Below are positions 1 to 45,094 of a stretch of 45,094 nt of DNA, in pieces (position 1 is the stretch's first letter; each line of letters begins with the position of its first letter). The position numbers and the translations under genes were made by a program. Location of the stretch: assembly GCA_902542925.1 (NCBI GenBank), contig CACBWF010000005.1, positions 1 through 45,094 on the forward strand, in the 5' to 3' direction. The notes below the pieces were generated by a model, which saw only the letters and a program-made list of their open reading frames with translations, made no database searches and had not been told where the DNA came from. This stretch comes from an uncultured Alphaproteobacteria bacterium. GTDB lineage: Bacteria > Pseudomonadota > Alphaproteobacteria > Methylaequorales > Methylaequoraceae.

Positions 1-1
1 C

Positions 2-172
2 CTTATAAGTATTAATAAAAGTGTGATAGTAAAATTTATTTGTATTAAAATCAACTATTTACAATCAAAAACAACTAATTCAAAGTACGTTGAAATTCGG
101 TTCATGTCCGTTAGACTCGGATTAGGGTACAATTTAGTTAAGATAAATAAGAAGGGTATACTTTCTTCTTGA
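2..172 (+). CDS. 3' end of an unidentified protein gene cut by the left window edge
   Basis: One plus-strand frame stays open from the window edge through 56 codons to a TGA at 170-172, while the other two plus frames hit stops within the first 15 bases. In sequence this AT-rich a 56-codon open run is uncommon by chance. It would end 34 bases before the convergent radical SAM gene, a normal gap here. The last residues include the string RLGLGYNLVKINKKG, which has the alternating feel of a beta strand, but I recognise no family. An in-frame ATG at 104 would give only a 22-residue peptide, so a longer gene entering from the left is the better reading. Confidence 0.42.
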   Translation, partial: LISINKSVIVKFICIKINYLQSKTTNSKYVEIRFMSVRLGLGYNLVKINKKGILSS

Positions 173-206
173 AAGATATAAACATTTTGACAAATTAATT
201 TAAGTT

Positions 207-2348
207 TTAGCTTGATAAAGAATATCTAATATTAGTATCGCCTATTTTTTTATAAATGTCTCTCAAATAATTGTCGCCTTTGAATCTAACTTTTCTAAAT
301 TGACTTTCTAAATTATCTATCCTAGTTACTATTTTTGAAACTGCATTAATATCTTTTCCCCATCTGTTAAAAACATCTTTTCGCATTCTTATCTGGTCAT
401 CAGTGAATTCGAAAAATATTTCAACAGAATCTTCATTTTTAAATCTGAAATCACGCAATTTTTTTTTATTTTCCTCGTCCTCAATCCAATGAAGAATATC
501 AAATTTGAATTCACCACTGATTGAATCTGTTTTTGCGTCAGCATCAAGTAACGCATTAATCTTCAACTTACAAAAGGAAGCAATTTCACTTATCTCATCA
601 TGAATTGTCTCTTTTGATTTATCTTTTACAGATTTTTGTAAGACAAGTTTTAGTAGTTGATCTTTTAGAAATGCTATCCAACTATTACTGGCTCTTAATA
701 GACTTTTTGACTTATATTTGTATATTAGATTTCCGCCAACTTCTCCTCTTTTGAGTTTCATGAAATTATCATCTTTATTATAGTATTCTAGTAATTCTTC
801 TTTAGAATTCCATAATTCATTTTTTGTCTCAAATAAAAATTCTTTCATTACCTCTTGAACAGCATCTGGACCTTCTAATAAATTATCATATAAAATCTTT
901 AAAAGATCAGCAGGTTGAATACCATAGAACTTCGCATATTTAAAAAATTCTTTAAAAGGACTACCATTGTAAAGCGATTCTACTAAAAGAGCCAAAGCTC
1001 TAATAAATAAGTAATCATCAAAACTTAAATCTTTTGTTGAAACTCCTGCTTCTTCATAATCAAAAACTTTATGACCTTCATACTCCCCAAAATTTAAAGG
1101 TACAATCCTATATTTTGTTTTGTATCCAAATTTTTTTCTGTAGCTTGGCTGCTTAAAATTTGTACCGTGAAGCATCATTAAAGTATAAATAACCAATCTT
1201 GAAACATTTGAGTTTATTATATTGTTAACACCTTTGACAAAGGAATTCTTGGTTTCACCTGGTAATGGAACTATTAGCTCAGCAGCTGTTGTTCTGCCTC
1301 TATTTTTAAGTTCATTATTAATACCTACCATATGGCTTAATTTGATGTTTGCTCTGTTAATGTTATCTAGCACTGACTCAGACATAGACTGCATAGACAT
1401 GGTGACTTCGAAAATATTGCCAAGTTTTTCAGTAATTTGCATAATTCTTTCTTTACTGTTCTTACCAGTTGTGGTCATCAAGGCTAAGGGCCACTGATAT
1501 TTTCTTTTGGATTCAAGTAACATTTCACAGGTAATATTATCTTGTGGATACATTCCAAAATTTACATCAGCTAAATGAAGATTAGTAATTCCCAGTGCTC
1601 CGGCTTTCTTTCCTATGTATTCAATTTCTGCCTTTACCCTATCTTGCGAAAATTTATTTAATTTATGAAAATAGTCTGCACCCGTATGACAAAAAGAGCA
1701 TTTAAATGGACAACCTCTATTTGTTTCGACAAAAGGTGTTAGTCTTCCATCAAAAAATTTATCCAACATGCCATTAAGATATGGAGATGGTATTTCGTCT
1801 AAATCTTTTATTCTACTTAAGATTTCTCCTCTGTAAAATGTTGGGTTTTTTGTTTCTTTTGTATCAGGATGAATAAATACACAACCATCAATTTTTTTTT
1901 TAAATATTTTTGTTCTATCTCTATCGGATTCCAAAACTCTTCCAATTATGTTTGCACAGGATTTTTCGCCTTCAAGAATCGTAAATATATCTGTGGACGG
2001 TCTTTCTAAAATAAAGGTCCTTTGTGTCTGTTCATCATGAGGAAAATTTGTACCTCCTTGGACTGTAACAATATTTGGGCTAATTTTTTTAGCGAGAGAA
2101 GCTATAAATTCTGATAAATTACTATTCCATGAATAATTACTTAAGGCTAAGACATCTGGAGGATTTTTTTTTATTTCACTAATAATGTCTTTTGGATACT
2201 TGAACAGCTCAATCTCAACTTTTTCACCATATAGTTTGTTTATGTATGATGCAATAAATCCAATATTGATCGGTATGGTATCTGAAACCAGTATTATAGT
2301 GTCATGAGTGATATCACCTAAAAAAATTCTTAATTTTTTATCAGACAT
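207..2348 (-). CDS. B12-binding domain radical SAM protein, substrate unknown
   Basis: The protein has 713 residues. The first 150 or so look like the Rossmann-type cobalamin-binding domain found in front of many radical SAM enzymes, though the DxHxxG motif for base-off cobalamin is not visible. The radical SAM cluster motif CxxxCxxC is clear at C213, C217 and C220 (GCPFKCSFCH), followed by a TIM-barrel-like region to about residue 430. The last 250 or so residues, rich in charged helices, are not recognised. The start is set at the ATG ending at 2348, since the open frame upstream offers only a TTG two codons earlier. Relatives methylate or rearrange sugars, lipids and natural products. Its place beside SGNH and glycosyltransferase genes suggests glycan or lipid modification, but that is inference. 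Confidence 0.85.
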   Translation of the reverse strand: MSDKKLRIFLGDITHDTIILVSDTIPINIGFIASYINKLYGEKVEIELFKYPKDIISEIKKNPPDVLALSNYSWNSNLSEFIASLAKKISPNIVTVQGGTNFPHDEQTQRTFILERPSTDIFTILEGEKSCANIIGRVLESDRDRTKIFKKKIDGCVFIHPDTKETKNPTFYRGEILSRIKDLDEIPSPYLNGMLDKFFDGRLTPFVETNRGCPFKCSFCHTGADYFHKLNKFSQDRVKAEIEYIGKKAGALGITNLHLADVNFGMYPQDNITCEMLLESKRKYQWPLALMTTTGKNSKERIMQITEKLGNIFEVTMSMQSMSESVLDNINRANIKLSHMVGINNELKNRGRTTAAELIVPLPGETKNSFVKGVNNIINSNVSRLVIYTLMMLHGTNFKQPSYRKKFGYKTKYRIVPLNFGEYEGHKVFDYEEAGVSTKDLSFDDYLFIRALALLVESLYNGSPFKEFFKYAKFYGIQPADLLKILYDNLLEGPDAVQEVMKEFLFETKNELWNSKEELLEYYNKDDNFMKLKRGEVGGNLIYKYKSKSLLRASNSWIAFLKDQLLKLVLQKSVKDKSKETIHDEISEIASFCKLKINALLDADAKTDSISGEFKFDILHWIEDEENKKKLRDFRFKNEDSVEIFFEFTDDQIRMRKDVFNRWGKDINAVSKIVTRIDNLESQFRKVRFKGDNYLRDIYKKIGDTNIRYSLSS

Positions 2349-2530
2349 AATCAATTTATTTATAAGTTTATTAAGGTTAAAACATAATTTAAGGTTGCAA
2401 TCAATACAAGATTTAATGCTTTCTTCAAAATATTATACTATCAATTTTTTAGTTAATGTTTTTACAAATATATATTTTCTTCAAAAAAACCTTCTATAAA
2501 ACATTTTTAAAAAATATGATAAATTGTGAT

Positions 2531-3634
2531 ATGACATATAAAAGAGTTTTACTTATAAATCTGATTATATTTTTCGTAATTCTTCTATTTCTGGAAACCA
2601 CTATTTTCTTTTACAGAAAAATAAATGAAAAAATAGATCTTGGATATATAAAAACTGGTGATTTATTCAAAAAAATCGATGATGATTGTGAAAGAATGAA
2701 AAGTCACCCAATTTTGGGTCATATTCACGATCATAATGAAAATTGCAAAATACCAGATGCAACAATTGTAGATAACTTAGTTATATATAATTATAAAAAT
2801 TCAGATGCTAAGGTTATAATTACCCTTGGTGGATCAACGTCAGATGGTTTTTATAAAAACTTTAGTAATGGTAAAACGTACCCATACTTCCTCAATAAAC
2901 TATGCCAAAAGACGGGTAAATGTAGAGTCATTAATGCAGGAACTGGTGGATATGGAACCTCAAAAGAACTTCTAAAACTTTTAACCGAAATTGCCCCATT
3001 AAAACTAAATATCAGCCACATAATCTCATTAAATGGAATTAACGATATAAGAAACTACTCTAATCCAAATTTTTTAGAATTTTTAAAAAGACCATATCTT
3101 GATAGTAATCAAATTTACATGTTAAAAAATCAAAAATGGATTATTAAAAATAAAAAACCATTTTATTTGTTTCCAAATATTTTTAGTATTTTTTTTGACC
3201 TTGATTTAAATTTGCCTCAAAAAAAAAATATTGATTATAATGTTCCTGAACAAAATTTGAGATTTAATGATCATACAGATGTGTGGCGATTTAATATACA
3301 GATCATGAATGAAATATCAAATATTTTGAATGCAAAATATAAAGTATTTTTGCAACCAACAATTGGCCTTGAAGGTGTGCAATCTGAATTTATTAATATT
3401 TTAGGAAAAGACGGTGAGATAGTTCAAAATACCATAGATGACATAAAATACATTGAAAATTTAAGGGACACATATAAAAAGTTAAAAAAACATTGCGAAA
3501 ATTTTTCTTTTTGCATTGATATTTCAGATATTGCACCCCCTTCTTCACATAATGTTTACAGCAATGCAAGACATCATAATCAAAAAGGAAATGAAATTAT
3601 TGCATCAGAAATTTTTGAGAAATTGGATTTTTGA
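2531..3634 (+). CDS. membrane-anchored SGNH/GDSL hydrolase-like protein
   Basis: The protein begins with a hydrophobic segment (about residues 5-25) that should anchor it in the inner membrane, with the rest in the periplasm. An SGNH fold is indicated by a block I motif GGSTSDG with Ser about 102, a block III-type GINDIRN with Asn about 171, and a C-terminal RHHNQKGNEI containing the catalytic-type His near 348. The position that is usually Asp in the terminal DxxH motif is Asn here, so activity is uncertain. Starts at 2456 and 2516 are also possible; 2531 puts the positive residues directly before the membrane segment, and none has a good ribosome site. Such proteins add or remove acetyl groups on polysaccharides. 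It precedes a glycosyltransferase by 27 bases. Confidence 0.7.
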   Translation: MTYKRVLLINLIIFFVILLFLETTIFFYRKINEKIDLGYIKTGDLFKKIDDDCERMKSHPILGHIHDHNENCKIPDATIVDNLVIYNYKNSDAKVIITLGGSTSDGFYKNFSNGKTYPYFLNKLCQKTGKCRVINAGTGGYGTSKELLKLLTEIAPLKLNISHIISLNGINDIRNYSNPNFLEFLKRPYLDSNQIYMLKNQKWIIKNKKPFYLFPNIFSIFFDLDLNLPQKKNIDYNVPEQNLRFNDHTDVWRFNIQIMNEISNILNAKYKVFLQPTIGLEGVQSEFINILGKDGEIVQNTIDDIKYIENLRDTYKKLKKHCENFSFCIDISDIAPPSSHNVYSNARHHNQKGNEIIASEIFEKLDF

Positions 3635-3661
3635 AATTAATGAAAATAGTTAACAAGTAAA

Positions 3662-4804
3662 ATGATAAGCATAATAATTCCTACCTTTCAAAGATCTGAA
3701 TTTTTAAAAAGAAAACTTTATCACTTAAAGTTGCAAAATTGTAAGTATGAAATAATTATCTTGGATACAAGTCTAGGGATTCACTTAAAAAAAAATAAAG
3801 AGCTAATAGAAAAGTATAAAAATTGTTTAAACTTAAATTATTTTGATCTAGATAAAAAATTTCATTTCAACAAAAAGATATTTTTTGGAATTAAATACAT
3901 ACAAAACAAGTATTCTATCATATCATTCGATGACGATTTTTTAAATTTAGAAGCCCTAGACGATTCTCTTAATTTTCTGGAAAAGCAGAGGAATTATGTT
4001 GGCGCTAACGGTTATGTATTAAACTACATACATGCGCCTAAAAAAATTCATAACTTAAAAAGAATTCCAATTTTAGGAAAATTTGATGTTTTTGATCATC
4101 ACAATATTTTAGAAAGAAATAAACAGTATTTATTTTCCAATGCAGTGAGAAACCAAATTTTTAATCTATACAGAACTAATGTTCTTAAAAAAATTTATAA
4201 ACCATTAGAAAATCGGCCATGGAAAAAATATACCGAGATTTTATTCAATATTGCTGCAATAAGCTCTGGAAAAATAAAACTTATAAAAAAGATATTTGAG
4301 ATAAGGACTGTTAATTATAACAAGGAAAAATATCAAAATATCAGTGTGCCAAATTTTAGAAGTTCTTTCTATCACGACTTTGATAATAATGATTTTATAA
4401 GTTTACTAAATTCTTACAAAACGGTTTTTAAACATTTTATAAAAAAAGACAAATATGTTGATGTAGATAAAGCATATTGTGAGATCATAAACATCTATTT
4501 TTGTCATAGAATTAAAACATATTACTCTCAAGAATTAGCAGGACTTAAAAAGGGAGGTCTTAAACCAAAAGATATTATAAGTTTCTTTTTAAGAAAGCTT
4601 AAATACTTTAATATTTTAAAATTGAATGTTCTATACCTATTAATAAGAAATATTAAATATTATAATATTCACGAAATTGTTCGTATGTTTAAAAGGGATC
4701 CAAATTTAAAATTTTCTCATTACTATCTAAATAATTACTCAAGTGAATCTAAATTTTACAAAGGAGTAATAAAAGCTAACCAATATTTTAAAAAAATTGA
4801 TTAA
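3662..4804 (+). CDS. glycosyltransferase, GT-A fold, family 2-like
   Basis: The 380-residue product opens with MISIIIPTFQR, the usual first strand and nucleotide-binding turn of family 2 glycosyltransferases, and carries an acidic triplet SFDDDF at residues 90-92 that fits the metal-binding DxD motif. Residues 130-230 still look globular, while the C-terminal third is basic and helical without obvious membrane spans, so the enzyme is probably cytoplasmic or peripheral. It resembles the TIGR00180-type glycosyltransferases of polysaccharide loci in general layout; donor and acceptor cannot be read from sequence. It lies 27 bases after the SGNH gene on the same strand, so the two are probably co-transcribed. 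Confidence 0.75.
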   Translation: MISIIIPTFQRSEFLKRKLYHLKLQNCKYEIIILDTSLGIHLKKNKELIEKYKNCLNLNYFDLDKKFHFNKKIFFGIKYIQNKYSIISFDDDFLNLEALDDSLNFLEKQRNYVGANGYVLNYIHAPKKIHNLKRIPILGKFDVFDHHNILERNKQYLFSNAVRNQIFNLYRTNVLKKIYKPLENRPWKKYTEILFNIAAISSGKIKLIKKIFEIRTVNYNKEKYQNISVPNFRSSFYHDFDNNDFISLLNSYKTVFKHFIKKDKYVDVDKAYCEIINIYFCHRIKTYYSQELAGLKKGGLKPKDIISFFLRKLKYFNILKLNVLYLLIRNIKYYNIHEIVRMFKRDPNLKFSHYYLNNYSSESKFYKGVIKANQYFKKID

Positions 4805-4892
4805 TATATTTTGGCGTATCTTAATTTCTCGGTTTATTATGTAGAGTCCAATGCTTTTTGCGGTAAAACTTTAATTTAAGAATATGAATTTA

Positions 4893-5567
4893 TTATTGTT
4901 TTAGATAAAATTCTTTTCCATAAAAAACTATCTTAGGTGGATATTTTTTGGTATAAGTAGCTCTTACAATTTTCATAAATTCCGATCTACTAATATTTAT
5001 ATTTATTTTCTTAAGCTTTTCAACTTCCTTAAATTTTCTTATTGGGCCAACCCAACTATACTTTTTATTAGGTATTTTCTTTTTTAAATAATTAGCACCT
5101 TTTTCTTTTATAGAACCTGTAATATCACAAAATAAGTCAAATAATTTTTTATGAGTTTTTTTCATTAGTGAATCTAAACAATCTGATTTATAAATATTAA
5201 ATTTTCTACATTCTATAATTTCTCCATCATCTATATTTTCATTTATTAAGTGTGCAGTTACTCCAAATTGTTTTTCGTTATTTAATAAAGCAAAGTTCAA
5301 GCCTCCGCTTCCTCTATAATTATTTGGACCAGGATGAAAGTTTATTGCTGCAACTTTAACTCTATCGAGCAATTTTCTTGGTATTATATAGAAACTCCTA
5401 AATGAAAATAAATATTCACCATGCCATTTTTCCCACATTTTTTGATGGTCTTGTGATCTGTACTCAGATAAAATAACTCTTACTGAAAATCCATTTGTCT
5501 TCAAAAATTCAATTGTTTTTGATGCATAATTACAATCTTTTCTAACAAAAAATAAGGCTTTTTTCAT
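4893..5567 (-). CDS. N10-formyl-THF-dependent sugar formyltransferase-like protein
   Basis: This 224-residue protein has the Fmt/GART-type formyltransferase core: INFHPGPNNYRG, giving the catalytic Asn76 and His78, and NIDDGEII, giving the catalytic Asp at 113 or 114. This triad transfers a formyl group from 10-formyltetrahydrofolate to an amine. It is shorter than methionyl-tRNA formyltransferase (about 310 residues) and lacks that enzyme's C-terminal tRNA-binding domain, which points to a small-molecule substrate. It lies 62 bases downstream of a sugar aminotransferase on the same strand. The pair aminotransferase-formyltransferase is the known arrangement for N-formylated amino sugars, so an amino sugar made next door is the likely acceptor. 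Confidence 0.8.
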   Translation of the reverse strand: MKKALFFVRKDCNYASKTIEFLKTNGFSVRVILSEYRSQDHQKMWEKWHGEYLFSFRSFYIIPRKLLDRVKVAAINFHPGPNNYRGSGGLNFALLNNEKQFGVTAHLINENIDDGEIIECRKFNIYKSDCLDSLMKKTHKKLFDLFCDITGSIKEKGANYLKKKIPNKKYSWVGPIRKFKEVEKLKKININISRSEFMKIVRATYTKKYPPKIVFYGKEFYLKQ

Positions 5568-5629
5568 TTTACTATCTTAAGGTAAATACAATAAAAATCA
5601 TTAATAAAATATATCGTTTATAATTATGA

Positions 5630-6757
5630 TTAATAAGTAAAAAAATTAATTATATGTTGGCAAATCTCATCAATATCTTTGTTTGATATATTTAAACCAG
5701 ATGGCAAATTAATCGAACGTGTTGCAATATCTTCGGAAAACTTTGTAATAGTACTTCTATAGTAATTTCTGTTATTTGAAAATGCTTTCATTTGATTTAA
5801 AGGAGGAAAAAAAGGTCGGGTTTCAATTTTTTTTTTTTTCAAGAAATTAATTAATGAATTTACATTTATTTTTTTTTTATTTGGCCAATATATAGTTGTT
5901 AACCAATGGTTGGATACTGAATGTTTCGATGTTTTTATTAATTTAATTTCAATGCATTTTTTAAAATTCTTTTCATATCTTTTAAAGATATTTTCTTTTT
6001 TTCTTAAAATAATTTTTAATCTTTTAAGTTGGGCAATCCCCATAGCAGCTTGGATACTACTCATTTTATATTTAAATGCTACAATTTCACTTTTAAGCCT
6101 GTTTCCTTTCTTTGATCTTCCATGATCACTAAACATAACAGCATTATCATAAATCCTTTTATCATTACATAAGAGTGCTCCACCTTCACCAGTTGTAATT
6201 GTTTTTGTACTATGAAAACTTAATATACTTATGTCACCAAAATTTCCAGATGGTTTTTTTTTATAAAACGATCCAAATGATTCAGCTGCGTCTTCAATAA
6301 GTAAAAGTTTTTTCTTTTTTGCAAAAAGGGTAATTGGATCGTAATCAGGCATATTTCCATATAAATTTACCATTATAATTGCTTTAGTTTTTTTTGAATA
6401 GGCTCTTTTAATTGATTCCAAACTAAGGCACCAATTTTCTTTATCAATATCTGCAAAAACAACTTTTGCTCCCACTTGAACTATTGGAGCAACTGACCCA
6501 ATCCAGGTTGCATTAGGTGCTATTACCTCATCCCCTTTCTTTATCCCAGCAGATAACAAAGCTAAATGGATTGCATGAGTTCCACATGGGGTTGCTAGGG
6601 CATACTTTCTTTTAGTGAAATTCTTTAAATAATCTTCGAACTCCTGTTGATATTTATTATAATTTTGAAACCAGTCTAATTTGAGAGATTTTGAAACATT
6701 ATCTATTTCAAAGTTTGTAATTGACGGTCCAAATAAATTAATTTTTCTTTTTTGCAT
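5630..6757 (-). CDS. DegT/DnrJ/EryC1/StrS-family sugar aminotransferase
   Basis: The 375-residue protein is a full-length PLP-dependent sugar aminotransferase. Visible motifs are ATPCGTHAIHLAL (residues 55-67, phosphate-binding loop), IEDAAES with Asp157 for the pyridine nitrogen, and SFHSTKTITTGEGG with the Schiff-base Lys185. Members transfer an amino group, usually from glutamate, to a keto or aldehyde sugar. The closest general look is to perosamine and 8-amino-Kdo aminotransferases, but the position aminated cannot be inferred. It starts the unit that continues into the formyltransferase and sits opposite neuA across a 181-base divergent region. Confidence 0.9.
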   Translation of the reverse strand: MQKRKINLFGPSITNFEIDNVSKSLKLDWFQNYNKYQQEFEDYLKNFTKRKYALATPCGTHAIHLALLSAGIKKGDEVIAPNATWIGSVAPIVQVGAKVVFADIDKENWCLSLESIKRAYSKKTKAIIMVNLYGNMPDYDPITLFAKKKKLLLIEDAAESFGSFYKKKPSGNFGDISILSFHSTKTITTGEGGALLCNDKRIYDNAVMFSDHGRSKKGNRLKSEIVAFKYKMSSIQAAMGIAQLKRLKIILRKKENIFKRYEKNFKKCIEIKLIKTSKHSVSNHWLTTIYWPNKKKINVNSLINFLKKKKIETRPFFPPLNQMKAFSNNRNYYRSTITKFSEDIATRSINLPSGLNISNKDIDEICQHIINFFTY

Positions 6758-6872
6758 TTGATTTTAAATAAAAGAAACAAGACATCTTATATTAAAATGA
6801 AAATCTATTATATAACCGAATTAATATAGCCCAAAATCTAGAAGAAGCAAAAAATTTCAGTTAACTTTTCTA

Positions 6873-6897
6873 TTTTACCAATATTTAAATGGTAAAA
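6873..6897. repeat. 8-bp inverted repeat upstream of neuA
   Basis: TTTTACCA at 6873-6880 is matched perfectly by TGGTAAAA at 6890-6897 with a 9-base spacer. It lies 41 bases before the neuA start, in the only regulatory region shared by neuA and the divergent aminotransferase gene. It could be an operator or a short RNA hairpin. In sequence this AT-rich an 8-bp match is not rare, so function is not established. Confidence 0.25.
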
Positions 6898-6938
6898 AAA
6901 CTATGATAATCTTGAGAAATGAGATTTGATTAAACAAA

Positions 6939-7655
6939 ATGAAAAAGAAAGATTTTATAATTGTTACAATATGCGCACGTCAAGGCTCGCAAGGGGTAAG
7001 AAATAAAAATATCCAAAAAATTGGAGGGAAAAGTTTAATATCAAGAGCGTTTGATGATGCACAAAAACTTACCTTTAGTAATCAAATTATTTTTTCTAGT
7101 GATTCAGTTAGCTATCTAAATAAAATTCCTAATTCAAAAAAAATTTTTAAAATAAAAAGACCCAAAAAGCTTGCAAAAAAAGATTCACCTAAATGGCATG
7201 TTTTTAGACATACAATTGATAGATATAAAAAACTTACAAATAATGTACCAGATATTCTTGTAGATTTAGATGTTGGAGCGCCTTTTAGAAAAATTTCTGA
7301 TATTGAAAAATGTGTAAAATTACTTAAAAGAAATGAAAAATTAGATTGTGTTACTACAGGCTATGAATCAGAAAGAAACCCATATTTCAATATGGTTCAG
7401 ACCAAGAAAAATGGGTTTGGTGAACTAGTATGTAATTCTTCTGAATTAATATTTGCTAGACAGAAAGCTCCAAAAGTTTTAAGTCTTTCGCCTGTTTGCT
7501 TTGCTATTAGGTGTTCGTCAATATTCAAATATGAAAATTGGACAGAATCAAATTTTATAGTTCACGAAATATCCAGAGAAAGCTCAATTGATATTGATAC
7601 AGATTTTGATTTAAAAATAGCCAAATTATTGTGGAGTAGTCTAAAAAAAAGTTAA
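6939..7655 (+). CDS. neuA: CMP-nonulosonate (sialic acid-type) cytidylyltransferase
   Basis: The protein of 238 residues is the length of a single-domain acylneuraminate cytidylyltransferase. Near the N-terminus it carries ARQGSQGVRNKN (residues 13-24), the CTP-binding signature of the NeuA/PseF/LegF/KdsB family, followed by a region with the DLDVGAPFR acidic motif near residue 107. It activates a nine-carbon keto sugar with CTP to give the CMP donor. It is the only gene of the nonulosonate set on the plus strand, and its stop is 6 bases from the convergent stop of the Gfo/Idh gene. Which nonulosonate it uses (Neu5Ac, legionaminate, pseudaminate or a derivative) cannot be told from the motifs. 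Confidence 0.88.
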   Translation: MKKKDFIIVTICARQGSQGVRNKNIQKIGGKSLISRAFDDAQKLTFSNQIIFSSDSVSYLNKIPNSKKIFKIKRPKKLAKKDSPKWHVFRHTIDRYKKLTNNVPDILVDLDVGAPFRKISDIEKCVKLLKRNEKLDCVTTGYESERNPYFNMVQTKKNGFGELVCNSSELIFARQKAPKVLSLSPVCFAIRCSSIFKYENWTESNFIVHEISRESSIDIDTDFDLKIAKLLWSSLKKS

Positions 7656-7661
7656 TTCATT

Positions 7662-8576
7662 TTATTTTTGGTGCATATTTAAGCATGTTTTTAAGTCGTT
7701 CACAGCAGCATCATAAAATACTAGATTTGTTTTTTTTGTTTTTATTAACTTAATAAATTCGCATACACTTTTCTCTAATAAGTTTATTTGTGAATTATTT
7801 TCTTTGAAGACAATTTTTTTCTCATTTTCAAAAATAATATTTTTCTTAAAATCAATATTATAAGTAAATTTATTTGTTATTATTTTTAAATTTCTAAATA
7901 AATTTTTGCTATACATGTCTTGATATAAAGTTCCAATAATTTTATTCTTCGTCTTTATAATTGAAACTGCTGAAAGTTCACATTTATCTTTTCTAAATTG
8001 CGATTTAAAACTTTTTATTTCCTTAATGTCACCTATTAAATTTCTTATAAGGTTTATTTCGTGAACAAGCTCAAATATAACTCCCCCTCCTAAAGAGGTT
8101 TTATTGTAATAACTTTGTTTTCTTACTTTATTTTTTCTCCAAACCTCATAGTTATGACCGACGTCTGCTACAAAGGACTTTATTATTTGTTTTTTTAATT
8201 TTTCTTTTAAATATTTTACTTTTGTATCCTGAAGTAGCTGGTAACCAACAAAAAAATGAGTATTATTTTTTTTTAAGAGATTTTTAAGTTTTAAGTAATT
8301 AAATTTTTTGTGAAAAATTGGTTTTTCACAGTATATATGTATTTTTTTCTTAGCTAATATTTCAATGAATTTTAAATGTTTATTTGTACTATTTGCAATG
8401 ATAGCAAAAAGAATATTTGGAACTTTATTTATATTTTTTATTTTTTTTATATCATTATTTTCTTTTAAAAAATTATTATTAGAAGTAATTGAGTAGACAT
8501 CAAATTTTAGTTTAATGAGATTGAAGATATGCTTTTCAGCAATTGATCCACCACCTATTACCAATACATTTCTCAT
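7662..8576 (-). CDS. Gfo/Idh/MocA-family NAD(P)-dependent sugar oxidoreductase
   Basis: The N-terminal Rossmann motif VIGGGSIAEKH is followed by YCEKP near residue 90, the EKP signature of the Gfo/Idh/MocA family, and by GGGVIFELVHEINL with the conserved catalytic-type His in the second domain. At 304 residues it is slightly short for the family (330-360). I place the start at the ATG ending at 8576, because it begins directly at the Rossmann strand; a TTG at 8597 would overlap the SDR gene. These enzymes oxidise or reduce a sugar hydroxyl. It is the last gene of the neuB-neuC-SDR operon, so its substrate is likely a nonulosonate or its precursor. Confidence 0.85.
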   Translation of the reverse strand: MRNVLVIGGGSIAEKHIFNLIKLKFDVYSITSNNNFLKENNDIKKIKNINKVPNILFAIIANSTNKHLKFIEILAKKKIHIYCEKPIFHKKFNYLKLKNLLKKNNTHFFVGYQLLQDTKVKYLKEKLKKQIIKSFVADVGHNYEVWRKNKVRKQSYYNKTSLGGGVIFELVHEINLIRNLIGDIKEIKSFKSQFRKDKCELSAVSIIKTKNKIIGTLYQDMYSKNLFRNLKIITNKFTYNIDFKKNIIFENEKKIVFKENNSQINLLEKSVCEFIKLIKTKKTNLVFYDAAVNDLKTCLNMHQK

Positions 8577-8590
8577 AAATATTTTCAATA

Positions 8591-9337
8591 TTACCAAGAA
8601 GTAAATCCACCATCGACATAAAGATTTTGTCCGACAACATAATCAGAATCTTTAGAAATAAGGAATTTAATTGCTGAATAAATTTGTTTTTGAGTTGCCA
8701 TTTTATTTTTAGGAATTAGTTTAATGTATTTTTCAACAAATCTATTAGTGTGATTATTAAATACTCCTGCTGGTGAAATTAAATTAAAATTAGTATTTTC
8801 TTTAGCAAACTTTGATGCTAACCATTTTGTCATCCCAATAATACCTGCTTTACTAGTTGAGTATGAAATCGATGAAAAAAAATTCTCATCTCTATAAATG
8901 TCATGATGTGGGCCATGAACAGCATAAATTGTACCTATATTAATTACTCTTTGGTCAATATTTTTTTTATGGTGAAATTTTATAAAATACTTACAACACA
9001 AGAAAATTCCTCTTAGGTTCACATTGATTGTCTTATCAAATATTTTTGAAGAAAAAATATCTATTTTACCTTTGGGGTTAATATCCTTCATTGCCATTTC
9101 TGTTGTGTAGGCAGCATTATTGATTAGAACATCAAAAGGTTTTTCCTTATTTTTTTCAAAAAAATCTTGGATTTTTGACTCATTTTCGATGTCTAAATAA
9201 TAAGTATAGAAATTATTTGATTTCTTTTGATCTTTTAATCCAATATCAGCAACATGAACCTCATTTTTTTGCCCCAAATGTTTTGCATAATATTTTCCAA
9301 GAACCCCAGAGCCGCCTATAAGACAAATTTTTTTCAT
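8591..9337 (-). CDS. short-chain dehydrogenase/reductase of the nonulosonate operon
   Basis: The 248-residue product is a classical SDR. It has the cofactor loop GGSGVLG near residue 8, LINNAAY, and the catalytic YxxxK in SYSTSKAG, with a C-terminal VGQNLYVDGG that is also typical. It sits between neuC (47-base gap) and the Gfo/Idh gene (14-base gap) on the same strand. SDRs of this sort, such as PtmA of Campylobacter legionaminate loci, recur beside nonulosonate genes. Whether this one oxidises a C-8/C-9 hydroxyl, reduces a keto intermediate or acts on the precursor hexosamine is not visible from sequence. Confidence 0.85.
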   Translation of the reverse strand: MKKICLIGGSGVLGKYYAKHLGQKNEVHVADIGLKDQKKSNNFYTYYLDIENESKIQDFFEKNKEKPFDVLINNAAYTTEMAMKDINPKGKIDIFSSKIFDKTINVNLRGIFLCCKYFIKFHHKKNIDQRVINIGTIYAVHGPHHDIYRDENFFSSISYSTSKAGIIGMTKWLASKFAKENTNFNLISPAGVFNNHTNRFVEKYIKLIPKNKMATQKQIYSAIKFLISKDSDYVVGQNLYVDGGFTSW

Positions 9338-9384
9338 TGTGCAAAAATATAAGTGTTAAGATTATTAAAACCTTACGGTAAAAA

Positions 9385-10506
9385 TTAAATTATGTCATTG
9401 AATTTTTTTTGTCTACTAATTTTCCAAACAATCTCTTTATTAATAATTTTAAAGAATTTTTCAGCTGTATTCCCATTACCAAAACCTTTTATCGGTCTGT
9501 TCCTAGACTTTATTTTTTGAATAGCATCTAAAATTTTTGGTGATTTTATGGGTACATTTTTAATTGAAGGATTTTTTGATCTATTGTTTTGTCTTGATCC
9601 AATATTTATTGACGGAGTCCCAAAAACTGGTGCCTCTCTTACACCAGAACTCGAGTTGCCAAGGATAAATTTAGCTTCTTTTAAAAGTGTTAGAAAAAAT
9701 TCAAATCTTATTGAGGGGAAGCATAAGAAGTTTTTGTCTCGTTCTAATGCTTTTAATTCATCCATTATAATTGCTGACCCATAATCATTATTTGAATTAA
9801 TAATTACATAGTTATGTTTAGAGAGTTTAACAGCATGTAATACTTCCTTTACTTGATTTTTTATTTTATTAAATTCAGTTGTTACAGGATGAAAAATTAA
9901 AATAGCATACTGTTCAAAATTAATATTATAATATTTTTTAACTTCGCTTATATCAGGAAGAGAATTTTTTATTATATCAACTTCACCTGAACCGATTTTA
10001 AAAATAGACTTTTTATTTTCTCCCATTTGAATTAATCGTTTTTCCGATTCTTTGTTAGAAACAAAATGAATATGGGCTAACTTTGAAACAGCATGCCTAA
10101 TTGACTCGTCAATAGTACCAGAAACTTCTCCTCCTTCAATATGCCCAACTAAAATATTATTAAAAGATGCACTTATTGAACCAGCAAGCGTCTCAGGTCT
10201 GTCACCGTGAACAACAAATAAATCAGGGTTACTCTCATTTAAATAATAACTTAGCTGGTTAATAGTATTGGATAAAATCAGATCCATCCTAGAATTAAAA
10301 TTTCCGTCTTGGTTATATAAAGGAATAATTTTTACATTACTTAATTTTTTATATATCTCGTTTATAGTATAACCATAAATCTTAAGAAGATGCATTCCTG
10401 TGACAATAAGCTCAATATTAAATTTATTTTTTGATAGAAGATGGATTATCGGATAAATTTTTCCAAAGTCTGCTCTAGTTCCTGTTAAGAAAGATATTTT
10501 TTTCAT
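9385..10506 (-). CDS. neuC: hydrolysing UDP-N-acetylglucosamine 2-epimerase (NeuC-type)
   Basis: The 373-residue protein shows the hallmarks of hydrolysing UDP-GlcNAc 2-epimerases: GTRADFGK at the N-terminus, VHGDRPETLAG in the middle of the first domain, and the long conserved block from GHIEGGEVSGT through DESIRHAVSKLAH. The second domain carries GNSSSGVREAP, the nucleotide-binding loop. It converts a UDP-HexNAc into free ManNAc or a deoxy-diamino analogue for NeuB. Its ATG overlaps the neuB stop by 4 bases (ATGA), so the two are translationally coupled. The same fold serves Neu5Ac (NeuC) and legionaminate (LegG). Confidence 0.92.
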   Translation of the reverse strand: MKKISFLTGTRADFGKIYPIIHLLSKNKFNIELIVTGMHLLKIYGYTINEIYKKLSNVKIIPLYNQDGNFNSRMDLILSNTINQLSYYLNESNPDLFVVHGDRPETLAGSISASFNNILVGHIEGGEVSGTIDESIRHAVSKLAHIHFVSNKESEKRLIQMGENKKSIFKIGSGEVDIIKNSLPDISEVKKYYNINFEQYAILIFHPVTTEFNKIKNQVKEVLHAVKLSKHNYVIINSNNDYGSAIIMDELKALERDKNFLCFPSIRFEFFLTLLKEAKFILGNSSSGVREAPVFGTPSINIGSRQNNRSKNPSIKNVPIKSPKILDAIQKIKSRNRPIKGFGNGNTAEKFFKIINKEIVWKISRQKKFNDII

Positions 10507-11537
10507 TTATTTAAATCTTTCCATTCGATTTGCTCATTAATTTTTACATCCCTTTTTAATTTTAACCCTAAAATTTTATGATAATCAAATGCCTTAATTT
10601 TACCATTACCAGGCCGTTTTACCCAGGTATTTTCTGTAGTTATTTTCTCATTCTTTTTTATATTTTTTACGGCTACAACTGATGAATAAGCAAACTTAAT
10701 AGTTGGACTTTCCTCTTTAAAAATCTGTTTTTTAAATTTATTTCCTTCATATATGGCATTACAACCTTCAATCAAATCTTTGAGTTCATTTTTGTTAATT
10801 GAAATTGGAATATCCGGCCCTTTCCAGTTTTTTTTTGAAGTGAAATGCCTTTCAATTACCCTCGCACCTAAGGCAACAGCCCCAAAACTAATATAATTTC
10901 CTATTGAATGATCACTTAACCCTACTAGGTCGGTTTTAAATTTTTTTTTTAGTTGTTTTACAGCTGTTATACTTGCCTTTTCATAAGGTGTTGGATAAAT
11001 AGATACACAATGCATCAAAATAAATGGAATCTTCTTTTTTTGAATTAATTTAACAGATTTTTCAATCATACTTATATTATTCATTCCCGTACTTAATAAA
11101 ATTGGTTTTTTAAATTTCAAAATATACTCAATTAAAGGTAAATTATTACATTCTCCAGATCCAATCTTAAATGCGCAAACCCCTAATTTATTTAAATTAA
11201 ATGCAGCTTCTTTTGAAAAAGGAGTGCTTAGAAAAATCTTACCTTTTTTTTCAACATAACTTTTAAGTTTCTTTTCTTCATCAAAAGTCAAAGAGCATCT
11301 CTTTATTATATCCCAAATACTATCTTTACTATTTCCAGGAATAACTTTGTTTGGAATCATTTCTTTATCAAGAATGTGTGATTGAAACTTTATGCATTCA
11401 CAGCCAGCAGATATTGCATCATCAACCATTTTTTTAGCTTTATTGATATCTCCTTCATGATTAATACCAATTTCTGCTATTACCAGTGGTTTGAACAATT
11501 TGCCGATCTTTCTATTACCTATTTCTAAATAATCCAT
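10503..11537 (-). CDS. neuB: N-acetylneuraminate synthase-family enzyme (NeuB/LegI type)
   Basis: The 344-residue product condenses phosphoenolpyruvate with a six-carbon N-acyl sugar to form a nine-carbon keto acid. It opens with VIAEIGINHEGD, followed by AGCECIKFQ, both conserved in the NeuB TIM barrel, and ends with an SAF (antifreeze-like) domain from about residue 280 (VKRPGNGKI, ILGLKLKRDV). A good ribosome site AAGG lies about 9 bases before the ATG. It is the first gene of the operon neuB-neuC-SDR-Gfo/Idh. Length and domain order are normal, with nothing broken. Confidence 0.92.
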   Translation of the reverse strand: MDYLEIGNRKIGKLFKPLVIAEIGINHEGDINKAKKMVDDAISAGCECIKFQSHILDKEMIPNKVIPGNSKDSIWDIIKRCSLTFDEEKKLKSYVEKKGKIFLSTPFSKEAAFNLNKLGVCAFKIGSGECNNLPLIEYILKFKKPILLSTGMNNISMIEKSVKLIQKKKIPFILMHCVSIYPTPYEKASITAVKQLKKKFKTDLVGLSDHSIGNYISFGAVALGARVIERHFTSKKNWKGPDIPISINKNELKDLIEGCNAIYEGNKFKKQIFKEESPTIKFAYSSVVAVKNIKKNEKITTENTWVKRPGNGKIKAFDYHKILGLKLKRDVKINEQIEWKDLNK

Positions 11538-11558
11538 TTATCAAACCTTATAAGTTTT

Positions 11559-11572
11559 ATGTTTCTAAACAT
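11559..11572. promoter_or_regulatory. 14-bp near-palindrome in the neuB leader
   Basis: ATGTTTCTAAACAT consists of 6-base inverted arms around CT, and lies 22 bases upstream of the neuB start, just before its AAGG ribosome site. It could be a small operator for the nonulosonate operon or a weak mRNA hairpin. It is short and AT-rich, so chance is a real alternative. Confidence 0.2.
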
Positions 11573-11656
11573 TGGCCTTAGATTTTGTTTTATAATATAA
11601 ACTACAATTAAATTATAAGTAAGATTTAAATAACATACTTACATTATTCAAAATAG

Positions 11657-11679
11657 TTGTTTAATATTCAGTTAAACAA
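11657..11679. promoter_or_regulatory. 8-bp inverted repeat in the neuB/carbamoyltransferase divergent region
   Basis: TTGTTTAA at 11657-11664 and TTAAACAA at 11672-11679 are perfect inverted arms with a 7-base spacer. They lie 41 bases before the carbamoyltransferase start, in the 182-base region that must hold the promoters of both neuB and the carbamoyltransferase gene. The spacing to the start codon equals that of the inverted repeat before neuA, but the arm sequences differ. Function is a guess. Confidence 0.22.
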
Positions 11680-11719
11680 TAATCTACCATGAGCTACTTA
11701 AAAAAAAAAAATTAAAAAA

Positions 11720-13972
11720 ATGACAAAATTTTTCTCAATGGGAATTATGAATTACTGTTCTCATGACCCAGCATGTGCACTAATAAAAGTTGAGAATTCT
11801 TCTATTGATTACATTATAGCTGATGAAGGTTTTCTATCCCGAAAAAAAAAATCATATCAATTTCCTCTAAGATCAATGCAATATTGTCTTGACTATTTTT
11901 CTATTAAAATTGAAGACTTAGATTTAATGACTCTAGATTATATGGACTTTAAAAGAAGTTTTAGAACCTCTAATAATTATAGATTATTAATTGGGGATTT
12001 TTTAAGATCTAGATTAAAAATTCCACAAAGTAAATTGAATTTTGTAAATTCACATCACGATGCACATGCTCTAACAGCATTTTGGCCGTCTAATTTTGAT
12101 GAATCAACAGTTTTAATTGTTGATGGTCTTGGAAGTGAACAACAAACCCATTCAATTTTTTATATGAATAAAGATGGTGAGAGAAAGCTTATATTTGAAC
12201 AAAAGGGTTTAGGGATTGGTGCATTATATAGCTTGATAACAAAAAGTCTTGGATTCGGTATTGGAGAAGAAGGTAAAACAATGGGATTGGCTCCTTACGG
12301 CGCAAAATATTTTAAAATAGACAAACAAATTCCATCTTTAAAAGGAAAATTTTTTGATCTGTATACTGATTATAGTAACCAAATAAATAGGAGTCCAAGT
12401 ATGGAGCTTAAACTGGACGTTATGAAAGTTACGCATAAAAACGATGTTTATAAACCATACTTCTCCAGGCTTGCGTACAATCTACAAGAAGAAACTGAAA
12501 GATGCTTAAATTATCTAGCTTCAAAATCTATGAAGACTACAGGATGCAAAAATTTATGTTTTGCTGGAGGTGTAGCTTTAAATTGTGTGGCTAATGAAAA
12601 AATACTTAACAAAGGATCCGCTGAAAATTTTTTTATTTATCCTGCTTCCGGAGACAATGGAATTCCTTTTGGTCTTGCCCTAGCTGGCTTAGAAAAAATG
12701 CAAGTTAAACTCAATAAACTTATCACAAAAAAAACAAGAAAACTTTTTGCTTTCCCATACTCTTCAGACCAAGCTCCTTTAGCCAAAGATTATATGAATA
12801 AGTTCAAAAAAACTTTAAGTAATCACATTGTGCCAATTAGAAGCTTGGACATTTCTTTTATATCTAAAATGCTAAGTAACGATAAAATTATTGCTATCTG
12901 CTCAAAAGGTATTGAAATTGGGCCAAGGGCACTAGGCCATAGAAGTTTTCTAGCTAACGCAAGAAATAACAAAATGAAGGATATAATGAATAAAAAAATT
13001 AAGCACAGAGAGTTATATCGTCCATTCGCCCCAATAGTACTTAAAGAATATTTTAATCAATATTTTACATCAAATACAAACGATCATCCGTATATGCTAA
13101 TGGCACCAAAATGCAAGAATATTGCAAAGAAAAATGTACCTGCTATTTGTCACGTTGATGATACGGCGAGAGTTCAGACAGTAACGAAAGATAATGGCGT
13201 CATTTACGATATTCTTAAGAAATTCATGGAAATAACAAATATTCCAGTTCTTATTAATACTTCATTTAATGATAATAATGAACCCATTGTTTTTACAAGG
13301 TTAGATGCTTTTTTAACCTTCCTTAATTGTAATGCAGATGCAATAGTATTTGATGACGGTTTTATAATTAGAAAAGAAATTAATGAAATAAAAAAATTAA
13401 CTGTTGCTCTTCAAAATCTCCAAAAAAAACTTAAAAAAGAATATTTTAAAAAATCTATAAAAAATCTTACGAAATTAAATTCTCATACAAAAAGTAGTGA
13501 ACTAGAAACTTTTATAAAATTTAATCAAAACTTATCAACAATATATAAAAATGAAAGATTAATTATTAAGCTGATAGATTTTTTAACCACCAGAGAAAAA
13601 AATAGATTTTTATATCTAGATTCCTATCACTTAAAAATACTAACAAAACTTTTTTCTATATTTGGTTCAGACGTAAATCAATTTTGTCCAAAGCTAATTT
13701 TAATTAATGATGATTTCCATTCGGAAAAAACTATAAAAAAAAATAGTGACTTTATATTATATAATTTTTCATCAATGTTTTACGGTAAGTTTTTTAAATC
13801 AACTCGTCTTAAGAACTGCAACTCGTTTTATCAAATGCATGATAAAATTATTAAAATTAACGATACTTGGAATATTGTTGAAAAAAATAGAAACATTTGT
13901 ATTGAAGATATAGCAGAGTCATACGAACATAATATAAATACAACTATTAATGATTTTTTTAAAAAAATTTAG
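11720..13972 (+). CDS. NodU/CmcH-family carbamoyltransferase with a C-terminal extension
   Basis: The first 560 or so residues of this 750-residue protein are a complete carbamoyltransferase of the NodU/TobZ family. Visible are SHHDAHA (metal ligands about H112, H113, H116), VDGLGSEQ, GEEGKTMGLAPYG, FAGGVALNC, the GPRALGHRS block (401-409) and INTSFN (513-517). The enzyme makes carbamoyl-AMP from carbamoyl phosphate and ATP and passes the carbamoyl group to a hydroxyl, here probably of a glycan sugar. Residues 561-750 are additional; members usually end near 570-600. That tail starts with a basic helical linker and continues into a globular region I do not recognise. It stands alone on the plus strand, opposite neuB. 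Confidence 0.9.
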   Translation: MTKFFSMGIMNYCSHDPACALIKVENSSIDYIIADEGFLSRKKKSYQFPLRSMQYCLDYFSIKIEDLDLMTLDYMDFKRSFRTSNNYRLLIGDFLRSRLKIPQSKLNFVNSHHDAHALTAFWPSNFDESTVLIVDGLGSEQQTHSIFYMNKDGERKLIFEQKGLGIGALYSLITKSLGFGIGEEGKTMGLAPYGAKYFKIDKQIPSLKGKFFDLYTDYSNQINRSPSMELKLDVMKVTHKNDVYKPYFSRLAYNLQEETERCLNYLASKSMKTTGCKNLCFAGGVALNCVANEKILNKGSAENFFIYPASGDNGIPFGLALAGLEKMQVKLNKLITKKTRKLFAFPYSSDQAPLAKDYMNKFKKTLSNHIVPIRSLDISFISKMLSNDKIIAICSKGIEIGPRALGHRSFLANARNNKMKDIMNKKIKHRELYRPFAPIVLKEYFNQYFTSNTNDHPYMLMAPKCKNIAKKNVPAICHVDDTARVQTVTKDNGVIYDILKKFMEITNIPVLINTSFNDNNEPIVFTRLDAFLTFLNCNADAIVFDDGFIIRKEINEIKKLTVALQNLQKKLKKEYFKKSIKNLTKLNSHTKSSELETFIKFNQNLSTIYKNERLIIKLIDFLTTREKNRFLYLDSYHLKILTKLFSIFGSDVNQFCPKLILINDDFHSEKTIKKNSDFILYNFSSMFYGKFFKSTRLKNCNSFYQMHDKIIKINDTWNIVEKNRNICIEDIAESYEHNINTTINDFFKKI

Positions 13973-14011
13973 ATTTCTCAATACTAAACTATTGTAATCA
14001 AATAAAATTTT

Positions 14012-14938
14012 TTATGAAGCCTTTCCGAAAGGAAATTCATTACAGTCGAAACGTGGCAAACATTGGTAGGATAGCTCTAGATCATTATTAGTAATGTCCC
14101 GTGGCTCAACACTAAAAGAATACATTACTTGCTCAGTGCCTAAAATATCAACCGTGTCTCTATTAAAAGAGTGAGCTCCTCCGTAAGGATGACAATATGT
14201 TTTATGGCTTTGAGAAACTACGTCTTCTAGAAAAGAAAAAGAATTTTTTATTTGTATTTTTTGTTCAGCATGTTGTAACCTACTCATTACTGGGTGAGTA
14301 ACACTATGTGCGCCAAGAATATTTCCATATAAACACATTTCTTTCAATTTGTTTTTTGATAGATAGAAATCTTTTGAATTAAATTCATACCCTACGTTGC
14401 TTGCAACTTTATCAATTAAATTCTCTCTAAATTCATAATTTACAAAATAATTAAGGGTTCGTTTAAACTCAGAGATGCCCTCGTAGTTAGATTGTTTCAA
14501 ATAAGTTTCATTTCTAAATTCTTTAATTTTAGAATTTGAAATCATATCCTCTTTTAAAAAATCATTCAAAGCATTAAGCAACAAGGGACCCTCAAATGCT
14601 CCACAGAGTAGGTGAACTTTATGCACATCCAACATCTTAGAGTTTATGTATGGTTGAGTTGGAACATAAAATATTCCCCACAGATTTCTTTTTTTTAACT
14701 CAGGGAAAACGTAATCAAAATGACAACTCAAAGAATCGTCGAAAGTTAAAATAACCTTGCCTCCAACAGAATCCAAATTTCTTTTTTTAATTACTAAATC
14801 CCAATCTTTTCTTGAGACAAAACCATATTGTTCCTCAAAGTAGTCAAGCTGTTTTCTGAAATTCTTAATATCTAGAAATCTAAATTTAGGGTGGTCTGAT
14901 TTATATTCCCTAACATAGTGATACATAATTGCCTTCAT
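14012..14938 (-). CDS. polysaccharide deacetylase family protein (NodB homology)
   Basis: The 308-residue protein contains the NodB core: LTFDDS, with the catalytic base and metal ligand at D67 and D68, and AHSVTHP, with the metal ligands H211 and H215. The region between these motifs is about 140 residues, longer than in compact NodB domains and rich in charged helices. It lacks a signal peptide, so it probably acts in the cytoplasm on a lipid-linked or nucleotide sugar, or the family role has shifted. These enzymes remove N-acetyl (or sometimes N-formyl) groups from sugars. It converges with the carbamoyltransferase gene with a 39-base gap. Confidence 0.82.
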   Translation of the reverse strand: MKAIMYHYVREYKSDHPKFRFLDIKNFRKQLDYFEEQYGFVSRKDWDLVIKKRNLDSVGGKVILTFDDSLSCHFDYVFPELKKRNLWGIFYVPTQPYINSKMLDVHKVHLLCGAFEGPLLLNALNDFLKEDMISNSKIKEFRNETYLKQSNYEGISEFKRTLNYFVNYEFRENLIDKVASNVGYEFNSKDFYLSKNKLKEMCLYGNILGAHSVTHPVMSRLQHAEQKIQIKNSFSFLEDVVSQSHKTYCHPYGGAHSFNRDTVDILGTEQVMYSFSVEPRDITNNDLELSYQCLPRFDCNEFPFGKAS

Positions 14939-15188
14939 TATTTATTGTTTATCCTTATTCTAAGAAATATTTAACGCATCCTCTTATCATTTATCCTAGC
15001 AGATAAAATCAAGCATTATAAATGAAAAAAGTAATTTAAATATTTGGTATTAACAAATTCTAAAAAAAATCTCTTTTTCTCTATTGATCAAAATTCTTTT
15101 CATTTTAATTAAATAATGATTTTTAACTTAATTTTATGATGATTAAAAAAACTTACACAAGAATTCAACTGATTCAAAATTCATTTGT

Positions 15189-17678
15189 TTATCCATTTCT
15201 TAGCATCGAGTATGCATTAAAATTTATATACTTCCTATTAGAAATAAGTAGTGTCATCATTAGCACTATCAGGAATAAACTCGAAATAATTAAAGGAACC
15301 TGTAAAGAAAAATACCAGCTTAAGTTAAAAAAATTAGTTATGAAAAAATACGAAAATATCGCAGAAAATATTAAAGAAGATATGATTATTGGAACGAATA
15401 ATATTAAAGATTCAAAAATTATTAACCTAAAGATATTTGAACTTTCAAAACCAAGAATTCTTAAAACCAAGTTCTGATAAACTTTTAGATGTCCAATTAC
15501 ACTTATCGCGTTTGATATTACAATTAGACCAATTATAATAACCAAACATGAAACTAGAATACTAATGATGAATAGTTTATTTAAAAAATTTTTAGTTTTG
15601 TTAACATACTCAGATACATTGACATAGGTAACTGTTGGTAATTTTGTGATTAATTTAGTTAGGTTTACCAATTTATTATTTTTAAATCTAACAGTTGACA
15701 TAAATTCGTGAGGAATATTAGATGCGTATCCTGGATTAAATAAAATTGCAAAATTGATATTTAAATCCTTATAATTAACTTTTCTTAAGTTCGTAATAAT
15801 TCCAGAAACTGAGTTACCATAAATATTAAATGTAATGGAATCACCAATATTTAGTTTCAAATCTTCTGCGACTTTATAGTCTAACGAAATTTTTAATTTT
15901 TTCTCTTTATCTATATCCCACCATATACCTTCAACAATTGGATTATTGGATGGCGGAGTAATTGACCATGAAATTCGTCTCTCACCATTAATAAACCAAA
16001 AACTTTTATTTTCTTCGTCTACAATTTCTTTTGGTTTTATATTATTTATAGCTTCTATTCTTGCGGAAATTATTGGCACAATTATTTTCTTTGCTTGAAT
16101 ATCAATTTCACGAATTTGCTCCGAGAATAAATTTAATTCGTTTTGTTGAATTCCTAAAAAAAAATAGTGTGGAGCATTTTTTGGTATAGAAGTATTTAAT
16201 TCTTTATTGATATTAGAAGATAAAAACCCAAGAAAAAATAATACCGTTATTCCCATCCCCATAGTCATTATAATTATTGAATTTAAACTGCGATAGGCTT
16301 TAAAATTTTTAATTCCAATTGTTATAAATAAATTTTGAATGTTTTTAATTTTATCTAGAATTCGGATGTATATCTTAGATAAATAGAAATAGAACAAGCA
16401 AACAACTATAAAAAAAAAGAAAAATATTGCGGTTTGTTGAGGTTTAACACTTAAAATGCAAAAAGAGAAAATAAAGATTAGTAAAAATGTACTAATTTCT
16501 ATAATTGATTTTCTAGTATAATTTACATTCAGATTTGTATTACTATTTCTAAATAAAACAGAAACTTTAATCTGGTCAATACTATCTAGAACTGGTTTAG
16601 AAAATATAAAAAATACTAAAATACTAAAAAACTGAACAATTAAGCACTCATAGAGTCTAAATTTTGTCTCTAGCTGAATATTTAGAAAACTCAAAAAATA
16701 ATGGTCTAAAAGAGAAATTATGAACAAACTTAAGATATAGGAAAAAAAAGAACAAAAAAGAAGAATAACTAAAGTCTGCGAGTTATATAATAATTTGATA
16801 GTTTGGGAACTAAGTCCTAACGATTTATAGATTGCAATTTTAAACTGATTTTTACTTAGAAATGAAAATAATGAGTTTTTTAACCCTATTCCAGAGATAA
16901 GAATAGCTGAAGCTGAGATAACAGATAGAAAATAAATAAAATTTTCAATAATTTTTTTCAAATTTTGACTAATATCTTCAGGATATTTAATCTCAATATT
17001 TTCATTTGTTTTTATTTTACTTGGTAGATCTTGATTGTTGTCTTTTTTAATTAATTTATATTTAAAATTAAAAAAACTTCCCAAATTATTAATTCTTAAA
17101 CTTTTAAAGCTTGATTTGTTTATTAAAGCTTGATCTCCAAAAAGGAAAAAACCGCCAATATCAGGTAAACTTTTTATGACCCCAATGACCTCAAGTGATG
17201 TATTTTGAATTTTAACTTTGTCACCTAGTTTTAGATTAAGGTTATTTTGAGTTGTTTCGTCAACTAAAATAGTATTGGGTTCAGTTTTAAGTTTTTTCAG
17301 CGAATCGGGTGGATCAATTATTGCATTACCTACAAGGGGGTAGAAGCTATCAACAACCTTAATTCTTGCTGTTTTACTTTTCTTATCATTAGTTCTAATT
17401 ATGGTTGAAAATTCAACAATGTTCGTCAAAAAGAAACCTTTTTTTAATTCATCTAAAATATTTGAATCTAGGGCTTTGTTTTTTGTAGATAGTTCTATGT
17501 CACCGCCAAGAAGAATGCTTGAATTATTTTTTATTTCATTTTCTATACTATTATTTAATATTGTTACGGATGAAAAGATTAACAAACTAATGAAGATTGC
17601 AGAAAAAACCCTTGTAATTATTGATTTATTTCTGTTTAGTTCTCGTATAAAAAATTGGAAGTATTTAGACAAAGTCAT
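15189..17678 (-). CDS. ybbP: FtsX/LolE-type ABC transporter permease YbbP
   Basis: The 829-residue product starts with one membrane span near residue 25-45, then a large periplasmic (MacB-PCD-like) domain, a cluster of spans from about 250, a second periplasmic domain and a final set of spans ending near the C-terminus. This is the two-FtsX-domain layout of YbbP (804 residues in E. coli). It follows the ATPase gene by 2 bases. The pair is thought to move lipophilic substrates out of or across the inner membrane; the substrate is unknown. The neighbourhood, with tesA divergent, is the same as in E. coli and supports the name. Confidence 0.85.
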   Translation of the reverse strand: MTLSKYFQFFIRELNRNKSIITRVFSAIFISLLIFSSVTILNNSIENEIKNNSSILLGGDIELSTKNKALDSNILDELKKGFFLTNIVEFSTIIRTNDKKSKTARIKVVDSFYPLVGNAIIDPPDSLKKLKTEPNTILVDETTQNNLNLKLGDKVKIQNTSLEVIGVIKSLPDIGGFFLFGDQALINKSSFKSLRINNLGSFFNFKYKLIKKDNNQDLPSKIKTNENIEIKYPEDISQNLKKIIENFIYFLSVISASAILISGIGLKNSLFSFLSKNQFKIAIYKSLGLSSQTIKLLYNSQTLVILLFCSFFSYILSLFIISLLDHYFLSFLNIQLETKFRLYECLIVQFFSILVFFIFSKPVLDSIDQIKVSVLFRNSNTNLNVNYTRKSIIEISTFLLIFIFSFCILSVKPQQTAIFFFFFIVVCLFYFYLSKIYIRILDKIKNIQNLFITIGIKNFKAYRSLNSIIIMTMGMGITVLFFLGFLSSNINKELNTSIPKNAPHYFFLGIQQNELNLFSEQIREIDIQAKKIIVPIISARIEAINNIKPKEIVDEENKSFWFINGERRISWSITPPSNNPIVEGIWWDIDKEKKLKISLDYKVAEDLKLNIGDSITFNIYGNSVSGIITNLRKVNYKDLNINFAILFNPGYASNIPHEFMSTVRFKNNKLVNLTKLITKLPTVTYVNVSEYVNKTKNFLNKLFIISILVSCLVIIIGLIVISNAISVIGHLKVYQNLVLRILGFESSNIFRLIIFESLILFVPIIISSLIFSAIFSYFFITNFFNLSWYFSLQVPLIISSLFLIVLMMTLLISNRKYINFNAYSMLRNG

Positions 17679-17680
17679 TT

Positions 17681-18349
17681 TTAAACTTTTATATGACCAT
17701 CTAATAACTCAATAACTCTGTCGCACTTCTTTGTTAATTTCATATTGTGAGTTACTAAAATTAAACTAAATTTTTTTTTGTAAGAATAATCAAGTAATAA
17801 ATTAGAAACGAGTTCAGTATTTTTTTTATCTAGGTTACCAGTGGGCTCATCAGCTAAAATAATTTCAGGATTAAATGAAATGGCTCTTGCAATTGCCACT
17901 CTTTGTTGTTCTCCCCCTGATAATTCAGAAGGTAAATTATTTTTCCGATGACCTAAACCTATGTCTGAAAGAATTAAATTAGCCTTATTTTTTTCATCAT
18001 TGATATTATTTATTTGCATTGGGAACATCACATTTTCAAGAGCTGTATAATTTGGTATAAGATAAAACTGTTGAAAAACTAACCCAATTTTTTTTTTCCT
18101 TATTTCAGTCTTCTTTTTTTCACTGATTTTAGAAAAATCCTCGTTATTAAATAATATTGACCCTGTTGTTGGTTCTTCTAACCCAGACATCAGCATGAGA
18201 AGACTTGTTTTTCCTGAACCACTTTCACCAATTATTGCTACTCTTTCATTTTTTTTTATTTCGAAATTTATATTTTTTAAAACCTTGATATCATTTCCAT
18301 TTAATTGGTAGTTAAGATTAATGTTATTTAATTTGTACAAATTTTTCAT
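17681..18349 (-). CDS. ybbA: LolD/MacB-type ABC transporter ATPase YbbA
   Basis: This 222-residue ATPase has Walker A GESGSGKT at residues 41-48, the signature LSGGEQQRVAIARA near 142-155, and the Walker B/D-loop ILADEPTGNLD just after it, with a switch-region VTHN. Length and the EPTGNLD string are typical of the MacB/LolD subfamily that energises FtsX-type permeases. It is translated immediately before ybbP. Its start lies inside the 5' end of the divergent tesA gene: the two coding regions overlap head-to-head by 29 bases, so each promoter must lie within the other gene. Confidence 0.9.
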   Translation of the reverse strand: MKNLYKLNNINLNYQLNGNDIKVLKNINFEIKKNERVAIIGESGSGKTSLLMLMSGLEEPTTGSILFNNEDFSKISEKKKTEIRKKKIGLVFQQFYLIPNYTALENVMFPMQINNINDEKNKANLILSDIGLGHRKNNLPSELSGGEQQRVAIARAISFNPEIILADEPTGNLDKKNTELVSNLLLDYSYKKKFSLILVTHNMKLTKKCDRVIELLDGHIKV

Positions 18350-18962
18350 ATTAAAATTTTTATTTACTTTCGTTATCGGAATAAACTTTATACCAACAAA
18401 AGTTTATTGTAACCAAAAAATTGTATTGTATGGTGATAGTTTAATGTCGGGTTATGGCTTAAATGAAGAATTCCATTTGTCTACTATTTTAGAAAAAAAT
18501 TTAAAAATGAAGGGTTTTGATGTGAGTCTAACAAATGCAAGTGTTTCTGGTGATACATCATCGGGGGGACTTAACAGATTGAGTTGGTTGCTTCAAGAAA
18601 AAGATATAGATATCTTAGTACTATGTCTTGGTGCTAATGATATGTTAAGAGGAATCAGACCTAATCTTATCAGACAAAACTTAAATAGGATTCTTGAACT
18701 TCTAGAGGAAAAAAAAATAACTGTCCTTTTAGCAGGCATGAAGTCTCAGGAAGCATTTGGACAAGAATACAAAAAAGAATTTGACAAAATATACCCTGAA
18801 CTTGCAAAAAAATTTAATATCGCCTTTTTGCCTTTCTTACTTGAAGGTGTTGCACTAAACCCTAAATTAAATCTACAAGATGGTAAACATCCAAACGCTG
18901 AGGGTATTAATTTGATAAGTAAAAATTTGGAAAAAAAAATAATTAATCTTCTTAGTCGTTAA
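18321..18962 (+). CDS. tesA: periplasmic GDSL arylesterase/lysophospholipase TesA
   Basis: At 213 residues it matches E. coli TesA (208). A hydrophobic signal segment covers about residues 5-30, then block I YGDSLMSGYG with the catalytic Ser40, block III LGANDMLRG with Asn106, and the terminal DGKHPNAEG with Asp187 and His190. It hydrolyses thioesters, aryl esters and lysophospholipids in the periplasm. The first available start is the ATG at 18321; a TTG follows at 18333, and no other start lies before the signal core, so overlap with ybbA appears real. The divergent tesA/ybbA-ybbP order is conserved in proteobacteria and suggests a common role in lipid handling. Confidence 0.9.
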   Translation: MLFNLYKFFILKFLFTFVIGINFIPTKVYCNQKIVLYGDSLMSGYGLNEEFHLSTILEKNLKMKGFDVSLTNASVSGDTSSGGLNRLSWLLQEKDIDILVLCLGANDMLRGIRPNLIRQNLNRILELLEEKKITVLLAGMKSQEAFGQEYKKEFDKIYPELAKKFNIAFLPFLLEGVALNPKLNLQDGKHPNAEGINLISKNLEKKIINLLSR

Positions 18963-19063
18963 TTTTATTTTAGTATTACCATATAATAACAAAAATTCTT
19001 TTATAGTATAGTTTTTATCTCAACTGTTAATTATCATGGTTTCTTAAAACTTGTTATAAATTC

Positions 19064-19543
19064 TTAAATTGGATATTTTAATGTAATATCAGAAAATTTA
19101 TTCCCCTTTAATTCCCATATTTCAAATGTCACACCATCTTCTGGAGTAGTATATTTCCCATCACTGTATTCCTCTACATTCTTGTAATTTATAAGAATTC
19201 CTTTTTTAACAGATCCTAGACTTTTATTAATATTACTTGGCGCTGAAACAAGATAATTTTTTAGTTGCTGACGATGTGAATCTGATAACTTTGATGCTAC
19301 TTTAGTCTCAATCATTATTGTTTCTTTAAGGTCCATACATGGATAAATTAAAAAATCTAATTCGCCTAAACCCAATGCATGATTTTTATAAAAAAGTTCA
19401 ATATTTGTTTCTCTTAGAAAATCAATTTTATTTTCTCTCAATTCAACAGCTAAGGCCATCTGAATAAATCTTTCTTCATAGCCACCTAGTTCCTTGTAAA
19501 CCTTTTTAGAGAGTTTAATAAAAGTGTTTAAAAAATTTATCAT
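19064..19543 (-). CDS. GxxExxY protein, PD-(D/E)XK nuclease fold
   Basis: The 159-residue product shows the family name motif near the N-terminus as GGYEERF (residues 20-26), then GELDFLIYP with Asp63 and MIETKV with Glu79 and Lys81, followed by RQQLKNYL, the usual Q..xY helix. Together these form the PD-(D/E)XK nuclease core. The family is common in environmental bacteria, usually single and widely transferred, and its biological role is not settled. Here it stands alone between tesA and a 317-base intergenic region, with no toxin, restriction or phage partner next to it. Confidence 0.82.
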   Translation of the reverse strand: MINFLNTFIKLSKKVYKELGGYEERFIQMALAVELRENKIDFLRETNIELFYKNHALGLGELDFLIYPCMDLKETIMIETKVASKLSDSHRQQLKNYLVSAPSNINKSLGSVKKGILINYKNVEEYSDGKYTTPEDGVTFEIWELKGNKFSDITLKYPI

Positions 19544-19860
19544 TTAATCACCTAATGATTATGTTAGTTCAAAAGAATCTTCTTTGATATTGTTCAATAA
19601 TTACATTCACTTTATGTAAAATTTTACAAAATAGTAGCACAAATTATTAAAATAACTTTGATTTTTATTTTTAGAAAAATCGAAATGAAAAACAAAATAA
19701 ATCTTAGGTATTTGATTTGGAATAAAAATAGCAATACAATTAAATTTTACTAATCAATTAACCCATTAACTACATATTTCTTCCAAAAAAATGATAGGAA
19801 AAATTGATAATGATTTTATTGTCTTGTTTTATAATAATATTAAGAGATACAGATTGAATA
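19544..19860. other. 317-base intergenic region between divergent genes
   Basis: This is the longest gene-free stretch of the window. It must contain the promoters of the GxxExxY gene (minus) and the methyltransferase gene (plus). I see only a 22-codon plus-strand frame starting with ATG at 19685, which is not convincing, and short A/T inverted repeats. No tRNA-like, riboswitch-like or insertion-element structure was seen. Confidence 0.5.
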
Positions 19861-20778
19861 ATGAAATTAAACAAACTTACAAAATTAACAACAAATTTCT
19901 ATAATCAATACCCTTTTCCGAGATTAAGTAATCAGAAGATTTTATCACTATCAAAAAAGATAAATAATCTACTTTTAAAAATGGGTTTCCCAAAAAAACT
20001 ATTAAGTCAGCCCTTAAATGTTTTAGATGTAGGTTGTGGAACAGGAAGTTTTTCTTTAAGTTTTGGATATGCAAACCCAAACAGTAAAATAATAGCATTT
20101 AATATAAGCAAATCCTCAATTGAATACGCCAAAAAACAAGCAAAATCTCTTAAAATTAAAAATATAAAATTTGTAGAGGCAGATATTTTTAATCTCCCAG
20201 ACCAAATTACATCTATTAAATATAATCTTATTTGGTGTAGAGGAGTTTTACATCATACTCATGACCCAACATTAGCTTTAAAAATAATTTCAAGTTTAGT
20301 AAAGTCCAAAAATTTTTTGGTAGTCGGACTTTATCATAGAGGTCGTTATTTAGTCACAATAATGCGTTTTATATTAAAAATATTAGCTGGAAAAGATATT
20401 AAAAAAAAAGTAAAATTTGCAAGATTACTATTTCCTAGACACTGTTATAACCATATAAATAAGGGTTTTGAAAGTGATGCACCAAGGTCTAGAGAAATTG
20501 AGGATACTTGTTTAGCAGATAAATTTGCCGTTCCCAAAGAAAGTCATCATACTTTTTTTAGAACAAATGTTTATATGAATAACTTTGGTTTTAAAATTAT
20601 TTATAAAAATGCTTCAAAACCAGAAAATAGAATAAGAAGAGAAAAATGGATATTTAAGTTATTAAATCTTTTTCCATTTTTGTCTGATTCCGCTAAAAAT
20701 GATCTTGTTGATGACATATCAGGTATTAGTTTAAACAAAGAATTTCTTCTAATCATGGGAAAAAAAGATACTAAATAA
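19861..20778 (+). CDS. class I SAM-dependent methyltransferase with YNQYPFPR motif
   Basis: The protein has 305 residues. It starts with FYNQYPFPR (residues 13-21), a string shared by a family of environmental methyltransferases of unknown target, then the SAM-binding motif LDVGCGTGSFS at about 55-65 and a post-motif FNISKSSIEYAKKQAK. WCRGVLHHTHDP near residue 122 is the motif IV region. The C-terminal 120 residues are basic and contain a His/Arg-rich stretch. Sugar or small-molecule methylation in the surface-glycan island is plausible but not shown. It is monocistronic between two minus-strand genes. Confidence 0.8.
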   Translation: MKLNKLTKLTTNFYNQYPFPRLSNQKILSLSKKINNLLLKMGFPKKLLSQPLNVLDVGCGTGSFSLSFGYANPNSKIIAFNISKSSIEYAKKQAKSLKIKNIKFVEADIFNLPDQITSIKYNLIWCRGVLHHTHDPTLALKIISSLVKSKNFLVVGLYHRGRYLVTIMRFILKILAGKDIKKKVKFARLLFPRHCYNHINKGFESDAPRSREIEDTCLADKFAVPKESHHTFFRTNVYMNNFGFKIIYKNASKPENRIRREKWIFKLLNLFPFLSDSAKNDLVDDISGISLNKEFLLIMGKKDTK

Positions 20779-20928
20779 TTGATCATTGTCATCATCATTT
20801 TATAAGAAATAAAATTTACGAATTACCAGCTAAAGTTTATAAAATTTTATTAGCTTGCTCGTTAGATAAATCACATCAAAATAATGTAATCTCTGTAATA
20901 CCTAAAATTTCTTTCATCACATTTGCAA

Positions 20929-22275
20929 TTAGTCCAAAAGGATTTTTTCTAGATACTTACCAACAATTTCATTTCCATTAAAACTAAAATGTCCACTTGT
21001 ATCTCCATATTCAAATGCAAATAATTTTTTTAAATTTTTATTTTTGGATAAAATTTCTCTCAAATCATAATATTCTATTTGTTGACCCAATAATATTTGT
21101 TTTACTTTTAAACTATCTTTGTGAGTATTTTTGATATTTTTTTCATGTGGAATATTTATAAAAATTAACTCTGAATTAATCTTATCTGATATTCTTTTTG
21201 CTTCTTTTATAATTTGTTCAAATCTTTTAAAATCAAACTCTTCAAGTTGATTAGATTTTAAATATCTTGAATTTATCTTATTTCTAATACTCTTTATAAA
21301 TAATCTGTTCTTAGAAAAAAATATTTCATTAATTGATTTTAGAGGTACCTCAGTATCTGACCTTTGTAAGAATTTGTTTATATAAAAATCGTTTAATAGA
21401 ATTTCTATTTCTTTATTTTTTTCAAATAAATTTTGAGAATAGTCTTTCAATAAATAATTATCAAATTTTTTTATTTTTTTGTAATAGTCCATATCACTCA
21501 AATCATTTCCTTCGTAATGAATCCAAATAATTTTTTTTGGATTTAATTTTTGTGCATATTCTTTTATTATGCCAAGGTTTATAATTGGTCCATTTCCAGA
21601 AATTCCTAAATTCAATGAATTTCCTACTAATTCATTAAAGATGTTTATAAAATGATTATTATCTGGGAGACAACAACCTTCGGTAAAAGAATCTCCAACA
21701 AATAAGTAATCAACTTTATTATCCCACGAATAGTCCAAGTTATTGAATCCATGCCTATCGCTTAAAAATTTATGATGTTGTCCATACTCGTTCTTACTTA
21801 TTATCAAAGTATTAGGGGTGTATGCGAGAGGTGTCAAACCTATATCTTCTTTAAAAACTCGAAAGGCAGGATGAGCTTTACCTCCATTAACATTAATATC
21901 ATCTGCAACTTGCCTTTTAGTTCTAGTATCATAATTATAATCAAAAACTAATGAATTTGTGAGAATAGCATATCTTTTAACAGTAAGATAATATTCAAAA
22001 ATTATAATTGGAAAAATAAAGCAGCCTAATAATATTAAGGTGTAAAACGAACTAAAAACTCTTTTTTTGTAATTCCAAATTAGCAACACAGCTATAACAA
22101 AGGATATTAATATTATTATAAATAGTTGTGATGAATAATTTTCAGAAAAAATTTCTTTATTTAAATAACCTAAGTGTATTCCTAAAATTCTATAAAATGA
22201 AAATACAATCAGAATAAATAAAAGTAATAAAATAAATTTGATAATTATACTTGATAATTTCTCAATTAAATTCAT
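20929..22275 (-). CDS. SGNH/GDSL hydrolase-like protein with three N-terminal membrane spans
   Basis: The protein has 448 residues. Three hydrophobic segments (about 10-32, 50-67 and 78-97) precede a soluble domain. That domain has the full SGNH set: FVGDSFTEG with Ser196, HYEGNDLS with Asn257 and, near the end, DTSGH with Asp425 and His429. It probably acts on the periplasmic side. Proteins of this layout accompany MBOAT or acyltransferase-3 systems that O-acylate exported polysaccharides, and may act as transferase or esterase. It is a single gene on the minus strand between a methyltransferase and an oxygenase gene, both on the plus strand. Confidence 0.78.
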   Translation of the reverse strand: MNLIEKLSSIIIKFILLLLFILIVFSFYRILGIHLGYLNKEIFSENYSSQLFIIILISFVIAVLLIWNYKKRVFSSFYTLILLGCFIFPIIIFEYYLTVKRYAILTNSLVFDYNYDTRTKRQVADDINVNGGKAHPAFRVFKEDIGLTPLAYTPNTLIISKNEYGQHHKFLSDRHGFNNLDYSWDNKVDYLFVGDSFTEGCCLPDNNHFINIFNELVGNSLNLGISGNGPIINLGIIKEYAQKLNPKKIIWIHYEGNDLSDMDYYKKIKKFDNYLLKDYSQNLFEKNKEIEILLNDFYINKFLQRSDTEVPLKSINEIFFSKNRLFIKSIRNKINSRYLKSNQLEEFDFKRFEQIIKEAKRISDKINSELIFINIPHEKNIKNTHKDSLKVKQILLGQQIEYYDLREILSKNKNLKKLFAFEYGDTSGHFSFNGNEIVGKYLEKILLD

Positions 22276-22448
22276 ATCTTGTCAAATTTAAAAAAAATAT
22301 TGGTTATAAATTTTTATTTTTAATTAGTTCATTATATATCTATATAAAATTAAATTTTAATAGAAAATAAATAAAAAATGATTTTAAACTTTAAATTTTA
22401 TAATAAACATGTAGTTTACATATTTAAAAAATATTTTGAAAAAAACTT

Positions 22449-23423
22449 ATGAAAAGCTCATCAGAGAAATTTTATAGACATAAAGAAAGAGAAAATAGAT
22501 TAAATAAATTAAAAAATAAAAAAAAAGTTTTTTATGACTTTCCTCTATCTAAGGCCTTTTCTCTTGATAAGAATGAATACAATGATTTGTGTAATGTTTG
22601 TAATATTTATCTTTGGGAATCTCTTAAACATTCATTTCCAAAGAAACAATACAGTTTAAACAACAAAATCTTTTATGATCATTTGGAAGACATTCTTAAA
22701 CTTCCAAATAGAACGCCTAATGGTATGATTGTACCTTACTTTGAAAATTTCAAAAGTTATAATCTAATCCATGACACCCTTTCGACTATACTTGAAAAAA
22801 ATGGATTCATTGATCACTTCTCAGAAATACAAAGTACTTTCAAGATACGGGTTATATCTAACAAAATTAAGGGTAAAGCTGTCAATAGAGAAACATCGTC
22901 TTTTAAAATTCATACAGATATTTGGTCATCTGAACCTATTTCACACTTACTAATAAACATACCAATACTTGGAAATTCCAAGGAAATTGGTATTAACTTT
23001 TTTCATCCTGAACAAGATCTTTCTGGTTTTAACATGAGCTTAGATAATTATGGAAAAGCTGAAAATTTATTAAAAAAAATTAAACCTTATAAAATGTTAT
23101 TTAATAAAGGGCTTATGTTTTTTTCTGATGCATACGCCCTACATCAAACATTTGTGTCACAGAAAATTGCAAGAAAAAAAATTGATGGAAGACTCTCTAT
23201 TGATATAAGAGTAATTTTTAAAAATCTTTTACCAAATGAAAAAAAAACAAAAAATAGAAAAACTCCTGAAAATTATATTCCTGTAAATCAATGGAAAAAG
23301 TTTTCAAGGAATCAGATATTGGTTAATAGATGGAGAATAAATAGCTTTATAAAAAAAAAAGAAAAGAAGCAAACGAAAAAAGAAAATATTGGAATCAAGT
23401 TTTGTGAGTATAGCAAAGGCTGA
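22449..23423 (+). CDS. 2-oxoglutarate/Fe(II) oxygenase-like protein
   Basis: I infer this family from spacing rather than a clear full-length match. KIHTDIW supplies an HxD pair (H155, D157), AYALHQTF a distal His232, and GRLSIDIR an Arg (248 or 254) that could hold 2-oxoglutarate. That is the order HxD...H...R expected of the double-stranded beta-helix enzymes. The N-terminal 120 residues are basic and the C-terminal 50 are very lysine-rich. The protein has 324 residues and no signal peptide. It is followed after 8 bases by a glycosyltransferase gene, so the two are probably one operon. A hydroxylation step on a nucleotide sugar or lipid precursor is possible. Confidence 0.6.
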   Translation: MKSSSEKFYRHKERENRLNKLKNKKKVFYDFPLSKAFSLDKNEYNDLCNVCNIYLWESLKHSFPKKQYSLNNKIFYDHLEDILKLPNRTPNGMIVPYFENFKSYNLIHDTLSTILEKNGFIDHFSEIQSTFKIRVISNKIKGKAVNRETSSFKIHTDIWSSEPISHLLINIPILGNSKEIGINFFHPEQDLSGFNMSLDNYGKAENLLKKIKPYKMLFNKGLMFFSDAYALHQTFVSQKIARKKIDGRLSIDIRVIFKNLLPNEKKTKNRKTPENYIPVNQWKKFSRNQILVNRWRINSFIKKKEKKQTKKENIGIKFCEYSKG

Positions 23424-23431
23424 TATATCAA

Positions 23432-24748
23432 ATGGTTGATCGTCCACTTTGTCATATTGCTTATAATAAAATTAATAAATTACCAAGTAAACCCTACAAA
23501 ATGTTACTTGCATGCTCACCTGATCGAGCGCATCAAAAGCATACCACAACTGAAATGCAAAAAATTTTGTCAAAAAATTTTGAAATTACCAATTTTTCGA
23601 TATTTAATGCTCTTTATAATTTTGGTAGAGTCAAGACCCAGAAAAAAATATTCAGTATGATTTCTAATTTTGACGTTTTTATGATTTGGTTATCCAAACC
23701 AGCGCTAGATTTTAATTTTTATAAAAAACTAAAAAAAATAAACCCTTCTTTAATAATAGTTTATCTAGAGGGTGATTCAGAGATTATATTTCCTAATTAT
23801 ACTAAAAAATTGATTGGGGACTTTGATCTATATGTCTCATTAGATAGTTTAGATGCAACAGATGTAGCAGCTCAGATGGGTTGCAAATCAATATGTTTAG
23901 GGAATGTAATTTCTCAAAAAGATTTTTATCATATCCAAAATACAAAAAAAAAATATGATGTTATGTTTTATGGTGGCTTAAAGTTTCAAGGTGGTTCTAG
24001 ACAACAAATTCTTGAGTTTCTAAAGCAACAGGGTGTACCCATTCATTGTTTTGGCAAATCATTTGGTTACGTTTCTGGAAAAGAACTAAACAAAAAAATA
24101 AATGAATCTAAAATTTTAATATCTTTCAATCAAGCTGGGTATAATCCAATAAGTTTCAACTTTCCAAAAAATTATAAGATTGGTATGCACTTGAAAGCAA
24201 AAATATTTGAACCAATACTTTGTAAAACTTTTGTCTTATCAGAAGAAATTGAAAATATGGAAAGGTTTTATGAGCCAAATAAAGAACTGGTTTCTTTTAA
24301 AGATAAATTTGATTTAGTAGAAAAAATAAGATTCTTTCTTAAGAACAATTCAAAAAGAGAACAAATAGCATTAGCTTCTTACAAAAAAACAATAAAATTT
24401 TTTGAATCGAAAAAGCAAGTTAAAAAAATGTCCAATATAATTGTTAAAATTATTAATGAAAGAAGAGGATCTGTTGAACAATTTGAATATCTGAACGAAA
24501 AGTATAGAATCAAACTTATTTCAGAAAAAGGAGAGTACAGAGTAAAAAATTCAGCTTTTGTAAACTTTAATGCCCAATTAGTACATAGACATATTATTAA
24601 TTTTAAATTTCAGCAAGCATTGTTAGATATGACTGCTTTTATTTATGGAATTCCTATTATTTTTATTAGAAATAAAATTTATTTTTTTTTAGGAGGCATT
24701 TACGGAAAACTAAAAAAGTTACTAAAAATTCCGTATCGCTTAACATAA
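23432..24748 (+). CDS. CgeB-like glycosyltransferase, GT-B fold
   Basis: The 438-residue protein has a two-domain GT-B look. The N-terminal domain (to about 165) ends with a DLYVSLDSLDATD segment, and the second domain begins with VMFYGGLKFQGGSR. The C-terminal donor-site motif is KAKIFEPILCKTFVLSE near residue 266, matching the R/K.FE...G.P.. pattern of CgeB and related family 1-type glycosyltransferases. The last 80 residues form a tail with hydrophobic patches that may contact the membrane. It follows the oxygenase gene by 8 bases, with an AAAGG ribosome-site candidate inside that gene's end. Donor and acceptor are unknown. Confidence 0.75.
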   Translation: MVDRPLCHIAYNKINKLPSKPYKMLLACSPDRAHQKHTTTEMQKILSKNFEITNFSIFNALYNFGRVKTQKKIFSMISNFDVFMIWLSKPALDFNFYKKLKKINPSLIIVYLEGDSEIIFPNYTKKLIGDFDLYVSLDSLDATDVAAQMGCKSICLGNVISQKDFYHIQNTKKKYDVMFYGGLKFQGGSRQQILEFLKQQGVPIHCFGKSFGYVSGKELNKKINESKILISFNQAGYNPISFNFPKNYKIGMHLKAKIFEPILCKTFVLSEEIENMERFYEPNKELVSFKDKFDLVEKIRFFLKNNSKREQIALASYKKTIKFFESKKQVKKMSNIIVKIINERRGSVEQFEYLNEKYRIKLISEKGEYRVKNSAFVNFNAQLVHRHIINFKFQQALLDMTAFIYGIPIIFIRNKIYFFLGGIYGKLKKLLKIPYRLT

Positions 24749-24878
24749 TTTTTAATTAAAAAATATAAAAAATCTTGATTTTATAATGAGCTTATTTAGT
24801 TTTTTTTCTCAAAAATTATAAAGTCTTTATTTATAAATTTAAAAGACTGTTTCTTCTTTTTTGAAAAATATTGATATT

Positions 24879-25595
24879 TTACTTTTTAATAGAAAACTCA
24901 AATTGATTTTTCAGAAAATGTAAAGAGTTTTTAGTGGGTAATCCGGTAATTTGACATGTCCACTTTGGAACGATACCGCCATTGCAGCTCAAATGGTACA
25001 TACCATAATTCCAGGTGTAAATATCACCAGATTTCCAATGAGACAGCACAGAATTTCCTATTTGCAAAAAATGTCCCCAATGCCAATCTTCTAGAAACAG
25101 TAAATATCTTTTGACATTTTCTTTTTTATCGTTAATTTTTTTTGCTTTTTCCGCAACTGCTCTATGAACGTCAAAATGCCAAGGTGTTGCCTGCCCGGGA
25201 TCCTGTTTAAAACAAGCGATAGTTGAGAATCTTAACTTCGTTAATTTTTTTATTTCCATAAATTCATCAGGAAGTTCATCTCTATTATCAATCCATTGAG
25301 TATATTGTGAATTGTGTTTTGTATACCATTTCCTAAAAAAATCAATTTTCTGAGCAGCAATGGTATATGGATCTAATTGATTAGGAATTTTTTTTCCATT
25401 TTTAAAATCCTCTGGGTAAATTTCGCAGCTGTGTTCCGAGCCTTTATTTGACAGTTTTTTTTTTATTTTAGAAAAATCAAGGTCAATTATTCTACCTACA
25501 TATTGGCAATCAGTTGATTGTACAGATGGATCATAATGCCAATCACCCAAACTTTTTTTATACTCTAAAACACTTTTAAAAACTTTATTTTTCAT
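24879..25595 (-). CDS. 2-oxoglutarate/Fe(II) oxygenase-like protein (Asp/Asn hydroxylase type)
   Basis: The 238-residue protein has the facial triad in TPWHFDVHR (His140, Asp142) and GMYHLSCNGG (His201). WKSGDIYTWN just before the last His and WTCQITG after it resemble the end of the aspartyl/asparaginyl beta-hydroxylase and related folds. It probably uses Fe(II) and 2-oxoglutarate to hydroxylate a small molecule or a residue. Its start overlaps the upstream PLP-enzyme gene by 11 bases, so the two products are likely made together. It is a different subfamily from the oxygenase-like gene at 22.4 kb. Confidence 0.75.
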   Translation of the reverse strand: MKNKVFKSVLEYKKSLGDWHYDPSVQSTDCQYVGRIIDLDFSKIKKKLSNKGSEHSCEIYPEDFKNGKKIPNQLDPYTIAAQKIDFFRKWYTKHNSQYTQWIDNRDELPDEFMEIKKLTKLRFSTIACFKQDPGQATPWHFDVHRAVAEKAKKINDKKENVKRYLLFLEDWHWGHFLQIGNSVLSHWKSGDIYTWNYGMYHLSCNGGIVPKWTCQITGLPTKNSLHFLKNQFEFSIKK

Positions 25596-26469
25596 TATAT
25601 CTCATATCTCCTAATAGTTCTGATATACATACTCTTCTCCATCTGCTTCCCCTATCAAAATCTCCAAATCGTTTGTGATTTTTATCCGTTATACCATAAA
25701 TTACGCAATCACTGGGTTCAATATTTAAATTTTTACAAATTTGCAACTGTTTTTTTCTATATTTATTATGATTATAGTCAGGAGAAAAATTTTTACAAAT
25801 TTCATACCCAATTCCTGCCGATATTTTTGGCAACATCTCCATGGAATTAATGACATCAAGTGGATCGTCTGAAAATTCTTTTTTACATCTTAAACCAATC
25901 CTTAGTCTATGAGTTCCATAAAAGGCCTTACTCATACTAAAACACAACTCTTTGATACAATTAAAATTTAAGTTAAAGTTTAAATTTCTGCAAATTGAGT
26001 AATAGGCACAATCAATTAAGACAGGAACATTTAATTTCTCACAAGTTTTTAAAACAATAATTGTTTCCGGATGTTCAGACCCAAAATCACTGAAAGGTAA
26101 GGATATTATAACTGCATCTTCCTCTCTTATTTCATCTTCTTCTAAAAATTTCCAATTTTTGTAATTATTCCTCCATGATAACTGATGATAGAGAAAATCT
26201 CCTTTGAAACAGCGCATTCTGCAATTTTTGTAAGATGCAAAAAAAAAATCAAAACTTTGACTGGTTCCAGATGAAAAACTCAATTGGTTAAAATCTTCTA
26301 TGCCTTTTAGGTTATTTAAAGTACTTGATTTAATCCATTCAAAATAGGTTGTAACAAATTTTTTTACAATTTCAGAATCATAAAGATATTTATCATTAAT
26401 TTTATTTTTGATAAAATCATGAATTTCAGAATTTGGTACGCCTAAATTTTTTCTTCCGTCAAAGTCCAT
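25585..26469 (-). CDS. fold-type I PLP-dependent enzyme, short aminotransferase-like
   Basis: Three landmarks of the aminotransferase fold are visible: FSSGTSQSFDFF (residues 65-76) as the phosphate-binding turn, PVLIDCAYYS with Asp153 and Tyr156 to hold the cofactor, and FSMSKAFYGTHRLRIGL with the Schiff-base Lys181 followed by the usual Arg. At 294 residues it is about 80-100 shorter than class I/II aminotransferases, and the normal C-terminal small domain is much reduced, although GSRWRRVCIS could provide the substrate-carboxylate Arg. It may be an aminotransferase, a lyase or a decarboxylase. Overlap with the oxygenase gene suggests a joint pathway. Confidence 0.72.
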   Translation of the reverse strand: MDFDGRKNLGVPNSEIHDFIKNKINDKYLYDSEIVKKFVTTYFEWIKSSTLNNLKGIEDFNQLSFSSGTSQSFDFFFASYKNCRMRCFKGDFLYHQLSWRNNYKNWKFLEEDEIREEDAVIISLPFSDFGSEHPETIIVLKTCEKLNVPVLIDCAYYSICRNLNFNLNFNCIKELCFSMSKAFYGTHRLRIGLRCKKEFSDDPLDVINSMEMLPKISAGIGYEICKNFSPDYNHNKYRKKQLQICKNLNIEPSDCVIYGITDKNHKRFGDFDRGSRWRRVCISELLGDMRYNEK

Positions 26470-26535
26470 AATTATTTAAAAACCTACATTATCTTTTGAT
26501 TATCGTCAAAAGTAATTTGAGGCATTTAACATTAA

Positions 26536-27552
26536 TTAAGAATACATTGGTCTCGATTTTAATAAACTAAACTCAACAGTATAATGAAAAATAAAAGCAA
26601 AGATATTCACAACTAAGAAATAAGAAACTATTCCAATATTAAATGAAAATTTAATCATTGAAGTGAGAAATATTATATGAAACAAATAAATCGGATAACT
26701 AATTCTTGCTAAAAAACCAAAAATTGTTTGTATATTCTTACTATTAATTTTAATCCTTGATAAAATTAGCAGAGCCGTACCAAAAAAAGTTCCTGTAATA
26801 ATAAAAAAACTCTGCTGAAAAAAAGAAGAATAATTTAATAACGTTTTATTCGAGGATATATGGATGAAAAATATTAAACCAATAAAGAAAAATAAAAGAA
26901 TAGATTTTTTACCAATTTGATCCCTAATCAAGTAGGCTAAGAAACCATACGCAATCGAGTCTAATCGAAATAAGACACTTCTTCTTACATTTTCTCCCCA
27001 TCCGTGTTCAAATTCAAATATTAATCGCAAAAAAAAATAGATTAAGAGTAAGATTAAAGTATTCCTTATAAGATTTTCTTTTAATAATTTTATTTTGCAC
27101 ATAAGCATAAGATATATTGGAAAAAAAATGTAAAACCATTCCTCTACAGACAAACTCCAACCTACAGAAAAAAAATTGTAACTCGGCGTATCACTGATAA
27201 AATTTTGTAAATAAAATAAATGCTTGATTAGATTTTTAAGATCTCCATACCCTAATAAAATTGTAGAACATATTATTGCAATAAAATATGGAGGTATCGT
27301 TCTTATCCATCTTCTGATTAAAAAAATCTTATAATTATAAAATTTTTTTCCATTTACAACATAGATAATTTGTTTTGCTAATACAAAACCAGAAAGAACA
27401 AAAAAAACTTCAACTGCTAAAATCGTTAATATTTCAAACCGATATTGATCTAAAAAATAAATTTCATAATGCGTAAGTGCAACAATTGATGCAGCTAAAT
27501 ACCTTATCAAATCAAGAAATAAAAAGTGATCTTTTGAATTCTCCTTCTCCAT
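26536..27552 (-). CDS. acyltransferase-3 (OafA/YrhL) family membrane protein
   Basis: The 338-residue integral membrane protein has about ten hydrophobic segments and the family landmarks: LDLIRYLAA with the following THY His in span 1, WIRTIPPYFIAI (the R..PPY motif), and SVGWSLSVEEWFYIFFP. Such enzymes carry acetyl or other acyl groups across the inner membrane and place them on exported glycans. The start is the ATG ending at 27552; one codon upstream is a TTG. It lies 10 bases after the DUF5989-like small gene and 66 bases before the PLP-enzyme gene. Confidence 0.88.
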   Translation of the reverse strand: MEKENSKDHFLFLDLIRYLAASIVALTHYEIYFLDQYRFEILTILAVEVFFVLSGFVLAKQIIYVVNGKKFYNYKIFLIRRWIRTIPPYFIAIICSTILLGYGDLKNLIKHLFYLQNFISDTPSYNFFSVGWSLSVEEWFYIFFPIYLMLMCKIKLLKENLIRNTLILLLIYFFLRLIFEFEHGWGENVRRSVLFRLDSIAYGFLAYLIRDQIGKKSILLFFFIGLIFFIHISSNKTLLNYSSFFQQSFFIITGTFFGTALLILSRIKINSKNIQTIFGFLARISYPIYLFHIIFLTSMIKFSFNIGIVSYFLVVNIFAFIFHYTVEFSLLKSRPMYS

Positions 27553-27562
27553 CAATTCGCAT

Positions 27563-27715
27563 TCAAAGGTTTTTATAAATAAAAGGTGCCGTTGAGTCTG
27601 AATGTCTCTGTGTCAATAGTAAAAGTCCAACGAATAAAGCAGTGAGAAATACAATCCCAATCCAAATTTTTTTATTTGTCAACAAACTGATAAAAATCTT
27701 TACAAAAATTTTCAA
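27563..27715 (-). CDS. 50-residue single-span membrane protein, DUF5989-like
   Basis: A short frame reads from a TTG (27713-27715) to TGA (27563-27565). An AAGG ribosome site lies 7 bases before the TTG. The product starts with a short basic amphipathic stretch, has one span (about residues 18-36, IWIGIVFLTALFVGLLLL) and ends in DSTAPFIYKNL. The W-I-x-x...LLLLTQ...APFIY pattern is, from memory, that of the DUF5989 family. These tiny proteins are found beside carbamoyltransferase, SGNH or MBOAT/acyltransferase genes in polysaccharide and natural product clusters. It lies 10 bases before the acyltransferase gene and may be a partner or stabiliser of it. Function is unknown. Confidence 0.68.
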   Translation of the reverse strand: MKIFVKIFISLLTNKKIWIGIVFLTALFVGLLLLTQRHSDSTAPFIYKNL

Positions 27716-27915
27716 AGCTTTACCTTAATGATACCTGATAATGTAGTATAAAATACTATATTAATATTTTAAACTAGGTTAATATTTTAATTTGAATTTT
27801 TACTAGCAAATTATTTTTATAAAAATTAGAAGTTTTTGTATAAGTAATCTTAAGGTAATAGAAAGTAGAAAATTACACTTTATTTATTAAAATAAAAAAA
27901 TCAAGAACCCCTTAA

Positions 27916-29115
27916 ATGATTAAAAAAAAAAGTTTCAGCATATTTCTAATAACTTTTTTTTTAGTTATTATTTTTGAGTTTTCATCATATTTATTTCTAA
28001 AATTTTTTACAAATAATGGTACTTTTAGGCAGGAAGTACCAAGGTTCTTATTTGACCCGATTATTGGAAGAAAAATGCAACCAAACTATTTTGATTCTAA
28101 TAACAAACCCAGGACAAATACTTACGGTAGAGCAATAACTCCCATTCAGCATAATGTTCCACAACTTACAATTATAATAACGGGTGCTAGTGCAGTATTT
28201 CAAAGTTCATCAAGAAATAATAGTATGTCAATACCATCAATTTTAGAAGAAAAAATAAATAATGTTTATGGTATTAAAGCTGAGGTTATTAATTTAGCTT
28301 TACCAGGATTTACATCTTATCAAGAATTAATGGAGCTGCATGATTACTTTTTGTCTGAAAAAGCAAATATTGTAATTTCGATTTCAGGTTACTCAGACAT
28401 TACAGCAAGGTTTGAGGTATCTAAAATTACAGATCCAGATATATACAAAGGTAATCCAAATAAAAGATATGATCTCATCTTTGATACTAGATATTTCAAC
28501 AAATTGGATGTTATAGAAGATTTAGAAAAAGGAAAATTTATTTTTCATAATTTTGATTATTTTTTAAGGAAAAATTCTTATTTCATTGAATTAATTGACA
28601 GAATAATTCAAAAACTAAATTCAATTCAAATTAACAATGATAATAATAAAAACGAAGTTAATCTTTATCATAGCTATTTGAAAGAAAATTTAACTAAGGA
28701 AATTCTTAAAATGCAAGAAGATCAAATTAAACAAAAGGCAAAAATCTCTATTTCACATTATGCAATGATGGATGCATTATCAAAAATAAACGATGCAGAT
28801 TTTTTTTTATTCTTGCAACCTACTGCACTGTCCTGGGATAATTTTGAAAAAACTGATTCGTATCAAAATTTTCGTGAATATGAAAAAAATCTTTTACCAA
28901 TTTATAAAGAAAATTTTAATAACTTTTATGGTGAGTTGAATACCATAAATAAATCCGTTGGAAATCTATATGATTTCAGGAAAGTATTTGATTCAACTAA
29001 AGGTGAGATATTTGAGGATCACATTCACTACAATGACTTAGGAACTGCCATTATATCTGATGAAATTTTAAAAATTTTAAGTTCTAAATACCTTTGGAAG
29101 AAGAAAAAAAATTAA
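27916..29115 (+). CDS. membrane-anchored SGNH hydrolase-like protein
   Basis: The 399-residue protein has a hydrophobic N-terminal anchor (about residues 8-30). The block I motif is ITGASAVFQ with Ser92, and the terminal DHIHYND gives Asp368 and His371 (DxxH). The block III position reads SGYSDI rather than GxND, so the oxyanion Asn appears to be Ser. It is another member of the family represented at 2.5 kb and 20.9 kb, but the three are clearly divergent in sequence. It is divergent to the DUF5989-like/acyltransferase operon and shares its 200-base upstream region, which suggests a joint function in glycan O-acylation or de-acylation. Confidence 0.75.
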   Translation: MIKKKSFSIFLITFFLVIIFEFSSYLFLKFFTNNGTFRQEVPRFLFDPIIGRKMQPNYFDSNNKPRTNTYGRAITPIQHNVPQLTIIITGASAVFQSSSRNNSMSIPSILEEKINNVYGIKAEVINLALPGFTSYQELMELHDYFLSEKANIVISISGYSDITARFEVSKITDPDIYKGNPNKRYDLIFDTRYFNKLDVIEDLEKGKFIFHNFDYFLRKNSYFIELIDRIIQKLNSIQINNDNNKNEVNLYHSYLKENLTKEILKMQEDQIKQKAKISISHYAMMDALSKINDADFFLFLQPTALSWDNFEKTDSYQNFREYEKNLLPIYKENFNNFYGELNTINKSVGNLYDFRKVFDSTKGEIFEDHIHYNDLGTAIISDEILKILSSKYLWKKKKN

Positions 29116-29196
29116 CGCAGCTCAATACAAAAAATTCTTTTGATTTAAAACTAAATCAAAAAAATTTAAACTGTGAACTGTTTAAGAAAGATAATA

Positions 29197-29961
29197 ATGG
29201 CTAGACATAGAGGTAAATTTAATATTAAAAACCCTGAACCCTATGAGCTAAGTAGATCAAGAATAGAAAACTTTATAAAATGTCCAGCATGCTTTTATAT
29301 GCAGCAAGTGGAAGGTATTGAATTTCCAAGTATTCCGAGTTTTAATATTAATGAAGCTACTGATATTTTGTTAAAAAAAGACTTTAATTATTATAGAGAA
29401 AAAAAAGAATCTCATCCTTTTTTAGTAAAAAATGGTTATTCGCATCTGATCCCATATCAACATGAACACTTTGAACTTTGGACTCAAAGTTTACATTTTG
29501 GTGCAAAGGGCCGGATGCATTATGATCATCAAAGGACTAATATTAGGGTAGGTGGAGGTCTTGATGATGTATGGTTTAATGAAAAAACGTCAAAAATTCA
29601 CATAGTTGATTATAAAAGTACATCACAAAAAAAAGACAATGGACCAATAAGTTTAGATGATACATGGAAAAAAGCTTATAAAAGGCAAATGGATCTTTAT
29701 GTTTGGATCATGCAAAAAAAAGGGTTTAATGTTGACAATATTGGTTTCTTTTTATATTGCGATGGTAACAGATTTACTAATCAGAATTTCTTAAATGAAA
29801 AGAATGCAATAATGGAATTTAAAATGACTCTGATTGAATACGAAACAGATTTGTCTTGGATTGAAAGAACACTTTATAGTATCTCCAATTGTTTAAAACT
29901 ACAAAAAAGACCTAAACATTCAGAATTTTGTGAATACGGAAGGTTTATTGAACAAATTTAA
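29197..29961 (+). CDS. PD-(D/E)XK nuclease superfamily protein (RecB/Cas4-like)
   Basis: The 254-residue protein has GGGLDDVWF (Asp123/Asp124), HIVDYKST (Asp138, Lys140) and RQMDLYVW (Gln164...Tyr168), the order of the RecB/Cas4-type nuclease core. The N-terminal FIKCPACFY gives a CxxC at residues 29 and 32, and HSEFCEYG gives another Cys near 245. In Cas4 and AddB such cysteines bind an iron-sulfur cluster, but here only three are well placed. I start at the ATG at 29197, which has AAGAAAG ahead; a GTG at 29173 is in frame. There is no CRISPR array or cas gene around it, and its role among glycan genes is unknown. Confidence 0.75.
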   Translation: MARHRGKFNIKNPEPYELSRSRIENFIKCPACFYMQQVEGIEFPSIPSFNINEATDILLKKDFNYYREKKESHPFLVKNGYSHLIPYQHEHFELWTQSLHFGAKGRMHYDHQRTNIRVGGGLDDVWFNEKTSKIHIVDYKSTSQKKDNGPISLDDTWKKAYKRQMDLYVWIMQKKGFNVDNIGFFLYCDGNRFTNQNFLNEKNAIMEFKMTLIEYETDLSWIERTLYSISNCLKLQKRPKHSEFCEYGRFIEQI

Positions 29962-30056
29962 ATAGATATAATTGTATTAATTTCTAAACTTAGTGTAAAA
30001 ATATATTAAAAGTTCTTCAAGAGATTGTTTTTTAAAACGTATGATATTATGTCTTT

Positions 30057-30821
30057 ATGAAATTTCCTAGTACACCAAGTTTTAGACTCGAGAACAAAAG
30101 AGCACTTGTGACCGGAGCAAGCAGAGGAATTGGTGTAGGTGCTGCAATTGCTCTTTCTGAGGCAGGGTCAGAAGTTATTATGTTATCAAGAAGTAGAGAA
30201 AATCTGGAAAAAATCAAAAAACATATATGTAAACAAGGTAGACAAGCATATTACAAGGTTTTAGATATTAATAAAACTAAAGATGTTGAGAATTTTATAA
30301 AAAAAGAAAAACCCTTTGACATTCTTATCAATAATGCGGGAACCAATATTCCTTCAAGTCTAATAAAAACTAAAGAAAAAGATTTTGATTATCAAATTTC
30401 ATTGAATATCAAGTCCGTCATAAACATAACAAGGTTTGTTGTAAAGAAAATGATTGCAAACAAGATTAACGGCTCCATAATAAATGTTTCTTCACAAATG
30501 GGTCATGTTGGTGCGATTAATAGAACAACTTATTGTACTACAAAATTTGCAATTGAAGGTTTTACGAAGGCATCATCTCTGGAATTAGCAAAATATGGAA
30601 TAAGAGTAAATTCAATCTGCCCAACCTTTATAAAAACTCCTATGACTAAAGTTTTTTTTAAAAAAAGGAATTTTGAAAAAGAAGTATTATCAAAAATACC
30701 CTTAAAAAGATTAGGTGAAATTAAAGATCTTATGGGACCTTTTGTATTTTTAGCATCAGATGCTTCATCTCTTATAACAGGATCTAGCTTGTTAGTGGAT
30801 GGTGGTTGGACAGCGCAGTAA
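30057..30821 (+). CDS. short-chain dehydrogenase/reductase
   Basis: The protein is a classical 254-residue SDR with TGASRGIG at residues 19-26 for the cofactor, LINNAG at about 90, the catalytic Ser145/Ser146, Tyr159 and Lys163 in the YCTTK motif, and a C-terminal GSSLLVDGGW. No membrane or signal segment is present. Family members reduce sugars, ketones or fatty acyl intermediates; the substrate cannot be inferred. It is separated from the nuclease gene by 95 bases and from the CmoA-like gene by 177 bases, so it is probably its own unit. It is only distantly like the SDR in the nonulosonate operon. Confidence 0.85.
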   Translation: MKFPSTPSFRLENKRALVTGASRGIGVGAAIALSEAGSEVIMLSRSRENLEKIKKHICKQGRQAYYKVLDINKTKDVENFIKKEKPFDILINNAGTNIPSSLIKTKEKDFDYQISLNIKSVINITRFVVKKMIANKINGSIINVSSQMGHVGAINRTTYCTTKFAIEGFTKASSLELAKYGIRVNSICPTFIKTPMTKVFFKKRNFEKEVLSKIPLKRLGEIKDLMGPFVFLASDASSLITGSSLLVDGGWTAQ

Positions 30822-30998
30822 TAATTCTAATGAGGAACAAAGATTAAAGATTTTACTCCAATCACCCTCAGTTTTTCTACTAAAATAAATAACTATTATA
30901 TCTCCCCATTTAAAAAAAAGAGAGAGAAACTTTTAATTAACTTAAGTAATAATTTGCAATAAGATTAAAATATCTTAATATCAAAAACTAAATAATAT

Positions 30999-31757
30999 TT
31001 GGATCAACAATTGACAAAAAAAATAAAATTGGTGAAAAAATTTGATGCTGGTGAAGGCATAAATGTTAAGAATGCCTCATGGACTTTCGGAGAAAACACA
31101 CCTAAGAACTTTTCGGAACATGTAAAACGCTCAGTGCCGTTCTATGATGAGGGTCATGAATTAATATTACAAATAAGTGATTTCTTTGTAAAAGAAAATT
31201 CAGTCTGTTACGAATTGGGTGTTGCGACTGGAAAGTTAATTAATAAGTTAGCAAAGCGCCATAAAAAGAGTACGAAATGGATTGGGATTGATAAAGAAAT
31301 TGGAATGATTAAACAGGCAAAAAAAGAAATAGACTCAGAATTTTTAAAAAGTAAGACTGTAGCCTTAGTTGAAGACGACCTAGTTTTTTTTCCTTACGAA
31401 AAATCTGATTTAATGATTTCTTACTATACGGTTCAATTTATACAACCAAAATATAGACAAGAAATGCTGAATATGATCTTTAGGAATCTAAATTGGGGTG
31501 GGGCCTTTTTGCTTTTTGAAAAAGTTCGAGCACCTGATGCACGATTTCAAGACATTACTACTTCTCTCTATAATGAATATAAGCTAAGCCAAGGATATAA
31601 ACCAGATGAGATAATTGCTAAATCAAGGAGTTTAAAGGGTATATTGGAACCTTTTTCCTCTTCAGCAAATAAAGATCTTCTAAAAAGAGCAGGATTCAAA
31701 GATATAATTACTGTATTTAAGTGGATTTGTTTTGAAGGTTACTTATGCATCAAATGA
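30999..31757 (+). CDS. CmoA-like (carboxy-SAM synthase-related) methyltransferase-fold protein
   Basis: The 252-residue product resembles E. coli CmoA by eye along its whole length. HVKRSVPFY precedes the SAM loop CYELGVATGK (residues 70-79), then IGIDKEIGMI, YTVQFIQPKYRQEML, and the late IIAKSRSLKGIL. In CmoA an Arg at the last motif (R199, from memory) binds the carboxylate of prephenate and carboxy-SAM; R210 here aligns with it. CmoA makes carboxy-S-adenosylmethionine, normally for tRNA wobble modification with CmoB, which is not nearby. The frame has a stop at 30993-30995 and no ATG until far downstream, so initiation must be at TTG 30999 or another weak codon. It is 6 bases before a second methyltransferase gene. 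Confidence 0.72.
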   Translation: MDQQLTKKIKLVKKFDAGEGINVKNASWTFGENTPKNFSEHVKRSVPFYDEGHELILQISDFFVKENSVCYELGVATGKLINKLAKRHKKSTKWIGIDKEIGMIKQAKKEIDSEFLKSKTVALVEDDLVFFPYEKSDLMISYYTVQFIQPKYRQEMLNMIFRNLNWGGAFLLFEKVRAPDARFQDITTSLYNEYKLSQGYKPDEIIAKSRSLKGILEPFSSSANKDLLKRAGFKDIITVFKWICFEGYLCIK

Positions 31758-31763
31758 GAATTT

Positions 31764-32690
31764 ATGGAAGATTACATTAAAGATTATCTTAATCATATAA
31801 GTATGGATCAAAAAAAGTATTTTTCAGAATTTATAAGATGCGAAGTCTGTGAAAGTGAAGATCATAAAATCGTTAGAGAAATTGTTTCTATTAGTAGAGG
31901 AAATTATGGGAAACTGCCAGTGGTTTCTTGCAAGAAGTGTGGGTTCCTGTTTCAGAACCCAAGATTAAATGAACAATTTTATGAAGATTATTATAAAAAA
32001 AACTATAGAAATTTGCTTTTTAAGAGAAACGATCCCTCAAAAGATTTTATTAATGATCAGTTGTTAAGAGGTAAAAAGTTATTTGAATTTATTAGAGAAT
32101 TTATTCCAAAAAAAGGAAAAATACTGGATGTTGGTTGCTCAGTTGGATGTATGCTTATTCCATTTATTAAGTACGGATGGGAAGCTTTTGGTACAGATCT
32201 TGACACTGATTATGTAAAATATGGCAAAGAAAGACTTGGGCTGCCATTAGAAGATGTAAAGGCTGAAAATATGATTCTTGAAGAAAACAGTTATGACTTA
32301 ATTATAATTATGGGATCACTTGAACATATATATGATCCGAACAAAACACTTGAAATATGTAAAAAGGCAGCAAAGGATAACTCTCTAATTATTCTTGAAG
32401 GAAGAGGCGAACCTCAGTCACATACTCGAGATTATTTTAATCAAAATCATCACAGATACTTTTCATTAGTTTCTATTGAGTTAATGATGATGAAGCATGG
32501 CTGGAAGCCTTTCTTGACAACTGATGCAATGATACATGGTCCTACAAGGCCTGGGGCTTTTACAAGTGTGGGGAAATTAGAAAAACAATTTAAGAAAGAG
32601 GATTTTAAGAAGATCTTAAAAAATCATAAAGAAAATTATAAAGAAGTTATAAAAAAATTGGACAATCATGATAGAAAATTTGAGTTATAG
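31764..32690 (+). CDS. zinc-ribbon class I SAM methyltransferase
   Basis: The 308-residue protein begins with a probable zinc site made of two CxxC pairs (C26/C29 in RCEVCES and C56/C59 in SCKKCGFLF), followed by NPRLNEQFYEDYY. The SAM motif ILDVGCSVGCM lies at about 120-130, with GSLEHIYDPNKTLE as motif IV. This is the build of the methyltransf_13/23-type C- and O-methyltransferases of deoxysugar clusters, although it lacks their long C-terminal domain. It lies 6 bases after the CmoA-like gene, so both are surely co-expressed. It may therefore use the neighbour's product as group donor, which is a hypothesis. Confidence 0.78.
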   Translation: MEDYIKDYLNHISMDQKKYFSEFIRCEVCESEDHKIVREIVSISRGNYGKLPVVSCKKCGFLFQNPRLNEQFYEDYYKKNYRNLLFKRNDPSKDFINDQLLRGKKLFEFIREFIPKKGKILDVGCSVGCMLIPFIKYGWEAFGTDLDTDYVKYGKERLGLPLEDVKAENMILEENSYDLIIIMGSLEHIYDPNKTLEICKKAAKDNSLIILEGRGEPQSHTRDYFNQNHHRYFSLVSIELMMMKHGWKPFLTTDAMIHGPTRPGAFTSVGKLEKQFKKEDFKKILKNHKENYKEVIKKLDNHDRKFEL

Positions 32691-32704
32691 ATTGTATTAA
32701 GTGC

Positions 32705-33100
32705 ATGCAAAATTATTTATTTAAATTCATTTTTATCCTATTGATAATTTTATTAAGACAACACAGTCTTGATGCCAAGAGATATGAGCTAAAAAAGTTT
32801 GTTTGTGCCGATCAGCTTGGACCTAGAGTTGAATTTACACTCCCAAATTTCAGTAATAATAATAAGAAAACTCTTTTTAAAATTTTTGACAATGAAAGAA
32901 GAGAATTATCTTATGAACAATTTAGTGAATTAAAGAAAGTTAAAAGTATTATAGATGATTCATATTTTTTCTATGTTGCAGAAATAGCTCTAAGTCAAAA
33001 TGGTGATGATAAAATCTATTTTGAATTCTTCCCTCCCTCAACAATGATGATAAAAGTAAATCAATCGCAGTTCAAAAATCTGGCTTGCTGGACAATTTGA
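32705..33100 (+). CDS. small secreted protein of unknown function
   Basis: The 131-residue product has an N-terminal hydrophobic stretch (about residues 6-18) followed by HSLDAKRY, which looks like a signal peptide with cleavage near Ala24. Mature protein contains two cysteines (C34 and C128) that could form a disulfide bond, and is rich in Phe, Lys and Asn. No family is recognised. It begins 14 bases after the zinc-ribbon methyltransferase gene and precedes asnB, on the same strand, so it may be part of the same transcript. Confidence 0.55.
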   Translation: MQNYLFKFIFILLIILLRQHSLDAKRYELKKFVCADQLGPRVEFTLPNFSNNNKKTLFKIFDNERRELSYEQFSELKKVKSIIDDSYFFYVAEIALSQNGDDKIYFEFFPPSTMMIKVNQSQFKNLACWTI

Positions 33101-33207
33101 TAAAATAAGTTTCTTTGTTTGTAAATAATCTTTATGAACTTTTATTTTTGTTTTTAAAATGTAACATTATATCAAAAAAGTTTTTTTATTATTTAGTTGG
33201 TGGATAT

Positions 33208-35064
33208 ATGTGCGGATTTTTTGGAATAGTCTCGTCATCAGAAAATATTCTTTCCTATTCAAGTCAAATTAAATCGGCTTTAAATTCTATTAATCATAGA
33301 GGGCCGGACCAAAAAGATTTTTTCTTTGGAAAAAAATTCGCTATTGGTTGCGTAAGATTGTCTATTATTGATTTATCAATCCAGGGAAACCAACCAATGG
33401 TAGCAAAAAATGAAGGGATTGTTTTGGGATTCAATGGTGAAATTTATAATTACAAGGAAATAAGGAGAGCTTTAGTTTCTAGAGGATATAAATTTTCAGG
33501 ATTTTCTGATACTGAGGTTCTTAAGAATTCTTTTCTTGAATGGGGGAATAATTGTGTAAATTATTTGCGAGGAATGTTTTCATTTATTATATGGAATGAA
33601 AAAAAAAAAGAACTTTCTGCTTTTGTTGATAGATTTGGTATTAAACCATTATTCTATATTAAATATAATAATCTTTTAATTCTATCATCTGAAATTAAAG
33701 CTATACTAGCGTTTCTTCCAGATGAGAAGAAAATAAATGAAAAAAGTATTTTTAAATTTATTTCGAGGGGATGGGCAGATACTAACGAAGAAACTTTCTT
33801 TAAAAATATTAAAAGACTCCCCGCTTCCTCATTGTTAAACTTCTCTTTAAATCAGATTAAAGTAAAAAAATATTGGAAATTAAAATTTGAAAAAACAATT
33901 AATTTTGACAAAAAGAATTTTAGTAAAATCTTCAAAGAAAATATTTCTTTACATTTGAATTCAGATGTTCCTATTGCGACAACACTCTCGGGAGGTCTTG
34001 ACTCTTCATCAATAACATCAATATCATCTGATTTACTTGGCAAAAGTAAATCACCTCATGCTTTTAGTATCATACCACCCCACACAGTGGATGAAAGTAA
34101 ACTGATAAATGAGATGATTAGAAATCTAAATATAGAGCATACATATTGTAATCTTTCAGAAGTTAATATAGTTAAAACTTTTGATCAGGTAATTCTGGCG
34201 CATGACGAACCATTTCTTTCGTCATGTGCATTTTATCAATATATATTAAGAAAACTAATTTCTGAGCTCGGTTACAAAGTTCTCTTAGTTGGTGAAGGTG
34301 GGGACGAGCTACTTGGAGGGTACAGAAGAATGATTTATCCATATTTATACTCACTAAAACAAGAAGGGAAAAATAGTATAATAAATTCAACACTAGATAA
34401 ATTGGAATCTTTCCTAGGTATTCCAAAAAAAGATGCAATTATTAATTTTTCTAATTATTCTAGAATGATTGAAGTAGGAGAAAGTGGTCAAGAAAATATT
34501 GAAGCCTATTCATACTTAGATGATAGTTTTTTAAAAAAATATCATGCTTTACTTAAAGCACCAAGCTATCCAATAAAAAAAGGTCGAAAAGAAAATAGGT
34601 TTTTATCACACTTGATTTATCATATATTTGATAGAGACATTCCATACACACTCAGGACCGAAGATAGAAATTCAATGGCACATAGTTTAGAAAGTAGAGT
34701 CCCGTTTTTAGACCATGTTTTTGCTCAGTTTGTTTTTAATCATAATTTTGTTGAATTTATGTATGAAGGAATCAATAAGTCAATGCTACGTAGAAGTATG
34801 CTTGGGAATTTACCTAATTTGATTTTAAAAAATAAAAAAAAATACGGGAGACCAGGAAATAATTCTTATTTTGTGTATGAATTATTATGTGAAAAAATAA
34901 TACGTATGATTGATTCAGATATTTTTGACGATTTTAACTGGTTCAAGAGAAATAATCTAAAATCAAGGTTTTTAATGGATAAAGATGCTTTTAATGAAAA
35001 AAGTTCATCATTCTGGTTTAGATATTATGTTCTAGGAAGATGGATAGCCCTTAAAATCGCATAA
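33208..35064 (+). CDS. asnB: glutamine-dependent asparagine synthetase family protein
   Basis: The 618-residue enzyme starts with MCGFFGIVS, so that after removal of Met the catalytic Cys2 of the class II glutaminase is exposed. This fixes the start at 33208, which also has a GGTGG ribosome site 4 bases upstream, rather than an upstream TTG at 33115. NHRGPDQ and FNGEIYNY follow in the glutaminase domain. The synthetase domain has TLSGGLDSSS with the pyrophosphate loop at 261-267 and GEGGDELLGGY. Family members amidate aspartate, or in polysaccharide clusters amidate uronic acids. It is followed 17 bases later by the sulfotransferase gene, and its context favours sugar amidation over amino acid synthesis. 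Confidence 0.9.
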   Translation: MCGFFGIVSSSENILSYSSQIKSALNSINHRGPDQKDFFFGKKFAIGCVRLSIIDLSIQGNQPMVAKNEGIVLGFNGEIYNYKEIRRALVSRGYKFSGFSDTEVLKNSFLEWGNNCVNYLRGMFSFIIWNEKKKELSAFVDRFGIKPLFYIKYNNLLILSSEIKAILAFLPDEKKINEKSIFKFISRGWADTNEETFFKNIKRLPASSLLNFSLNQIKVKKYWKLKFEKTINFDKKNFSKIFKENISLHLNSDVPIATTLSGGLDSSSITSISSDLLGKSKSPHAFSIIPPHTVDESKLINEMIRNLNIEHTYCNLSEVNIVKTFDQVILAHDEPFLSSCAFYQYILRKLISELGYKVLLVGEGGDELLGGYRRMIYPYLYSLKQEGKNSIINSTLDKLESFLGIPKKDAIINFSNYSRMIEVGESGQENIEAYSYLDDSFLKKYHALLKAPSYPIKKGRKENRFLSHLIYHIFDRDIPYTLRTEDRNSMAHSLESRVPFLDHVFAQFVFNHNFVEFMYEGINKSMLRRSMLGNLPNLILKNKKKYGRPGNNSYFVYELLCEKIIRMIDSDIFDDFNWFKRNNLKSRFLMDKDAFNEKSSSFWFRYYVLGRWIALKIA

Positions 35065-35081
35065 AATAAAAGTACTAAGTA

Positions 35082-36767
35082 ATGAGAAATAAAATTTTAA
35101 ATAAATTAGAGAATCTAGTTTTGAAGAAAAACTATTCAAAAGCAAATATGATTGTAAAAAGGAATTCATCTGATTCTATTGTATTAGTTTATTACTTAGA
35201 CTTATTATTTAAAAATAAAAATTATAAGTCTGTCATATCAACTTATCTAAATTTTTGTAGAAGAATAAACAATGAGCATGCAATAAAAATTTTTTCTCTA
35301 AGTCTTATTGAAACGAACAATTTTGATAAGGCTTTAATTTATTTAAAAAAGTTAGTATCTATTAATGCTAGTTCAGATAATTTAAGTCTTCTCGCGATAG
35401 CTTATTCAAAAAATCATCTGAAAATGGAAGCAATTGATAACTTTGAAAAGTCAATAAAATTTGCTGATTCAAATTCGATTACTTATATTAATTATGCAAA
35501 TTTTTTAAGAGAAGAAGATAAAAATAAACAGGCCATTAAAATTCTTTTAGGATGTAACGAATATTTCAATAATTTAAATATTTTAACTATAATAACCGGG
35601 ATTTATAGAGATCTGCAAGATTATGATAATGCGCTAAAGTTTTGTAAAAGGGCTATCAATATTAGCAAGAATAATATAAATTTACTTTTAATATTAGGGA
35701 CTATTTTACTTGAAAAAGGTGAATCCACTGAAGCCTTAAAAACTTTTAAAAAAATTCTTGATATTAGACCTTTCTTTGGTCCAGCTTATAGACTAATTAG
35801 TTTAATGAAAACACCAATAAATGACTTGGAATTAGATAGAATGATTACCTTTTTAAATAATTCAAATCATGAAGAAATAGATATTATACATTTAGGTTTA
35901 GCTATTTCAAATATCTTAGAATTTCAACAAAAATATAATGAAAGTTTTTCTTTTCTTGAAAAATTTAATTCAAAATTTAGAGATAAAATAGAATATAATT
36001 TTGAATCTTATGAAACAAAATTTGAAAGAATTAAAAACATATTTAAAAAACTAAGTATCAATACAAAAAAAAATGACACACTCAAGCCAATTTTTATTTT
36101 AGGCTTGCCACGCTCTGGTACTTCTTTAATTGAGCAAGTTCTCTCGAGTCATAAAAAAATTTTTCCATGCGGTGAACTTCCATATTTTGAAAAAGTGATG
36201 AAAAAATCTATTGAATGTGAACAGGATTCTATTGAATCTTCTGATTCTCTTTCTAAAGATTATTTAAATAAAATAAAGTTAAATTTTGAAATAAACTGCG
36301 ATTTTCATACTGATAAAATGCCCCTAAATTTTTTATATATTGGAATAATCAATAAAGTCTTCCCAGATTCAAAAGTTCTTCTTTGTACAAGAAATTTAAT
36401 GGACAACATGTGTTCAATATTTAGAAATTTTTTTTCTACTGGTAATCAATTTTCTTATAAATTAGAAGATATAAAAAAATTTATAGAATTATATAAAAGT
36501 GTAATTTCCTATTGGAAGAATGAAAAGACTAATTTCTATGAAATCAAATACGAAAAACTAGTTTTAGATTTTGAAAAAGAAGTACAACAAATATTCAATT
36601 TTATAAATTTAGATTTTGATAATGAATGTCTTGACTTTCATAAAAACAAAAGAATCGTTCAGACAGCAAGTCTAATTCAGGTTAAACAACCACTATTTAA
36701 ATCCTCACTTAATCAATGGAAAAATTATGAAGAAAGGTTTGTTAAAAATTGGATAAATGAATTTTAA
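35082..36767 (+). CDS. TPR-repeat sulfotransferase
   Basis: The 561-residue protein has two parts. About residues 30-260 form helical TPR-like repeats (for example DYDNALKFCKRAINI, STEALKTFKKILDI). From about 335 a sulfotransferase domain follows: FILGLPRSGTSLIEQVLSSH as the 5'-phosphosulfate loop, HTDKMPLNFLYIG, and KVLLCTRNLMDNMCSIF as the 3'-phosphate site, with QTASLIQVKQPLFKSS toward the C-terminus. It would move sulfate from PAPS to a glycan or peptide, the TPR part holding the acceptor or partner. It lacks a signal peptide. No PAPS-forming genes are in the window. Confidence 0.88.
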   Translation: MRNKILNKLENLVLKKNYSKANMIVKRNSSDSIVLVYYLDLLFKNKNYKSVISTYLNFCRRINNEHAIKIFSLSLIETNNFDKALIYLKKLVSINASSDNLSLLAIAYSKNHLKMEAIDNFEKSIKFADSNSITYINYANFLREEDKNKQAIKILLGCNEYFNNLNILTIITGIYRDLQDYDNALKFCKRAINISKNNINLLLILGTILLEKGESTEALKTFKKILDIRPFFGPAYRLISLMKTPINDLELDRMITFLNNSNHEEIDIIHLGLAISNILEFQQKYNESFSFLEKFNSKFRDKIEYNFESYETKFERIKNIFKKLSINTKKNDTLKPIFILGLPRSGTSLIEQVLSSHKKIFPCGELPYFEKVMKKSIECEQDSIESSDSLSKDYLNKIKLNFEINCDFHTDKMPLNFLYIGIINKVFPDSKVLLCTRNLMDNMCSIFRNFFSTGNQFSYKLEDIKKFIELYKSVISYWKNEKTNFYEIKYEKLVLDFEKEVQQIFNFINLDFDNECLDFHKNKRIVQTASLIQVKQPLFKSSLNQWKNYEERFVKNWINEF

Positions 36768-36828
36768 CTTGTTTCCAATAAAAACTGTCTATAATAGAAA
36801 ATAATATCACAATCTAGAATATTTAAAG

Positions 36829-38265
36829 TCAGATTTTTTTCTGAGATAGCAAAAACCTATTTACTGCTTCTGCAGCCTGTCTTCCTTCTCTTATTGCCCA
36901 TACAACTAAAGACTGTCCCCTACGCATATCTCCAGCAGTAAATACTTTTCTTTTATTTGTTGAATAATCAATATCATTTGCTTCTACATTTCCCCTAGAA
37001 TTTAATTTAACTTTTGATTGCAAAAAAAGATCATCATTTTCTGGGCTTACAAAACCCATTGCAAGAAGAACTAAATCAGCTTTAAGCTCAATTGGATTTT
37101 CATCCGATTCTTTCATCACCATTCTTCCTAAAGAATCCTTCTCCCAATTTATTTTTTGTAACAATAATTTTGACACATTTCCTGCTTTTCCTTCAAATTT
37201 TTTTGTTGCAACACTCCAGCTCCTTTGGACACCTTCTTCTTGTGAAGAACTTGTTCTTAATTTTAAAGGCCAATGAGGCCAAGTCATAAGCTTATTTTCT
37301 TTTGCAGGAGGTTTTTCCATTATTTCCAACTGTGTAACGGATTTTGCCCCTTGCCTGTTTGAAGTTCCAATACAATCTGATCCAGTATCTCCACCACCTA
37401 TAACGACGACATCTTTATTGCTCGCTAATATTTCATTTTTACCCACAAAATTATCTCCCTCACATCTTTTGTTTTGTTGAGTTAAAAAGTCCATAGCAAA
37501 ATGGATCCCTTTTAACTTTCTGCCTGGAATTTCAAGATCTCTTGGTCTTTCTGCTCCCCCGGCAAATACAATAGCATCAAAATCTTTATTAAGCTGATTA
37601 AATGTTATGTCTTTACCGATTTCAGTGTTACATATAAAACTAACTCCTTCTAATTCCATTTGTTCTATTCTTTTATTAATATATTTTTTTTCCATCTTGA
37701 AATTTGGAATCCCATACCTTAATAAACCGCCAATTCTGTCGTTTTTTTCATAAACTTTAACGCAATGACCACTTCTTGCTAGTTGCTGAGCACAGGCCAT
37801 ACCTGCTGGACCAGAACCGATAATTGCAATTTTTTTATTTGTTTTATTTTTGTTTATTAATGGTTTAACCCAACCTTTTTGATAACCTTTATCTATGATA
37901 GTTTTTTCAATATTTTTTATGGTAACGGGATTGTCCTCCAGATTCAGGGTACAGGCAGATTCACAGGGCGCTGGACATATTCTCCCAGTAAATTCAGGAA
38001 AATTATTTGTAGAATGAAGCACATCTAAAGCCATTTCCCAATCAGATTCATAAACAAGATTATTCCATTCTGGAATTATATTATTGACTGGACAGCCATT
38101 ATGACAAAATGGAATACCGCAATCCATACAGCGTGAGGCTTGCTCAGAAACTTTTTTGTTTGAAGATGGTAATATAAATTCCTTAAAATTTTTTATACGA
38201 TCTTCAGGTAGAATTGATTTTGTTTCTTCTCTATCAATTTCAAGAAAACCTGTTGCTTTAGCCAT
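36829..38265 (-). CDS. gltD: glutamate synthase (NADPH) small subunit
   Basis: The 478-residue beta subunit carries the N-terminal iron-sulfur ligands at C46, C49, C54 and C58 (CMDCGIPFCHNGCP) and a second set at C97, C101 and C105 (CPAPCESAC). An FAD site VIGSGPAGMACA near 150 and an NADPH site VVIGGGDTGSDC near 285 follow. It takes electrons from NADPH and passes them to GltB. Its ATG starts directly after the gltB stop codon, with no gap. Length is normal and nothing is missing. Confidence 0.95.
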   Translation of the reverse strand: MAKATGFLEIDREETKSILPEDRIKNFKEFILPSSNKKVSEQASRCMDCGIPFCHNGCPVNNIIPEWNNLVYESDWEMALDVLHSTNNFPEFTGRICPAPCESACTLNLEDNPVTIKNIEKTIIDKGYQKGWVKPLINKNKTNKKIAIIGSGPAGMACAQQLARSGHCVKVYEKNDRIGGLLRYGIPNFKMEKKYINKRIEQMELEGVSFICNTEIGKDITFNQLNKDFDAIVFAGGAERPRDLEIPGRKLKGIHFAMDFLTQQNKRCEGDNFVGKNEILASNKDVVVIGGGDTGSDCIGTSNRQGAKSVTQLEIMEKPPAKENKLMTWPHWPLKLRTSSSQEEGVQRSWSVATKKFEGKAGNVSKLLLQKINWEKDSLGRMVMKESDENPIELKADLVLLAMGFVSPENDDLFLQSKVKLNSRGNVEANDIDYSTNKRKVFTAGDMRRGQSLVVWAIREGRQAAEAVNRFLLSQKKI

Positions 38266-41200
38266 TTAAATTACCTCTAATCTCATAGTATTACTATTCT
38301 CGTATCTAATCAACGCATCTTTAAAATCTGTAGGTAATACTTTAACAAACTTTTTTAAATTTACATTAAAATCATCAAGGATTCTCTTTGCTTTTTTTGA
38401 ATTTGTGTAATGTATGTGCTTTTGGAGTAGAACTTTAATTCTCAAGTCATCGTCTTCTAGTAAACTACTTTTCTCAAAAATTCTTGATTTGTCAACAGAT
38501 TTAGTAACCTTAATACTTTCAAGTTTTACCATATTCAAGTTACATTTTTTTTCGAAATCTCCATCTTCGTCAAAAACATAGGCAATACCTCCACTCATTC
38601 CTGCAGCAAAATTAACTCCCGTTTTACCTAGAACCATTACGATTCCGCCAGTCATATATTCACAACAGTGATCACCAGTACCTTCAACAGTAGCAATTGC
38701 ACCAGAGTTTCTGACCGCAAAACGTTCTCCAGCAATACCACTAAAATAGCATTCACCAGAAATAGCTCCATATAAAACGGTATTACCTATAATTATATTT
38801 TTATCACTTTCAAACTTAACATCCCTGGGTGGAGCAATTATTAGTCTTCCACCTGATAATCCTTTTCCAACATAGTCATTTGCTTCTCCAACTAGATTTA
38901 AAGTAATTCCTTTTGACAAAAATGTACCGAAACTTTGTCCAGCAATTCCATCCAAGTCAATAATGATAGAGTCTTCTTTAAGTCCTTGATGGCCAAATCT
39001 AGCTGCAATTTTTCCTGACAACATTGCTCCAAAACTTCTATCAGTATTTTTAATCTTTTCTTTTAGATGAACAACCTTTTGATCACCATTAAATATTTTC
39101 TTACATTTTTTTATTATCTTTCTGTCAAGAATATCAAATATATCGTGTTCTTGCTGAGATGAATTATATAATTCTGTATTATTTTTTACTTTGGGTTTAT
39201 ATAATAATTTTGATAGGTCTAAGGACTTGGCCTTCCAATGCTTAATTACAGAAAACTTATTTAACAAGTCTGATCTCCCAATTAGGTCACTAAATTTTTT
39301 TATACCCACCAAGGCCATAATCTCTCTAACTTCTTCAGCAACAAGAAAAAAATAATTAATTACATTTTCTGGAGTGCCTCTAAACTTTTTTCTCAATATG
39401 GGATTTTGAGTTGCAACTCCGACTGGACAAGTATTTAGGTGACATTTTCTCATCATTATACAACCCATAGAAATTAAAGGGGCTGTTGCAAATCCAAACT
39501 CTTCTGCCCCCAAAAGTGCACCAATTACTACATCTCTACCTGTTTTTAGTCCTCCATCAACTTGCAATGATACTCTATCGCGCAGCTTATTTAATACTAA
39601 TGTTTGCTGAGTTTCAGCCAGACCTAACTCCCAAGGTGTACCTGCATTTTTGATAGATGTAAGTGGCGAAGCACCTGTACCTCCGTCGTAACCAGCTATT
39701 GTAATATGATCTGCTTTACATTTTGCAACTCCCGCAGCCACAACTCCCACACCAAATTCAGAAACAAGTTTTACGCTAATTCTTGCCTTTGGGTTTACAT
39801 TTTTAAGATCGTAAATAAGCTGTGCTAAATCTTCAATTGAGTATATATCATGATGCGGAGGTGGAGATATTAAACCAACTCCAGGGGTTGAATGCCTCAC
39901 AGCAGCAATTGTTACATCAACTTTATGTCCAGGTAACTGTCCACCTTCTCCAGGTTTAGCACCTTGGCATATTTTTATTTGAATATCGTTTGCATTAACT
40001 AAATACTCTGTGGTAACACCAAATCTTCCTGAGGCAACTTGTTTTATTGCAGACCTCATTGAATCTCCATTTTTCATTGGTTTAAATCTCTCGGGCTCTT
40101 CACCGCCTTCACCTGTATTTGACTTACCGCCTATTTTATTCATTGCGACAGCAAGAGTTGTATGGGCTTCCTTGGATATTGAGCCAAAGGACATGGCCCC
40201 AGTTGAAAATCTTTTTACAATTTCGGAAGCAGGTTCTACTTCGGCAATATTCAATTTTCTTTTGGCATTCCTAATCTTAAGTAAACTTCTTATTGATAAC
40301 ATCGATTTGTCTTTGTTGTTAATAGCCTCAGAAAAACTTTTGAATTTTTCTTTAGAATTAATTATTACAGCTTTTTGAAGATCTGAAATTGTTGATGGAG
40401 ACCAATTATGTTTTTCTCCATTAATTCTATAAGCGTATTCACCACCATCATCAAGTTTGCTTTTATCAAAAATTTTATTGCTTGGTATTCCATTAAACCT
40501 ATCTAGAACTTCCTTTTGTATATCCTCAATCGATATACCATCAATGAGTGACTCAGTTCCCTTGAAATATTTCATAATCACTTTTTTAGAAATACCTACG
40601 GCATCAAATATTTGAGCACCACAATAGGACTTGAATGTTGAAATTCCCATTTTAGACATGATTTTTAAAATTGCTTTATTACTTGCTTTGATAAAGTTTT
40701 CTTGAGCGTTTACATAATCTTTTTTATCAACCATGCTGTTGATTGTTTCAAAGGCTAGATATGGATTGATAGCCTCTGCACCGTATCCAGCTAGCACAGC
40801 AAAATGATGAAGTTCTCTTGCTTCACCCGTTTCAATAATAATACTTAAATTCATTCTCAATCCTTCTCTGATTAAGTACTGATGTACAGCTGAAACAGCT
40901 AATAAAGCTGGGATAGGCGCATATTTTTCTGAAGAATTTTTATCGCTTAGTATAATTAAATTTTTCCCATCGAGTACAAGTTTTTTTGTATCTTTACATA
41001 TTTTTTCAATCCCATTTTCTAATTCCTTACCGGTACGATTAGAATTTTTAAATAGAATATTAACTGTTCCTGTACTTAGTTTCTTTTCTGTATTTTTTTC
41101 AATGGACTTAATTTGATCAATTTCTTCATTTTTGAGTATTGGTTGAGAAATTTCTAATCTGTAATCGTTATTATTGTCGGGAGTTGAAAATATATTTGGT

Positions 41201-42837
41201 TTTTTACCTAGTGAATGTTCAAGAGACATTACCAGTTCTTCTCTTATTGGGTCAATTGGAGGGTTCGTTACTTGAGCAAAACATTGTTTGAAGTAAGAAT
41301 ACAAAAGTTTTGATTTATTCGATAATATTGAAATGGGTGTGTCAGTGCCCATAGAACCAGTTGGCTCTATACCAGTTTTTATAATAGGTTCTAAAAAAAA
41401 GTTTAAATCTTCTTTTGTATAACCAAATCTCATCTGCGCTTCTTTTAGGTCAGAAATATTTTTATTATATGTTTGAGGGTTTTTTTTAGTTTTGAGATCA
41501 GATAAAAACACCTGGTTTTTTTTTAAATGACTTTGGTAATTGTATTCTTCCGAATATTTTTGCTTTAACTCGTCATTATCAATTATTCTTTTTTCTTCAA
41601 GGTCAATAAGGAATATTTTACCTGGTTGCAGTCTCCATTTTTTTACTATTTTATTTTGTGGTAAATCTAAAACCCCCATTTCAGATGAAAGTAACAAAAT
41701 ACCGTCTTCAGTTTCACAGTACCTAGAAGGTCTAAGTCCGTTTCTATCAAGACAACCTCCAATTTTTATTCCATCTGTAAAGCACATTGCTGCAGGTCCG
41801 TCCCAAGGTTCAGTATAATTTGAATAATATTGGTAATAAGACTTTGTTTGATTGGAGTGCATTATATTTTTCTCCCATGCCTCAGGGATAAGTAACATCA
41901 TTGCTTGCTCAATAGAATAACCTCCAAGAATCAAATATTCTAGAGCATTGTCAAATGCCGCAGAATCTGAAACATCGTCGAAAATCAAAGGGTTAATATC
42001 TTTAATATTTGAATCAAAAAACTTAGAGCTAGAAATTTTCGCGCGTGCATTCATCCAATTCCTATTACCTCTAAGAGTATTTATCTCCCCATTATGACAC
42101 AGAAACCTAAATGGCTGTGCTAATTCCCAACTTGGGAAAGTGTTCGTTGAAAACCTCTGATGAACAACAGCTAGAGATGAAGTAAAAAGATTGTCTTGAA
42201 GATCTAAATAATAATCTTTTAGCAAATTAGACATTATCATACCTTTATAAATTATTGTTCTTGGTGATAATGAAGGAACATAGAATTGGAAAGATTGGAG
42301 TTTAATTTCAAGCTTTCTTCGAGCTATAAAAAGTTTATATTCAAATTTCTTAATGTCACTAATAGATCCTAAAGGTTTAATAAATAATTGAAATATCTCA
42401 GGCTTATTTGGTTTTACTGAGTAGCCAAGAACGTCGGGGTTGCATGGCACTTTCCTTTGGAAGAAAATTTCAAGATTTAAATCTTTTAAAATTTTATCAA
42501 TTTGTCTTAGACATTGTTTTTTTTGGGATTCCTGATTAGGAAGAAAAAATACTCCAATAGCATATTCCATTGGTTTTGGTAAAATAACATTATGTTTCTT
42601 TAACTCCTTTTTAAAAAACTGGTGAGGAATTTGTGTAAGAATTCCAACTCCATCTCCAGCTTTAGGATCAGCACTCACTGCACCTCTGTGTGTAAGATTA
42701 CATAAAATCCCTAAGCCATAGTCTACAATTTTTTTTGAAGCCTCATTATTAATATTTGCAACAAAACCTATGCCACAAGAATCCTTTTCATTTCTTGGGT
42801 TGTATAGCCCTTGATTTTTATTTAATTTCCTAACCAT
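38266..42837 (-). CDS. gltB: glutamate synthase (NADPH) large subunit
   Basis: The 1523-residue alpha subunit makes two glutamates from glutamine and 2-oxoglutarate. The class II glutaminase domain is exposed by cleavage before Cys21 (CGIGF); the first 20 residues are the propeptide. The central and FMN-binding synthase domains follow, with GEGGEEPERF and PGEGGQLPGHKV, then the 3Fe-4S ligands in CIMMRKCHLNTCPVG, and a C-terminal beta-helix domain with many GG..VVLG-type repeats. The start is the ATG ending at 42837; a TTG lies one codon upstream. It heads the gltB-gltD operon. Confidence 0.96.
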   Translation of the reverse strand: MVRKLNKNQGLYNPRNEKDSCGIGFVANINNEASKKIVDYGLGILCNLTHRGAVSADPKAGDGVGILTQIPHQFFKKELKKHNVILPKPMEYAIGVFFLPNQESQKKQCLRQIDKILKDLNLEIFFQRKVPCNPDVLGYSVKPNKPEIFQLFIKPLGSISDIKKFEYKLFIARRKLEIKLQSFQFYVPSLSPRTIIYKGMIMSNLLKDYYLDLQDNLFTSSLAVVHQRFSTNTFPSWELAQPFRFLCHNGEINTLRGNRNWMNARAKISSSKFFDSNIKDINPLIFDDVSDSAAFDNALEYLILGGYSIEQAMMLLIPEAWEKNIMHSNQTKSYYQYYSNYTEPWDGPAAMCFTDGIKIGGCLDRNGLRPSRYCETEDGILLLSSEMGVLDLPQNKIVKKWRLQPGKIFLIDLEEKRIIDNDELKQKYSEEYNYQSHLKKNQVFLSDLKTKKNPQTYNKNISDLKEAQMRFGYTKEDLNFFLEPIIKTGIEPTGSMGTDTPISILSNKSKLLYSYFKQCFAQVTNPPIDPIREELVMSLEHSLGKKPNIFSTPDNNNDYRLEISQPILKNEEIDQIKSIEKNTEKKLSTGTVNILFKNSNRTGKELENGIEKICKDTKKLVLDGKNLIILSDKNSSEKYAPIPALLAVSAVHQYLIREGLRMNLSIIIETGEARELHHFAVLAGYGAEAINPYLAFETINSMVDKKDYVNAQENFIKASNKAILKIMSKMGISTFKSYCGAQIFDAVGISKKVIMKYFKGTESLIDGISIEDIQKEVLDRFNGIPSNKIFDKSKLDDGGEYAYRINGEKHNWSPSTISDLQKAVIINSKEKFKSFSEAINNKDKSMLSIRSLLKIRNAKRKLNIAEVEPASEIVKRFSTGAMSFGSISKEAHTTLAVAMNKIGGKSNTGEGGEEPERFKPMKNGDSMRSAIKQVASGRFGVTTEYLVNANDIQIKICQGAKPGEGGQLPGHKVDVTIAAVRHSTPGVGLISPPPHHDIYSIEDLAQLIYDLKNVNPKARISVKLVSEFGVGVVAAGVAKCKADHITIAGYDGGTGASPLTSIKNAGTPWELGLAETQQTLVLNKLRDRVSLQVDGGLKTGRDVVIGALLGAEEFGFATAPLISMGCIMMRKCHLNTCPVGVATQNPILRKKFRGTPENVINYFFLVAEEVREIMALVGIKKFSDLIGRSDLLNKFSVIKHWKAKSLDLSKLLYKPKVKNNTELYNSSQQEHDIFDILDRKIIKKCKKIFNGDQKVVHLKEKIKNTDRSFGAMLSGKIAARFGHQGLKEDSIIIDLDGIAGQSFGTFLSKGITLNLVGEANDYVGKGLSGGRLIIAPPRDVKFESDKNIIIGNTVLYGAISGECYFSGIAGERFAVRNSGAIATVEGTGDHCCEYMTGGIVMVLGKTGVNFAAGMSGGIAYVFDEDGDFEKKCNLNMVKLESIKVTKSVDKSRIFEKSSLLEDDDLRIKVLLQKHIHYTNSKKAKRILDDFNVNLKKFVKVLPTDFKDALIRYENSNTMRLEVI

Positions 42838-42887
42838 CAATTATTTTATTTGGTAAATTTTTATTTTTTATCAATATCTTACTTCCA

Positions 42888-43013
42888 TTAAATACGCCCT
42901 AAGTTATAAAAACTTTTGTTAAAAATGCTCGTATTGATAATATTAATTTTTGTAGTTTCATTTATCATAGTTGCAAGCACTCTTGAGGTTTGAGTTTCAC
43001 TCACTGCATCCAA
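42888..43013 (-). CDS. possible 41-residue leader ORF or gene remnant upstream of gltB
   Basis: In the 271-base gap before gltB, a minus-strand frame runs from a TTG (43011-43013) to TAA (42888-42890). It reads with protein-like composition at the beginning (LDAVSETQTSRVLATMINET) and is locally less AT-rich than the surrounding intergenic sequence. It could be a leader peptide, a fragment of a decayed gene or chance. No run of Glu or Gln codons that would suggest attenuation is present, and I recognise no family. Confidence 0.2.
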   Translation of the reverse strand: MDAVSETQTSRVLATMINETTKINIINTSIFNKSFYNLGRI

Positions 43014-43027
43014 AAATCGTGGATATT

Positions 43028-43056
43028 ATTATATATACTTTTCTGATTACCTACAA
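43028..43056 (-). promoter_or_regulatory. candidate sigma-70 promoter for gltBD
   Basis: On the minus strand a perfect TATAAT (43028-43033) is preceded by TTGTAG (43051-43056) with a 17-base spacer. The -35 box matches consensus at three of six positions. It would give a leader of about 180 bases before gltB. The -10 match is strong but easy to find by chance in sequence this AT-rich. Confidence 0.25.
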
Positions 43057-43111
43057 CTTAATGGGAATTTTTGAGTCTACCACAGAAAAAATCTCAAATT
43101 TTTTATTTTTA

Positions 43112-43795
43112 TTAATCAACTAGAAGAGTTTTATTATAGTAAATATTTCCTGTTGTGGCTGAATCTGATTTTTCTTCCCTTTTATATTTTACAATACCCA
43201 ATTCTTTTGAATACCAAGTTTTCGATATGATTTCAATTTTGATTTTATCAAGTGGAGGACCAGGAATAAAGCTAGTTTCTCCATAACTTGAAATTTCAAT
43301 ACAATCTGAAATTTTATTTCCATTTACTAAAATAGTTTTATTAGTACTGATAATTTTATTATTTAATTTGACAGGTAAATCAGTATTATAAATTCTATCG
43401 AATCCCATCTTTAATTGTATAGTGGTAACATCTTCTGTCTCCCATTCTGTTCCAACACTAACAGGAAATGCAATAATTCTTTTCAAGTCGTGATTTCTGA
43501 TTAAATTCTCTGAATTAACTAGTTGGTTATCCTTAATTATCATTTTAGAAATCCCATTTCTTTTTTGCAAATATACAATCATTTCTCCATTATTTTTAAT
43601 AACAGGAACTAAGTTTTTTTTACTTGGGAGGAAATGGTAACTTTGTCTGTAGATGTCTTTATTGTTATCTTTATCTTGAAATTCAATTTCATAGAAAATG
43701 GTTTTTCCAGTATTATTAACCAAATGTTTTGTCTCTTTATTACAGGAAATAATTAAAAAAAAAAGCAATATCAGTGACGTAATTTTTTTCTTCAT
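43112..43795 (-). CDS. lipoprotein of unknown function
   Basis: The start was chosen at MKKKITSLILL, directly after the gmhA stop (1-base gap), because it makes a standard lipoprotein signal: three lysines, a hydrophobic core and the lipobox IISC with Cys18. The mature 210 residues look beta-rich (many alternating charged/hydrophobic stretches, FYEIEFQDK, MIVYLQKRNG). A longer upstream frame from 43834 would overlap gmhA by 38 bases and bury the signal. I recognise no family. Its position after gmhA suggests an outer-membrane role but gives no function. Confidence 0.65.
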   Translation of the reverse strand: MKKKITSLILLFFLIISCNKETKHLVNNTGKTIFYEIEFQDKDNNKDIYRQSYHFLPSKKNLVPVIKNNGEMIVYLQKRNGISKMIIKDNQLVNSENLIRNHDLKRIIAFPVSVGTEWETEDVTTIQLKMGFDRIYNTDLPVKLNNKIISTNKTILVNGNKISDCIEISSYGETSFIPGPPLDKIKIEIISKTWYSKELGIVKYKREEKSDSATTGNIYYNKTLLVD

Positions 43796-43796
43796 C

Positions 43797-44405
43797 TTAA
43801 AATTTTTCCTCCTGAACAAGATTAGATAACCCAAGCCTAAATTCTAGAGCATTACAAATCATTTGGCCAATAAGTATGTGTGCTTCTTGTATTCTTGATG
43901 TATTAGTTGCTGGTATCGAAATAATCTCGTGAGTAGTTTCTTCAACAAGTTTTGTGTATTTTCCAGTAAGAATAATAGACTTCATTTTATTATTTTTTGC
44001 ATATTCGAGCCCTTTGAGTACATTTTTACTTCTTCCTGAGGTTGAGATACCAATAGCAACATCCCCGGGAGACCCCAAGGCCTCGAGCTGTCTTGAGAAT
44101 AGATAATCAAATCCTAAATCATTTCCTATTGCAGTAATAGTTGATGTGTCGGTTACTAAAGATACCGCAGGTATGGATTTTCTATCTTTTGAAAATCTTA
44201 CAGTTAATTCAGTTGAAAGATGCTGTGCATCAGATGCACTTCCACCATTTCCAAAAAAAATTATCTTTTTTTTATTTTTTAATGCCTGATAACATATATC
44301 AACAACATTCAAAAAGTTATCTTTTATACTTTCCTTAGTTTTAGAAATAACTAGTTCATGTTCTTTAATTTGAGAATAAAAAAATTTATCTAATCTGTCT
44401 TTCAT
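43797..44405 (-). CDS. gmhA: phosphoheptose isomerase, SIS domain
   Basis: The 202-residue protein is a single SIS domain with the GmhA landmarks FFGNGGSASDAQHL (phosphosugar loop), ELTVRF, VTDTSTITAIGND, and ISTSGRSKNVL. It converts sedoheptulose 7-phosphate to glycero-manno-heptose 7-phosphate, the first step of LPS inner-core heptose synthesis. The conserved RIQEAHILIGQMI helix near the C-terminus is present with its His. It starts 14 bases after the CCA end of the tRNA gene and is followed 1 base later by the lipoprotein gene, so tRNA, gmhA and lipoprotein are probably on one transcript. Confidence 0.9.
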   Translation of the reverse strand: MKDRLDKFFYSQIKEHELVISKTKESIKDNFLNVVDICYQALKNKKKIIFFGNGGSASDAQHLSTELTVRFSKDRKSIPAVSLVTDTSTITAIGNDLGFDYLFSRQLEALGSPGDVAIGISTSGRSKNVLKGLEYAKNNKMKSIILTGKYTKLVEETTHEIISIPATNTSRIQEAHILIGQMICNALEFRLGLSNLVQEEKF

Positions 44406-44419
44406 ATAAGCCTCATTGT

Positions 44420-44495
44420 TGGTGATCTTATCTGGACTCGAACCAGAAACTAATCCTTAGGAGGGATTTGTTATATCCAATTTAACTATAAGACC
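44420..44495 (-). tRNA. tRNA-Arg (anticodon CCT)
   Basis: The minus strand folds into a full cloverleaf. The acceptor stem GGTCTTA pairs with TAAGATC (one G-T pair), followed by A as discriminator and an encoded CCA (44420-44422). The D stem is GTTA/TAAC, the anticodon stem AATCC/GGATT with loop CTCCTAA, and the T stem TCTGG/CCAGA with loop TTCGAGT. Anticodon CCT reads AGG, an arginine codon. The gene is squeezed between pagL (4-base gap) and gmhA (14-base gap) on the same strand. Confidence 0.95.
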
Positions 44496-44499
44496 CGTG

Positions 44500-45009
44500 T
44501 TAATTTCCAAAAGGAATTTGATATTTTAGTAACAAAGTTTCTGAGCCTGGATTTCTGTACCCACTGTCTGCATTCGATATATGAAAAATACCAGCACCAA
44601 TTCTCACATTGTTTTTAAATCTATAAAACAAATCAATGCCTATGTAAAATTCCATCGGATTTCCTGCCTTAATTTCACTTCCATCTTTATAATAACCGCA
44701 TGCAACACTCGGCGTTAATACAATATTTTTTTTTTTGGTGTAATATCCATCAATCCCAAAACCACCATAAGCATAGTAAGCATTTGCTGAGGTTCCAAGT
44801 ATGCCAGCAAAAGGTTTAATTAAGTTAAATAACTTTTTTCCACTGTATATCTCTAGATTTATCATCTCCGAAGTTTGCTTGTGTGGTGGAGTTCCATCTT
44901 CCATAAAATTGAACTGTCCAATCCCGAATGAGATTCTTGCGCTATCTTTGGACAGAACTAGGGATGGGAAAAAAAATATCAAGATTATAAATTTATAAAA
45001 ACATTTCAT
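44500..45009 (-). CDS. pagL: PagL-type lipid A 3-O-deacylase (acyloxyacyl hydrolase family)
   Basis: The 169-residue protein has a signal peptide (about 1-20, ending PSLVLS-KD) and a mature part with the alternating pattern of an eight-strand outer-membrane beta-barrel. Near the end, IFHISNADSGYRNPGSE places His143, Ser145 and Glu157 at relative positions 0, +2 and +14, exactly the spacing of the PagL catalytic triad (His126, Ser128, Glu140 from memory). It would remove the 3-linked acyl chain of lipid A in the outer membrane. The start is the ATG ending at 45009. A second copy lies 11 bases upstream. Confidence 0.88.
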   Translation of the reverse strand: MKCFYKFIILIFFFPSLVLSKDSARISFGIGQFNFMEDGTPPHKQTSEMINLEIYSGKKLFNLIKPFAGILGTSANAYYAYGGFGIDGYYTKKKNIVLTPSVACGYYKDGSEIKAGNPMEFYIGIDLFYRFKNNVRIGAGIFHISNADSGYRNPGSETLLLKYQIPFGN

Positions 45010-45020
45010 CAATACAACTT

Positions 45021-45094
45021 CTACTTAAATGGAATTTGGTATTTAAAGATTACTTGTTCTGAACCTGGGTTTCTATTTCCTAAATTTGCATTGG
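45021..45094 (-). CDS. second PagL-type gene, C-terminal part only, cut by the window edge
   Basis: From the right edge a minus-strand frame of 23 codons ends in TAG (45021-45023). Its residues NANLGNRNPGSEQVIFKYQ and a terminal IPFK align by eye with NADSGYRNPGSETLLLKYQIPFGN of the adjacent complete gene, including the Glu of the triad. It is therefore a tandem paralogue, not a copy of the same gene, as several residues differ. The catalytic His and Ser lie beyond the window. The 11-base gap to the next start implies one operon. Confidence 0.85.
   Translation of the reverse strand, partial: NANLGNRNPGSEQVIFKYQIPFK

Follow-up and report, generated by a model that had tools for sequence, protein, structure and literature searches.

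The window analyzed here is the whole of a 45,094-nucleotide stretch of DNA from an uncultured alphaproteobacterium (contig CACBWF010000005.1). Two adjacent genes on its forward strand are the subject of this report. The first (30999..31757) encodes a CmoA-like protein, probably a synthase of carboxy-SAM (Cx-SAM), the carboxyl-carrying form of the usual methyl donor SAM that was first known from tRNA. Read from a TTG codon at 30999 this protein is 252 amino acids long. The TTG start is doubtful; an alternative start, GTG at 31032, gives 241 amino acids and agrees better with the starts of relatives. The second gene (31764..32690) begins 6 nt past the stop codon of the first, and encodes a 308-amino-acid class I methyltransferase (MT) of the Methyltransf_23 type (Pfam PF13489, 2.2e-12), for which we propose the role of carboxymethyltransferase. 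It carries class I SAM-fold motifs and an N-terminal zinc ribbon, C26xxC29 … C56xxC59 (31839..31940), whose cysteines are invariant in the related MTs that were aligned. The six-base spacing and the two CxxC pairs had both been noticed in a preliminary description of this DNA, and both hold.

Further genes follow on the same strand. A small protein of 131 amino acids with a hydrophobic N-terminus (32705..33100), for which no family was found, is probably encoded on the same transcript. After it come a glutamine-dependent, asparagine-synthase-like (AsnB-like) amidotransferase (33208..35064; 618 amino acids from MCGFFG; PF00733 and PF13537) and, next in the gene run and part of its glycan setting, a TPR-sulfotransferase (35082..36767; PF13469, 2.5e-30). 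On the opposite strand, beside glycan genes, two overlapping genes (24879-26469) encode proteins of 238 and 294 amino acids without a match in Pfam; the second of these, the 294-amino-acid protein, has a weak likeness to an aminotransferase.

The CmoA-like protein matches the profile TIGR00740 over its whole length (137 bits, E 7.7e-40), and the next-best family other than CmoA in the same search reaches 29 bits. CmoA is thus the best family by more than 100 bits, which counts in favor of Cx-SAM synthesis, although TIGR00740 is an equivalog whose curated cut-off of 193.3 bits lies above the score of about 137 found here. A sequence search of the PDB returned E. coli CmoA as its top match (4gek, E 1.1e-27), and the best solved relatives are all CmoAs (4gek, 4iwn and 1im8). 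An AlphaFold2 model built from a 28-row alignment (pLDDT 88) again has 4gek as its top fold match in the PDB, with a TM score of 0.88 by target length. Close behind come two methyltransferases whose structures were determined with SAM or SAH, CysG(N-16) and BelI, and because these match nearly equally well, fold alone cannot separate Cx-SAM synthases from SAM methyltransferases. Two residues of E. coli CmoA, Tyr39, a cofactor contact, and Glu164, a highly conserved residue of the active site (PMC3663124), are kept in the alignment as Y49 and E174. The protein is a remote CmoA, and the likeness along its full length that had earlier been judged by eye is borne out by profile, sequence and fold alike.

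The residue that holds the carboxylate is another matter. The preliminary description had placed R210 (codon 31626..31628) where E. coli CmoA has its carboxylate-binding Arg199. In our alignments Arg199 pairs instead with S209 (31623..31625), and R210 pairs with Ser200; among close relatives the R210 position is occupied by R, A, L, E, K or Q. Being both misaligned with Arg199 and variable, R210 was dropped as a candidate. Four residues beyond the Arg199 place, or one helical turn, lies K213 (31635..31637), which aligns with E. coli Glu203. Positions 39, 132, 164, 199 and 203 were confirmed on E. coli MG1655 CmoA, which also served for the final tree and for a tally of viral CmoAs. The tree of 56 CmoA-type proteins places the window protein in a clade of its own (17 rows, support 100/100), separate from the Arg199 type (100/100), and an AU test rejects a tree in which it is forced to group with the latter, i.e. 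with E. coli and alphaproteobacterial CmoAs (p-AU 0.0017). Throughout the window clade position 203 is Lys or Arg.

K213 matters because a proven synthase has the same pattern. The CmoA of Synechococcus phage S-B43 makes Cx-SAM with a kcat of 2.33 per second, about ten times the 0.23 of E. coli CmoA (PMC12783734), and in our alignment its residues at 199 and 203 are Glu and Arg; it is identical over 231 residues to the CmoA of phage S-B05. All of the 80 viral CmoAs tallied have Lys or Arg at 203 and just one has Arg199; a C5-methyltransferase is also found on 73 of their contigs. The E. coli and alphaproteobacterial Arg199 type is the mirror image of this, with Arg199 and Glu203. One viral protein (on IMG/VR contig L068) carries both Arg199 and Lys203, and is a possible intermediate between the two patterns. 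We infer from these alignments that K213 may have taken over the carboxylate-holding role of Arg199. Such a swap from 199 to 203 would amount to a rule for reading sequences, since many proteins without Arg199 would otherwise be dismissed as plain methyltransferases. With a CmoA fold, equivalents of Tyr39 and Glu164 and a basic residue at 203, the window protein has the features of a carboxy-SAM synthase in the broad sense, and we consider it quite probable that it makes Cx-SAM.

The MT is less easily read. It was considered as a CmoB, the transferase that normally partners CmoA, and rejected: the alignment covers no more than the generic class I core, Tyr200 of CmoB corresponds to E187, and the regions of the other Cx-SAM residues, Lys91 and Arg315, do not align. 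Two arginines are nevertheless candidates for contact with the carboxylate of Cx-SAM. At the place of R214 (32403..32405) an Arg is present in all three CmoA-linked MTs of the same subtype and Pro in the other five sequences aligned; R231 is likewise present in those three and absent from those five. Both are missing from two CmoA-linked MTs of a second subtype, and the three related sequences may share them simply by descent. A single-sequence AlphaFold2 model of the MT (pLDDT 38) was unusable, and no relatives were found in viral contigs. Genome G109, which gives no CmoA-like match, has a distant and unlinked homologue (E 1e-28) within a NeuB cluster, and so the wider MT family likely includes ordinary methyltransferases. 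That this particular MT uses Cx-SAM is, in our view, moderately well supported.

Among 32 genomes from the family of the window, the MT is strongly matched twice (E 3e-49 and 7e-45; the next is 5e-17), in G003 and G024, and both matches lie directly after a CmoA-like gene, with a gap of 0 and an overlap of 1 base. The surrounding genes otherwise vary, which suggests that the MT and the CmoA-like gene move together. Genomes G140 and G286, from two further families, have an MT of a second zinc-ribbon subtype, whose gene overlaps the CmoA-like gene by 4 bases and 1 base, respectively. Elsewhere in the clade the partner is of another kind: an FkbM-type MT overlaps the CmoA-like gene in G063, an FkbM-like MT lies just downstream in G340, and a Methyltransf_25 protein is encoded beside it in a Campylobacterales MAG. 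Five clade members have no MT directly adjoining (G014, G167, G231, G322 and G468), and a 453-amino-acid gene that follows the one in G028 has no match in Pfam or the PDB. In G140 (L063, 6100-9706) the CmoA-like gene sits between two MT genes, overlapping both, shortly after NeuB. Very probably, then, the CmoA-like protein and the MT form a functional pair, and the clade as a whole looks like a source of Cx-SAM with interchangeable partners.

Clade members are scattered among alphaproteobacteria of several families, the Campylobacterales MAG, a Burkholderia plasmid and one viral contig. The last of these, L068 (2036-3825), encodes the CmoA with both basic residues mentioned above, 52% identical to the window protein. 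Its gene overlaps that of a cytosine C5-methyltransferase that keeps the catalytic Cys98 (SPPC) and the Arg350 of CmoX; in SpCmoX, Arg350 binds the carboxylate of Cx-SAM (PMC12783734). Here, then, a protein closely related to that of the window appears to feed a Cx-SAM enzyme. On the Burkholderia stagnalis plasmid (NZ_CP156687.1; L023, 8075-13935) the clade member, again a 52% identical homologue, lies between a DUF692 gene on one side and, on the other, genes for a radical SAM protein and for an 867-amino-acid protein that ends in an MT domain, and the whole looks like a peptide natural-product cluster that uses Cx-SAM, reminiscent of tgl.

CmoAs of the Arg199 type also turn up in unexpected company. 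One from the family of the window (G022; L019, 4259-8394) lies in a NeuB cluster, with an AsnB-like gene and an MT on one side and a CMP-sialate-synthase-like gene on the other; it is an example of a second type of CmoA, distinct from that of the window, that likewise sits among glycan genes. In 12 loci an alphaproteobacterial CmoA of this type is directly followed by a gene of the PEMT/ICMT family, at about 40-90% identity (L155, 4923-6445; L020, 7019-8586; L026, L041, L043-L051). PEMT/ICMT proteins resemble phospholipid and isoprenylcysteine methyltransferases. CmoB was found in none of the 11 genomes tested that have this pair, which is possibly a separate module for carboxymethylation of a lipid or isoprenoid, annotated as tRNA modification.

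The surroundings of the clade in bacteria are repeatedly those of glycan synthesis. NeuB is encoded nearby in G024 and G140, and 20 kb off in the window; glycosyltransferases surround the CmoA-like gene, alone or paired, in G003, G167 and G231, and sulfotransferases in the window and G322; a carbamoyltransferase is present around it in G231 and 17 kb off in the window. The glycan island reported in the preliminary description is thus a recurrent setting, and it makes a sugar the likeliest acceptor.

We propose that the two genes form a carboxymethylation unit, a Cx-SAM synthase with its dedicated carboxymethyltransferase, acting probably on a surface sugar; we regard this proposal as evenly balanced between right and wrong. 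The CmoA-like protein would convert SAM and prephenate to carboxy-SAM, with K213 holding the carboxylate in place of Arg199. Prephenate dehydratase is encoded in 28 of the 32 family genomes, and the co-substrate is therefore to be expected in the lineage; neither this enzyme nor prephenate dehydrogenase was found in the source genome, which is 54% complete. The zinc-ribbon MT would then pass the carboxymethyl group (-CH2-COO-) from carboxy-SAM to a product of the cell-surface glycan genes around the pair, the likeliest acceptors being a sugar or nucleotide-sugar, or a lipid-linked glycan; for this transfer by the MT to a glycan we would put the chances at, or a shade under, even. In a further and speculative step, the AsnB-like enzyme might turn the carboxymethyl group into an amide. 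The identity of the acceptor as a sugar is held less firmly than either the synthesis or the use of Cx-SAM. More broadly, and more tentatively, we suggest that the CmoA clade whose carboxylate residue is shifted by one helical turn is a portable source of carboxy-SAM for unrelated MTs (zinc-ribbon, FkbM and C5-DNA), and that those pairs found in glycan clusters carboxymethylate a surface sugar.

One alternative is that the first protein is just the tRNA CmoA of this genome, serving cmo5U34 together with a distant CmoB. Its best family match is CmoA, after all, and with the source genome so incomplete, failure to find CmoB there, as the preliminary description had also noted for the locus, might be an accident of coverage. 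CmoB is absent from every one of the 32 family genomes, however, five of them at least 90% complete; the CmoA-like gene is present in only a minority of these genomes; and the separate clade and AU test keep the protein apart from E. coli CmoA. It is not, we conclude from the missing CmoB and the tree, the tRNA enzyme, and a tRNA CmoA with an overlooked CmoB was ruled out as exceedingly improbable. A different objection is that the glycan cluster holds two ordinary SAM methyltransferases here, of which the first keeps just the CmoA fold and has lost Cx-SAM synthesis. MTs are common in glycan islands, and the lack of Arg199, the score below the TIGR00740 cut-off and the closeness of CysG(N-16) and BelI by fold all speak for this. 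Against it, every member of the clade has a basic residue at 203, like the phage enzyme shown to make Cx-SAM; one clade member overlaps the gene of a CmoX-type transferase; and it would be hard to explain why a plain MT should lie, time and again, next to another MT of one type or another. We think it unlikely.

It may also be that Cx-SAM is made and used as proposed, but on something other than a sugar: a small molecule, a peptide or a protein, for instance. The peptide natural-product-like cluster around the B. stagnalis homologue and the service of the clade to phage DNA (L068) both lend themselves to this, but the copies in the window, G003, G024, G140 and G231 lie among glycan genes, and we think a non-sugar acceptor unlikely. 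Alternatively the pair could be the first two parts of a three-step path, completed by the AsnB-like enzyme and leading to a carboxamidomethyl group, as is thought for the glutaminase-bearing phage ligases that act on DNA. An AsnB-like gene does follow the MT in the window, past the small ORF, and directly in G003 (L015, 6087-7940), the two proteins being 37% identical, and an AsnB homologue is often found near phage CmoA-CmoX (PMC12783734). Glycan clusters often contain AsnB-like enzymes, however, and the pairs of G024, G140 and G286 have none beside them, so that this longer path seems to us distinctly unlikely. The preliminary suggestion of a carboxymethylation module outside tRNA accordingly survives in part: the enzyme is not that of tRNA, the linkage of CmoA and MT is conserved and the glycan setting recurs, but the argument from Arg210 has to be given up.

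Were the carboxymethylation unit confirmed, carboxy-SAM would serve cell-surface glycans in addition to tRNA, microcin C, 3-thiaglutamate and phage DNA; carboxymethyl sugars would be predicted, and glycobiology would gain a new transfer chemistry. In the largely open-access literature searched, no paper was found that joins Cx-SAM with a glycosyltransferase or with polysaccharide biosynthesis, and on carboxymethyl ethers in O-antigens only unrelated reviews came up.

Among known enzymes, the sugar C-methyltransferases D-mycarose 3-C-methyltransferase and TcaB9, which have zinc-binding N-terminal parts, appear among the profile matches of the MT. What they share with it is the class I domain, and the match is generic: these two enzymes methylate with plain SAM and carry different extra domains. 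E. coli CmoA/CmoB (tRNA cmo5U34) shares with the window pair the CmoA fold, the Tyr39 and Glu164 equivalents and a two-gene layout of synthase and transferase in which the genes overlap or nearly touch. It differs in that the window protein has Ser and Lys in place of Arg199 and Glu203, in that no CmoB occurs in the family of the window, and in that the window MT lacks both Tyr200 and the N-terminal part specific to CmoB.

Carboxymethylation outside tRNA is already known, from phage DNA, 3-thiaglutamate and microcin C (PMC12783734 and PMC10491745), and what is new here is therefore the partner and the setting rather than the principle. TglE/TglF (3-thiaglutamate) and MccS with the C-terminal domain of MccB (microcin C) likewise use Cx-SAM outside tRNA through a dedicated transferase (PMC10491745), but on peptide or nucleotide-peptide substrates, and TglF is CmoB-like; TglE and MccS were compared by description. 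Phage CmoA-CmoX-CmoY (S-B43; PMC12783734) resembles the window in its basic residue at 203, its lack of Arg199, an adjacent group-transfer enzyme and the absence of CmoB. The likeness may extend to an AsnB homologue nearby: the AsnB-like enzymes encoded downstream in the window and in G003 bring CmoY to mind, although G024, G140 and G286 have no such gene next to the pair. The partner in the window is a zinc-ribbon class I MT, in contrast, rather than a DNA C5-methyltransferase with SPPC and Arg350, and its home is a bacterial glycan cluster rather than a phage.
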